Source: Nereocystis luetkeana (taxonomy: Eukaryota > Sar > Phaeophyceae > Laminariales > Laminariaceae). Taken from it: a stretch of 64,000 nt of DNA. This document shows positions 1 to 64,000 of this stretch, in pieces. The DNA is taken from NCBI GenBank assembly GCA_031213475.1, contig JARUPZ010000013.1:9023794-9087793 (forward strand), read 5' to 3'. Position numbers and translations under genes: made by a program. Each line of letters begins with the position of its first letter. Within the stretch, counting starts at the first letter, position 1. The notes beneath the pieces were generated by a model. The model was not told the DNA's origin. It searched no databases and was given only the letters and a program-made list of their open reading frames with translations.

Positions 1-257
1 GCCTGACTTCGGAATCCCGACGTCGCTTTACGATTGTACGCGAAGGGCCTCGAGCCTGGTGCAGTAGCAGCGGCACGCCGGAGGCAATCGACCCCCTACG
101 GCCGGACACAAGGACAAGACAAAAACAAATCAACCCCGAACCCCCCCTCTCGGGTGTTTCCGCCTGGCTGCATGGCCAGAGCGGAGAACCGCGGAACCCG
201 CTTTCTATAGAACACCGCTATGCTACCACACAAACACCCCGAACCCCTCAACCCCGA

Positions 258-1208
258 AGCACCGACCTACGGTGCTGCACTGCAGGCTGGCCGGGTGGCC
301 AGAAACACCCTTTAAAAGCCGAACCCTGGAACCCACTCTGGCGCGCATCGCTGTGAGACAGCTTCGACGCTTCCTGACCGTAGCACCATATATGGTGCTG
401 CACAGTCCAGTCGGCCTCATAGGCTGCCCTTGTTAAATTACAACTGGCACGAACCTGGGTTCCCCCCATCCCTCTTAAAAACAAAAAAAAACGAAACAAA
501 ACGAAAACAAATGAAAACATAAAAAAAAACCACAAACAAAAAAAAAAAAAAAAAAAAAACCACCCAAAACAAAACAAAAACAACAATAAAACCGCGCAAC
601 AAAACGAAAACAACGACCCCCCTCAAGAAAAAAAATACACCAAAACCCCACGACACAAAAAACCCTAAAAAAAAACAAAAAAAAACACAACACAACCCAG
701 AAACCCCTAAAAAAAAAAAAAAAAACACAACCCAGAAACCCCTAAAAAAACCCCTAAAAAAAAAAAACCCATGAAACCCAACAAACCTCCTTGACCGTGC
801 CCTAAGGTATGGTGCTGCACCGTACCGTCGGCACAATAGGCCGCCCATGTTACATCACAAGCGACACGCGCCTGGGTTCACCCCCAACGGAAAAAAAACG
901 GAAGACAAAGCACAAAAACGAACAACAAAACCAAACAAAAATAAACCAAAACAAAGCAAAACAAAAACAAAAAAACAAAACAAAAAAAACAAAACAAAAA
1001 AACAAAACAAAAAAAAAAAACAAACCCCAACCAAAACAAAACAAAAACAAAACGAAAAAAAAACAACACAAAACCAACAAAACACAACAAAAAGAAACAA
1101 GAACAACAAACCCCCCCCCCCCCAAAAACAACTAAAAATCAAAACAAAACCAAAAAAAATAAAAATAAAAACCACAACCCCAACCCGGATTCGAGACACA
1201 AAAACCCC
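258..1208. repeat. A/C-rich low-complexity block with three related GC-richer units
   Basis: Most of 470-1208 is A-tracts broken by single C or G, with no convincing coding potential (open frames here are compositional). Embedded are three diverged units that share a GACC..GGTGCTGCAC core: near 262, 378 and 793. The last two also share GGC(C/A)..ATAGGC(T/C)GCCC and end in CTGGGTTC(C/A)CCCCC, followed at once by A-rich DNA. That end resembles a Pol III B box (GGTTCRANYCC) followed by an A-tail, so these could be decayed SINE-like units, but no clear A box is visible. Confidence 0.55.
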
Positions 1209-1338
1209 AAACAAAAACAACGACCAAAAGGCCCAGAAACAAAAGCGCATCACGGACTCCCCCCCTGGTGCCCAAACAAAAACAACGACCAAAAGGCCCA
1301 GAAACAAAAGCGCCTCACGGACTCCCCCCCTGGTGCCC
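1209..1338. repeat. 65-bp tandem duplication (two units)
   Basis: Units 1209-1273 and 1274-1338 are nearly identical: both run from AAACAAAAACAACGACC to CCCCCCCTGGTGCCC and I see a single difference (GCGCATC versus GCGCCTC). The second unit contains the last codons and stop of the pol gene (stop at 1315-1317), so the duplication copied the pol end plus its downstream flank. Confidence 0.9.
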
Positions 1339-4300
1339 GCTTCTTCCTTCGATGGCGGATTTCTTCATCTCCGAGGCCGTTAGCTCCTCCCAGTCGTTGT
1401 CGGAGAACCGGACTCGCCAGTACGGCGAGTAGAAGTCGTAGACCTGCCCCAACCGGCTTGCCTTCCCGTTGCCGTCCTCGTACGACCTGGATATCTTCGT
1501 GCCGATCGGGAACCTTGCCAACGCTTGCTGTCTAGTCAGCGTCGGCCGTCCCTTCCCCCCCATGTCTTGGGCCGGGCGACGGGTCGCCTCGCTTCTCGGA
1601 GCGTGTAAGTTCCATAGCGCGTGAAACGTGTCCAGCTGCAACGGGGTAAAGCTATCCAAAGACTCTGCTTCGGAGACCCAATCTGATGCGACCCCGTCCA
1701 AGTACCTGCCGCGGTATTCCCACCGCGCGACCCCGGACGCGCTGATCACCCGCCTTCTGTCCAGCAGCGTGTACATCGGCGCCGCCGTGGTCGAGTCCCC
1801 CGCGAGTCCCAAGTCCGCCCCCCATGCTATCTGTGCGAACTCGTCCTCCATCGGGTGACGCAAGTCTGCCGGCCTCACGTAGAACGGCTTCAGCGACGTG
1901 GTGGAAACCGTCCTGGAGCGTGGTGTCCGGCCCTCCATCTCAATGACGACGCTCAGGCCCTCGATCACCACCTCCACCACCTTCCACGGACCGGTCCACC
2001 TCTCGTGGACCAGTTTCGGCCCCATCCCCTGCCGGTGGAGCGAGCTGTCGCTCTCCCGGGCGAGAACGAGGTCGCCCTTTGCCACGCGGGTGCCCGCCGA
2101 CGGCCTCTGAATCGCCGCGTTGTGGCGCTGGCGCGCCCTCTCCCTGCGCTCGTGCATCCTCTCTAGTGCCTCCCGAACCTCCCTTAAATTGTGCCGTCGG
2201 CCCTCAATAAAGTTCTCGAAGCCTCCCGTTGACTCCGTGTCATCCATCTGCGGCACTAACATGTCAAGGGCCGTGCGAGGGCTGCGGCCGAACAAGAGCT
2301 GGAAGGGCGTCATAGCGGAAGGCAGGGCTGGGTCTGGCATGGTGCGTTTAATCCAACATGCCAGCGCTACGTACTCGTCCCATCGGGTTGGCCACGCCTT
2401 ACATAACTCGGAAAGCACATCCAGCATCCACGCTCCTACTCGCTCTACACTGCCTTGGCCTCTCGGGTGGTCGGCCGGCCCGAAGTCTATCGGTACCTTG
2501 AGCCACCGACACAGGTGTTCCATTACAGTGGCTGTGAACTCTCCTCCCCCGTCCGCGCGGATAAACGAGGGCACTCCAAACGTCAGACACAGGTCGAGTA
2601 GCAAGCGCGCAACCGCATGAGCCTCCTTCGAGGGGAGGGGGTATGCAAAGAGAAACCGAGATGCTTTGTCCACTACCAGTAGCAAGTACTCGTTACCTGC
2701 TTCGGATGTGTTGGGGATCCGTAGCAAGTCTATTTCCAAAACTTCCCACGGCTCCAGGTACCTTGCAGGGAGCATAGCTATGCGTTGGCTTCGCGAGCGT
2801 TTCCTACGCCGGCACCCGCACGACAAGACATACTCCCCCGCATCCCTGCACATACCTGGCCAGTGGAAGCGGTCGCGCAGTAGCGCAAGCGTCCTGCCGA
2901 CGCCGGGGTGCCCATGCTGGCAGTGCACCAAGGCAAGCAAGTCGGCTACCATCACGCGCGGGACGGCCAGGACCGACGTGCGCCTCTCCAGCATTCCGCG
3001 CTGCTCTAGGTCGTACCACACCAAGTTCTGATCGTCAAGGAGATACCGTGCTACCTCTCTATCTCGCGCGCGCTCGCCCCCCACCGTTCCTCCCTCACCC
3101 CCCAGGGCCTCCCTAATCCTACCGAGTAGGGGGTCGTCCATCTGCCGCCTCACCAGCCCTGGCACGTCGCGCAGCGCCTCGATGGCTCGTTCTATCACCG
3201 ATCGCTCCGGCGCCCGTTCGCTGCGCGGCACCCCCCCCCCGCTCGTGGAGGGCCCGCCCAGGCCGCCTGGTACTGGCGCCGCGCCCGCGTGGCGTGTACC
3301 CGGCCCTCCCGATGGGGACTGCTGTCCGTCGCCGCCGCCCCTACCACCGCCCCGCTGTGTCGTAGTTGTCGACGGCGAGCCTGACGCGGCTGGGGGAACC
3401 GGCAGTGCAGTCTCCCGAGGCACGTGTACCGCCCTAGCCGTGTGATCGGGGAGTGGACGCAGCCGAACCGACGGCTTGTGCGAGCGAGCCGACCGCCGCA
3501 GCGCCGGTGACGCACCGGCCCCCACCGCTGCCAGCCTGTCGTGAAATGCGAGGGTGAGCAGCTGCTTGTCTCTCGGGGCTTCCTCCCCCGACTCTCGGAG
3601 TCCGGCGCTGCTGGGGTCAGTCTGCGGGATGCTGTCAACAATGGCTCCGAGCAACGAGGGCGCAGCGGAAGGGCGTGGGTTCAGCGACTGTGATTTCAAC
3701 ATCCTTGGCGAGCGCGTCGTGATTACTACCTTCTTCTCGCGCACCCCCCCCGGGTCTACCACCCCTTCCCTAGCGGGCTCCAGCTCTCTCAACAGGACAC
3801 CATCCAGAACCGGCCCTCGCGGCCCTACGTAATCGCTCGGCTTGCCGGAGGTCGCGTCGTCGGGAAAAGAGTCATCGATGGAGTCTGCGGGGGGGCCCGG
3901 CCGGAGCAAGCGCGACAACGCGTCCGGTACCTGGTGAGACAAGCCCGCCCGCCATCGCATGATTATGTCGAACTCGGCAAGACGCAGCGACCAGCGGTAC
4001 AGCTTGGGGTCTAGGTCGCGGCTACGAAACAGCCAGGTGAGCGCGGAGCAGTCAGTAAACAGCGTGAACGGACTACCAGCTAAATACGGCCGAAAGTGCA
4101 CCACTGCCCACAGTACCGCCATACACTCCCTTTCCGTCGCCCCCCTGCGTGCATCGGTTGCCGACCAACGGTGGCTCGCGTAGGCGAGGACTCTCTCCTT
4201 GCCGTCGATTTCTTGCGTCAGGGCGGCGCCAGCCCCCGCGGCGCTCGCATCTGTGTGAAGAGCGAACGGCTTGTCCCAAACGGGGAACGCGAGAATGGGG

Positions 4301-5481
4301 AACGACGTCAGGGCCGCCTTAAGGGACAGGAAGGCGTGCTGTTGATGTTCGGTCCACGGAATCAGGGTGCGCCGGGAGCGCTTAGAGGCAAAGGCTTTGT
4401 CCCGCAAAATGTCAGTAAGCGGCGCGGCTAGTATGCTGTATCGCTCGACGAACTGCCTCAGGTATCCCGTCATGCCAAGAAACGCGCGCAACTCCTCAAC
4501 CGTTCCCGGTGGGGAGAGTTCCGCTACCGCCGCTATTTTGGACTCTGCCGGTCGCACGCCCTGCCGGTCAACGACCATGCCGACAAACTCCAAGCTCGCA
4601 CAACACCATCTAGACTTTGCAAAGTTCACCGAAAGCCCTCCCGCTTGCAAACTATGGAGTACCTTTTCCACGAGGGTCAGGTGCCCCTCAAAGTCCGCGC
4701 TGTAGATCAAAATGTCGTCAAGATAGTTCTCTACCCCGTTCGCTTTCAAGTCTCCCAGCAAGTCCGTTACCATGCTCGCGAACGCCGGCGGTAATATCTT
4801 CAAGCCGAAGCCACACCGCTCATACTCCCACAGCTGCCCGAAGGCGTCCCGGAACGCCGTTTTGTGGCGATCCGGCTCTGCGATAGGAAGCTGGAAAAAC
4901 CCCGACGCCAAATCAATCGACGTGAACCATGCGCTACCGGCCAACCTCTGGAAAATTGTCTGAATATTCCCCACCCCACCGCTGTGATTCAACATGCAAC
5001 CGTTGAGGCCACGGTAGTCCTGGCACAAGCGCAACGTACCGTCTTTCTTACGAACCGTTACGCATCGAGCGGCCCAGGCGGATGTGGATTTACGGATAAT
5101 TCCTGCTTCGGCTAGTTTCTTCACCTCTCTCTGGATAGCGTCTGCCTGCTCCGGCGAGAAGCGCTGTTGCTTCGCTGCGATCGGCGCGCACTCTTCGTCA
5201 ATCAGGGGAATTCGCAACTCTCTTACCGTGCACGCCCGGACTCTCTTCGTGTCCTCCGGGAATAATCCTGCCACATTCTGGGGCCTCAGGGTATTCATCA
5301 TCAGCTGATTCTTCTGAGCCACGCTGAGTTGCCCGATGTTGGCGTCGGACAACTCCACCCCTCGCGTCGGGGTCTCGGTGCAGCCCGCGTCGGGGACAGA
5401 CGGGGGGTCGTCAGGGGGCTCCGGGACGGGGTCAGGGGGCGGGTAAATGAATAATGCGCGGAATCGACCCTCATCCCTCAT
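1315..5481 (-). CDS. Ty3/gypsy retrotransposon pol polyprotein (RT-RNase H-integrase)
   Basis: A single uninterrupted 1388-codon frame. Reverse transcriptase spans about residues 105-300, with FTSIDLASGF (186-195) and the catalytic YLDD (253-256). RNase H follows at about 400-525: LHTDAS with D411, TERE around E450, FTDCSA with D477, and PDALSR with D520. A Pro/Gly/Ser-rich linker (about 525-760) leads to integrase: an H-rich zinc-binding segment (H853/H858 with C888 and C890, here C-x-C rather than the usual C-x2-C), then the D918, D977, E1013 triad with the typical 35-residue D-E spacing, and an RWTGPW motif of the GPY/F type. Two C-terminal modules look chromo- or Tudor-like: about 1236-1290 (RWEYRGRYLDG..SDWV) and 1323-1372 (SYEDG..WRVRFSDNDWEEL). 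The start is fixed because an in-frame TAG lies four codons upstream of the ATG. There is no gag, zinc knuckle or aspartic protease in this frame or in the 2 kb upstream, and I could not pair any LTRs, so the element is either 5'-incomplete or uses an unusual layout. The frame is intact, so the copy may be recent. Confidence 0.95.
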   Translation of the reverse strand: MRDEGRFRALFIYPPPDPVPEPPDDPPSVPDAGCTETPTRGVELSDANIGQLSVAQKNQLMMNTLRPQNVAGLFPEDTKRVRACTVRELRIPLIDEECAPIAAKQQRFSPEQADAIQREVKKLAEAGIIRKSTSAWAARCVTVRKKDGTLRLCQDYRGLNGCMLNHSGGVGNIQTIFQRLAGSAWFTSIDLASGFFQLPIAEPDRHKTAFRDAFGQLWEYERCGFGLKILPPAFASMVTDLLGDLKANGVENYLDDILIYSADFEGHLTLVEKVLHSLQAGGLSVNFAKSRWCCASLEFVGMVVDRQGVRPAESKIAAVAELSPPGTVEELRAFLGMTGYLRQFVERYSILAAPLTDILRDKAFASKRSRRTLIPWTEHQQHAFLSLKAALTSFPILAFPVWDKPFALHTDASAAGAGAALTQEIDGKERVLAYASHRWSATDARRGATERECMAVLWAVVHFRPYLAGSPFTLFTDCSALTWLFRSRDLDPKLYRWSLRLAEFDIIMRWRAGLSHQVPDALSRLLRPGPPADSIDDSFPDDATSGKPSDYVGPRGPVLDGVLLRELEPAREGVVDPGGVREKKVVITTRSPRMLKSQSLNPRPSAAPSLLGAIVDSIPQTDPSSAGLRESGEEAPRDKQLLTLAFHDRLAAVGAGASPALRRSARSHKPSVRLRPLPDHTARAVHVPRETALPVPPAASGSPSTTTTQRGGGRGGGDGQQSPSGGPGTRHAGAAPVPGGLGGPSTSGGGVPRSERAPERSVIERAIEALRDVPGLVRRQMDDPLLGRIREALGGEGGTVGGERARDREVARYLLDDQNLVWYDLEQRGMLERRTSVLAVPRVMVADLLALVHCQHGHPGVGRTLALLRDRFHWPGMCRDAGEYVLSCGCRRRKRSRSQRIAMLPARYLEPWEVLEIDLLRIPNTSEAGNEYLLLVVDKASRFLFAYPLPSKEAHAVARLLLDLCLTFGVPSFIRADGGGEFTATVMEHLCRWLKVPIDFGPADHPRGQGSVERVGAWMLDVLSELCKAWPTRWDEYVALACWIKRTMPDPALPSAMTPFQLLFGRSPRTALDMLVPQMDDTESTGGFENFIEGRRHNLREVREALERMHERRERARQRHNAAIQRPSAGTRVAKGDLVLARESDSSLHRQGMGPKLVHERWTGPWKVVEVVIEGLSVVIEMEGRTPRSRTVSTTSLKPFYVRPADLRHPMEDEFAQIAWGADLGLAGDSTTAAPMYTLLDRRRVISASGVARWEYRGRYLDGVASDWVSEAESLDSFTPLQLDTFHALWNLHAPRSEATRRPAQDMGGKGRPTLTRQQALARFPIGTKISRSYEDGNGKASRLGQVYDFYSPYWRVRFSDNDWEELTASEMKKSAIEGRSGHQGGSP

Positions 5482-6046
5482 TGCATCAATCTACTGGTAT
5501 CGTATCGTAATGTACGTGAATGTTGCATTTTTTTCGAGAGTCACGCCTGACCCCTATTGATACGACACATAAGTGAGCGAAGTTGACAGTCGAACACGGT
5601 ACACGTGCGAGCGGGCTTCTCACCTACATGTGTCCTGCGCTAGTCCTAGTAAGCATGCCACTGATAGTACAGCGGCCTATGCGAACATATGAAAGCTCGT
5701 GGGGTTGTGTCGGTTGCGTCATCAGCACCATGTTATCTCCCCTCTTTCCTTCATCAATATCCAACTCTCTCACCTCCCTGACTCCCTGTTGTGTGCGCGA
5801 GTGCTGTCTCGCCTCTGTTGATGGTTGGTGTATTATGTATGGTGTCTCTATGTTGCTATATTTTACTCGTCCTCCAACATTATTTGTACTGCTGTACGGT
5901 TGGTCATATGTTGCTTGCGTAAAACATAATGCACTGCTTCGCGTTTGGTCCTGTCTGTGTGTGTATTGTTGTGTTTATGATTTATTATTGCACGTATGGG
6001 TGCGACAAGCCTGTGTACGTCTAGCGGTGAAACACGACTAGACACC
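5482..6046. other. No recognisable feature upstream of pol
   Basis: I see no gag-like protein, primer-binding site or LTR boundary. The T/G-rich 5,700-6,000 stretch gives an open frame with low-complexity Cys/Val/Leu content that I do not regard as coding. Confidence 0.5.
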
Positions 6047-6987
6047 ACCCCTCGTCTGGACTTGCAAGGCTCAGACGGCGAGGGGTAGGCGCTGCGCACT
6101 AGAAAGATATTATGTGTCGCGGCCGGCCCCAGGATACGTCCATCCTTCCAAAAGACCGGCGTTGAACACATGAGTGGAGTGTGTGGGGCTACCACTTCTC
6201 GCGCATTATGAACCCCCCGAGTCCAGGATCTGTTGAGTGGGATCGGGGTGGCACTCCGACAGATCCTGAGCCTCGGGACCGCTGTTCTGCTGAGTGAGGC
6301 GTACCGCGCAACCCCTATCGGGGTGGCGGACTCCCCCTCACTCACCCACACTAAACCACCCACAGTGTACAGCACCAGGACCCCTTGGCGTCTGCCCTCG
6401 GTCCCACGTGGGGACCGAGGAGCAGACCAATCATCACCTACCGAAGGTTCTCTCGAACGACGGACTCAGTGATGACCTCCTCGCTGTACATACTGTTGCA
6501 ATCTTTCAGAAAATCTATGTTTCACTACCTAGTCTATGGCGTAGTGATCGCAGATCTATATGTTTTTTAGTCTAGACTGCAATAAGTGGAACACAGAGAG
6601 ACCTCCCCCCCAGTGAGCCATCAAAGGGAGGTCGGCCGTCTGAGCATGGGCCAGAAGTGTGGTGCAGCACCGGGTCTGAAAGCAGACTCCCGCGTGCTGC
6701 ATGAGAGAGGTGCGAGCGACTATCCTAGTCGTGCATACCGAATCTCCGTCGAGCTCGGACTCTGCTGAACGGTACCTACCGCAAAACCTTCTCGGGGGCG
6801 GACTCAGTAACCGTTCACTCGCGCTACCTCTCTCACAGCATAGCTTACGGATTCGGGGCTGGCCGTCGCTTCGTCTCTACGAAAACCGACGACCACCCTC
6901 CGTGAGGGTATGCTGACACATCTTCTGAGAACTCCGGGGACCGCAGCACTACGGGCGCGCGAAGGGTAGCAACCCCCCCGCGCGCCC
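6047..6987. other. Cluster of strong hairpins (possible structured RNA or element end)
   Basis: At least six inverted repeats fall within 950 bp: 6047-6058 with 6072-6086 (CCCCTCGTCTG / CAGACGGCGAGGGG); 6291-6299 with 6336-6344 (TGAGTGAGG / CCTCACTCA); 6390-6427 (GTCTGC-CTCGGTCC closing on GGACCGAG-GCAGAC, the strongest); 6600-6607 with 6626-6633 (GACCTCCC / GGGAGGTC); 6695-6718 with 6818-6843 (GAGAGAGGT / ACCTCTCTC); 6953-6961 with 6979-6987 (GGGCGCGCG / CGCGCGCCC). A TTCTC..CGGACTCAGT motif occurs twice, near 6446 and 6788. No coding signal. It could be the untranslated leader or terminal region of the adjacent retroelement, or an unrelated structured transcript. Confidence 0.6.
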
Positions 6988-8873
6988 GAGGCAACTGCGG
7001 CCTATGTCCCGCTCTACCATGCCTCGTTCATAAGTGGTGTCGGCCCTGTAGCCCTACCTACCAAGAGAAACTGTGCTGTGCTGTGTAGTGTGGTGTACGA
7101 GGATGAGGTTGCAGCAAAACAGACACACAATCAGAGAAACAAAAGAGCCGAAACAAAAAAACAAAAAAACAGCAGTCCACGAGTCTACGTGTGCACACCA
7201 AAAACAAGACAAAAGAAACCCGGAAAATAAGCTCACGCTAAAGCCGTTCGCCTCCAACCCAAAACTCGGCGCCAAAGCTTGGTTGCCGCGCCCCTGCCTG
7301 GGTGCCTCGCAGCAGCAATGCCTCCCCCTGGAACCGAGACCAGGCCTGGCAGCAGGCCTGCGAGGTGACCGCTGACTGAGCCCTGTCCCGCCTGACCGGC
7401 CGGCGGCCAGGCTGAGCTGGGTACCATCTTGGCTACCTGGCTTACGTGATGTTTGTACGAGTACCTATATTTTGCTCTTCGCTATTCTGCCGATTTGTGC
7501 TTTTTGTATTTTCTCAGTTGTTTTTCTTACTGCCAACCGAGCGGCCGACGGTGCCTCCGCCAGCCCCTGGTCGCCTACAGGTTCAGGCTTGCTATCGGAC
7601 CGGACACCATGTCATAGACGAACGAGCGGTGCGCGTGCCCTGCGTGCTAGAGTATCATCACCGGCCTCGCCAGGCCACATGTATATCATTCATGATCGAG
7701 GCCATTGCCTCTTCTGGCCTCTGGCCTCCACTTATTTGTATCACAGTGATCACGCATACTCTACAAGACAGTGTATTTATCGCTTCCCTTCGCAGGCCGG
7801 GTCCCTCCAACCCCATGGCCCTGCTTTCGCAACACACTCAAGCTTCGTTCGAGTTCATAGGCAAGACTGACACCTGCAATCCCGTTGTTCCACCCATCCT
7901 GCTGTGCGTACGGCTGAGCCATCTCTTAGCTGTCTCGGCCGGTACTTCTTCTTAGCAGGGGAACACCGAGGATATGGAGCAATCTAGATGGAGCTAGCGG
8001 CGCCGGAGGTTCTGGACGCAGGAGCGCCCAAACCTCTCCGACCCTCATAGGAAGGCATACGCCTTCGGGGTCAGGGGACTAATTCACATTGTCCCCTTTT
8101 GACTCCACGCCATGAACTCTACTGGAAACCCCTCGGATCCTTGGTACACCACCGCAACAGTATTCCCCCCATACATAGCTGGTTGCGTGAACGGAGCCGT
8201 CCCGACCCAAGCGCTTTTCTTCTCGATCGGCGGCTCGAACCCCAAGGAGAGGTGTTGCCACTGCACGAGCGACGTCTTCAATTGGAATCTTCAAAGCCCT
8301 GCCCCAAGCGAAGTTGTTGCGAGTGCCAAATGATGATGGCTGCTGTGGTCATTCGAGCCTTCGCTGTGTTACTAGTGGTTGTGGGGATGGAGGTGGTGGT
8401 TGAGGTGGTGGTGGCGGTGGGGGTGACTATCGTGCCGTTGCTGGTCGATCGACCCCACCCGTAAGATAGGCATCCATGACGTCCGTGCCGGGCTCACCAA
8501 AAACTTTTTTTCACCCCTTGAAATACAACAATTTTCCTTGGTATGCTTCGACTGCCAACTACTAGGTTTCAGTGTGAACTCGACCCGACATCCCAGAGAA
8601 CACACGTTTTGGGTCTCGCTCGATGACACGTCCGCTGACAGTATTCTATGTCACACCAGGTCTGGCCTGTGGCCGTGAGTTGAGTGGCCTCTGTGCTGTT
8701 TTCGTGCGGTGGCGAGCTTGCGGCTTGTGGCAGGTGTCGCGCTTGGAAATTTGAAGCGACACTCATTATAATAATAAGAATAAAAACACCACCATATATA
8801 TAGGATTTTGTTGGCCCTCTGTTATCAGGGCTCCTCAGCGTTTTTTAGACGTATGTTTTTGTCTCGTCCGTTT
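6988..8873. other. Non-coding stretch; A-rich and G-rich patches only
   Basis: Contains an A-rich patch near 7,130-7,175 and a GGTGGT-rich, GGTTG/GGGGGTG purine-skewed patch at about 8,378-8,436. The open frames here have no protein-like composition and I recognise none of them. Confidence 0.5.
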
Positions 8874-8985
8874 CTATTACAGGGGTAGCGTAAATAGGAC
8901 CCAAGGTACACACACAAACCTGCCTACTTCGCTATTTTTACTAACAATATTTGGTCCTGTCTACAATGGTCGTCCGTAATAATAG
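8874..8985. mobile_element. MITE, family M1, copy 1
   Basis: Begins CTATTACAGGGG-AGCGTAAATAGGACC and ends with the inverted counterpart GGTCCTGTCTAC..GTCCGTAATAATAG. It shares the inner TTTTACTAACAATATTTGGTCCT with the copy at 14,973. About 112 bp, no coding capacity. TA at the very ends (TAttac..gtaaTA) would fit a Tc1/mariner-type target duplication. Confidence 0.75.
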
Positions 8986-9080
8986 CGCGACATGAGGTTC
9001 ACCTCATGGTACGAAACTGCCGCATCGTGGTCCCCGACCCCGACGTTGCCGGGAGAGGACTCGGGCGTTCTCGCGGCGTG

Positions 9081-9285
9081 CTCTAGCTGCCGACCGGCCG
9101 GGTGTGAATACGTCAGCTGTGAGTTGGACCAGTTGACTGGTCGATACTTGATGTACAACAGTCTCCGTGCCGCCGCTGCCGGCAGTAGATTGGCCGATAC
9201 TTTGTTTATCAGTCTACAAGCCAAATGTTTTGTTTGATGATCCACCTTTGCCCCGTCAGGCCTACCTTTGGCCCGTCAGTCTATC
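9081..9285. repeat. Local duplication, unit 1
   Basis: Shares a series of blocks in the same order with 10,125-10,340: GTCAGCT(G/A)TGAGTTG, GTCGATAC, and the end CTTTGCCCCGTCAG..GGCCCGTCA. A reversed version of the GACGG/CCGTC motif lies just downstream at 9,340-9,375. Confidence 0.5.
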
Positions 9286-10124
9286 TTCTTGGATGTAGTT
9301 GTTTTGAGCGTTGATATATATATAATATGTCGTTGACGGCTGTCCGTCAAAGGGGCTACTGTGCCGTCAGCCGAGGTCTATTCTCGCTCGTGACGGTAAC
9401 CATATTATGTTCACGGTGCCAGCACTCAGATTAGATCTCTTCTCCTTTCGACGAAACGGGTGAGGCCGCATCTTCTGCGGCTCTCGACACCTCATGGCGG
9501 CCAGAGTGTGGGGGATATGGGCTGGGTTGGCCGGTCTCATGCTCCGCCGTAGCTTGTGCGTTGACAGTTAGTTGGGCGTTCAAGAAATGAGTGTAGAAAT
9601 TCCGATTATTAGGGCAACTGTACGTGTGAAAGCACGAGTTTTGGCGCAAACCTCTTGAGGTTCGTAGGCTAGCAATATTCGCAAAGCGAAAGTGACGAGC
9701 CTCTTCGGCTGCTGTTTACGCCTGGCGACCGGTCCCCGTAAGACAGAGAGGACGGATTCTATGCTGTCGACCAAAGCTCGGACGATGCTACGCCGCGGGA
9801 CGAGGGGTACGGTTGTGGACCATGGTGGTACTAACGGTGTCTACGAAAACAAGTTTGTACGTATAGCAGCAGTGTCCATTGTATGCATCGCGGGATTTTG
9901 GTTGTGTTGTGCAGGCGTTTTGTATTATTTTGTAACTACCGAGAAAATAATTAGGATTTCTGAACGAGTACATGTATCCCTGTAGGTCCGTGTTACGGTT
10001 ACACTGCAACATGCTTCGTTGCTGACCCTCGAGGGTATGATTATGCATTTCCTCGTCGTACCCACAGCTCGAGCTGCAGGTACGGCTTCTTTCACGCTCG
10101 CACAGTGCCCAGACGTGGAGCGAG

Positions 10125-10340
10125 AAACACCTCAAATAAATATGTCAGCTATGAGTTGTACCCAAATTGAATGTGTAAGTCGTCGATACCGAGTTCGGTG
10201 GAGCAGTCGAGTGGTCAATACTGAGTTCCACCAGTAGAGTCATCGATACCCAATTAATTCTGAAAGCTTCAAGCATATGATCGGATATTCGTTGACGGCC
10301 TAGCTTTGCCCCGTCAGAAGTGCATTGGGCCCGTCAAAAC
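10125..10340. repeat. Local duplication, unit 2
   Basis: Diverged second copy of 9,081-9,285, about 1.05 kb downstream in the same orientation. It is best matched at its right end (GCTTTGCCCCGTCAG, GGGCCCGTCA). Confidence 0.5.
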
Positions 10341-11216
10341 GTCATGTAAAATATTGTGGTTCATTGCTACTGCGGCTGCTCCTGCCGCTTTAACGCCGCT
10401 GCTCTGGTGTGGCTGGTATGTACGTGGTACTGTTGTGCTGTTCGACCGCTGCTGCTCTTGCTATATATGTGATATAGTTTTGCTGTGACCCCCGTGAGCA
10501 TGTATATTTGCATGCCACCCCCTCTCGGTGATGCATCTCCGCATCTTGAAGCTCAGAGACTGATTCGTCTGCTTCGGAAGATGTACAAGTACCGTCTCGT
10601 AATAATAATGGGAATTTAGTTTGGCGTCTAGGCGGAGGTCTCGTGCTACCGTAGGTTTCGTACGGTACGTACATGTACGCTAAGCTCCGTCTTCTGCTTG
10701 CTGCTGCGAAGTGTCTTGCACCAACCTAATCGTCGGCGCTTCGTAAAGTCGATTTGCTCGATCGACTGCTGCTGCATAACCAAACGTTTTGTGGCGATCT
10801 GCACACGAGGTATACAGTAATGGCACCGAGCGTCTCGTACGTAGCACTCAACCGTGCAGGTTTCTGCTGTTGTTGGAACGAGGTATGTGTTGTGTGCCCG
10901 ATGGCGAATGAATGAAAAGTTTTTTTTTTTCTTGTGATTCCAGCGTTTTCATGCTTTTCACTCAAAATTGTATTTCAAAATGCGGCCCTTGGCAGTGCTG
11001 TCGCACTAACAGTCTTTGATGCATAACTGTGCACCTTCAGCCACTACGGGCATGATTTGTTTTGACGATTTTCATAATTCGTGGAGGGAATGGATGTGAA
11101 CGGACGATCACGAATGTATCTTGCAGGAAAAGGGGCATGTTGTGTCCGCCGGAGGGTATCGTATGTGACAACGGTGCATTTTGTTTTGACGAGACGTGAC
11201 GGTAAAAATACGGTTT
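10341..11216. other. No recognisable feature
   Basis: No coding signal or repeat that I can support, apart from short CTGCTG/GCTGCT-rich patches and a T-tract at 10,919-10,930. Confidence 0.5.
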
Positions 11217-11384
11217 CACGACTGGGACGGGACAATGATTTCCAACCGGAGAGATTTTATCGGCGGGACCGGGAAGGGAACGGTTCGTTGTCAAGCCGGG
11301 ACCGGATTGTATTTTTTCGGTGTCACGGCGAGACGGGACAGCAATTTTCAACGGAAGAGATTTTATCGGTGGGACGGGAATGTT
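11217..11384. repeat. Two-unit direct repeat, period ~105 bp
   Basis: 11,217-11,270 and 11,323-11,376 both read CACG..ACGGGACA..ATTT.CAACGG.AGAGATTTTATCGG(C/T)GGGACGGGA with few differences. Non-coding. Confidence 0.8.
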
Positions 11385-11449
11385 ATTAACGATGTTCAGA
11401 GAATCTGTTAGCGGAACGGCACAACGAGGGACGGCGGGATTATTTTGAC

Positions 11450-11505
11450 GGGCGGTTTTACCGCACCTTTCCGCCGTTACCGCCGTTACCGTCCCGCCAA
11501 AATAC
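11450..11505. repeat. GC-rich inverted repeat
   Basis: Left arm TATTTTGACGGGCGG and right arm whose complement reads TATTTTGGCGGGACGG. ACGGGAC/GTCCCG motifs match those in the direct repeat just upstream, so the two may belong to one small element. Confidence 0.55.
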
Positions 11506-11640
11506 TTTGATCAGGCGTGAGAAATCCAATGGAGAACATGAGGCAATAATTCCAAACGGTGCCCTGACAAACAAGAAGGTTCGAGAGCCAGAAAAACTTG
11601 CGTTCGCTCGGAATTGTAGCTTACTTATATCTCACCACCA

Positions 11641-11968
11641 GCGTGCGTAGCTTGCTGGCTATGCAGATAGCTCCAGGTGGTGGAGTGGTTAGTTACCCGT
11701 GAATGTCATTGTTTGTCCTTTCCGTTTGTCTGGACTTCGAATCCCATCGTGGTGATTGCAACTGTAAAGTTACTGCGGAAAAACATGCAGAATCGACTGC
11801 TGAGAACGTGTGACGTTGGCAGGAGGACGCGCTGTGCCTTGAGTGGACGAGGGAATTGGGGCTGAGAAGTCCTGCCGTGATACTAGCGCCAGGGACGACC
11901 AGTAGTTGTGTGCGGAGGGCGGTCCTGCTATGAGGTGATCCCGGGGTCTGGTTTACAACTATACAACA
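11641..11968 (+). mobile_element. SINE-B, copy in segment A
   Basis: The tRNA-like head contains GGTGGTGGAGTGGTTAGTTA (A-box-like, near 11,676) and ACTTCGAATCCCATCG (B-box-like, near 11,734). The body holds GAGTGGACGAGGGAA..GGCTGA (near 11,840) and GTGATCCCGGGGTCTGGTTTAC (near 11,935). Its counterpart at 33,236 sits at the matching place of segment B, so the pair probably descends from one insertion before the duplication. Confidence 0.65.
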
Positions 11969-14552
11969 CATGATGCTACCCGCGTAGGTATCAAGGAAGG
12001 GCAGTAGTAACTACTGCGTTGACAAAAAAGAGGCCGAGAAGGTTATATATTATACCAGGGGTATGAAGGCACTGCTTGTATGAAGGTATTGCATCCAATG
12101 GTGGTACGGTGAGGCCAGTCGGGAAACCAACGATCGCTGGCTGTTCGACATACATACCCTAGATGTACCCAACCATAGTGTTTGTGGTGACCTCGAAAAA
12201 CTTTCCATTGATTGATGCGGCCGGATGAATGAAAATGCTCGTTGGTTTTCTGAAGCTACAATGAGCGAATGAGTGCCGGTGTCCTGATAAAGATAGTCGG
12301 CAAGTTCGAAATTGGGGTAATTCATGGAGTTGACCTAGCCCGGGGCCGACCGCCGTGTCGATGCGTTCGTGTGCTTCTTAATCGAAACCGATATGCCCTA
12401 GGTTCGACAGCTCACGCCGTACCACGAAAAATTCCAACTGGGGCATGCACCGATCCGCGTACGGAAAGGAATCTAACCAGAGTATGGTCACCAGATATTT
12501 GCACGTACAAATGGTTTTAGATGTTGACGTAAGTTTTATGTCACCTGGCACCCCCCTCCTTGTCGGTGATTTGATCCCTCAGTGGACCTTCCTAATCGAG
12601 GTCCTGATTTCACGTAGGAGTGGTGTAGAAATATAATCGGCCCTCCGCCGGGGCCTCCGCTTGCACCCCCTGGTCCCATTCGATACCCTGTGGGCCACCT
12701 TTATCTACAACAACCACTACTACTGCTGTAGATACAACCATCATACCAGGGTATATAACTTCCACACGAATCTGAACAGCCTTGGACGTAGGAGTGTTTT
12801 TTTCGTGCTTCGACCAAGGCCCAGCAATAATACTGTACATGACATGGACACATTTTCACTCAGACAGAGGGGAACTCGTGTACTTACTACCACCGCCCGA
12901 GGATTCTACAAGCTGCTTGAAGTTAAAATGCAGAAATGGTGTCCCCTACGAAGGCCGGCAGCCGAATCTACACGATATCGGCATGCTGTAGTTGGTAAAA
13001 TATTGACCTGCATGACATGGCCGGTCCGTATTTCGAGTTCCTAAGGCTGGCGCTAGTGGCAAAAATGCGTCCCGACCAATCACAGGCCCTCAATACGGTC
13101 AGTAAAAAGTAGGCGTTTTCATACGAAGAAAACGGTTTCTCTTTTTTTTCAAGGCACTCTGGTTCCAGGTGCCCCAAATATTGTGTTCACGTTTTTTTTG
13201 CGCGAATAATTAAACATATGACCTGAGTGTGTTCTATCTTGAGCGAAACACATCGCCAGATACTATTGAATAGGGCCTGAAACCGAGTACTGACAAGGCC
13301 ATGAGACATTTTTTTTGCATTGTTTGCGCTATTATTATGAAGGTTCAAATTTTCGCCTTTTTTTCAGGGGTAGACGCTGATTTCCCCCCCCCATTTGTTA
13401 TTATTATTACCAATCACGAAAAGGCAAGGTGGAGAGGGAGGTCGGGGGGGGGGGGGGGGGGGGGGTCGCGAAACGTATTTCGGCCACAAGTGGTCGAAAT
13501 TGGCATACCAGAACCTCACCAAACGAAAACGCAGGTAAACATGAAGCAAGAACAAAAGTCCCGTGAGGTCAGGTGCTCGTGAACGAACTCAAGAAAACGT
13601 GTGCAAAAAAATACGCCCTGGCTTGATTACTTCCCGCCTCAGCACGTACGTGTACGTTTCTTCTGGAAGCGTTTCAGGCAGTGTTGCGCGGTTCTTGTGC
13701 GCGGTACGTGGTATATGTGGTATATATATGCGCGCGCGAAACTTGGGCCACACGAGTCACATAATATCCACTACGTCCTGCGTATGTATGGTATGTCGTC
13801 CACGCGAGCAAGGAAAAGGTGCAGGCTGACCCATGTTCGTACTTACTCTGTGCTGCATTGTGCTGTATTTATTGCATGTGCTGTGGACGGGTTCAACAGT
13901 AGTAGTAGGGGTTGCGCGGCGGTAATTATAATGATGTGTATGGGGCTGCTCACTTGAGGAGGACGATACCGCACCCCGAAACTCACTTTTGAAACAACGT
14001 GCAGGCTGCCCTTGGCGGGCGATACCACGAGTCACAGCAGCAGCAAGTGCTAACGAAAACCATGGAGCCCCACAAGTAAGTGCATACCAGGTACCATTTA
14101 ATGGGTGTTTCCTCAATTAATTGAGGGATATTTCAACGAAACAAGCGCTACACTATTATAATTATACGTATGTATATCGATGGACCGATTTTTTTCAAGT
14201 CCGTAAGTATGAAAATATAACCTCGGGGTATTATACCAGCTACTACCGTCAACCTCGGTGTGTTCCAGCGGATGCAGCTACTGGTACTGTACTTGCGTGA
14301 GTATACGGACCGTACGTACGTCACTGGTCCAGCACTTCGTGCCTACTGCTGTATAACTACCTGTATCTTGTGCGGGTATATGCATCACACCGAGGCACTT
14401 CAGTCTTCAGAGGGTCCAAACCCTCGAGCAACTGTCCGCACCTAGTCCTGGGTCGCTGAACCCACTGCCTGTTGCAAGTGTCCGACGCTGGACGAGCCAA
14501 CACACCCGCCCTTGGCATATGTTTGGCAGTGGCTAAAAAATTCCACTGGGCA

Positions 14553-14575
14553 CATGATGATAACGATGATGGTGG

Positions 14576-14614
<39 letters not shown>

Positions 14615-14618
14615 TGAT
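14553..14618. repeat. (GAT/ATG)n microsatellite
   Basis: Nearly pure trinucleotide run with a few GGT/AAC interruptions on the left. It yields Asp or Met/Ile homopolymers in shadow frames. Confidence 0.95.
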
Positions 14619-14972
14619 GTTCTGGTGTGGGCTCGTTTTACTGAAATCCTGCCTTTTATCACGAAACGGGCTTGAACAAAGCATGCACTCTAAATGGAAC
14701 CAAACAAACAAGATCACAGAAGAATGCTTGAGTACACGGAATCGGGTGCACTACCAGCAGTAGTACGCAAGAAAATGGCACTACATATCAGCACCACGTA
14801 TCAGGTGTTGTTATGTATGTACACCCCAGAATAATAAACATAAATAGGCCGGCTTTTTTTTTCGAGTCAAACCATGACGTGGATAGGGGTTATTTCAATG
14901 TGGAAGGCGAAACCTTCGGACAGAGCGGCAAGAGGCTATCAGGAGGCCTTCCTCGATGACCAGGAGGAGGAT

Positions 14973-15083
14973 CTATTACGGTCGGCCATAGTTAACAGGA
15001 TCTGTGGGAAACATGAAAAACTATATATTCAACCATTTTTACTAACAATATTTAGTCCTATTAACTATGCCCCCCCGTAATAG
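14973..15083. mobile_element. MITE, family M1, copy 2
   Basis: 111 bp. Left end CTATTACGGTCGGCCATAG then TTAACAGGATC; the right end, reversed, reads CTATTACGGGGGGCATAG then TTAATAGGACTA. Terminal inverted repeats are ~28-30 bp and the interior is A/T-rich. This is the best preserved copy. Confidence 0.85.
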
Positions 15084-17279
15084 CACCAATCGGATTCCAT
15101 TGATGACGAGGGAAGTTTATTATCACATTGTTTCGTTTGTTTCTAAAATTTTGCGCTGTTTGTTTTATATATTAGTCAGATAGAATCTAGATGCTGTTTT
15201 TTTCACGACGGATCATTTAGAGGCCTTTCGCACATTTATTTGGCTGCACTTCGCGCACGTCGATCTGTTGTCGGATTCGACCCGACCAACGCCGTAGCTT
15301 CGACCCGACCAAAACGAGTAAAACTCGGACGTGGTGAAAAGGACCTACGGAATCATACGCTGTGTTGGCTATTATGGTACATAATAAGACTTCTCATCGT
15401 CGTCAGGTCGTGATTTATCAGCAACCACCCGTTCTTGTGTATGGTGATAGTGTCGTAAACGCCTCCGTTGGGATGAACGATCTGCGTAAACAATATAATA
15501 TTCCAACGTATGGTACAGGGGAAGAAAGTATATTTGCAGACACTGGAAATAGGAGGTGGGGCGAGGCAGAACCTCTCGTTAATAGGCAGCCAAAATGCTT
15601 GTCGCAGAGAGTGATATGGGCATCATACAATCATACTGAAAAACTGTTGTATACGAGTACCCTGGCAAACGAAAGTTACGCTCCGACTGACGCACTATCT
15701 ATGCTGGGACGGGTTCTTTGGTAGTTGTGACACCAAAGTAGAATGGAACCGCTACGCACCCAGGTCACGTTGTACCCAAACCCTGTGTACAGGACAGCGA
15801 CAGTCCGGCGCAAGGCGGTTACACCAAGTGCTTTAGTTTTCAGATCAAAGCAGCCCCACGGCACCACCTGCAGTACGTTACACACGCTGTCATGTGCGTC
15901 AGGGGAGTAGTGCCTGAGTCAAGATGCTACGCTAATGTCATGGGCGACTACAGATCCACATGTATGTGTGACATGGTGGCCACCCTTGCCGAACAAATGG
16001 GGGGAAGGGAACCAAGACAGCCAAACCAAGTCTGCTACAGCATGAGTTCTCGAGGTATGCGCTGCAGCAAACTCACGGCCGTAGGGCGGCTGCCCACGAC
16101 CTTTTGTCGCCCCCTCTATCCTCTTTTACCCCAGATTGGTGTGGTACCGCACTCATTCGCAATATATAAGGGTCCCGCTTCAGTGCGGACATCGTCGCCG
16201 TTCGGCTAAGCGCCCGACGCTGGCGAAACACCGACGACTCTCGTACCAGTCGCCTACGCTGTCATATTGACACCACAAGGTTGTTCTGGACTTCTGACGG
16301 CTCACGATATCCCCCGGATTAGCAATGATGTTGATGGGACCGAGCACGCACCCGAACGCCCTTTGCATGCTTGGCGCAGTCAAAGCGTCATTTATTGTGA
16401 CCTAGACGATTTAACACAGGCGTTGTCGTGGATATTCGTAGGGTTAGTTAGTCGTGATAGTATTAAATGCACAAATATACCCTGTCGGCGTTTACGGAGT
16501 GGCAGTCGAGCGTGTTCAGCAGGGAAAACAGTCCCGAAAAAAGCAAAGAACAAGGTGGGACGGTTCCGATTGCTAGAGTACTGTGATACACCAAAGCGCA
16601 CACTGACTTTAAACGATATGAGAGTTTATTGACCAAACGATCGGTTGGGATAGTCAACAAAAACCGTACAAGATATACAGTCGTGCCTCGTCCTACTGGT
16701 TTCAGCGCGTCTGATTTGTTCGTGTTGTCGTACTCGTACGCTGTTGTTGCGTGTGGTTGTTTCAGTTCTTTTTTTTCCCCCGTTAAAAGAGATTGCGCCC
16801 ACGTTGCACGGTGTGGGAGGGGAAATGTAATAAATTACATCATGTATATTTATCAGGTAGTGTAATATGATTGAGCGGAGAGGAACAGAATCTGATGCTG
16901 CGCCAAATATGCACCCACTCTTTCCCGAGGGCTCTTCCTCACATGAAAACTCTCTAGAGAGAAACAAACACTAAAACGCAACGGAAGACCCCCGGGCGTC
17001 AGTACCCTATACCACAAGTAACAATAGCGTTGCAGGGCAGTTTCTCTGCTGGGGAGCTTTCATGGTCACAAAGGTCGAGCGAAAACGTGCTAACCTATCC
17101 CATCGCGTGTCCTGCCAGTTCTGCAAGAAAACCATTTTTGCTTTATATGCTTTTGTTTTGATTCGCATGGTAGATAGATCGCAAACGCCCCTCGCATTGC
17201 ACGAAAAAAAGAACCAGCACCACACTCCGATTAAAAAGTCAGAATCAGCGAACCGCAGCCAGACCAGACAATGAGTTGG

Positions 17280-20200
17280 ATCTATTTTACGGACGAAAGG
17301 AAAAATTCTTGAGGTACCCCCCCCCCCCCCTTCCCCTCTGCAATCACTAGACCAGCTTTACACAATTAACCGAGAGTCGGGGTTTTGTTCAAGTCGTGTG
17401 CCTTAGGTATGTCGTCCTTTCATCGGTTCGTCAACTACAGCAACATAAACGTAAGCAGTATCTTCGGCAACAGCATATAATCACTGTGAAGTAAAAAACA
17501 GAGAATAGTTGTAGACCACCACCAAACCAGTCGTAACCCACAACACGTTGACGCGCTAAAGGCAGGCCACCTGTGAGCATTGCTGGATATTAAATGTGTT
17601 ACAATCTTTACATCCAAGTTTTCCCTGGGTGCGCACGGCCTCGATGTCGGCTGCCCTGCTTCCGGGGTCCGTTATGCGTTGTCTGTCTGTGCTGATGTGC
17701 AATGCCGAACTAGAGCCATTCCACGGTAGGGGGGCACCAGAAGTCCCTTGGCCCCTCACATCAGGAGCTCAACATCTCACCTGATACAGTACTTGAACGG
17801 AAATTGTTCGCGCCACCCGACCCACACGTCTATGCGCTAGTCTTTAAACGAATATACGAGTATTTTTTTCACCCCAACAGCTGGTTCCTCAATTATGGAA
17901 CTTAGTCGGTCAGAAGCCTTTGACCCAAAACGTGCAACCCCTACCGTGGGGTGGCTCACTACTGTCGTGAAACGGCAAGGTCTTGACGGCTCTGATGTTG
18001 GATGTTACCCCGCCGTGATCATTTTGGAAGCCATCGCTTTACGATCGTCTCGGTCGTCCATAGAGACGTCTTTCAGCTGTTTCGAAGAGGGCGCATCGTT
18101 TTTAAAATGGTCAAAACGCAAGGCCACAGTCATTCTTCGGTCGTCGGGGCTGGGTGGTCGGGTTCGAAAATGTTCAACGTGCCCCGGGCAGTAGTGTGCC
18201 CCGTTCATAACGGCCGGAATATTGTGTGTCAATGATGTCTACCGTGCCACAGGTTCCCACGGCAGGTCTCGCCCGGCGAGGCCTAGCCGCAACAGTAACT
18301 ATTACACAAGCACGCACCAAACCTGATGTCGTGTAACTATTACACAACCGAGCATGCATTCCAGTCGACTTCGCCGGGTTTAGCGCTGTAGCCACATGTC
18401 GTGGAACTCCAGAAACAGTCGGCCGTAGATACCCAGCCAAACCAGCAGCTTGCGAGAGCAGTGCTGCAGCCGCACCAGGCCCAACATCTGACCTTGGCCA
18501 GGAGCGGGACTCCATAGACAGTCAAACGTGGACGAGTAGGTCTACGAGACGTCTAATTATGGCGCAGCAGGAACAGGCTTAATAGAGGCCTTCGCCAAGC
18601 GTGGAACCCTAGCCTCATTCAATGGGTTAACAGCCAACCGTACAGCAGCAGCTTGTCTTGACCCACGCGCCTGTCGCCCACCAGCCGGTCACAGAGAGGC
18701 TGGCCGTGGTGCACCAGCCGCCGCCACCAACCCCCTCTAAGTGCAGCATTTTCAACGAGCTAACCGACCCCGCATTTGACACCGTCGAGGGTCGGCTCGC
18801 AGATTTTCCAGCGATATGATCCTAACTGTAGCCTCCGCCCCATTCATTTGTCACGTTGAGTAGGTACTGCATGGGTCACCCGCCTGAAGGACATTGCTCG
18901 GTGTCCGGTTCATGAGTCTACCTGCACGTCCGCGTCTTAACGCGAGGCACGGCGGCGGGGGAAACCGTACCAACTCCTTGAGCGGAACAGTTTAAGGAAC
19001 AGAATCCTACCAGCGGGGAAATCGTTCGCTGGGCGCTGGCCCCTCCCACTTTACGAGAGTTATGACACCGGCTGGCACGATGTGCTTCTGCCCTAAAGTC
19101 AAGGTGCATCCAGACGAACCATCCCGTGGCCCACGTACAGCAAAACGTCGTTTTTCGAGACAAGATATTGGCATTCCGACGATATGCGGTTGAGAAACCT
19201 CGTCAACCGGAAACCGTTTTCGCGGAAACGTGATACTTTATTATAGAACGCGTCACATCACCGACCTCCTTCGCGGTATGGACGCTGTTTGGCGCACTAG
19301 TACAATGATGTCTGGATCCTTGGATGCCGAATCCCCGGTATCGTGGACCCTTACAGCGTTTGTGGACCGGTCCGTTTTGACTGTGGCCAACAGCCGTTGG
19401 TATCTTGATATCCGACACCTCGGTGACTACAGTGCGTTTCCGCCGGCTAGAAAGGGTGTTTGAGCTCGAGCAACGGGCGGAACCACCGGGAACGCCCAGG
19501 CAACGTGTGTGGACAACACCAAGGCCAATGTCCCCAACCAAACCCGAAGATCACTACAGTGCTAACTCAAAATATATGCGGTAACCACCAGTCTGGATCG
19601 GATCAGCGTAGGGGTGCCTTCTACTCGCCCACTGTTTCCGCTTCTGGCCCCTCCTCTGGTGTCTGCTTCAGCGCCGCCCACACACCCGACGTCAACTTGA
19701 ACGCGAGCCCTCCAGACATTTCGCCTATCACGACGCGACAGGCCATCGATGGTCCTGTACCCTCACGCCGCGCCTCATATACCGCAAAGACTGCTTGCCC
19801 CGTTAATCACTCGGTTCCGCTAGGGTACTCTCCCTCTTGTCCCTCGCTCACACGGTGGTGGTCTGTTTGAAGGGTAGGAAGGCCGATGCCGACACCTGGA
19901 CATCTCGGTTGCCGCTCGGCTCGGCCTTGACGTTAGTTCATAAACACATTTACCGATTGGCCATTTTTACCTCACAGGAAGAATGCAAAAGACTGGTTCC
20001 TCGTCCACCTTCCCCGCAGATCAACAAACACGAAGGCTTCTCCGGTGGGCACGTAGTCATCTATGGAGTGTGCGGACTATTTTCTGTATCCCCTTACTCT
20101 ACCGAACGTGCGCATCGCTCCTTGACATCTAGTGGAGCCGGAACACCCAGGCATTGTCCGATCGCAACAGTTCGTGGGGACATCAATGGCCTCCTCAGAG

Positions 20201-22331
20201 ATGACGCTTACTGCACACAGGCTACATGAAGATGTATCTCAAGTCTCGCCAAGTGGGACGGGTTCAGCACGTCCTGCCCTCCTTGGCTCATGAAGCGACT
20301 GGTTGGAGCAGTACGACCACCGCCCGGCAATGGATAGTATATGGGCAATGGTGCAACCTATTCAAGATCCATTGGGGCGCACTTGCATCGTGTACCCCAG
20401 CCCCAGTATTCGCGGCGAATATTCCTGCAGGCCGGCAAGCCGTAATCGGGGCCACCGAAGGCTTGGCACCGTCGATCTGTGACCCGACTGTCGATTATTC
20501 GACGGGTACGGTTGTTATAGTCTGGCAGCCCTCTTCCTGTATATCGAAGTTGTCTCCATCGGCGCTTGTCACTAGTGCGATCCCGAGCAGTACACGGTAG
20601 ATAGTAAGGCATGTGTTTGGGAGGACTGACGCGCATTGGAGCCCGTTTGCCTTGGCCAGACCCAAGCGCGCAGAAACGAATAGGTAAGGGGGGGAAGAAT
20701 ATCGTTTGTTGGGGACGACTTCCGGGAGCACGGCGTCCTTGCCAACATATCTGTTGATCGCCCCCAAGAACCCGCTCATTCATCAGCATACCGAGAGCTA
20801 GATATTACCTTTGTGACGTTGGTGGGGCATTGTTTTACGGGCGGACAACCCCGAGGCGATCGACTTTCACCGGAAGCGATAGACAATTGTTTCCCCCGGT
20901 AACACTAGTTTCCCTGTCCGCGACGCTATTTGCACAGGTGAGATTAGGTTAGCTAAAATCGTCGTATCTAGTCCTGCGCTCGGACCAAATCAGATGCTAT
21001 TCACGAGATCTTACCGACCGATATATTAGCCTTTTGGCTCGTGCCTGTGTCTACCTAGGTTTCCCCTGCGGATTTTGGTTCCTAGTTTTCCGACGCGACC
21101 GGTTGATGACAGCCCCAAGGGCTTAACTGTCACACTCGATGTCGATCTCTCTCTAGGGTTTGCGAAACATGACCGAAATGGGGTTCGCAGCCTTGACCCT
21201 GTCTGGCACGATGGCGAGTTGCTCAGCCGGGCTTGCAGGCTTCGCACGAGGTCTTGACCGGCCACCGGTATTGACATGGGTAGGCGGTTTCTTACACCGG
21301 TTGCGCTGATCGAGGCTGTGTCTTACACGGATGCACAGCATAGGTGACGAGTACCAATGCATGCATCACGTACGATATCGAAAACCATGTCGGCTATACG
21401 TTGTCTATACATTATATTATGGATGACACTCTCGACGCGACGGAGGCCACCGGTGAGTTAGCCAACATCCGCACACCGGTACAAGACTCGCCTCAACAAA
21501 TACCTTTCGAAGGCATGACAATCTATCCATGTTTACAAACTCTCACCCTACGTCCTCGATCCGAGCCGCATGTAAACCTTCGCTCACACGCACTGTTTCC
21601 AACCAGCAATAGTTTACACCCCGGGTAATTTGGCACCGTTCCTCAAACCTCAGATGGTGGGGGAAATGACGGACACAGCTGAAGCCATGAACGTTCGAAA
21701 CACGTACACACGCTTCAGATGAACCCCACATCGTTGTCGGTGGGTGCGTCCGGATCGAGCGGCAGGAACTGCACGTTCCACATACCATGTGTAAATCATG
21801 TGCCGATTGCCCAACCAAGTCGACCAGCCTGCACGTGCTCCAGTCGTTCTGAGAAATCTACCGCCTGCACCTCATCCACCGTAAGTACCAGGCACTGTCG
21901 TCTATATGATACGTACCATATAAATCAATGCCTGGCGCGTTTTGAGTATCATCCGAAATATGTGCGCAGGGGTGAGCGACGTGTAACACAGGTCTCTTCA
22001 CCCGCTCTCACAGTCCGCCTCACGCGCATTGAACACCTCCCATATATTTTGACAGGAGGGCACTCTACCGGCGCGACACAGCCACACCTCAACGATCCTC
22101 AGCCTCCCCAACCCCCGACCTTCTACCGGCACATGTTACGGTTTTCGTACCACTTGCCGAGTAACCTCGACTACGCCACCGGAATGAGTTAACTGACAGA
22201 CAAGGTCCCTGGTGTAGGGGCGCCTCCGCTCTCCCCGCCGCTGCAAGAATTCCGTACCATAAGGCATGAAAACCATCTACGGGTGCATTTGACAGAGTGG
22301 GCGATTGGAGGACTGTCACATTCTCCACCAC
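17280..22331. other. Diverged part of segment A without recognised exons
   Basis: Collinear blocks with 34.8-42.5 kb: 18,660-18,830 with 35,840-36,060 (both contain GAGGGTCGGCTCGCAGATTT or AAGGGTCGG..), 19,633 with 38,505, 21,060 with 40,080, 21,430 with 41,690. The conserved blocks may be remnants of the 3' part of the LRR gene, but both copies show stops and indels in every frame I tried. I cannot assign exons or a product. Confidence 0.45.
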
Positions 22332-23167
22332 CTCAAGTAGGCTGGCGAACGTCCTTCTTCGTGTAGCACGGCCGGTGGACCTCTGATGCAGTAGCCTGCC
22401 GTTTGCACGATTTGACTTGGAACACTGCCTCGAACCCGATGTATCGTGTCACGCACCAAAGGTCAGCGTTAACCAATTAGTACTGCGGAGCGGGTCCAAT
22501 CTTATTGCGTTGAGGGGACATCTCACAGACAAATCTAGCTGGACATACATGCTGTGCCCAGTGGTATCTGCAGTGCGGAATTTTGGGGAGGGAAACGAAC
22601 GACACAAGCGGGATAATTTCAAGCGTGACGACTGGGGCAAGACAAGTGCTCATCAATTCAGCACACAACAACTCAATGTACAATGAAGGTCCCAACATGA
22701 TTATAGTTGTTCTCGTTCCGTTCAGTAGACAGCTCTTGATCGTCTCAGGCATCACGCAATTTATGGTATCAGTTTCTGTGGATCATGAATTGACACACGT
22801 CTATGCACTCGTACATTATCGTCACAATACATGTTCCAATATAATTTTTTCTTGAGTGCGAATGTGTATGGTGCAGACGGTTGGTCAGGAACAGATACAA
22901 AGCAGTCTAACATGTGTCTGGAAATATGCTCAGGCGGAGAAACGTGGCGCGCGCCACGGAGAGCGTAGACCGTACTCTAAACTACGATACAGGTACTTTT
23001 ACGCTTCACGTGGAGTTCGGCTGCTGAAATCGGGGGTGTTGACGTCCTTTGGTGGCCTGTGCGAGCGTCGATTGTTTGAACAGAAAGCTCTTGGGTAGCC
23101 GCGAGACGAGTACCTACAGCAGCCTAAACTATATAGCTTCCAAAAACTGAGGGACCCTTTGGCCTAC

Positions 23168-23236
23168 GATTCTTGAATACTCCATTTCCTTTGCTCGACG
23201 GAAACGAGCGCTGCCCATGACAGCGTGCTGTGCATC
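23168..23236 (-). pseudogene. Copy A exon: Cys-containing, 69 nt
   Basis: Flanked by CCAG acceptor and GTAGGC donor. Same length and position as 43,307-43,375. Encodes CTARCHGQRS..; the two first Cys are kept, the third (CRWG in copy B) is lost. Confidence 0.55.
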
Positions 23237-23553
23237 CTGGAACCTTTGGTTTCAATCGTTTGATACATCTGCCCGTCATCTCGCGGGCAATCCGACATCT
23301 TCACCCACACGGTAGATCCCACGGAGTGGTTCGGTATGTTGCCTACAACCACTCATCACAGTCGATAGGCCCACGATAATGGTCCATCAGCGTTACGTGA
23401 ATGATGATTGCGTGGACGTTCGTATACGGACGGCTGGAGATATGGGTTCGAGAGCTAAGCAAAGCTCCGATGATTGACTGTTATAGTTTATCGGCATTAT
23501 TACTAGGGGCCTGCTGTGAGTAGGCAGACGAAACACACACGAAGAACACTGGC

Positions 23554-23625
23554 CGCAAGTGTCACCACATTCTCCACGCGTGCAGGCGCCCTAGTAGCAC
23601 ATAAACGCCCCAGCCGGCGTGCATT
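23554..23625 (-). pseudogene. Copy A exon: Cys-rich, 72 nt, three lesions
   Basis: Matches 43,690-43,761. Reads C-TPAGAFMCY-stop-GACTRGECGDTC: an in-frame TAG replaces the Glu codon region of copy B (CDEG). The acceptor position is CGG instead of CAG and the donor is GC instead of GT. Confidence 0.7.
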
Positions 23626-23819
23626 CCGAGAGGATCATTGATACGAGATTAATGGGCGCGTCAGAGCCTTAATGACGGAGTACTGTTTCAACTTGGCATA
23701 ACAAGAGAACGCCAGCACGTCAATGGAACGAGCTCAGCAGACGAAAAACCGTAGTCGGCGCCATGACCCCCACTCCCGGACACACACGTATGACCTCGAT
23801 AGCACAGTGGTGGACTCAC

Positions 23820-23866
23820 CACATTCGTCGAAGGAGACGCCCTCAGTCTTGATCTTGGCGGCCACG
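23820..23866 (-). pseudogene. Copy A exon: 47-nt linker ending in Cys
   Basis: CAG acceptor, GTGAGT donor. Encodes VAAKIKTEGVSFDEC against VAAKVKTDDISFDQC in copy B. The differences are V/I, D/E, D/G, I/V, Q/E and two silent ones, a pattern of protein-level constraint, so this exon was functional after the duplication. Confidence 0.7.
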
Positions 23867-24061
23867 CTGCGTGCAACGTGTAGAAACAAATGACCACGGG
23901 GGTGGAGAGATGAGGTAATATACGTCGTCGAAAGAAATGCTGTCCCTTTGTTGCCTCTACGGTTTTACACTCCGAATGATCGAGGATAGGAGGTGTGTTG
24001 CAATGTATGTCTAGCTGGCCGTCTGACTGATCATAGGTTTTCCTGCTCCGACAAAGGCCAG

Positions 24062-24103
24062 GAACCTGTTGAATATCCTTAATTTGCAGTGAGTCCCAAC
24101 AAA
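24062..24103 (+). pseudogene. Copy A LRR C-terminal cap exon, inverted and with stop
   Basis: Opposite strand to the rest of the gene. AG acceptor at 24,060-24,061 and GTGAGT donor are kept. Reads NLLNILNLQ-stop-VPT; copy B reads YLSKNPDLQCVPT, so the Cys codon TGC became TGA. The surrounding 23.9-24.3 kb is likewise inverted relative to 44.4-44.8 kb. Confidence 0.75.
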
Positions 24104-25119
24104 GTGAGTTATCGTCGTTTTCGCCGATGGCAGAGATTCCGTTTGGGCGGGGTCTACAGCTACTGTAGACGCATACCGGTATCAAGGCGGCAATACTTGC
24201 ACCCAATGGTTCCTTGGAGCCTTGTTGTCGATTCGGCATCAACCGTGCCTGGGAAGGAAATGACATCACAGTGCAAGAATTAGAGAAAAAAACGAAACTT
24301 CTTGTTTGAGTGGAAGCTATAAAGTTAATGCCCGGCCCCGCATGTACATGTTGACCAGGACTCGTTGGACCGACCCAGTGACGCCATCATGCTCGATTCA
24401 TTCACAGAGTTTGGTATATACATAGAATAAAAAAAAGGTACTCGTATACGAATTTTCAATAGAATATATCGGTGGAAGCGGATCCCGCCGTGGCCTACTT
24501 TGGCTGACGGAAGGCCGGGACAGCGCGAGGTGATGTAGTGTCATACGGTTCCGGTACCGGCACAATGGTTAGAGATATGTAGAACAACACCGTGACGCCC
24601 TTCCTCGGTTCCCCCGTTACCTCGGCGCCCACATGAGGGTTGGATGGAGAGGGTGGCCGCACTGAGAATTTTGGCCAGCTTGCCACGTCCCGAATGCATC
24701 CCCACGCATGACCGCCGCGTCTTTGACAATCAAACGGCGAACTGAGCCACTACAGCAAGGCAACACGCCTAACATTCGCGGGGAACGTGTTGCCTTTCAG
24801 GGGTACGTGCCGAGCCCTCCACGACCCAGATCATTCAGACCAACTAGGCGTTTCATCGAACTAAACAACCACACCATTCAACGCGTCGAATTCGGTACCT
24901 CTTGGGGCGGCAAAGTGCACGAGTCGAAGACACCAAAACGGCTGCGTCAGTCTAGATCCCATACCTACAGCATCACGTTCCAGGACTAGGAGTGCAACAC
25001 GCGATCGAACGTACCTGACGCGTATGTGCGGTACTAGCAACGATGTCTGTTCGAGTAACCATCAATGACGCGATAGGTCCCAGACCGCTCCTCCCGAAAG
25101 TACATCAAGTATAACGTAC

Positions 25120-25191
25120 AAGAATTGAAGGTTTCCAAGTCCGGCGAAAAGGCCAGACGATACACCACTCAGCTGGTTTACGCTCAGAAGG
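25120..25191 (-). pseudogene. Copy A LRR cassette, 72 nt
   Basis: CAG acceptor and GTACGT donor intact; phase 2 at both ends. Encodes L-LSVNQLSGVSSGLFAGLG then NLQF, a typical 24-residue LRR with N at the consensus position. Pairs with 47,312-47,383. Confidence 0.8.
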
Positions 25192-25745
25192 CTGAGGGCA
25201 TTACAAAAGAAAAGAGGCGCAAAACAAAAGTTCAGCTAGGTAGCATGTAGTAACGCCACCGTCATTTTTGAGCGATTCACTGTCGATTTCGCCTTGGGAC
25301 AACACACTTGCTTTGTGAAAATAAAAACCATTCGCGACCACTAAAAACTCCGTATAGAGACTATGATGTATACATAACTCACGAACGAACCGGCAGATTC
25401 CCTTTGACTCGAGAGTGTTCAGGTCACTCGCCCGTCGGACGGGCTACCCTCGCCCATAATGGATCATACATGCACGGAAACTGCGAATACAGAACATGGA
25501 GGGAAACACATCAACCACTACAGCCGACCACTGAAAGTCTTCAACTATTGATTGGTCAGGCTCGGTTTGGAAAACGCGCATTACGCCACGGACATCGAAC
25601 CGAGCCACTGCTTGACAGTGAACGTCTCGTAACATCGTAGTGGAGGTACTCAGTTCCTATCAAGCACTTGAGGAAACTTTGCAGATGTACATGATCCAGT
25701 CGGAAGACCGCCCGTCATGCACAACTAATGTCAAGACGCACTTAA

Positions 25746-25817
25746 AGTCGAGTTAGAGATCCGAACCCCTGGAAAGTATCTTTGGCCAGCGTAGTCAGAG
25801 CGTTGTCCCCAACAATC
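25746..25817 (-). pseudogene. Copy A LRR cassette, 72 nt, broken donor
   Basis: CAG acceptor intact. Encodes IVGDNALTTLAKDTFQGFG then SLTR. The donor reads TTAAGT where copy B has GTAAGT, so normal splicing out of this exon is lost. Pairs with 47,940-48,011. Confidence 0.75.
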
Positions 25818-26247
25818 CTGTGGGGGTTCAGCGACACGAAATATCGGGCGGATGTAAACGTAGCCACATAGTAGGTAATAGTATAGTCGCCTAATATTCA
25901 CCGTCACAGGGCCCCAGGCTTTTACCGACCTCGAGTCGCGCAGGGTAGAGGGAAAGCCATTAGCGTTAGTTCTGCTATTTTTGAATGAACTAAGACGATC
26001 TCCGAGGATTCTGCTATCAGCGTCTCATTATATCCACAATTGTCAAGCTGTTTCGTCGCCCTCACGAAATAGAGACACCGGTCGACAGTACAATCAAAAA
26101 TGTTGTAGAACATGAGCATGAACCCGGTCCTAAAAGCTTCGATTACCATCGGCTTTCATGTGCCTCGTCAGCGCGAAGGACCCGGCATCAACGCGGGTCC
26201 AGAAGGAGTGGTATGGACTTCAATCTGGGCGCGAGTTCCTTACTCAC

Positions 26248-26340
26248 AATATTTCGGTGTTGTTGTGTCCGACATCGTCGAAGCACGCCTTCACGTACGG
26301 AATGTCGTCATCATCCGTCAACGCGCAGACGTACAAATTA
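26248..26340 (-). pseudogene. Copy A ribonuclease-inhibitor-type LRR exon, 93 nt
   Basis: TTTCAG acceptor and GTGAGTAAG donor are perfect. Encodes NLYVCALTDDDDIPYV.. ending NNTEI. It has one codon more than copy B (90 nt). Open and well conserved. Confidence 0.75.
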
Positions 26341-27499
26341 CTGAAACATACCATGTACACAGCAGTGGACCTCACCGGACATGCGACGACGGCAAAAGTA
26401 GATGGTTTGACACATACATGGCATGTGGTCTCACACATGAACCTCCCGGTGAGTCGTATCCCGCCGTTCAGCAGACAGCACGACAGATAGATGCGAAACA
26501 ACAAGCGAAATGAGAACTTCGTACGGGCAATCGCGGCGTCGACATATGCCGACAAGTAATCGTTTGGAGGCGGACTTGAGTAGTGGTTCACCCCCCCCCC
26601 CACACGTCTCACCGACGACAGGCCCAGATAAATAACCTACGGTTGTCCCAAGCATGGTACTCGAATCTTGAAATGTGGACGAATTCGTCTAGGTCAAGCA
26701 CGTGCCCCAACCCCATTGCTACCAGCGCGGAACGATTGTTCCTGTTCAGCATATACTGAGCAGACCACGGTAATTTGGAGTTTTCTCCACGTCGATGGTG
26801 CCCACACTGCTTTCGAACCACTCTCGCACCTGTCGAAGCAGGCGGGTGCACTATGCCGTTTTGACAAAACGCGGGGGGGGGTGGGGTACATGGAAGAGTT
26901 GAACATTTACACTAGACTCGTGGCGTGGACACACTGCAGTCGTGGCGTGGAGGGTAAATCGATCCAAAGCCAAGGGCCGTTCGGAGTGAAGATTGTGCTT
27001 CTTTGTTTCTTGTTCATCCTATGATTTTTTTTTGTGTCCACTTCGTTCTAGGCGACTCTCTAGTGGTAACACAGATTAAGTATCGATCGCACAACAGACA
27101 TTCATCTCCCCTCCCTACAACGTTGCGTGCCCATAAATTTTATCTAGGCAGAGGGTAAACTATTTTCTCACCTTGCCGGCTTGCGTCGGTTTGTGCCCAC
27201 GAACGCCGGGTGCTTCTCACGTTGATTGTTGCAAAGGAACTCCCCTATGTATGCCGGGATTTGAAAACATCTGAGCTCATTCAGGGGTAGTATGGAGTGT
27301 AAACGTCGGCACCCTCGCGGACGTTTCAGCTTTAGTACTGCAGAAACGCCTCGCAGCTGAGGACGAATGGCGTTTCCTCTCCCAGGACGAGGGCTACTGA
27401 TACGTATTAACTCACATTTAGCAAAGTATGGGCTGCTTTAGAGCCAACGAAGACCAACGGACGATGACCTGACACAGCAGTATGGGCAGTGCCTGGGCA

Positions 27500-28530
27500 G
27501 CTAGGAGAGGTTGGGAGTTGCACAGGTGTTTCTGGAGCGGTACGTTCTGGCGACCATGGCCGACGCCAGATGCATGCCACATGGGCGTCCGGCTCACGTA
27601 GGAGCTGCGTTCCACTACAGGAATCAGATTTGTCACGAAAGTTGAAAATACGATATTATTATGAACCCTATCATAGCCTTCGCATACATTACGAACAATA
27701 CTGCCTGACACTACAGCGGTGTAACGGCAATTCATCGGTATAAGGTTAAGCAGGGCGGTCAGCCAAGAAGCATTGGGTTTAAAGCGGGCTACTCGTATAC
27801 ACATATTTATATATAAATACAACTACAACTATTACTTCATGCTCCAGGGTCTGTGTCAGTTGCTAGCTCTTCGGTTCGTACCACAATCGGCCGGTACGAC
27901 AAAGCCCAAGCAGGCTGGTTTTTAGAGTCTGAAGCTGACAGCAGGCGACGATGTACAGGACGACTATTAACAGCAAAGCGGGATTCCAGCGTCACAACCT
28001 GAGGTGACGCACGCACAACTGTCTCTTGACATCTGTGACAGCCAACGCACCTACGTGAACGGGAAACACACGTGCATACTATCGTAAGTCTCTGCACTAA
28101 ATGCCTTTAAAGCAGGTTCACATACTCGTGCAGACTGTGGTAGACGAAACACCACAGAAGGTGTAGAGCAGTACGTAGCTAATTTTTTCGTTTTATAAAA
28201 ACAGACCCAAATTATTCGCGAAAAAGTGTTCGAATATACCTGGTACATAAACAACAGTTAAACTGGGGATTTTGTTCGAAGAAATAGGCATAATACATAT
28301 AAAAAACGCGAAATATATGTTCATCCTCGTACCTTAAATCAGGCTACGTACTCTAATAGGCCCTACATGACGCGAGGATCGATGCTGAAAACATAGTACG
28401 ACATAGGGTTTCCCGTCAGCAACGATTAGTACTAGCTGAAGAGGGCTTGACAGACGACAGAATTGCCGCGAGTGTGGTCAGGAGGCGAGGTCCGAGTATT
28501 GGAAATTTTAATGTGTACGTGAATGTGTGA

Positions 28531-28532
<2 letters not shown>
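27500..28532. other. End of segment A and unassigned DNA
   Basis: Similarity to copy B fades after about 27,500 (B: 49,690). I found no counterpart of the signal-peptide-like exon of copy B here. ATACCTGGTAC occurs at 28,236. No gene supported. Confidence 0.45.
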
Positions 28533-28564
<32 letters not shown>

Positions 28565-28890
28565 CCATCCCATTTATTATCTTCGCACATCTTCTTCTCT
28601 CTCTCCTTCCAACTCGTAACTCAGATCCGGGGTCACATAGCAGGCTCTTCTCCCCCCTTCCCGCTACGGTACGTGCCTTCATTTTTTATCGCGAGAAGAT
28701 TTCAGCCTTTTCTTCCCTCGTCGACTCGCATCGAATTGTGCCTACCCACGCTGCAAGGCGCTCTCAACAATTGAATCCCTTTTTTATATTTTTGCAAATA
28801 AAGTCAAAGTCCGACCCTCCTGGGGCTCGAACCCAGGACTCAAACAAGTAGAATTCGAGGTTAACCACTTGAACCACCGGGGCGACCGGC
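28533..28890 (-). mobile_element. SINE-A copy 1 (full length)
   Basis: Read on the minus strand: tRNA-like head with GGTTCAAGTGGTTAACC (A box) and GGGTTCGAGCCCC (B box), then the linker TTTGCAAA, body TTGAGAGCGCCTTGCAGCG .. GAGTCGACGAGGGAAGAAAA .. GTGACCCCGGATCTGAG .. AATAAATGGGATG, and a ~32-nt A-tail (T-tract 28,533-28,564). Likely target duplication: TGTGACAT left, TTTGACAT right. Confidence 0.9.
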
Positions 28891-29105
28891 TTTGACATGG
28901 GCGGGGGTGGTTGGTTGTTTTTTACAAGGAGCATCTATTATTTTCTATCTGATTATTTGTACCGTGAGTCTTATAATCTATACCAGGGTAGTAGTAGGAA
29001 GGTATGATGAAACCAAATAAAAAGCATAATACGAAGAGCAAAAGCGAGTGTAACTACTAGTTATTCCGAAATAGGGGGGGGATGTTTTACTATTAAATAA
29101 TCCCA

Positions 29106-29228
29106 TTTTTTTTTTTTTGTTTCTCATCCCATTTATCATCTTAGCACATCTTCCTTTCTCTCTCCGTCCAACTCGTAACTCAGATCCGGGGTCAGATAGC
29201 AGGCCCTTCTACCCCCTTCCCGCTACGG
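29106..29228 (-). mobile_element. SINE-A copy 2 (3' part only)
   Basis: A-tail, then the 3' body to ACCGTAGCGGG, where it stops abruptly. Head and 5' body are missing. Confidence 0.85.
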
Positions 29229-32200
29229 TTGACCACTGACAATGTGCAGTGCATATTCTACCCATTTAAATCTCGTGGAGTAGGAGTCCAACGAGTTCAA
29301 AGAGAGAGACAATCACAATTAATTGTGTACACGTATTTCAGGGGTACGATATGGAGACTAATCGAATCAAGTATTGATCGATTAGTTTTCATCGAGCTCG
29401 TTAGAGGTTGGGTGATATGGTTGTATATCACATACACAAGAAATATGTAGATGTAGAATTCATGTGACGAAAAGGAGATACATGGTGCGTGCTGCGCTTG
29501 ATCAAGCGCAGGAACTTCAGCAACAGAACAACAAAGTATTTTAACACTAGCGCCAGGACGACCTTTCACCACAAACTACCCGAGACTTCGCGCACAGCGG
29601 CGGGTACACACGCGCGCGTCTAAACTCTCCCGGTGGTCGCCACCAGGCAATAAATACGGAAATAAATGGTGACGATGATGACGAGGATGGCAACTAACTA
29701 TAGTAACTGCTGTGATCTGTAATTTAACACACCATTCGTAGCTAACTATGGGTGGGGTCTTGCAAGTAGTCACATAGCATAATATATATATATATATGTC
29801 AGCCCAAGGATCAATCTACATCGCTGCTGTGGGATGCAGAGTAAGACGCTGGCGCAGGGGCGGCTTACGCTACAAGTCACTGCAAATATGGCTAGAGATT
29901 GGCGTTGTTGTTTAGCTGCACATTACATGTCAATATCAGGCGGATGGGCCGATCAACATCCCTGTGTCAGAATCAAACATTTTTTTCTGTGCAGACTGTG
30001 TTTGACGCATTTGGATTACTCAACTTCACATGGCGGAACGCACCGGCATTGCTTGATGCCTGGAATGTGTTGTGATAGAATGCGCGAGGTAATCCTATGC
30101 CGAAATGCAGAATAACACCTGCCAGCTCCACGAGGGGGGGGGTCCGCAAAATATGAGCTGGCAGGCTGCGTGAATGGCATCTGATACGGGACCCGAGGGC
30201 TTTGAAAAATATTAGTTTTTGCCTCAGGCTCGCCGCATATTCTGATATCAACGTTGATCACACACGTATAGGATTAAGACTTGCCATTGGCTGTGTCGCT
30301 GAGCCCTAATACGTAGCTGTAAATTCCTAAAATTTGGAAAGCTCAGCATGAAATTCACAAAACCTGTAGCGTGCTCTACCATCATACATACATGCGTTTG
30401 CACAAGTTCGAATACATTACTTGTTAGTTCGGAAACGGGCGGGCACCTAAGCATGTTCTTATTTTCGGAGGCATCGCTTTTAGCCAGACCGAAACGTACC
30501 GGGCGGAATCGAGCCAGTCGACGGCAGACGATGTGAGGACAAACGAGGAATACATCATAAGAAACACCTTTTGGCAGCTGAGCTGTTTGGTCAGGGCCCC
30601 TCCGTATCTCGACGTGCAGCCCACACACCGAATGCCGCACTGGCTATATCTCTCCCGGTGGTTACTTTAACGTTAAACAGCACATTGTTCAAATGTGTCC
30701 CGTGTGTTTTGTCGGATTCCGTCGAAAAAATGCCGTGTTCGCGTCTTTATCGCCGCTGGAGAAAGCGGGACCTGCTTATGCGCACCGGTAATAATCACGA
30801 AAACGACGGGAGACAGACATCCTGACGAATAAACACCGGATCGAACCGCTGACCTAAAAATGACATACCATCATTATATTCGATTTTGCCACTCCTTCGG
30901 AAAATCGGAGCATACATTCACGTATGTAGTGCTGTTCGTGCTTTGTATTGTTTCGGTCTGACTGTTGAGCTGCCCCACTGCTGCAATATGTTGAACGCTT
31001 GGTGGTGATGGTGCGCGGGTCGGAGGTCTCGCAGACACCGAGGAGCTTGGATGGTTCGGCTAGCCATGCCATCATCACCCTTCCTTGTCGTCGAGGGTCG
31101 CGGAGCCGCCAAGCAAGCTCTGATTGAGAATGTGACAGCCAACGGAACTGCTGAGGGGAAACAATACAGGAGTGGTCCATGGAGATGTATACCTGACACA
31201 GTTTCGAAAATAATTGATTGGAGGCATTACGTAATAATTACGGCAGCACAGACCAACGAAAACAATCCGCTGAAAGACGCGTTTGATGCCGTCAGTACAA
31301 GGTCCAATAAGTTTGGTGTAGGGGGGTTAGGAGCTCTCACCGATCGATACGCCGCCCGTCGAACTCGAGCCAGACCCTATCAAAATGTGTTTTCGAATTA
31401 CAGTTCACTGTACCAAGCAATCCCTAGGTAGGTACGTGGTACATCAATGAGGTCTCACGAATCAACAATTAATTACATCTATCTATCTGCATACAACTAT
31501 ATTATGCAGTCTCAAACATCAATCAAACGTTTGTTTGTGAAACATGCTTGACGCTGTTGTTGTTGGTTAGCTGTACCTGCATCGTCTCGAAGCGGCGAGT
31601 CCTTTTCGTTCTCTACTCGCAGCCCCCCGCACCACCATGCCGAGTCTCGGAACATTATGTCTTGTCGGTTGGCACTCCACTTGCTCTCTGTTAACTGTTG
31701 TTGCGGACCCTGTGTCCCACTAGGGAGGGGTGATTGTGTACCGAGAAGAAGGTATCGGACACGTTCACGTGTCGCGCGCGTGCGGTACACCATAATAGCC
31801 GTCGAAGAAGAGCGTTGGATATCTTACACAATCACACGAAATACACCCACACACAGAAGCACAGTAGTAGTACCTGTTCGTCAAAAAAAGCTCTAACACA
31901 CACCAGGCGGTCCGATACCTTCACGTCAGAGGCCCCGCCAAAAACACGACTCAGGATTTATGTCGTACCTTTTTGTCACGATCTACCCTCTCAAATGTAT
32001 TAAGGATTATCTTAGCATCAAACCTCGGGTCGAATCTTAGCATCGCGACCGCCTCACAAGGCCAGCCATATTTACATACCAGGAGACAAATATTGCCTAC
32101 ACATAATACAACACCCAAGAATATGAATGAAACCGTCAGATATTCCCAAACCAGTATCGAGTACCGAGTGCAGCGTACAACTTGTAAAACTCAGTAAAAA

Positions 32201-33235
32201 TGGGCAGGTAGGTAGGTATAGACGAGACGTGTTATTATGCAGGTGGCAAAGTTGAAAGTCAACTATTTCGTCGGTCGAACTCACAACTAACTGACGTGTT
32301 TCAAAATTATGTAAAACCTCAAGGGGGGGCAGCCCCCTTTATTGCTGTAACAACACGTTTATGACCCACTACGTAGAATCATCCATATATATATACATAT
32401 ATATATATATACCAGGTATACATATTTCTGTGCACTACGGTACAAAACAGGTTACATCCAAATATTTATCACATAAATTTATATATTTTGCTCAGGGCTT
32501 ACAAAAAGAAAATATCTCTGAACTGGGTGTGTGTTTCCTACTTCTCTCTACTAACTATACCTATGCAGCAGAGGAGGTAGTGTACTTGGTCGGTCGTTGG
32601 GTGGAGGGGATAAGGCTTATCGTTCGTGTGTAGAACCTGCCGCGTGCGTAGAAGCCCCGGAATATCGTGCCTACCTTTGTTCCTTTTTTTTAAGACAGCA
32701 GCACGCTCACCGCATGAACAAATAAATGCACACCACGACTCTGACCGGAAATAGAAGCCACGATTGATGCTAAAACAGGTCTGTAAACGGTTCCTGCAGA
32801 TAGATGCGCCCAGAGTGGTCGATCGTATACGGATGTTGTGTGAATAGGAACATGTTGAGCTACAACCACCAGCTACAACCAACCCCCCTCGTAGACCTTC
32901 ACATATATATGTTTCCCGCTGGATAAAAAGTGTGTGTGTCAGCGCCAAAATAATGTAGTATCGCTGTCGCTACAGGAACTGGCGTGGCAGGATATACGAA
33001 ACTGTCGTCAACTTGCCGGGGTTGTTGGTCGGGGGAACGGTGGCCGGAGTTAGCGTTCCGATCATCTAGACTGCATACGGACGGGCGACGAATGGAAATC
33101 GAACCGAGAACGAGGGACATCGATTTCCAATCGTTTACCTACCTGGCAGAAAACAGTAGATGATGCGTAAAAAATAAGTAGAAGATCTTGTTTTCGCCCG
33201 TAGTTTTTTAGCTTCTTACTCATATCCCACAACCA
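29229..33235. other. Spacer between the two segments; no gene called
   Basis: Holds TA microsatellites (29,780-29,797; 32,375-32,410), a perfect ATACCAGGTAT at 32,409, and a short tight hairpin AAGGGGGGGCAGCCCCCTT at about 32,321-32,339. A 126-codon plus-strand frame at 31,051-31,431 has ordinary amino-acid composition but matches nothing I know and lacks supporting signals. Confidence 0.45.
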
Positions 33236-33690
33236 GCGCGGCTGACTTGCTGGCTACGCAGACGGTCACCGTTGGTCAAGCGGATACTCTTAGATGCCAC
33301 ATGCTTGTCCGTCCCGTTTATCTGAAGTTTGAGTCCCATCGTGGCGATTGTGACTGTATCTGCTATTACGGGGGGGCATAGTAAATAAGACAAAATATTG
33401 TCAGTGAAAATAGGAAAACATATATATATATATATATACCGGGTACCGTTTAGTGTGTACCCGAAGTCCTATATAATAAGGTCCCCCGAATAATAAGTGG
33501 AAAACGATATGGAACAGAGTGACGAGAGCGCCTAGCGCGGGTAGGGCACGGTTCGACCCGAGTGACAGGGGGAAGAAAGGGCTGTAGTCGTGCCGCGAAA
33601 CAAATGCGGGGAATGATCCCTGGTAACGACGGGCAGGTGGTCCTGCTATTATGACGTGACCTCGGGGTCTGGTTTACGACTATATAATAT
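33236..33690 (+). mobile_element. SINE-B, copy in segment B, interrupted by a MITE
   Basis: Matches 11,641-11,968: GACTTGCTGGCTACGCAGA.., head with TTGGTCAAGCGGA and TTTGAGTCCCATCGTGG, then after the MITE the body GAGAGCGCC(T)AGCGCGGGTAGG, GGAAGAAAGGGCTG and GTGACCTCGGGGTCTGG. The body aligns with that of SINE-A (GAGAGCGCCTTGCAGCGTGGGTAGG, GGAAGAAAAGGCTG, GTGACCCCGGATCTGAG). Confidence 0.65.
33363..33495. mobile_element. MITE, family M1, copy 3 (inside SINE-B)
   Basis: Left end CTATTACGGGGGGGCATAG then TAAATAAGAC; the right end reversed reads TATTATTCGGGGGACCTTAT then ATAGGAC. Interior holds (TA)n and ATACCGGGTAC. The matching site in segment A (near 11,778) is empty. Confidence 0.8.
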
Positions 33691-34449
33691 AGGATTTACG
33701 AACAAGAAGGTGCGTCGAACCTTATGTATTGTGTAGGGAGAGAAGCCACTGTATGTGATAGAAATACGTACAATATGGCAAGGGAAATCATTTTAGTACC
33801 TATTATATGCTACCGTATTTATTGTGTGCCTTGGAACGATGGTAAGGGGCTCGACAAGGGGACCAAACACCAACCATTGTTTCACACACCGCAGATAGAT
33901 GCACGCAACCATGGCGTTTGCTGGTGCCTCCCAAAAACCTCTAAGACTTCATGAATGCTTCCCTTTGGATTTTGTTTTTCTTTCCGATATATATCCCGAG
34001 ACTGAAACCACTGTTGTTGTAAGTAAACTTCTTGATGGGTTTTGATCAGTAGTGCGAACTTGGGGTTGACGGGGTTGACGTAGCGCGTGCCCGACGGCAG
34101 TGTCGATTATTGGTTGAAGTGCTCAAAATTTCAAAATGCTTCACCAAGCTTGACAGCCAACGATATTCAATAATGAATGGAGGAATACCAACTCAGACAG
34201 ACAGGGGCCCGCGTATCGGAAGGGATCTTGCCAGATTAAGATCACCAAGGAAGAATTTGCACGTGCGTGTGAATTTCTTTGATGTGCAGGAAATTCTTAT
34301 GCCAACTGGGTCCCTGTTCCTTTTTGATTGTGGGATCCCGGAGTGGGCCCATCTCACTTGGGGCCCCGCTCCCACATAGTGATGTAGAGGCTTTATCAGC
34401 CGTCCCCCGGAGCCGCCGGGGCCTTGGCACGCCGACCTCTTTTGGTGAA

Positions 34450-37400
34450 ACGTAAGTCATGCACATACCCACGGCATATCCTGCTATATATACAAACAAC
34501 CGTATAACACGAGGAAGAAAAAGCATTTCAGACATATTTGGTGGTCCTCTTTTGGGGAGCCTCAACACTCAGAACGGTCTTGGCACTAATGGGCTATCCT
34601 GTCGCGTCTAGTACCTATATAGTTCTGCGAAAAAAGGATTTTGGCCTTCTTCTCTTTTTCGTTTCGCATGGGTGATCCACCACAAACCCCTCCCAGGTTG
34701 CAAGCAAACATCTAATCTAACGAAAACACCACACTACCCTGAAAAAAATAGAATGAGAGAAGCACGGTCAGAACAAACCGTGAGGGAGGTTATTTTCACG
34801 GACGAAAGGAAAGTAAAAAAACATTGAAAATAGTAGAAACTTAGAGTACTCTCCCCTTTACCCGCGGCAGACAATAATAGGCTCCATCCTTCAAGAATGC
34901 GTCGTGTGAGAGTTTGTGTTCAGTCGTCTAACCTAGGTAGGTCGTCTTCCCATTTGTTTCTTGTAGTTACCACGAAATCAGTCGTAAATTCAGAACAGCT
35001 TGACGCGCCAAAGGGTCCCCGTAACAAAATGCTGGGTACGACTCTGACCCAAACTGTAACATCCCTTTGGACACTTAGTCGATGCTCATGTTTTCGGTCA
35101 GAGTGTTGTTTACTATATTATTGCTGTTTTCACATCCTATCATTGTCTACGTGCTGCACGGACTGTGTTTTTTCTGCCTTGTGCTGATGCGCGCCGCGCA
35201 ACTGCTGTTTGTTGTGAACGTAAAAGGTCTCGACGGCCCATTTGATTTTGCTCTGTTACTTTTCTGTCACGATTGATTGCGTGGATCATCATAGTGAAAT
35301 CGTCTCGGCCTAACAGCAAGGCCTGTTAGGGATCGGTGGCCGGACCCGGGTTGAGCTGAATGAAGTATTTTGTTTAATGTGATGGACAGGACCGTGCCGT
35401 ACCTTACGGGTCATAATCCTTCAGCATGTATAATGCCCGTCGTGCGACAGGTCCCCCGTTAGGTTTCGCCCGGCATGGTCCAGCAGGTACAGTAGTAGCC
35501 GTTGCACAAGTATGTGCTAAAAGTCGGTCCCGTACGATTATTCCGAGCGGCTGCGGCAGCATGCCACTCTAGCCGTTCTAGCGACAGCGCAATTAGACCA
35601 TCCCGCAGCCTTCAACAGGTAGGTGTGGATTTTGATGAGCAGTCCGGTGTTTACTACTTTAGTAAGCCCACGATAGGCCTTTCCCAGCAAATAACTCGGC
35701 AGAAGAAGACTCACCACAGGCCTTCGCCAAACGTGGATCTCCCTCAGCAGCTGCCCGTGAAGAAGCTTGTTGTAATACAGCAGCCAGCTGTAGTGCTGGA
35801 ATAGCCGGGCATGGTTTCAAATCATGCCGTCGTAAAATAGCTGACAGTACAGCAGCAGCTCGTCATGGTGCAACCGGGCGTTGCCCAGCCGCCGGTCGTA
35901 GATGGGCATCAGCAGGTCGGCGTGCCACGGCCGCGGTCACCGCCCCGCTTGTGTCCAGAGGTTTGCATCGAACTACCCGAGTCCGCACTCGGCAATGTCA
36001 AGGGTCGGCTCGCAGATTTGCCTGCGCACGCGACGGGATATGCACTGTAGCCGCCGTCCGTTTGGGCCACCCGCTTCAGGGAGGGTTCTTGGCATCTGGT
36101 CGTGAGTATGCCCGTCTTACACCCTTCTAACACGAGGTTCAGCGACTTGGGGAATCATGCATATTATTTGAGCTAAATGGTTTAAAGAACGGAGTCCACC
36201 CCGCGGTGAAGACCTCCGGAGGATACTGACCACCCGACATCACAAAGAGTTTGGACACCAGCATGCGAAGGTTGTTCCCGCTTAGAGAGGGGGTTGGGTT
36301 GTTCGCTGGTCACCATTCGCGCAGTTTTCCTCTGTGGCCCTATGGTGTATCACACACAAACTAGAGATATCAACCGTTGTACCTGCCTCGCTCCAGAAAA
36401 AACGCGCATATCAAAACTTAGTTTTACGAGTCGAGGTCTCCTTTCGTGCATGCTGTCCCCAACGCGGGTGATGGTCTGAGACCACCCCATCACATTCTTT
36501 TCTTGGTTGTTTCCATCCAACCGGGCTATCGATGTCGCGAGGGTTTCTCGTTCTGGTGTTGCGAATATGTGTTCATGCGTTTTGCGGCGAGCCCGCCCCC
36601 CCCCCCCCCCCCCGGTTATTCCCCCTTCTATGTGGGCCGTAGATTGGAAGCACCCCTTTCGAACAGTATTCATACGAGCTACAAAACCGGCCGTGCTGAC
36701 CATGGCTGAGCTTCCTTTTCCGGTTTGGACGCCGTTCTGTGCGCTCGTACACAGGTCTTGCGAGGCTTTGGAGGGCAGAACCCCTAGAATGGTGGGCCCT
36801 TGCAGCTTTAATGGAGCGGTTCTTGTTGACGGTGGCGACGCAGCCACAGCGTTTGGACAAATACGCGTGTCTTGTGGCACCAAATTGGTTTTGGATATCT
36901 TCAGGTGCTTCGTGGGAACGAGTCGGGGCGACGGGAGTTGAGCGACAAGGTCCGTGTGCGATCACTGTAGGCAGTTGCACGATACAGTTCCTCGAGTTGA
37001 GGCCGACGACGTGAAGTGGAATATTCGCTTGTATTCGGAAAACGTTTGTCGTTCGTTCGGTAGTATTCGCAAACCATGAAACGCCAGATATGAATTGCTT
37101 TTGTATGAGCCCTGCTTGCCTACAATACGCGTGAGACACCATCGCCATGTGGGGCGTCTGGCTAACCTTTAGGCTATTCGACCAGCACCACACACCATTC
37201 TTCCTGGGAGGTAGCAAGAGGGTCGTGCATTCATCATGTATTCACAAATGCCTTCCACGAAATCACGAACCTATTCGGTGTGGTGATGGACGTGTGCATC
37301 AGCGCGGAGCTGATGTGTACGCCTAGACTCGATAGCCGATGGCCGGCAATACACAGTCAGAATGTTCGAGGCGAACACGTAGCCACTGCTAGGTTACTTG

Positions 37401-40400
37401 TACGTGAAGCGTCAAATAGAAGAGAAGTAGAAGATGGTGTGGTGACCCCAAGCAAATGTGTTGATTGAATTGCTCAGCTGGAAGCTGATGATAGTGAGCA
37501 AACGTAGAGTGAGCGCAAAAGGGGGGGAACGGTGCGCGTGTGCGCTCGCAGCTCGTAATGAAGGATGGTCCTTTCAAAACTAAGACAAAAACAAGGGAGT
37601 AACCTTGTATTCCGTTAAAACGAAAACAGCGAAGATAATCCCCAGTTGTACAGTTAAAAACAATACATCTTGGGGTACATACTCATGACCCCAGTGTAGC
37701 CTATGTTGCTACTCCAACCAGAACTCGATCTATGCTACCGGTCCCGGAGAGGTACTGAAGATATACTTTTAACTATTTACCAATAAAAGCACGTGCGTAC
37801 AAAGTGCTGCCTGCCGTAAAGTATGTACGTACGTACTACAGTGAATCCATGGCACTATCTATCACTGAGATTTATCCTGTGTACGGGTGAACAGCAGTAG
37901 AAGTGTGAAACGACAGCTGCTGCTGTATCCTATCATAAAACTCACAGACTCAAAAAAGCTTTGTTGTACCTAGAATACGTGCATATATACCAGATGACCT
38001 AAGTGTTATCGACTAACGACAATAATGGCTTCTGACAAGTATCATCTCTAGTAGAACCCCAGCGGCTATTGGCTTGACTTCTCGTTACAATACTGGCCCC
38101 TAGATGGGATTTTCTATGATCAAGCGTTCGCCGTGTGCCTCTCCACGAAGACCTTCAACTCTCCTTTGAGAATCGGGCTACCTTTACTGACCACTCGATT
38201 ATTCCGTGCTTCCTAAAACCCGGGGCCAGGGCTAAAACAACACGACGGCTTTAACTAATTCAAACATCGTTGACACCCTTTCGTTCACGAAAACGCCTGC
38301 TCAAGTATTGATATCGGACACCTAGTTATGATAGCGAGGTGCGCTACGATCGGCAGAAACACCGCCGTTGTCCCGGCTGCTTGCTCGGACAACATCAAAA
38401 CCCACGTCTACAAGACACACATACGGACCGCAATATCGCCCACACGAAACGCTGTTACCAGCAATCTGGGTTCGGTCAACATGAGATTGGACTGTCCTCA
38501 CTTTCGTTTCCCGTTTCTGCAACCGCCTCTGGCGTCTGTTGCATCAATTTCCATACTTATGACAGCAACCCGATCTCATGCAAGCTGGAATCCATGATCC
38601 ACTCGACTCGACGGGCTAACGGTTGTACGGCACCTCCCACGCGTTCATCATCAGGGCCGCTGGCAAGCACACCACAAGCAGTAATGCAATACCATTTTCG
38701 CGTTGAACACCCGTCCAGCGATCGGTGCTGGCCTGCCTCGACCGTTGCCTTGCCTCATGGCCTTCATCTCCACACATCGTCCCGATAACCGGTCGATGGA
38801 GGGACACAGGCATACTTGCTCTTGCGGCGAGGACGCGAGCTGCTCGGCCGCCATTTGGTTGATACGCTCGCGACGGAAACCAACGCCTCCAGCGCTCACG
38901 TCTTTTGCCAGGAGAAGAGAGATCGCGCCACACGCACCGCTCCACCGGCGATGGAAGCCCGCATGTCAGGCGCTTTTACTCGCAGCTACGGTGATACCCG
39001 GGCGGCAGGAGCCCAAGCTTCGAGCGTCGAACCACCTCAGCCTTGATGCAAGAGCCTACGCGCCAAGTGCCGCTCCCCCACGCCACGCCTGGTGCACCGC
39101 AAAGACTTCCGTTCTTGTGCGTTGCGTGATTCCGGAAGGATACCCCCCCCTTCCCACTTGCCCATGCGGTGGCGGTCCATTAGAGGGGTGGGAAGGTCAA
39201 CTTCGACCCCCGGAGGTATTAAACATCAGGTTTTTCAGGCGGATGAGTTCGGAACGATTCACCACACTTGGCCCGAGAAGTGCATTTCGTTTGCAGCACC
39301 AGCACCAGCACCACCAGCCGGCACGGTTTCCACTAGGTCCAGATCCGTGATGCTGGACTCGCATGTGCATCGCAGCCGAAGTGGTGTTGCGGAAGAATAC
39401 GTCAAGCTCCCAAACCGCAAGTATATTTAATACGGCCACCAGAGGCCTGGCATCATCAATCGTTGACGCGACTGTCGGGTACTGGACAGAGGAGGTGGTG
39501 ATGTTTGGGGGGCTCTCCTCCTACATCTCGAAGTAGTCTGCATCGGTGCTTGCCACTGACGACCTGTCGTATTGCTGCGCGTAGCAGCACATACATGATG
39601 GATATATAGGCTTACGTTTCGCAGGACTGCCGCGTAGTGGAGCTCATCATGCCCTCGCCAACCTCATGCGTGCCTGCACAAATAGGTGCGGGTGTGATAC
39701 ATATCGACTCTGTTGTTGTTTGTGGATTGCGTCCGAGAACACGGCGTCCTTACCTACAAGTGTGTCGACTCCCCAAAACGACTCGGCCATTTATCAGCTT
39801 GCCTCGAGCACTGCCGTCGTCTGTAGCGCCAAACCTAACTTTTTTGAACTGAGTGTGGCATCGTTCTACGGGCGAATGCCTCCAGGACAAGCGACCCCCA
39901 CCGGTATCGAGATACGTTGTTTTGTCAGGAAAACCACAGTATGCTATCCACAACGCCATTTGCTCGTGTGAGACCGGGTTGGCACACTGTGACCTGTCCG
40001 TTCCTGCCCTCCGATATCATTGGAGTTTGGTCGCGAGGTCTCACCAACGGTTTCTTACCCTTTCGATCGTGCTCGCGCTTCCCCAGGCCGGGCTTTGGAT
40101 TCTTCCTAGTTTGCCGACGCGGCGGCTGATCACAGCACCGGGGGCTTGGATTTTGCACCTTGTGTTGCCTCTCTCGCCTTTTCAACTTATGAACGCAGTG
40201 TATTCCGCAGTCCTACCTCTGGATAACCCAAAATAGTGACTTATTTCACCCCGATCTGCAGCGCTCGTGCGTGTCGTTCACATCACCAGTGTTGACATGG
40301 GTCGGCTGGTGTCGTACACCGGCAGTGCTTATCGGCTGGCAGATCGTAATTCGAGGCGTCCTGCGGCTGTTGTAACATAAGTTGATATTTCGGACGCGTT

Positions 40401-42540
40401 CTACGATAGAGGTAGCACATTTCCGTCATTTTGTTGTCTGAATGACGGGGTTCCTTGACCCAAAATCGTCGAAAGGCCAATATTCTTTCGAAAAATGACA
40501 TTTTTGTGTACTTGGGCCACGCCATTTTTCATTGGAAATGCACTTCGATTTTTGCTCAACTCAGGTTTCGGGTGAGCTTGGAGCTCCCCAAGTGAGGAGC
40601 CTCAGAAAAATGAGGGTGAACGTCTATCGTAGAACGCCTCTTCGTACCAAAAAAGGCGAAGCCACCCCCCTAGGTCAACAATGAATATGGATCAACAAGG
40701 TGGTCACGAAACGTGCGGGTACCTATTGTTAGGAGTCACCAGGCCTTGTGCATGCGACTTGTGACAATACGTAACATGAGGGTGATGTCCTTCGGTGTTG
40801 ACAGCGGTTCAGTCAAGGGTTAATGGGTTCACATTCAACAAGCCGGTCAAGACCAAAGCGCCTGTGATGCGATTCCGACAAGAGCAAATACCACGTTTTT
40901 CCGAGCGTCGTCTATATGGTGCCGAATGACGGAGGGGGGCCCTACGAAAACATTCAAGTCTCCCGGAGGTGTTGCAGCTCTGTTGGTCTCCAGTGAGTAT
41001 GGGATAAAGATTCCCACGGAACAATCACACCCGCCATGTTTGGCTCAAGACTCGCGTAGATTCTGCGCTGGTTTGGGGTGGGGGTACGAGATAACCTTTT
41101 CACAGCAAAGGAGCAAAACGAATACAACTGCCTTGTGTAAAGCTCCAAGAACGCAAAAGTGGCGGCGCAGGTTTATTATTTCCGCGGAGGATATTTCAGT
41201 ATAACTGTATACCTCTACATTATACTATTGTAAAAATACCATACATTTCACCTGAACGGTGAGCCCATGGGACAGGCTCGGATATGGATTGAAACCCGTT
41301 ATTTCGAGGATCACGGGACTTTTCTTCCCTCGCGGCAGTCGGATGACCCACCGTTTTTTTTTTTTTTTTTCATATCCGGTATATTTACGTCACCCCGTGC
41401 GAGCTAGCCACTAGGGCACTGGGGTGACCAGCTGTGTGTATGTCATATTTGGAAGCGAAAGGAGAATGGTGTGGGCGTTATGCCAACATGCGCTCCGTGG
41501 GTGCTCTGCAAAAATGATCATCATGGTAGTGCACTGCTGTAGGAGTGGACGGAGTCCGCTCACAGCGAAACCCAGGCATATCGTGAACGCGGTGTATTAT
41601 TTGACGCAGTACAGATGCATGAGTCACTTGCGGTGTCCGCAACAATGAATGTTTTACCTTGAATCTATAATGTATCTTTAATTAACGTGCTCGACGCGAT
41701 GATGACCATCGGTGAGTTGGGTCACATGCGAACACGTGTTTAGGGCCCGCCCCCAACGGATACGCTGAAAGAGCATACTGATCCATCCATGTTAACGACC
41801 ACCCTACGTCTACGATCTGAGCAGCACTTAAATGTTATTTCTAACTCACCCACATTGTTTCAACCGGCTTCGCTCAACACGAGCATATTCCCACCGTTCC
41901 TCAAACCCGAAACAGAGAGGCCCACTGAAAGACACCGTTGAATCTCTCACCCTTGGAAACAACCAGACACGCTTCGGATGAACACCACACGGTTGCTTCA
42001 CACGTCAAAGACGTTTGTGCAAATGACGTGTCGATCGCCCCACCTAGTGGTCCAGCCCGCGCGTGCCCCTGCCGCTACGTCAAAACTAACACCTGCACCT
42101 CATTCAGCGGGCGTGTCAAGCCAGTAGCCTAAATTCGTAGTAAATTTCAATACCAATGCATGCGACAACGATGTACGCAGGGGGGGGGGGGGCGTGCGTG
42201 GCATATCACACAAATCTGGACAACACGCCTTCACAGCCCGCCCCCCTCTTGTCAAATACTTCCCGAACATCTGCACAAGGGCATCGACACGCGTGCGATA
42301 CAGTCACGCTTCGATGGGTCTACTACAGCCTTTCTCATCCCCAAGGTTCCCGGACCACCTGCGGGGGAGCTACGTCTACGCCACCCGAAGTGAAACATTC
42401 AAACGCAAGGCCCCCTGGGGTTGAGTCATCCACCAGCACCTCCAACCGCTGTATTAATTCCGTATAATAAAACATGCAAAACGCATGCGACGTGATTTTG
42501 AGAGAGAGGGCGAATCATAAGCCGTCACAGTCCCCACCAC
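34450..42540. other. Diverged part of segment B without recognised exons
   Basis: Presumed downstream (3') part of the LRR gene and beyond. Conserved blocks with copy A are listed under copy A. Homopolymer C-run at 36,596-36,614 and G-run at 42,181-42,192. Candidate frames such as 38,651-38,899 (minus) overlap conserved blocks but have no recognisable domain, and I could not find a membrane span or kinase domain. Confidence 0.4.
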
Positions 42541-42605
42541 CTCGAGTATCCTGACGGGACGTCCTTCCTCGCGTAACACGGCCGGCAGACTCGTGATGCA
42601 GTGTT
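42541..42605 (-). CDS. Copy B candidate exon, PAVL.EEGR motif
   Basis: CTTTC-side AG acceptor and GTGGTG donor. Encodes HCITSLPAVLREEGRPV..; copy A (22,332-22,395) reads YCIRGPPAVLHEEGRSP.. with mostly silent or conservative changes, but with a 1-nt length difference. Donor is weak, so boundaries are uncertain. Confidence 0.35.
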
Positions 42606-43306
42606 CTTTCGGCTTGCACGAGTGGCTTAAGGGGCACGTGTCTCTGAACATCCGTCGTATCCTCGTAGAAACTGCAGGATCTTGTCAGGCCCCACAGGTC
42701 AGTGCCGACCAATCGCTAGTGCTAAGCCGATCCAAACATGGTTTGTCGAGGGTAGGTATCACGGATGAATCTGGCCGGTAGTGCTGTGCACAGCTACACC
42801 TGCCGTGCCGAAGTTTGGGGGACGACCGACGACAATGGGGAGACATTCAAGCGCCAAACGACTGGACCAAGAAAGGTTTTCACATCAAATTAACCCGAAA
42901 CAACTCAATCTGCAAAGCAATACCAGGCCCCCCCCAACACAATGTACTGCATTCTTGTTTGCGTTTCGTAGTAGACAGCACATCGACGTCACAAACGCCC
43001 TAAGCAATGTCTCGCCCTCAAGGTTACGATTTGTGGTACTAAAGGTTTGTCACCAACATCAAGCAACAGGCACAGAAGTAGTCGAAGATGAACCAGTACC
43101 TATTTGCATCTGACCGTGGCGGGCGCCACATACGTTTTACGCTTAACGTTGTGATCGCCTTTTATTTAGGGGGTGTTGACATCGTTTCGTTCTTTTTCGA
43201 TTGTGGAACGTTCAAACCGGGTTGCCTCTTGCCTTTGCCCGGGTATCTACAACAGCCCAAACTGTGTACTCGTTCGTAGCTTCGAACGAAACGGGCCCCA
43301 CCTTAC

Positions 43307-43375
43307 AATTTTCAATTGCTCTGTCTTTGCTGCCCCACCTACACGAGCGCCATTCCTGACAGCGTGCCATGCATC
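43307..43375 (-). CDS. Copy B exon: Cys-containing, 69 nt
   Basis: TTGCAG acceptor, GTAAGG donor, phase 1 both sides. Encodes CMARCQEWRSCRWG.. ; C-x3-C-x5-C spacing. Family not recognised (PAN/apple-like at best). Confidence 0.55.
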
Positions 43376-46300
43376 CTGCAACCTTTGGTTTAATTAGTTT
43401 ATGCATCTGCCCGTCATCCTGCGGGAAATCAAATATTTCCATTCCCACGGCAGGTTCACTAGCGCTGTTCAGTGTTTCCTACAAACATTTAGCACTGTCG
43501 ACAACTGCCCCTATGTTGCGCACTAATCGATTTCTACAAGACGATTGCGTGAACGCCCCTATACGCGTGGCTGAGGTTCCGGTCCCAACAGTCACGCAGA
43601 GGTTTGGGGATGGCCAAGTAGACTAACTCGGCACCGTTCGTGCCTATACGTTGAGTCGGCAGAGGGCGTACACTACGAAGAACACTTACCGCAAGTATAG
43701 CCAGATTTCCCAGGCGAGCAGACGCCCTCGTCGCACATTACGGCCTCAGCCGGGGCGCATCCTGCCAATTGGAGCGTTGATACAAGATATATGTGCACGT
43801 CAGAACCTTGGCGAGGAAGTACGTTTCTGACTGTTGCAAATTCGGAACGCAAAATGACGCGCATGCTCATCAACGGAACGTACTCGGAGGACGAAAACTC
43901 GTTTATCGACGCTATTGCAACCACTCAAATCCACACACAAACGAGCCCGAAAGTGTTTTAGCTAGCACGAATAGCACAAGTTGCCGACTGTTGATGAACT
44001 CGCATAGCGATCGACTTACCGCATTGGTCGAAGGAGATATCGTCAGTCTTGACCTTGGCTGCCACGCTGCGTATGATACGTAAACACAATGGGCCGCGCA
44101 GGGGTGGGGTCGTATACGCCGTCGCAGTTCCGTTGTTAAGTTGTTAAATTTGTCTGACAGAAGGCCGGGTCAGCGCTATGTTGATGCAGTGTCAGCAGTC
44201 CCGGTTCCATGACACGTTAACATATACGGTGGAAAAAAACATTACGCCCTCCCCCTGTTCTCTTCTGATCTCTAGAATGGCGCCCACATGAGATGAAGAG
44301 CTAGATACATGTAAATGTTTAGATCACTACACCCAACTATGCGGAACGAATAAGGCAAGCTGGAGTCACTGGGTCGGTCGACCAAGGCCAGGCCGACAGG
44401 CATATCCGAGACGTGTGCATCCACATTTGAACTCGAACTGAGACATTCCTTTTCCTCCTTTTGTTTTGTCTGCAGTGTATTCATGTTCTCACCCCCCGTC
44501 ACGATGGACAACAAGTCGAGGACACGGCTGCAGGGACCTATTCGGTGCAAGTGTTTCCGCCCTGATGAAGGCATGATCTCTAGCTGTAGACCTACCATAA
44601 AAAATAAATTTCCACCTGTCGGCGGAATCGACGATTACTCACTTCGTGGGGACGCACTGCAGATCGGGGTTCTTGGACAGGTACCTACCGTTTGTGAAAC
44701 ACGAGACGTGGTAGATATCACGAAAAGTGTGCAGAATATATGTGTCGCCAGCAGGGAATGAAGATATCGGGCTATGACGCGTGCTGCGACAGGGTATCAC
44801 ATCATACCATGCAGTAGACAACATATATCATATATAAGCCTTCATGTACAGGACCTCCCCACAGACGTGTGTTAAGCCACGTTAATCCGACGTTCGCAAA
44901 ATATTCACGTAATTATTAAGACGAACAACCCCGCGCTCGGCACTTGATGGATACGAAGAATAGTTCGTTGAAACAGTGGGATTACGTACAGGCTTGTTTC
45001 TTGTAGGCCTTGAGGGTCGTGCTCGCAAAAGCCCTCAACGAGTCCCGTAACAAATCGCCGAAAAAGCGATACCTCCATCGCGACATGGGTCCTGTGCACT
45101 ACAATTTCCTGTCTCCCACACTTGGTACAATGTTATAGATGTCGTCAAGTACCTACACACTGTCTGGCACTGTCTGGAGGTCACGTAGGTGGAGTGGGGT
45201 CACGTAGTCGACGTCATTCTACTCTTTTTCTCCGCCGTGTAGACGAATAACAGCGATACCTCCCCCGGTATACCGACACCACCAAACAACCGTACAACCG
45301 AGGCCTAACAGATTGTTGCAACAGGATGGCTCCATCATACCACGCATTCCCGACATATATAGGAATGAGCGGTCAAACATCAATGACACAGACATCAAAT
45401 GAGAGGATGACCTCTGAATTAACCCCGCTTACAATGTTTTAAGGTTTCCGAGGTCGTCGAACAGCCCTTCGGGCAGGGTAGTCAGCTTGTTATCCGTAAG
45501 GTACCTGGTTACGTTCAATGTTGTACGACGATCGGCGGTTGAGAAAAAGGGCATCGTCAAGAAATTAGTCCAGCGGCAGATCATGGAACAGTACACGATC
45601 ATGCCCCCGCCGTCCCGACTCCGGTCGCAGGCTTCGTGTAACCGACGGGGTCAACCAGCACTGCAAGACCGAAAAAACGAGATCATTGCTTTCTGAAACT
45701 GGCCACTACTAGGCAGCAATACGTGGCGAGCGAAGTGCGAACGAAACGAGACACGAACAACTGAACCTGCAGTCGAAAACAGCGGTATTGTCAACAAGCG
45801 TCGGAGTTTCCAATTCAACGTCCGGTACGGGCGACGACTAAACAAAGAATGGTCGGGTGGATTCATATCGATTGCGCCAGATATTACAAACGTTCCCCAC
45901 AGAGCCTACACACCTCGACATCGTGTGTCTAGTGGATACAATTGTGAGTTAGGATTGGGGTTCTTGAAGGCAAGCGGGAAACGATATCCTGACAATGGTT
46001 CATACTTGACACCCATCAAGGCAAACTTACAAGTTTGATAGGGCCTCAAGCCCGTCGAATATCCCGGCCGATACGGCGCTTAGTTGGTTTTGGGAAACGG
46101 TCCTGGAGACAGTGACGAAAGGTTGGAGCAGCGAGGAGAATGGCCCTGTCAGTCACCATGCAGGCATGGCATTCCTTCTGGCAATGTGCACCTCTTTAGT
46201 GTACACAAATTGCGTATGCACAAAGTCGATACGTCACATCTGTTACGGGGGGAAATCCATATACTGGGACCATCAGGAGGTGTGCACGTTATCGTCATCG

Positions 46301-48529
46301 AAACTGCCTGACTGTCTGACATGCCCTACCTATCTACGACCATCCACGATGGTAGTTTTATACGTATCATAAGACACCAACGATATAGCATGTTTACAAC
46401 AAGGAACACATAGACAACTGTTACTTTAGGCTACCATCGAACGTCCTGGAGCGATAGTATGTCGGCATTATAATCGCCGCAGGGTGTCCTGTACCGTATT
46501 GGATGCATGCATTTATCCCCATCGTATTCAGACCCCGACTATCAACACGGTAAGGTGGGGTTACGACGTACTGGAAGTTCGCGGCAAAATTACAGGAATT
46601 TTGTCCGCCGCTCTAAACAGAAGAGATTGGGCCATCGAAACATTCGACGAGCTCGGATAAAGCTAACATCATACCACATTGTCGAGATGATTTAAATGCG
46701 TCCAAGGTATGTATACATATTGTCGCCCACTCACAAGTATTTAAGCTGTTCAAGGCCGTCGAAGATCCCCTCTGGCAGGGTAATAAACTTGTTGTCCTGG
46801 AGGTACCTAGTCACGTGTCAGGGGTCGAGAGAAAGTAGCGAAAGAAAGGACGGCCGCACTCAAACGTTGGGCCAACGCGCTATGTCCCCAACCCATCCCC
46901 AAGCATTCGCGTCGCGTGCTTGACATCCTAGCCTCGAGTTGGGATACAACAGCAAGGTCACGCACCGAACATTCGTTGAAAATGTGTTGCGTGGCAAGAG
47001 ATACGTGCCGAGTCCGCTACGAAAAGGACAATTATGGAACAACTGGGTTTCACCAACTAAAAATACACCCTCCAGCAAAAGCATCGTTTCCGGTACCTCC
47101 CAAGAGCAACAAGTTCAAGATACCTAAACGGCTGGGTCAGCCTTGATTCCCTGACCGCACGATCACGTTCCCGGACAAGGCGACAGCATTCCGACCGAAC
47201 GTACTTGACGCGCATGTGAGGTTCAAAAAGCGCCGGTTGTTCGGGTAGCTATCCTTGGCGGAATAGGTACTCCACCGCCCCTCTACGCAAGGTACTGAAA
47301 TGATTACTTACAAGAACTGGAGATCGCCAAGGCCGACGAATAGTCCAGAAGATACGGCACTCAGCTGGTTTCCGTTCAAGAGGCTGTCGTCGTTGCGACA
47401 AAGAAGGGGCCGGAGAGAAAGGGCCAGTTAGTCATTTTTCTATCAGGCCACCGTAGTTCAGCGGCGGTGTACTGTCGATTTTGCCGTGGGACGTCATGCT
47501 AACGGAAAGACGGGCCAAAAAAGGGACCACTATCGAACGTTCGAGAGACCTTTGACGAATACATACCTTTATAGAGAACCGGCAGAAGCGTGCAGAAAGC
47601 AGACACAATGATTACTCGACCGTCGTACGTTCTACGCTGGATTCATCATGGTTGATACGAACATGGAACACAACAAATACGACACATGGGACAAAGAAAG
47701 GATCGATCAATACAGGCAACCACTGAACGCCTTCCCCCATTTGATTGGTCAAGTCAAGTCTGCGCAAGAGCGTAGGACGCCGGACTCCGGACCGAGCCAC
47801 AGCTCGACGGTGAACGGCTCACACTATCGTAGGGTGGGTACTGGGTTCATGCCAGGTAGCTCGTAGAGTATTTGCAGGTATGCATGATCCAGTGGCGGGA
47901 CCATCCGTAATGGACAACTAAACGTCGAGACGCACTTACAGCCGATTCAGAGTCCCGAGCCCCTGGAAAGCATCTTCGGGTAGCGTGGTCAACTCGTTGT
48001 TCCCAAGGATCCTGTGGCGGTACACCGACACGAAATGTCGGGTGGAAGTGAACAGGGTTACGCACTACGTCATAGGATAACCCCATACTAATTCACCATC
48101 ACCAGGCCCGTCGCTTGCACCAAGGATGAGTCGCGCCGACGAGAGGGCAAGCCTTAAGCGCAAACTCTGCCGTTTGTGAGTGAGAAAAAGGACGATTTCC
48201 GCGAATACTGCTCTCAACGGCACGATATATCGACCAGTCGCATCATCGACCACAATGGGGTAGACAAACCTATCGAAAGCCCCAACATTAATGTTGTACA
48301 CAATTATGAGTGAAAAAACACTTTGATTCTCTTTCCAGCGCCGTTTATGTGCCCCCGTCACGAAGAAGGATCTCGCATCAAAGCACAGCGAGAATAGGCC
48401 GAATGGGCTGTAGAGTCTGGTCGCAAATTCCTTACTCACAATGTTTCGATGTTGTCGCGTCCGACAATATCGAAGCACGCCATCATGTCCGGAACATCGT
48501 CATCCGTCAACGCGCAGCCGTACAAATTG
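43307..48529 (-). CDS. LRR/Cys-rich receptor-like ectodomain gene, copy B (multi-exon)
   Basis: A gene assembled from nine small exons with canonical GT..AG boundaries and matching phases. In order: 48,440-48,529 (ribonuclease-inhibitor-type LRR, 90 nt); five 72-nt LRR cassettes at 47,940-48,011, 47,312-47,383, 46,735-46,806, 46,031-46,102 and 45,433-45,504; cap exon 44,643-44,684 (NPDLQCVPT); 44,020-44,066 (ends ..SFDQC); 43,690-43,761 and 43,307-43,375 (Cys-rich). Every junction from the first LRR to the cap is phase 2 and splits a Leu codon (TT/G or CT/C), so the repeats join in frame without any stop. Introns are 258-748 bp. LRR plus cap plus Cys exons suggests a cell-surface or secreted recognition protein. 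I found no kinase, ROCO GTPase or membrane span, so the C-terminal half is unknown. Expression and exact 5' and 3' ends are not determined from sequence. Confidence 0.75.
43690..43761 (-). CDS. Copy B exon: Cys-rich, EGF/GCC2-like, 72 nt
   Basis: TTGGCAG acceptor, GTAAGT donor, phase 1 at both ends. Encodes CAPAEAVMCDEGVC then SPGKSGYTCG. The C..PG.SGYTCG ending resembles EGF-like or GCC2/GCC3 ephrin-receptor-like repeats; the assignment is tentative. Confidence 0.65.
44020..44066 (-). CDS. Copy B exon: 47-nt linker ending in Cys
   Basis: CAG acceptor, GTAAGT donor. Enters in phase 2 (fits the cap exon, forming an Asn codon) and leaves in phase 1 (fits the Cys exons). Encodes VAAKVKTDDISFDQC. 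It is the phase adaptor between the LRR and Cys-rich parts. Confidence 0.7.
44643..44684 (-). CDS. Copy B LRR C-terminal cap exon, 42 nt
   Basis: GTAG acceptor, GTGAGT donor, phase 2 both ends. Encodes YLSKNPDLQCVPT, the usual LRRCT pattern (L..NP.LQC). It directly follows the last LRR cassette. Confidence 0.75.
45433..45504 (-). CDS. Copy B LRR cassette 5, 72 nt
   Basis: CCAG acceptor, GTAAGC donor, phase 2. Encodes YLTDNKLTTLPEGLFDDLG then NLKT: a canonical typical-type LRR (L..N.L..LP.G.F..L). No counterpart in copy A. Confidence 0.85.
46031..46102 (-). CDS. Copy B LRR cassette 4, 72 nt
   Basis: CCAG acceptor, GTAAGT donor, phase 2. Encodes TVSQNQLSAVSAGIFDGLE then ALSN. No counterpart in copy A. 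Confidence 0.8.
46735..46806 (-). CDS. Copy B LRR cassette 3, 72 nt
   Basis: CTAG acceptor, GTGAGT donor, phase 2. Encodes YLQDNKFITLPEGIFDGLE then QLKY. Very close to cassette 5 in sequence, so the two probably arose by exon duplication. No counterpart in copy A. Confidence 0.85.
47312..47383 (-). CDS. Copy B LRR cassette 2, 72 nt
   Basis: AG acceptor, GTAAGT donor, phase 2. Encodes LLNGNQLSAVSSGLFVGLG then DLQF. Orthologous to 25,120-25,191. Confidence 0.8.
47940..48011 (-). CDS. Copy B LRR cassette 1, 72 nt
   Basis: ACAG acceptor, GTAAGT donor, phase 2. Encodes ILGNNELTTLPEDAFQGLG then TLNR. Pairs with 25,746-25,817, whose donor is broken. Confidence 0.85.
48440..48529 (-). CDS. Copy B ribonuclease-inhibitor-type LRR exon, 90 nt
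   Basis: TTTCAG acceptor and GTGAGTAAG donor, phase 2. Encodes NLYGCALTDDDVPDMMACF then DIVGRDNIET. The L..C.LTD..VP spacing is the 28-30-residue LRR class, different from the 24-residue cassettes that follow. Confidence 0.75.
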
Positions 48530-48980
48530 CTGAAACGCACCACATGGACCGCCCGAGACATAGGACAACGGCAATGTTATAGAGAGTTTGGGGCATGGCA
48601 TCTGGTCCGACATGAGTACATGTTAGTCTTGATGAGGCCTGTCTCGCCGCCCTGCAGGCGGCCTGACGGATGCGAGACAACAAACGAAATGACCACTTCG
48701 TCTGACCAAAAGCGGCGTCAACACATGCCAACAGATAATCGTTTGGAGGTGGGCATAAGGTGTGGTTAACCTCCCTAACACGTCTCACCGACGACAAGGC
48801 TAGCTGAACGATCCACCCTTGTCCAAAGCGTGCTACTCTTGTATCCTGCGTTATTGACGAATTTGTCAACTCCTACAAATCCCTCGACACCACCGGCGCT
48901 CGCGCGGAACGAGAGTTCGCGTTTGGTAATACACGCAAACCACGACAAAAAAACGTTTTCTCCCCATCGATGGTGCTCAC

Positions 48981-49026
48981 ACTGTGTCCGAACCACTCTC
49001 GCACTTGTCGAAGCAGGCGTTTGCAC
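48981..49026 (-). CDS. Copy B candidate upstream exon, RLLRQVREWF
   Basis: ACAG acceptor and GTGAGC donor. Encodes CKRLLRQVREWFGHS; copy A (26,806-26,850) encodes CTRLLRQVREWFESS with one silent change in the shared part. Similarity continues past the donor (..TID.EKT...RGL), so the true exon may be longer. Frame linkage to the LRR exons is unproven. Confidence 0.4.
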
Positions 49027-49761
49027 CTGTAATTTTTGAGTAAACCCGCGGACGTGAGATGGCGGGAAGAGTTGGGACCTTTGCACTACCGTTGTGGCGT
49101 GGAGAGCAGTTGGCATTGACGCCCTAAAACCGTTCGAAGTGAACCTGTACGTCGTTTGGAGTGTTCGTGTTCCTTCCCTGTATTCTATATGTCTCCACAT
49201 CTCTCAATACACACCCGTGATGCTAACGGAGATTGAGTATTGTACAGTAGGGCTTCCATCACCCCTCCCTCCCTACGATGTTGCATACCCATTTAAATAT
49301 TCGTAACACGGCCGAAAATATTCGTTACCTAATAGGCTTGCATGGGAATACGCTCATGCACGCGGAACCATTTTTACGTTGATGGTTGCAAAACAAAAAA
49401 CACCCTTTGGCAGGGTTTGAAACCACCTACCCTCACTCCGCAGGAGTATCGCGACTATAGTACTGCATCCCCGGGATGTTTCAGCTTTGGTACTGTCGGG
49501 CGTATACCGTCTAGTCAGGAACAACAACCAAGTTGCAGTTCAGGACGAATAGCGATTTCCCTGGGACGGGCAGTCCGAATCATTGGTGGATACTACCACT
49601 GTACACTTCGAAAAAAGCTGCTGGGTACTGCTTTAGTGCCAACGAAAACCAACAAACGATGACATGACGCAGCAAGTGTGGGCAGTGGCAGGGGCATATA
49701 AGGGGCCGGTCCAAGCTGCTTACCAGGCACACAACAATAACAGTACTGAGGAGGGAACGAG

Positions 49762-49886
49762 TTTTTTTTTGTTTTTATTTTGCTCATCCCATTCATTATC
49801 TGCGCACATCTTCTTCTCTCTCCTTCCAACTCGTGACTCAGATCCGGGGTCACATAGCCGGCTCTTATACCCTCTTCCCGCTACGC
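49762..49886 (-). mobile_element. SINE-A copy 3 (3' part only)
   Basis: A-tail and 3' body, ending at CGTAGCGGG, the same junction at which copy 2 stops. Inserted near the end of segment B. Confidence 0.8.
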
Positions 49887-50053
49887 ATAGGAGGACTGTT
49901 TCGATTTGCCAAATTCACATCGCAAAATGCGATCGGGGCTAAATCTGAAGCTCAAAATTAGAACCGCATAGGAAACGGCCTTAGTTCTGCCCTTCGGTTT
50001 ATAATTTCGTTCTCAATCTACCCAGGTTCGACCTGTAGTCGAGTACTCGTACA
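49887..50053. other. Unassigned DNA between two SINE-A halves
   Basis: 167 bp that lie between a minus-strand 3' half and a plus-strand 5' half of SINE-A. No other feature. Confidence 0.5.
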
Positions 50054-50155
50054 CTGTTGAGAGCGCCTTGCAGCGTAGGTAGGCACAATTCGATGTCAGT
50101 CGACGAGGGAGGAAAAGGCTGAAACCTTCTCGCGATAAAAATGAAGGCACGCACC
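50054..50155 (+). mobile_element. SINE-A copy 4 (5' body only)
   Basis: Runs from CTGTTGAGAGCGCCTTGCAGCG to AATGAAGGCACGCACC, where SINE-A continuity stops. It ends exactly where copy 3 begins in element coordinates, but in opposite orientation. Confidence 0.8.
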
Positions 50156-50612
50156 GGCTGGAGAGGCGCACGCCTGCGCCCATGACGGAACCGCAGATGC
50201 ATGCAACGTTGCCGGTGCCCCTCATTAATTTGCCGAGTTCCACGCTCCCTTTATAAAGTATATATTTTACTACCGCAAACAAGTGGAAATATTGCTACGA
50301 CCCAAACGGGCGCCTAGGGTTACGTCACGAGTGTATGGGTTGCCCTAAATGTGCATGTTCCTTCTTCGAGCTAGACCACCAGTATCGGCGAATAGCGATC
50401 AACCAATACTTCCCGAATGCACTTATGCAGGGGTGTCTGAATACGTCCGTACAATTACCTGCACAACCCACTCCACCCCGTGTTGCGCAACTACTTGCGC
50501 GTCGTCGCTGTACTAATAATGCCAGCAGGGCCCCGATTACAATGCACACTGCATTCTGCAGAGCGACGACGTCAAACATTCCCGATGCATCTCAGCAAAA
50601 ACACTCGCTTAC

Positions 50613-50670
50613 CGTGAACGGCACCGACACCAGAAAGAAGTAGGCCGAAGAGCAGGAACACGGCACGCAT
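50613..50670 (-). CDS. Signal-peptide-like first exon (candidate start of the LRR gene)
   Basis: ATG at 50,670-50,668 in the context GCGAAGATGC. Encodes MRAVFLLFGLLLSGVGAVH plus one base, then GTAAGC donor. Short basic start, a 13-residue hydrophobic core and small residues near the end (SGVGA) make a good secretory signal. It is 2.1 kb upstream of the first clear LRR exon, in the right orientation. The exon leaves in phase 1, and the next exon is not identified with confidence: the stretch just downstream (50,460-50,590) has a hydrophobic open frame but no clean acceptor. Confidence 0.45.
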
Positions 50671-51328
50671 CTTCGCTTCACGGGTATTACAAGCCACTCG
50701 TACGATACCTGACAGCAAAGCAGCGTAAATTATAAATCCAGATCAACTTGTGAGGGTAATGCGATCGGCGAGCTTACCACGCTAAACTTCAAGCCATTAA
50801 GTCCTGGCAGAGCAATTGTTCTAAAGAGAGTGTGGTTTTGTCTCCCGTCATTGTTTAGAACTAATCACGTGCAACAAAGTACTCCAAGGTCGGCCGCCCG
50901 AGAGGCATCCAGAATCTGTGAAAACAATCATCCACGAACAACGGCCATTTCTCGGAAATAATGGGAAGGTGTAGGTTAAAATGACTCCGAAATGATGTAA
51001 GATAGAAACTACACGAATTGAATCGAAGCCTACCTCACTGATTAGACGAGAAGAAACTACCAGTATAGGTATAGAGGAGGTCAAAATATACATCATTTCG
51101 ACGTTGATGAATATGTCCGTACACAATGATATACATACCTGGTATGCATGTCACAATGATATATGCATCATTACTACCTGAAGATTAATGAAAATTCTTA
51201 TTTCGGCAATTGTTTTCGAAACATGACAAAATTAATTGTCGTGGGTCCAAGTCGACGTCATCCAAATACGATAAATTGTTACAGTTTTATCGTTTCACTT
51301 CTGCCCTAAAACCGAGTAGCTAATATTA
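50671..51328. other. Putative upstream region of the LRR gene; nothing further seen
   Basis: A/T-rich DNA with a perfect ATACCTGGTAT at 51,135. No coding signal or promoter element I can support. Confidence 0.4.
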
Positions 51329-51717
51329 CCGGTCGCCCCCGACGGTTCAAGTGGTTAACCTCGAATTCTACGTGTGTTTCGAGTCCTGGGTTCGAGCCCC
51401 AGGTGGGTCGGACACTTCGACTTTATTTGCAAAAAACAAAAAAAAAGGATTTAATTGTTGAGAGCGCCTTGCAGTGTGGGTAAGCACAACTCGATGCGAC
51501 TCGACGAGGGAAGAAAAGGCTGAAATCGTCTCGCGATAAAAATGAAGGCACGTACCGTAGCGGGAAGGGGGTAGAAGAGCCTGCTATGGGAAGGGGGTAG
51601 AAGAGCCTACTATGTGACCCCGGATCTGAGTTACGAGTTGGAAGGAGAGAGAGAAGAAGATGTGCGAAGATAATAAATGGGATGGATGAATATAAAGATG
51701 AGCCAAAAGTAAAAAAT
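51329..51717 (+). mobile_element. SINE-A copy 5 (full length, internal duplication)
   Basis: Head with GGTTCAAGTGGTTAACC and GGGTTCGAGCCCC, linker, body and A-rich tail. A 26-bp unit GGGAAGGGGGTAGAAGAGCC..TAT is duplicated in tandem at 51,562-51,587 and 51,588-51,613, and a short GATGAATATAAA insertion precedes the tail. Confidence 0.88.
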
Positions 51718-52016
51718 CAAATCTGCATCCACAGAACTTTGCCCGTGGACGGGATAGGTTGAAAACTGTGATGACCCTTTAAAATGTTGGGGACTATGTT
51801 CAATCGGAAAAACGAAGTACTCCGTCGCAACGACCAAACAAACGTACCAGGTATGACACTATGGTTTGATCCGTCTAAAACATAGATTTCCGCCAATAAA
51901 TTTCATGATTTCTGAAAATTCGTCATCACCCCGAAACAAATCAATTTGTGAATGTCCAAATTATGGGGGAAAAATTCTGCCCGGGACTATTTGAAATATA
52001 TACCAGCAAACAATAC
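51718..52016. other. Unassigned DNA
   Basis: A/T-rich, no gene or repeat recognised; a diverged palindrome TACCAGGTATG near 51,846. Confidence 0.45.
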
Positions 52017-52183
52017 GACATTTATTCGAATACCCTTCATGACTGCCCACGTCAAAGGATGAATAAATATATAGAGATATATATTTTCGACATTCATTCG
52101 AGTACCCTTCATGACTGCCCACGTCAACGGATAAATATATATATATATACCAGGTACCAGGGTATGTATTATATACCTGGTAT
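52017..52183. repeat. Two-unit direct repeat (period ~72) ending in TA/palindrome tract
   Basis: GACATT(T/C)ATTCGA(A/G)TACC then CTTCATGACTGCCCACGTCAA occurs at 52,017 and 52,089, followed by (TA)n, ATACCAGGTACCAGGGTAT and a perfect ATACCTGGTAT at 52,173-52,183, which abuts SINE-A copy 6. Confidence 0.8.
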
Positions 52184-52370
52184 ATTTTTGCTCATCCCAT
52201 TTTCTATTTTCGCTTATCTTCTCTTTCTCCTTCCAACTCGTGCGTAACTCAGATCCGGGGTCACATAAGCAGGCTCTTCTCCCCCCTTCCCGCTACGATA
52301 CGTGCCTTTATTTTTATCGCGAGAAGATTTTCGTATTTTCTTACCTCGTCGAATCGCATCCAATTGTGCC
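52184..52370 (-). mobile_element. SINE-A copy 6 (5'-truncated)
   Basis: 3' body from GGCACAATTGGATGCG to the short A-tail; head missing. The tail end directly abuts the palindromic ATACCTGGTATAT. Confidence 0.85.
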
Positions 52371-52748
52371 AATACAACATTCCAGGCAGGTATTAGATGT
52401 TACAGATTAGTCCATCGCATATGGGTTGCACAAACACGATGCCGGAGCCTATTAATTAATAGTACCCTGCGTGGCGTTAGGGCGAGTGGAAGGGACAGGC
52501 CACGGTGGGGTGCACTTTTCTACCATTCCGTTCGCTGATGGTGTGGACAATCATCTGTACTGTGAGTTATTTCCGCGCCCGTGTTGTTATTTCCGGGCCC
52601 GACAACATGCAACACTGCAGTCGCGAGGTTGACATAATATCTGTAATAGAATAACCAATGTTTTTGGGGAGAAAACCTGCTTTCTAGTACCTTGGATTGA
52701 CCGTAGGACCATTGTTTTTGTCCGTTCCAGACCTTGTATTATTCGGCG
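52371..52748. other. Unassigned DNA
   Basis: No gene or repeat recognised. Confidence 0.45.
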
Positions 52749-53101
52749 CCGGTATTCCCGGTGGTTCAAGTGGTTAACGTCGAATTCTACTCGTGTTTGA
52801 GGTCTGGGTTCGAGCCCAGGGTGGGTCGGACATTTAACTTTCTTTGCTACAATAAAAATAAAAAATGATTCAATTGTGGAGAGCGCATTTCGGCGTGGGT
52901 AGGCAGAATTCGATGCGAGTCGACGAGGGAAGAAACGGCTGAAATATAATCGAAATAAAAATGAAGGCACGCACCATAGCGGGACGGGGGTAGAAGAGCC
53001 TGCTATGTGACCCCGGATCTGAGTTACGAGTTGGATTGAGAGAGACAAAAAAGATGGGCGGAAGATAATGAATGGGCTAAGCAAAAAAAAGCAGAAAAAA
53101 A
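52749..53101 (+). mobile_element. SINE-A copy 7 (full length, diverged)
   Basis: Head with GGTTCAAGTGGTTAACG and GGGTTCGAGCCC, body with GAGTCGACGAGGGAAGAAAC and GTGACCCCGGATCTGAG, tail AGCAAAAAAAAGCAGAAAAAA. Confidence 0.88.
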
Positions 53102-54039
53102 TGTCATGGTTCTCTCCGGCGTGGAGAAACGAACAACAACCGCAGCAAAACGTGCCCCACCCATTAACAGTTGGCCACAAACCCATGTATTTAGCGGCAT
53201 CTGTAGTGTGACGGCATGCAGCAGTGCCAGATGAAAAATCGGTGACGACTTTAGGTTTTTGTATGTACCGCAGGTCCTATTTACGCTGGAGTCCCCGGTA
53301 ACAGTACGTATAAATTATAATGTACGCTAAGCATTCAATACCTACCTGGTGATAATATTGAAATATTGCAACTAAAGCGGAGGAAGAAAAAAACAAACTC
53401 AGCAGAACGGATTGGTTAGATTATCTTCAACTCTGCAGTGTACTACCGGTACTGCTGTTTCCGAATAAAGTCGAAATGGTTAACGCCGAAACCTACTGCT
53501 GTGCCAAACAAGAGGAAGAGGTTATCTCGTTGCCATACACGTTCCGAGACATATTCTATATCAATCACCAATTGTTCCACCGTAGATTGGATCGCCAGTT
53601 TAACTACAGCAGTACGATTCATCTCTACGTCATCCACATGTAGTACAACGTGTGACAAACAGATCCACATGTAGTACTACGTGTGACAAACAGACAAGGG
53701 TTATTGACACGTTTTTATCGTTCCGCGAAACCTCGGTCCCCAAGCAATACTCCAGTCGAGTGAATAACCTCGTTCCGTAGGTCAGCCAGGAACACGACAT
53801 TGAACCAACTTACATACAGAAATACCATATCACACCAACCCACAGAGCAGAATAAATCGAAAAATGTGCAAAAAAGAAACATACTCGTACAGAGTCGTAC
53901 GGAGTATTTGTTGACGGGCAACGACAGCGGGTTTCGGTACGGTGCGAGGCAAAAAGGAAGGCGTCGTCCGATTGGATGTGTGCCCAGTAAAACTGGCGAG
54001 AGATCACTATCCCGAGACACGTAGTGACTCCTCCGTCAA
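53102..54039. other. Unassigned DNA with a 31-bp tandem duplication
   Basis: ATCCACATGTAGTAC(A/T)ACG then TGTGACAAACAG occurs twice in tandem (53,632-53,662 and 53,663-53,693). A MITE-like right end (GGTCCTATTTACGC..TCCCCGGTAA) is seen near 53,274 without its partner. A 75-codon minus-strand frame (53,443-53,670) has ordinary composition but no family I recognise. Confidence 0.5.
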
Positions 54040-54135
54040 CCCTGTTAAAACCGCAGTCCCGTTTTGGGGACAAAACACTTGAATTCGAGGTGGTTTGTTC
54101 AAAAAAACGGACTGCGGTCCTAAAGGGGTTAACAG
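54040..54135. mobile_element. Small hairpin element (MITE-like), type M2
   Basis: Imperfect inverted repeat: CTGTTAA..ACCGCAGTCCCGTTTT on the left and, reversed, CTGTTAA..ACCGCAGTCCGTTTTTT on the right. A related ACCGCAGTCCCG(A)TTTGGG..GGTTTGTTC segment is at 58,620-58,680. Confidence 0.55.
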
Positions 54136-54193
54136 CCCACGTCCACGATAAGGGCGCTTCTGCGTACTGTGGCGCTCGTTGCTTGATGTATTC

Positions 54194-54293
54194 CAAACGC
54201 TGGACTGACGTCCTGTTTTCAAGATAAGACACTCTTCGAAATACAGGGCTTCAGGTCTCTAAAATAGGACAGTAGTCAGTCCAGCCGTTTGCG
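54194..54293. mobile_element. Small hairpin element (MITE-like), type M3
   Basis: Left arm CAAACGCTGGACTGACG then TCCTGTTTT; the right arm reversed reads CAAACGGCTGGACTGAC then GTCCTATTTT. About 100 bp, adjacent to the M2 element and unrelated to it in sequence. Confidence 0.6.
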
Positions 54294-54630
54294 TTCATGA
54301 CTTAAGACCGTTTCTTTTAGTCGGCGACATCCAGCGAACCCAGTGTCTGACCCGATGTTTCGATCCTGGGAGTGAAACACGTTCTGGGGTAACAAAACGA
54401 CCGCACATAAATACTAATTAATTAATATATACCAGTATAATATTGATTAGTAAAAGAGTATATTGCACTTCAATGTGTGATACTGGGTACAACAGCCACG
54501 GCATATATACATATATCGGTATACTAACTATATACTCTAGTATGAATATATATTAAAACAAGAGAAATATCAAGGAACAAGGTGTCGTGCTCGCCTGCAG
54601 GAGATGTGGCAGATACTTGCAAATAACAAT

Positions 54631-54748
54631 CTATTATGGGGGACCATAGTTAATAGGACCCAAAAATTGTTAGTAAAATAGTGTTGAATATATACCAGGT
54701 ATATGATTTGTATACCATAGGTCCTACTAACTCTGGCCCCCCGTGATA
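54631..54748. mobile_element. MITE, family M1, copy 4
   Basis: Left CTATTATGGGGGACCATAG then TTAATAGGACC; the right end reversed reads TATCACGGGGGGCCAGAG then TTAGTAGGACC. The interior keeps AATTGTTAGTAAAATAG (as copy 2, reversed) and a perfect ATACCAGGTAT at 54,692. Confidence 0.82.
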
Positions 54749-54812
54749 ACACAAAACGACATACAGATAGGGTCGGACCAAGAACGAAGGGGAAAAAAAG
54801 AATAACAAGCAA

Positions 54813-55125
54813 ACGGTGTCATCGGTGGCTTGCCAGGTTGTCCTCGTGCCTATATAATTGGTTTTTGTTGGTTCGAGCCCCAACGAGTGCATGCTCAGTA
54901 GGTACATTTCTCGCACAAAATAGAGAGCGGAACGGGCGGCGGGTGAGTGTGTGACCAAGAGGTATTCGATCATAATCGACGAGCAGTGATAATGCTGAAG
55001 CCTTCACAAGGGGGGGGGAAAGGCCCGTACCGTGAGGCGGCAGGGACGACACCTACCTGTGACCAGGGCTTGTCCAGAAGATCGCTGAGGGTCAAAACCT
55101 CCTATTTTCAGGCTGGAAATTATAA
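54813..55125 (+). mobile_element. SINE-C copy 1
   Basis: Head GGTGTCATCGGTGGCTTGCC .. GTTGGTTCGAGCCCCAAC (B box) then GAGTGCATGCT; body TATTCGATCATAATCGACG then AGCAGTGATAATGCTGAA; GTACCG; tail CCTGTGACCAGGGCTTGTCC then AGAAGATCGCTGAGGGTCAA and AGGCTGGAAA. All these blocks recur in the same order in the copy at 59.3-59.65 kb. Confidence 0.7.
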
Positions 55126-57767
55126 ACGATTATTAACAAATGGGCATAATATTATCAATCGCGAAAACCCCCCTCCAGCTAGATAGCCGCAGCGAGTATC
55201 GTACCCGAGTTTTACATTATATCACAGCCGCTCTGATACCCGGCTATCCGGTCTGGCGTATCTACCCCTGCATGCAGTCGTCAACCATGCCCCACACTCG
55301 GATAGTATGCGTCAGACAATACGGACACGCACGTCAGGCTCGTCATCCACTTACTCTACACGATTCTCTTCCACAAAGACGATAAACACAACAAATAGGA
55401 AATCAAGGAGGATCAGAGCGCAAGCAAAGGGAAAGAAATAAAGCCACATTTGAAAAAACCACAGCGGCTATCGGCGCAAGTAACATGGGACGTATTCAAC
55501 ACAAACTGTTGCTCCCGTCCCCGATTTTCCTTTGCCGGGTTTCGATCAAATCCTCCTGTTGACTACCCTCCCCTCAGTCCGTTGGGCCCCACCTACGGCG
55601 GATGCACGGCGCTGTCTTTTCAGCTGTGCCCCATCTTGGTATCACCAGGTAATGAACCGTTCGGCTTCGTCACTTCCTCGCCTTTTTTGCTGCATTGGAC
55701 AATGGCGAGGCTCCAACCCGAAACACCAAGGAGTAGAATTGCCTTGACGCATTGTTGGTTCGGACCTCTTTAAAGTTTTCCCCGACTATAAACCCGTGGC
55801 AAGTCTTGACTGTCTGCCAGGTTTTGGGGTTTTACCTCCCAGCCATCCCCCTGAACACTAACCCGACTGGCAAATCGCTTTTCGATTTATCGCGCCACTC
55901 CCCCAGCAAAAAGAGCTTTCTCGCATGCATGTTCGTTTCAATGCTCCCGCAAGGTGTCATCTCAAGATCCTTCCCGTGCCAGAGGCTGGCGTAGTCAGTA
56001 CAATGCCGGCGCTGGAACCCAGTTACCCATCAACCGAGTTCGTGGTGAGCCGTTCAAGGCTTGGCTACGTGTTTCGCTCAGAGGGTCCACGTCTAACCCC
56101 CGTAAAACGGGGTCTTAAAGTGGGTGTTCAGTGTTCGGATTTTCCTGATAAGCGGGACGGTCTTCCTATCATACAACTCCGGGCTCAAGCGTTCGAGGAA
56201 TGACCGCATGAAACGGATTCGCCCGTCGACTTTGAGCGAGAGGTCAGCGGTTCCGTGGATGATGTCGCCTACGTAAAAGAACTGGGCCGTCTGTTTTATA
56301 TCTCTGGCCTGATGACGCGACGGCGAGCGGTGTGAGGAGGGGTCTCTGACCTGGTGTTGGTAGAAACACTGTTTTTCCAATTGTTTTTCTGATAGCGTGA
56401 GGCCTGCTGGCGTGCATCAAAGACAGTCGATAGGAATGTCTTCCTTCTCACGAGTGCTTCAGCCTACTTCCGAGGCAATTCCTGCGTCATGGGTGTACAA
56501 CATGCACCGTGCAGCCCTTCGCAGGCATGCCAACGGCTCGTGCCTTCTCCGTTCTAGGCCCTCCACCATAGTTGAGCAGTTGACGAATATGGTGCTCAAT
56601 CTTCGCCTGTTAGTCACCCATAGACTCAAGTTTCATCGGACATGAAAGTGCAGCTCGATATTCCAGCAGCAAATAAATATATATCACACATATATATTAT
56701 GGTGTTCCGACAGCATTGGGGGGTTCCCAGTAGCAATATGCAAGGCAGAAATGATTGTCCGTAAATACTTCCAGGTTGGTGGTATAAACGGACTACCTGT
56801 TGTACCTGGTATACCATTATGATATACCACGTATCTTTACGCGGCCACATGAGCATCAAACCCGATCGATTATTTTTGCGAAAACAGGAAATTCTATCGG
56901 AGTCCCAACCTCTTTTCGTCTCGGGACATAAAACGTGGTTCGAATATCGTCATACCTGGTATCAATATTGATAGTATAAATAGTGTTCAAGTCAAGGGTT
57001 CAATACCAAATTAAAACAACAATAGCCCTGCCATTGGCCTGGTTCGGCTGGAAACGGCCAACGCAACGGGCAAAGCATACATATATGTCACCAATGATGT
57101 CGGATTACGGCTGGAGATGCTTATCCTTACGCGTTTTTCGGCAAAATGGTTTTTTTGCGTGCTTACGGGTAATTACGGCAAAAACAGAGGACGTTTAAGA
57201 AACATCCCCGCTAGGATCAAAAGGCACGTCCAAAATTGTGCAGACCAATATTTTATATATAACTAATATGTGGCGGGCGCTGGCGGCATGACTTGCAGCT
57301 GCCACGCATGTTGGTACCCGCGCCCGGTTGACCAGGAGGGATTTCGATGTAGGGGTCGAACTGCTCGCGTACACCTGAGTGCTTGGACCTCTTCGCGATA
57401 TAAAGATGCCATCGCCATGCTCGCAGCAGGTTGCAGGGTCACAGAGCAAGCTCAAAGTCCAAATGTGGCTGGCTACTGGGAAGCAAGAATGCGGGGGTTT
57501 CCTACATATTTTTACGATTTTCGTTTATAGGGGACTGGGGGCGTGTGATTTCGCCGGCCCAGTCTTTTTACTCACCGCCAAAACGGCTCGCCGCCGTAAG
57601 GTCGTAATTACGTAATCCGACATCATTATATGTCACTTGGCGTAACTTCCAACGGATTCGGGCATATTTCGAACATATCAGAGACGCCAAACATGCGTCG
57701 ACATCTAGAAATAACAGCTTTATTATGTAAAGCAGACTCACGCTTCACGCTGCTTTTTCTCTGCGAA
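55126..57767. other. No gene recognised
   Basis: Contains palindromes TACCTGGTATA at 56,802 and ATACCTGGTAT at 56,952. Several 70-107-codon frames exist but none shows a domain, splice context or conservation within the window. Confidence 0.45.
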
Positions 57768-57962
57768 AAGAGTCCACGGTTCCTTGGTGGTCGGTGGTAA
57801 CGCTCGTGTAAACACCCGGTGGTCGTACGTACTCAATCATACAAATGAGTACATCATACGTGATCAGATGAGTCCGCGGTCCCTCGGTGGTGATGCTCGT
57901 CGAGTAAAAACCCGGTGGTCGTACGTACGTAATCATACAAATGACTACTTAGGTGATCATAT
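57768..57962. repeat. Two-unit tandem repeat, period ~101 bp
   Basis: Units starting near 57,768 and 57,870 share GAGTCC(A/G)CGGT(T/C)CC.. then TGGTGG, CCCGGTGGTCGTACGTAC then AATCATACAAATGA(G/C)TAC and GTGATCA.ATG. Non-coding. Confidence 0.85.
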
Positions 57963-58881
57963 GTCACTTTTGCTTCTTCCGGGTGAACGACATGCTTCAA
58001 AAGTTAGGATATATATGTAGAGTCCGTTGTTTTATATTATCACAGGGAGTCATACTTTTTTATTATTATTCTAATACCATAACTTTCACTTCCGATGCCG
58101 TGGGGACAGCTGTCCTCCCTTCTCTCGCCCGGTTCGTGACGTCAACTAACTATTGTTTACCTCGCATAATGTTCAGCTTTCCCACGGATCGTTTTTACTT
58201 CACTCACGCTCTCGCGCTTCCCGTATACATCCCTATTTATGTGCCATAAAACGTTATTGTAAGTAAGTGTGCACTAGGGTGATATTCAAGCCCACGACGA
58301 TATTCGTTTCAGGCACGCGCGGACCACACCCACCAAGTCACCAGTGGCGCTGGCGTTACAGCACCGAGGAGAAACACGACAGTTTATCTGCCCCACCCCG
58401 CGTCGACGTGGTCTCAGCCTTGGTACGGCGAGATAATTTCACACCGAGCAGCAGGCGGTTCCTCGAGGCTTGTCGAGCAGCCTCAAAGCTGGGAACGCGG
58501 GGGATGTGCGAGAATGAACCAAGCTTGGCTCTCCCGCAGTAGCGACACAGACGAAATCTGGTGACCCTCTGCGGGTGGTCCAAGTCGAGCCACCTGGTAC
58601 CTCGACCCGAACCTGTCGTGCACCGCAGTCCCGATTTGGGAATAACCTCTCATTCGGACTGGTTTGTTCGCAAGCCGGGTACTACAGAAAAAAAAAAAAA
58701 ACTCACGACTTTGGGGCCCACGGGTTCGATATTTAGGCGCATTTTGTTGATGAATTTCACGGACGAAGCGGGGTTCGTGTCGCCGGTGTTTCGCTTGGTT
58801 TTGGTACAAATAATCTTGACCCCAGGCAGACTTGGTCGTACCTGATTTTCGCAGCAGCCCACGGCCCCTAATAAAAAGGCT
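57963..58881. other. No gene; probable SINE-C remnant at ~58,165-58,225
   Basis: TTCAGCTTTCCCAC and CTCACGCTCTCGCGCTTCCCG match the body of the 59.3-59.65 kb SINE-C in the same (minus) orientation, with the rest eroded. An M2-like segment lies at 58,620-58,680. Confidence 0.45.
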
Positions 58882-59225
58882 GTTTTTTGTTTTTTTTTCC
58901 CCTCATCCCATTGATTATCTTCGCACATCTGCTTCTCTCTCTCCTTCCAACTCGTAACTCAGACCCGGGGTCGCATAGCAGGCTCTTCTCCCCCCTTCCA
59001 GCTACGGTACGTGACTTTATTTTAACCGCGAGAAGATTTTCGGCCTTTTTTCCCCTCGTCGACTCGCATCGAATTGTGCCTACCCACGCTGCAAGGCGCT
59101 CTCAACAATTAAATCCTTCTTCTTTATATTTTTGCAAATTTAGTCAAAACTCCGACCCACCTGGGGCTCAAACCCATTACTCAAACACAAGCAGAATTCG
59201 AGGTTAACCACTTGGACCACCGGCT
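58882..59225 (-). mobile_element. SINE-A copy 8 (full length)
   Basis: A-tail, 3' body, 5' body and head with GGTCCAAGTGGTTAACC and GGGTTTGAGCCCC. The first bases of the head are missing or changed (CCGGTGGTCC..). Confidence 0.87.
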
Positions 59226-59341
59226 CTGGCATACAGCAATTAATTTGAAAAAACAACGAAGTTCCCACTTCGTGATGTCCCCTTTATTTCACGTACCAAA
59301 TCGCACGACCAAATGCCACGGGGCGAAACAAACGCCACATG

Positions 59342-59652
59342 TTTTTTTCAACATGACTTTTACTTTCCAGCCTTACTTGTGGGAGGTTTTACCCTCGACG
59401 AGCTTCTGGGCAAGCCGTGGTCACAGGCACTCTTCTCCCCCCCGGTACGTGTCTTTATTTTGTTGTCGTGCATGGGGTTCAGCATTCCCACTGCTCGTCG
59501 AATTTCATCGAATGAATGTAGCCAACTCACGCTCTCGCGCTTCCCGCTAGTCGATTTCGTTTTTGCAAGAAAAGCTACCAGCATGCACTCGGTGAGATTT
59601 GAACCCACGAAACTGATCTACCACCTATTGAACCACCGAGGACGCCGGCTAT
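59342..59652 (-). mobile_element. SINE-C copy 2
   Basis: Head GGCGTCCTCGGTGGTTCAAT then AGGTGGTAGATCAG and B box GGGTTCAAATCTC; TTGCAAAA linker as in SINE-A; body with TTCGACGAGCAGTGGGAATG then CTGAA and CACGTACCGGGGGG; GTGACCACGGCTTGCCCAG; ends GTTGAAAAAAA. Both Pol III boxes are recognisable. Confidence 0.72.
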
Positions 59653-60001
59653 ACTCCGGTGTCGCGAAAAGTATATACTGGCTGTCAACTATCAAACAAT
59701 AAATATGAATCTCATGTATATATCTATACATTTATGTTAGATATGCTATTAGTAGTATATATATTATCGAATATATTTATTGTAGATGTCATATTATACC
59801 TGGTATTATATAGAATGTATGTATTCTGTTAACAATATATACACAGTGGCATAGATGCATTGTCGAAGACCTTAAGGATTTCCGAGACACCGAAGGGTCA
59901 ACGGAAGTTGCCCCCTTGGTGTTTGGAGTTGAGATCGCGTTGTGGTCCACTGCAGCCAAAGAGGCGAGGAAGTAGTACCGGGGGGTCTTTGAAGCAGCCG
60001 G
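59653..60001. other. A/T-rich spacer with palindrome
   Basis: TA-rich DNA with a perfect ATACCTGGTAT at 59,796. The stretch at 59,860-59,960, read on the minus strand, faintly resembles a decayed LRR (N.KGA..VDPSVS..SLRS), not enough to call. Confidence 0.4.
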
Positions 60002-60160
60002 CATTGCCCACTGCTGTGCATATCGCATGCGTGGCGACGTATTATCTCTGTGGCGTGGCTCTGTGACCCACATAACTTGTGTCTCTTTTAAGACTGAAGA
60101 ATCGGCACGGACACTGGTTGTGCTGGATGTCGACGGGTAGAAAGAACGGTTTCATGGGAA
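60002..60160 (+). repeat. ~150-bp repeat IR1, left copy
   Basis: Nearly the reverse complement of 61,908-62,067 over its whole length (e.g. GAATCGGCACGGACACTGGT then TGTGCTGGATGTCGACGGGT identical). Two such copies bound 1.75 kb of unique DNA. Confidence 0.85.
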
Positions 60161-61907
60161 GAACACAAACACAGATTCCCACACGTGTGTTCGACGTTTT
60201 GTTTGGTAGGTTCCTATTATTTATCAATAGTAATGGCAAAGGTTTTGTGACTTCATATATGCAGCAGTGGATATAAAGGGGCCCGAAAATGAAAAATAGC
60301 CACGTATTTGGTTCTGTCGGTTTTACAGAAAAAGTGGCCAGGGTACTTACAGCTGTTGTTGTACGTACTGTAATGCCGCCGTAGTTGTATCTGCTTGAAT
60401 TGCTTTATGCTCCTGCGCATCAGACTACACGACTCGGCCACAGACACGAGTCGCTGGCAGCAGTTGTGCCCTGGGCTTCAAAAAAGAAGCGCCGAGAGGA
60501 TGATGAATCAACATCGAGCGATACACAGCACCATCAACACAGCCTTGGTCTATAAACACGCTCGACGCAACCTCAAACAATCACTTCGATTCAGGCGCAG
60601 TCAGTGCTGTCCAAGGCATTCGCAGATACTGCCATGAACGTTTTACTTGTTGTAGTACGACACGCACTCGTCACGGACGCCGCCTGCCGTCCACGACGCG
60701 GGTACTGCACTTTACTTGGTAGATGCTATAGTATCGAAAAAGAGCTAAGGCTAGACGAAACGGAGCTCGAACTGCTGCCTAATTGGAAGAGGAGAATCTG
60801 CCAAAAACTACGGGCTGTCGATTCCAAGCTTTCATGGGCTCGGCGATAAACGAAGGCCACAGTTTCAGTGGGTAGGAGGAGACTTCATGTGATGGTTGTG
60901 GTGACGCGCGTTTAGCAGGTAACGACGTCGGGGGTGATCGCGCATAAACATCTTAGGCGCGTCCAAAACAAACGTTGGAACCTTTACCAGTTCCCGAAAG
61001 TCGTTCCCCACGGCGCGAAGGTCAACATTATTTGTGACCATACCACCAGCAGACGCGCATACAGCAGTAGCGGCTGCCGGGGAAAGTGCCGGTTACAGCA
61101 CTGTATTCAAAAGCGCCAGATATAGGCTGCAACGCCACGTCAGGGACTACCTGCAAGACCTAACGAAACTCGTACGTATGAAGTCATTGGAAAAAAAAGA
61201 AATATGTATCATTCGAGTGAACCTATTCAGAACTCTTAGCCGAGACGGCAATTTGTATGGATACTCATCACAATGTATGGAGTACAAGACGGTGGACTTT
61301 AATGTCGCTCTTCAGACTGCGTCTGATGCTTTGTGATGGACTCACGTTTGCTTGATGGATGGGCAGCGGCCTGGTGTCTTTGGATGTGTTGTGTCAGAAG
61401 GGGCGACACAATCGTATTTTTGTGGGGGGTGATAAAGCCTGCCATGCATACGAGGGGGGACGCGACATGTGACGGGTCCATTGTTTTTCTTCGCAACGTA
61501 TTGCCTTATACCGTTTTCGGTATCCTCCTCTAAACGCTCACTCCCGGGGTCGCCAACAGGGTCCTCTTCCCTCTGCCCAACACTTTTACGACACGAAGCC
61601 ATCGCGAAAAGACACTCACTCCCCTTGCGACTCTCGCACCTACCCTGGTACCTGCGACCGCCTACCCCTAAGCGAAACCTATCATATACCTGGTAGTCGA
61701 CAATGGTAAGTGACACACCTCTTTGTCTCGGACAAAAGCGTTTGTCGACCATACAATGGTGACATGTAAATGCCGAGCTCGAGGGCTCCGGAGTTTTGAA
61801 GTTCCGTATCGAACGACCAAATCGAACGATAGACACGCCATACAACAATCGATCGTATACAGAAAGTACAGGGTCCAATATCACACACGGTGTGTGTGTG
61901 TGTGTTC
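60161..61907. other. DNA between inverted IR1 copies
   Basis: Open frames of 80-180 codons exist on both strands (60,604-60,849 and 61,034-61,336 plus; 61,342-61,884 minus). None has a transposase motif or any family I recognise. If the IR1 pair marks a transposon, it is non-autonomous or its gene is spliced beyond my recognition. Confidence 0.4.
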
Positions 61908-62067
61908 TTCACATTAAACCGTTCTTTCTACCCGTCGACATCCAGCACAACCAGTGTCCGTGCCGATTCTTCAATCCTAGAAGAGATACAAGTTCTGTGG
62001 TCACAAAGCTACGCCACAGAGATACTACGTTGCCACGTGTGCAGTGTGAACTGCAGTGGGCAATGCA
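61908..62067 (-). repeat. ~150-bp repeat IR1, right copy
   Basis: Inverted relative to 60,002-60,160. Confidence 0.85.
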
Positions 62068-62715
62068 AAGCCACGTCATCATACTAGATACGACAGGCAC
62101 GACATACGCAATCTATGAAATAGTGAAACGAAAACAAACAATCAAAGAGAAAACAAAAACAAGGTAGACAAATCGAAAAAGAAAAAGAAGAAAAATGAAA
62201 GCAAAATCTAAGAGAAACAATCTGTCGTGCCACACGGTGCGATAGACCAGTGCGCGTACGTACATACATGTTGTTGCGGACGGCGTCACTACCCATCGTA
62301 GGTGAACATTATACTCCAAGTCGCACGTGGTGGACAAAGCCAACAAAAAGGCTGCACGCGGCAGAAGCAATGAGTTGCAACAAATGAATGCAATTCAGGA
62401 TGCAGCCGCCCCCAAAAAGGTCGGGGAAACAAGAAAGTGGACGGGAACGAACTCTTCGTCCGCTGTGTAGAGAGAAAACTAGCGAGTGAAAACGACGCGG
62501 CGAAGGCCTGAGACATTACATGAACACAACACATTGTGTCGTTCCACAGCCAAACATAGTCAGTGCAGCAGTTGGTTGTATGTCCAGTACATTCAAGTTC
62601 ACGATGCTGCATCCTGAAACGCAGTCCCTGTGGACAGCCGTGAATACGGATCTTCCTTGGGCTCCAGCACCTTTGTGTGACCACGGACTCCTTCGTTATT
62701 AGAGAGTCATTGCGA
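62068..62715. other. No recognisable feature
   Basis: A-rich stretch at 62,120-62,215; nothing else supported. Confidence 0.45.
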
Positions 62716-62716
62716 G

Positions 62717-62751
<35 letters not shown>

Positions 62752-62777
62752 CCACAACAACAACAACAACAACAACT
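62716..62777. repeat. (CAA)n microsatellite
   Basis: Nearly pure run of about 20 CAA units with one CCA interruption. Confidence 0.97.
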
Positions 62778-62917
62778 CTGCAACAAGATTACCTCGTGTT
62801 TCCGGTGTGTATTATTTAGTAGAGCTGAGAGGGTTCGACTTGCCGGGAACGAGAAGTGTAGCAGAGTAGTAACGCACAAATAAATCTATCCTTGACCGTG
62901 AGCCAGGCCGACCCAAT

Positions 62918-63185
62918 GCTGAGAGCGCCTTGCAGCGTGGGTAGGCACAATTCGATGCGAGTCGACGAGGGAAGAAAAGGCTGAAATCTTCTCGCGATAA
63001 AAATGAAGGCACGTACCGTAGCGGGAAGGGGGGAGAAGAGCCTGCTATGTGACCCCGGATCTGAGTTACGAGTTGGAAGGAGAAAGAGAAGAAGATGTGC
63101 GAAGATAATAAATGGGATGAGCAAAACAAAAAAACAAAAAAAAAACAAAAAAAAAAAAAAACAAAAAAAAAAAAACAAAAAAAAA
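62918..63185 (+). mobile_element. SINE-A copy 9 (headless, long A-tail)
   Basis: Starts in the body at GCTGAGAGCGCCTTGCAGCG and runs through the 3' body to a ~65-nt tail of A-tracts separated by single C. The next copy begins directly after this tail. Confidence 0.9.
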
Positions 63186-63186
63186 G

Positions 63187-63527
63187 GCCGGTCGCCCCGG
63201 TGGTTCAAGTGGTTAACCTCGAATTCTACTTGTTTGAGTCCTGGGTTCGTGCCCCAGGCGGGTTGGACTTTGACTTTGTTTGCAAAAATAAAAATGATTG
63301 AATTGTTGAGAGCGCCTTGCAGCGTGGGTAGGCACAACAGTTCGATGCGAGTCGACGAGGGAAGAAATGGCTGAAATCTTCTCGCGATAAAAATGAAGGC
63401 ACGTACCGTAGCGGGAAGGGGGGAGAAGAGCCTGCTATGTGACCCCGGATCTGAGTTGCGAGTTGGAAGGATAGAGAGAAGGAATATGTGCGAAGATAAT
63501 GAATCGGAGGAGAAAAACAAAAAAAGG
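63187..63527 (+). mobile_element. SINE-A copy 10 (full length)
   Basis: Head from GGCCGGTCGCCCCGGTGG; A box at about 63,201-63,218 (TGGTTCAAGTGGTTAACC), B box at about 63,243-63,253 (GGGTTCGTGCC, with T replacing the usual A). Full body with CACAACAGTTCGATGCG (3-nt insertion), short tail. Head-to-tail with copy 9. Confidence 0.92.
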
Positions 63528-64000
63528 AACTACCGTGTATGTGGCTAGTATCACGCATATTTGGAAGAGCTCAAATTTATCTTGTACACAAGCAATAAAA
63601 TTTGACCATTTATTTGTATCTCGGGCAGGCAGGGACGCCACTTGGGGTATTCGAGTGCGTCATTCACATTATACCTTTCTTTCTACCCGTCGACATCCAC
63701 CACAACCAGTGTCCGTGCCGAATATTCAAGGCCTAGAGATTTATATATTTCGGAGGGGGCAACAAGAGAAGTGGCAGAAAACCCGACCAAGGGGATGCGG
63801 AAAGGGGGGGAACAGGAGGAGTAGAAGGGAACCTGCGGTAGACGAAAATAGGAAGGAGATGGCAGACAGGGTAGCAAGGCAACAGGTCGACTAGGAAGTA
63901 GGACATGAGCATACTAGTGCCATCAACTGGTGCAGCTGTTTCGAACGTGGTTTCCCCTTGTCTTCTCTTTTTGTTCTGTTTTTTTCTTTCTTGCGCTGAT
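63528..64000. other. Partial IR1 copy and unassigned DNA
   Basis: 63,656-63,745 matches the inner ~90 bp of the right IR1 copy (TTCTTTCTACCCGTCGACAT then CCACCACAACCAGTGTCCGT). Purine-rich 63,750-63,890 has an open frame of low complexity that I do not call. Confidence 0.6.

Follow-up and report, generated by a model that had tools for sequence, protein, structure and literature searches.

A kelp LRR gene with one repeat per exon and its clustered family of probably secreted, cysteine-capped proteins

A minus-strand gene in the 64,000-nucleotide stretch of Nereocystis luetkeana DNA analysed here (the window) carries its LRRs one per exon, which raises two questions: what kind of protein such a gene encodes, and how freely its exons can be exchanged. 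The gene looks like a working one for a secreted, cysteine-capped LRR protein with one repeat per 72-letter exon. We favour, with a probability of roughly 0.6, its placement in a large brown-algal family of such proteins with a recognition, decoy or ectodomain role.

Exon design and phase layout

The preliminary description placed an LRR gene at 43307..48529. Its exon layout holds, but its last exon is unsupported and its start needs moving: the gene begins at 50670 rather than 48529, with two overlooked 5' exons (signal peptide and 46-nt Cys exon). The corrected model has 11 exons with AG/GT sites and a frame that is open from the ATG throughout. The features are as follows.

50613..50670, minus strand: signal-peptide exon, 58 nt, ATG start, phase 0 to 1, GT donor; peptide MRAVFLLFGLLLSGVGAVH(G)
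48981..49026, minus strand: N-terminal Cys connector exon, 46 nt, phase 1 to 2, AG/GTGAG; peptide (G)ANACFDKCESGSDT(V)
48440..48529, minus strand: RI-like N-terminal cap exon, 90 nt, phase 2-2
47940..48011, minus strand: LRR exon 1, type A, 72 nt, phase 2-2
47312..47383, minus strand: LRR exon 2, type B, 72 nt, phase 2-2
46735..46806, minus strand: LRR exon 3, type A, 72 nt, phase 2-2
46031..46102, minus strand: LRR exon 4, type B, 72 nt, phase 2-2
45433..45504, minus strand: LRR exon 5, the last, type A, 72 nt, phase 2-2
44643..44684, minus strand: C-terminal LRR cap exon, 42 nt, phase 2-2; peptide (L)YLSKNPDLQCVPT(N)
44020..44066, minus strand: 47-nt exon, phase 2 to 1; its 3' end codes Cys (DQC)
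43690..43761, minus strand: EGF-like Cys exon, 72 nt, phase 1-1
43212..43375, minus strand: open stretch, 164 nt, the first 68 nt (to 43308) being the Cys exon proposed earlier; unsupported
23551..26340, minus strand: decayed sister copy with RI-like exon, LRR A, LRR B, 47-nt exon and Cys exon

As first described, five LRR exons of exactly 72 nt encode one LRR each in phase 2-2; a Leu codon is split at all six junctions from the RI-like exon to the cap exon, and the 47-nt exon converts phase 2 to phase 1. Each of the five has AG before it and GTAAG or GTGAG after it. These exons demonstrate both the design and its two-level phase layout. The predicted protein would run from a signal peptide through an N-terminal Cys cap and an RI-like turn to five 24-residue LRRs, and end with a Cys-bearing C-terminal cap and an EGF-like piece rich in Cys. 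The phase-2 introns would interrupt the conserved Leu that borders each predicted beta strand, and the phase-2 LRR block would be nested in an outer block with phase-1 intron borders.

The signal peptide was called by eye and by likeness between loci (L041, E 0.003; L044, E 0.010; L037, E 0.11); a pattern search found this exon in three loci including the window. The same kind of search found the 46-nt connector in three paralogs and modelled the EGF-like Cys exon at 75 nt in nine paralog loci. Among 11 aligned RI-like exons five columns are invariant, two of them Cys. Within the gene, LRR exon 3 resembles exon 5 (75% DNA identity over 91 nt) and exon 4 resembles exon 2 (77% over 44 nt).

The sister copy has LRR A at 25817 with a broken donor, LRR B at 25191 and the 47-nt exon at 23866; its Cys exon carries a stop, and counterparts of LRR 3 to the cap are missing. 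Six exons of the gene are 75-87% identical to it, against 63-66% in the introns; the 47-nt exon reaches 83%, the EGF-like Cys exon 75% and the 46-nt connector 87% (introns 66%). Pseudogene status of the window gene was rejected on its open frame and conserved exons.

Of the phase-1 Cys exons proposed downstream of the 47-nt exon, the one at 43761-43690 (phase 1-1) stands and the last, to 43308, finds no support. The latter matches the sister copy at 44 of 68 places (64.7%), as introns do: 43% of 68-column intron stretches equal or exceed this value. Its third codon positions vary no more freely than the first and second, a weak conservation test. The whole 164-nt open stretch is 55.7% identical to the sister copy, which alone resembles it among the fetched loci, weak matches aside. 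Two further likenesses were seen in the search for an exon after the Cys exon: in the window, 43435-43345 is 79% identical to the sister copy (72/91), and the loci L038 and L041 have a 248-nt stretch in common at 81%, at very different distances.

The family and the order of its repeats

A profile of the LRR exon was trained on 70 peptides from the fetched loci, with the window excluded. It matches the window seven times above 18 bits, five times in the gene and twice in the decayed sister copy, whereas 25 dinucleotide shuffles gave one such match in total (19.2 bits). For the 82 matches above 18 bits in the window and loci L035-L054, the exactly expected splice places hold AG in 76, GTRAG in 80 and both AG and GT in 75; every other offset within 12 nt has at most 10 AG and at most 2 GTRAG. 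The preliminary description had asked whether 72-nt LRR blocks with GT/AG are equally frequent by chance. The single match in 25 shuffles speaks against this, and a chance origin was rejected by the shuffles together with the exact splice placement. In a related subfamily the LRR exons measure 69, 72, 75 or 78 nt, all phase 2-2; the length of 72 nt is thus not universal.

The window gene is a member of a large, clustered family. A paralog Cys exon used as query gave 53 matches at E<=10, 34 of them at E<0.01, of which eight lie on high-numbered contigs and may be haplotypes. LRR cassette variants occur in many loci. Part of the family is in decay, with stops or deletions in some members and others truncated; C13a0, for one, has its RI-like exon broken by a stop. 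The genome also holds at least 150 matches to EsV-1-7 repeats (1710 candidates), a repeat whose expansion has been reported for brown algae (PMC7457493), which suits a brown-algal genome. Our search found no tRNA genes; three bacterial loci (L002-L004) from a search of prokaryote genomes were left out of later analysis.

The repeats of the window's subfamily alternate between types A and B. Identity between repeats is 46.5% at the same parity and 38.3% at different parity, and the alternation was matched in none of 5000 order shuffles; it was first spotted by eye and then tested on the same data, leaving out two of the three near-identical C16 modules. The number of repeats is odd (3, 5 or 7) in 9/9 modules with both RI-like and cap exons, several of which are tandem neighbours and thus not independent events; a diverged exon under the profile threshold would alter a count. 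The parity set comprises neither C13b, where no RI-like or first A exon was found even with L056, nor the window's sister copy (exons deleted), nor the C17 and C2 loci (other subfamilies). C13a0 was kept, since LRR exons alone count there. The odd count fails in the C17 subfamily, where C17d has 10 LRR exons.

How strictly position is kept differs between the subfamilies. In C17, the closest counterpart of 83 of 88 exons sits at the corresponding place of another gene, in a test that is partly circular, with places numbered along the gene and gaps bridged by likeness (3 and 8 in gene g, 9 in gene a; gene e has places 1-7 only). Five-repeat modules of the window's subfamily give a same-position best match for 33 of 100 exons (chance, 20), which speaks against a full position lock there, and a best match of the same parity for 79 of 100. 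In 31 of 42 module comparisons, the last LRR exon pairs best with another last LRR exon. No scrambling of exon order from gene to gene was found, the picture being mixed in the five-repeat modules. The first reading, that any cassette can be added, lost or swapped, is permitted by phase, but it is at odds with the alternation (0/5000), the odd counts (9/9) and the C17 exons in place (83/88). Together, the A/B rule and the odd counts make a testable claim, that single-exon LRR arrays grow by pairs rather than by single cassettes.

Relatives and competing readings

The spliced protein matches Pfam LRR_8 at E 6.8e-30. The best 60 of 353 sequence relatives in the PDB are for the most part LRR proteins from outside the cell (ALS, LGR4, VLR, TLR), and the intracellular SHOC-2 is also among them; the query in this search included a piece of the unsupported last stretch. 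Pfam EGF gave E 0.044 and 14.5 bits, below its cut-off of 21.5, for one paralog Cys-exon peptide with an appended Cys, and no match in two joined proteins. With Cys caps flanking its LRRs and a signal peptide recognised by eye and by likeness between loci, the gene has the make-up of a secreted Cys-capped LRR protein, and we infer that its product is secreted.

Slit and lamprey VLR are secreted or extracellular proteins with LRRs of about 24 residues and Cys caps; Slit also has EGF domains, VLR is somatically assembled, and NLRs are intracellular. The kelp protein shares with Slit and VLR the extracellular repeats of about 24 residues and the Cys caps; the lineages differ and the likeness is one of design. 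Slit is further remarked upon for its modular LRR exons (PMC6642158). In mammalian NLRP genes, of RI type, repeats of 28 and 29 aa lie together in one 171-bp exon, according to the same account. NLRP genes and the kelp gene are alike in fixed-length LRR exons, a border at one place of the beta-sheet and a two-repeat alternation, but each kelp repeat has its own exon; growth by pairs would parallel the two-repeat NLRP exon. Tetrahymena thermophila, as described in PMC6564038, has 1 to 51 LRR exons of 90 bp per gene, scrambled by ectopic recombination. Exact exon length, phase-2 introns and LRR arrays recur in the kelp, whose arrays are in contrast short and ordered.

Among the closest systems are other brown-algal genes. 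Teng et al. 2024 describe LRR-ROCO genes with one LRR per 72-bp phase-2 exon, 15 non-ROCO genes of Saccharina japonica with 72-bp LRR exons, most with LRR motifs only, and intense shuffling of such exons (PMC11378527). The suggested kinship of design with the LRR-ROCO exons is borne out by 72-bp phase-2 LRR exons in both, and with several such exons and no ROCO domain the window gene resembles the non-ROCO genes. By that paper's description it would differ from the genes reported there in its signal peptide, Cys caps and EGF-like exon, and in an outer phase-1 block with A/B order in place of intense shuffling.

The strongest alternative, although an unlikely one, is that the secreted LRR protein serves the cell wall or development, in adhesion, gamete recognition or wall sensing, rather than immunity. 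Signal peptide and Cys caps suit any extracellular LRR protein, and the present evidence names no ligand. A clustered family with decayed copies and change on the concave face suits recognition better. Across 61 non-independent exon pairs dN/dS is 0.60 at predicted concave sites and 0.25 elsewhere, not above 1, and entropy is greater at the predicted concave sites (p 0.010 and 0.003). Amino-acid change is thus stronger on the predicted concave face, under overall constraint.

It is also rather improbable that the gene encodes a membrane receptor of the LRR receptor kinase kind or one like it, with transmembrane and kinase exons that were missed or are located farther downstream. Brown algae possess LRR receptor kinases (PMC8307928), and the Cys exon ends in phase 1, so a further exon must follow if the gene is spliced as modelled. 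Against this, 13 downstream stretches contain no convincing widely shared exon after the Cys exon, and the kinase catalytic-loop motif (one regular expression, all frames) is absent from the 10 stretches searched, the window and nine others. Of the different receptor class proposed at first, a secreted class is supported by the signal-peptide exon in other loci and the flanking Cys exons, but the word receptor is not, in view of the absent kinase motif.

A more doubtful proposal is that two-level splicing yields combinatorial receptors, in which phase-2 LRR cassettes, duplicated two at a time so that the A/B register is kept, fill a phase-1 block and tandem blocks are joined, with isoforms chosen by splicing. 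Splicing from a cap exon to the next RI-like exon, both in phase 2, would join blocks into a long LRR receptor. C16 contains three tandem 7.45-kb units, and in two of the three no separate signal peptide was detected.

An LRR-ROCO gene cut short, its LRR block part of a ROC-COR gene, is very improbable in spite of 72-bp phase-2 LRR exons as in brown-algal ROCO genes (PMC11378527). The ROC profile PF08477 has 47 matches at E<=0.001 among 90 candidates, the sole C13 match being at 1.28 Mb; COR-A is unmatched in the genome, a weak test as exons are split; and a cytosolic GTPase is at odds with a signal peptide and Cys caps. With no ROC match near the gene, this candidate was rejected, and the initial remark that no ROCO domain is visible is upheld. 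Least credible is a somatically rearranged receptor that would exchange cassettes over a lifetime, an idea put forward for brown algae and known from lamprey VLR. Cassettes of 72 nt that share one phase and have variants in many loci would suit it, but the A/B alternation and the C17 exons in place, as seen in one assembly, do not, and somatic recombinant ROCO loci are not reported, per PMC11378527.

A candidate set for recognition

The gene probably encodes an extracellular recognition protein, judging from its sequence. Its LRR arc would bind an extracellular ligand, most likely one of microbial or cell-wall origin, and the protein may work in secreted form, for recognition or as a decoy, or else as a receptor ectodomain for which no anchor was found. 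Diversity may arise in the germline by tandem duplication, through two-exon units being gained and lost, and from substitutions at concave sites.

The 72-letter exon design in brown algae is already known; the kelp family combines it with probable secretion and, in the window's subfamily, with a fixed alternation of repeats rather than freely exchangeable single cassettes. Multicellularity in brown algae evolved separately from that of animals and plants, and to our knowledge little is known of their extracellular recognition proteins. With its clean exon borders, this large and clustered LRR family, probably secreted, is a concrete candidate set for brown-algal recognition.

Exon organization of the LRR gene

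The minus-strand LRR gene maintains a single open reading frame across the following exons.

50670-50613, minus strand: signal-peptide exon, 58 nt
49026-48981, minus strand: Cys connector exon, 46 nt, phase 1 to 2
48529-48440, minus strand: RI-like exon, 90 nt, phase 2-2
48011-47940, minus strand: LRR exon 1, 72 nt
47383-47312, minus strand: LRR exon 2, 72 nt
46806-46735, minus strand: LRR exon 3, 72 nt
46102-46031, minus strand: LRR exon 4, 72 nt
45504-45433, minus strand: LRR exon 5, 72 nt
44684-44643, minus strand: cap exon, 42 nt, phase 2-2
44066-44020, minus strand: 47-nt exon, phase 2 to 1
43761-43690, minus strand: Cys exon, 72 nt, phase 1-1

The introns start with GTAAG or GTGAG and end with AG, and each of the six junctions between the RI-like and cap exons splits a Leu codon. 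By exon coordinates and phases, the preliminary description was correct on the middle of the gene, namely the 72-nt phase-2 LRR exons, the Leu-splitting junctions and the 47-nt phase 2-to-1 exon, but it overlooked two 5' exons, the signal-peptide exon and the Cys connector. The connector and the 47-nt exon are mirror images: the former brings the frame from phase 1 into phase 2, and the latter returns it from phase 2 to phase 1. The entire LRR block is therefore flanked by phase-1 introns. A similar signal-peptide exon is present in two related loci (L041 and L044) and, more weakly, in a third (L037); a pattern search located connector exons in four loci, the window among them.

The first intron contains parts (49785-49879 and 50156-50055) of a dispersed repeat. 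This repeat, ~390 nt long and 76-92% identical between copies, lies at 51720-51330 (minus strand) and has nine more full or partial matches, for example at 28564-28888, 63508-63189, 58904-59218 and 53076-52757. It carries a GGTTCGAGCCCC box with a GTTCAAGTGGTTAACC box upstream, and from these boxes we take it to be like a tRNA-derived SINE. ARAGORN found no tRNA. By eye, a 1388-aa open frame at 1315-5481 (minus strand) resembles a Ty3/gypsy-type retrotransposon polyprotein.

LRR exons, chance and splice sites

The LRR exons are commoner than chance would give. A 23-residue profile from 70 LRR peptides of the fetched loci, with the window excluded from training but incompletely independent of it because the peptides were collected using an earlier profile containing window exons, gave seven window matches above 18 bits (five in the gene and two in its decayed sister copy) versus one match in total (19.2 bits) in 25 dinucleotide shuffles. 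Among the 82 matches scoring above 18 bits across the window plus L035-L054, AG is exactly at the expected position in 76 and GTRAG in 80, with AG and GT both in place in 75; other offsets within 12 nt reach at most 10 for AG and 2 for GTRAG. The shuffle test is the cleaner of the two, since the seed peptides of the 82-match test were picked by splice sites. The first intron codon is an in-frame stop after 81 of these 82 matches, and a retained intron would therefore terminate the protein at a repeat border. Phase 2 together with GTRAG places this stop, so the splice consensus suffices and special selection is unnecessary.

Exchange and divergence of the LRR cassettes

The cassettes had been described as freely exchangeable. 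Phase permits this, but what is seen is pairs in the window's subfamily and fixed places in the C17 subfamily (related LRR genes, L045-L054). Nine modules, each one RI-like-to-cap LRR block with both end exons, were counted in the former.

LRR exons per module in the window's subfamily
Window gene: 5
Contig C13, 8.79-8.82 Mb: 5, 5, 5
Contig C13, 8.98 Mb: 7
Contig C13, 9.01 Mb: 3
Contig C16, three near-identical modules: 5, 5, 5

The repeats at odd places follow the consensus yLxdNxLTTLPEgLFxgLgSLxx and those at even places xLxxNxLSALPPGLFDGLgkLxx. With one C16 unit retained, identity between modules is 46.5% for the same parity and 38.3% for different parity, a difference reached by 0/5000 order shuffles between modules and 0/5000 within modules alone. 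Parity is kept in 168 of 210 best-match comparisons, and the last LRR exon best matches another last exon in 31 of 42. In five-repeat modules the best match is at the same position in only 33/100 comparisons versus 20 by chance, and the middle places are thus unfixed. At the DNA level, LRR 3 of the window gene is similar to LRR 5, and LRR 2 to LRR 4, the pattern that a two-exon duplication would leave.

The C17 genes carry roughly ten LRR exons, each 69-78 nt long, and do not follow the odd repeat count of the window's subfamily. Their exon lengths by position (75, 72, 72, 78, 78, 72, 72, 69, 69, 72) mostly agree among genes, except that the first in L051 is 72 nt. The best match is the same place in another gene for 83 of 88 exons and lies outside the exon's own gene in 34/34.

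Concave sites were predicted as residues 1, 3 and 4 plus the final two residues of every exon peptide, a definition that is approximate for the 69-78-nt exons. Across 61 non-independent pairs of same-place exons, the truncated C13b module among them, dN/dS is 0.60 (dS 0.89) for these sites and 0.25 (dS 0.68) for the remaining ones. Entropy is raised at the concave places (p 0.010, odd; 0.003, even). These values show that the coding sequence is under constraint and that the likely binding face changes more freely or diversifies; they do not amount to evidence of positive selection.

L042-L044 (G000:C16:9412000-9441999) contain three tandem LRR units that recur about every 7.45 kb. The long alignment between units is 97.9% identical, others 95.5-95.6%, and that around the uppermost unit's RI-like exon 78.6%. 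A signal-peptide exon was detected upstream of the uppermost unit only, and for none of the three did the pattern search give a convincing connector exon. Because the cap exon and the RI-like exon share phase 2-2, the frame is kept if the intervening exons are skipped; cap-to-RI-like skipping between these blocks is possible.

The 3' end, the family and its proposed working

The sister copy (26340-23551, minus strand) has a broken donor at its first LRR exon, lacks a counterpart of LRR 3 to cap and has a stop within its Cys exon. It is 75-87% identical to the window gene in six exons (connector, RI-like, LRR 1, LRR 2, 47-nt and Cys) and 63-66% in introns. A terminal exon previously proposed at 43375-43308 is unsupported: its identity to the sister copy, 64.7% (44/68), is matched or exceeded by 43% of 68-column intron stretches, in a test that is weak because the sister copy is decayed. 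Its third codon place is no freer (14/22, 14/23 and 16/23 identical by codon place), and identity drops to 55.7% when the longer open stretch ending at 43212 is compared. A segment running from immediately 5' of this rejected exon into its first part, 43435-43345 (minus strand), has 79% sister identity (72/91), above the surrounding introns. Because the last base pair of phase 1 closes the Cys exon, another exon should follow downstream; no exon widely common to other loci was found 3' of it. A 248-nt stretch, ~4.9 kb (L038) and ~0.36 kb (L041) downstream of the Cys exon start, is 81% identical between these loci and could be a repeat or an exon.

The genome assembly comprises 465 Mb in 1987 contigs. 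Searching it with the Cys exon of one paralog, with E 10 as the limit, gave 53 matches; 34 of these lie below E 0.01, eight of them on high-numbered contigs, possibly haplotypes. Family matches are concentrated on contigs C13, C17 and C16, and additional contigs carry others. The genome is rich in EsV-1-7 repeats (PF19114), with at least 150 matches; all scored candidates matched, from 1710 candidates in all. An expansion of the EsV-1-7 family in brown algae has been reported (PMC7457493).

Teng et al. 2024 (PMC11378527) describe 72-bp phase-2 LRR exons with intense shuffling in brown-algal ROCO genes, and the headline exon feature is thus already published; they also give 15 non-ROCO S. japonica sequences with such exons, most with LRR motifs only. 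Among the open-access matches listed, titles and abstract openings revealed no secreted Cys-capped brown-algal LRR family of this design. NLRP genes hold two alternating repeats in one 171-bp exon with a fixed border within the sheet (PMC6642158), and Tetrahymena has LRR arrays of 90-bp phase-2 exons (PMC6564038).

The best 60 of 353 matches in a PDB sequence search are mainly extracellular LRR proteins (ALS, LGR4, LRRTM, TLR, VLR), with SHOC-2 too, and support an LRR fold rather than a function. We infer secretion, binding and immunity for the product. It would form a secreted LRR arc with disulphide caps, whose concave face may hold an extracellular ligand, and the family would diversify by tandem gene duplication, gain or loss of exon pairs and point change.
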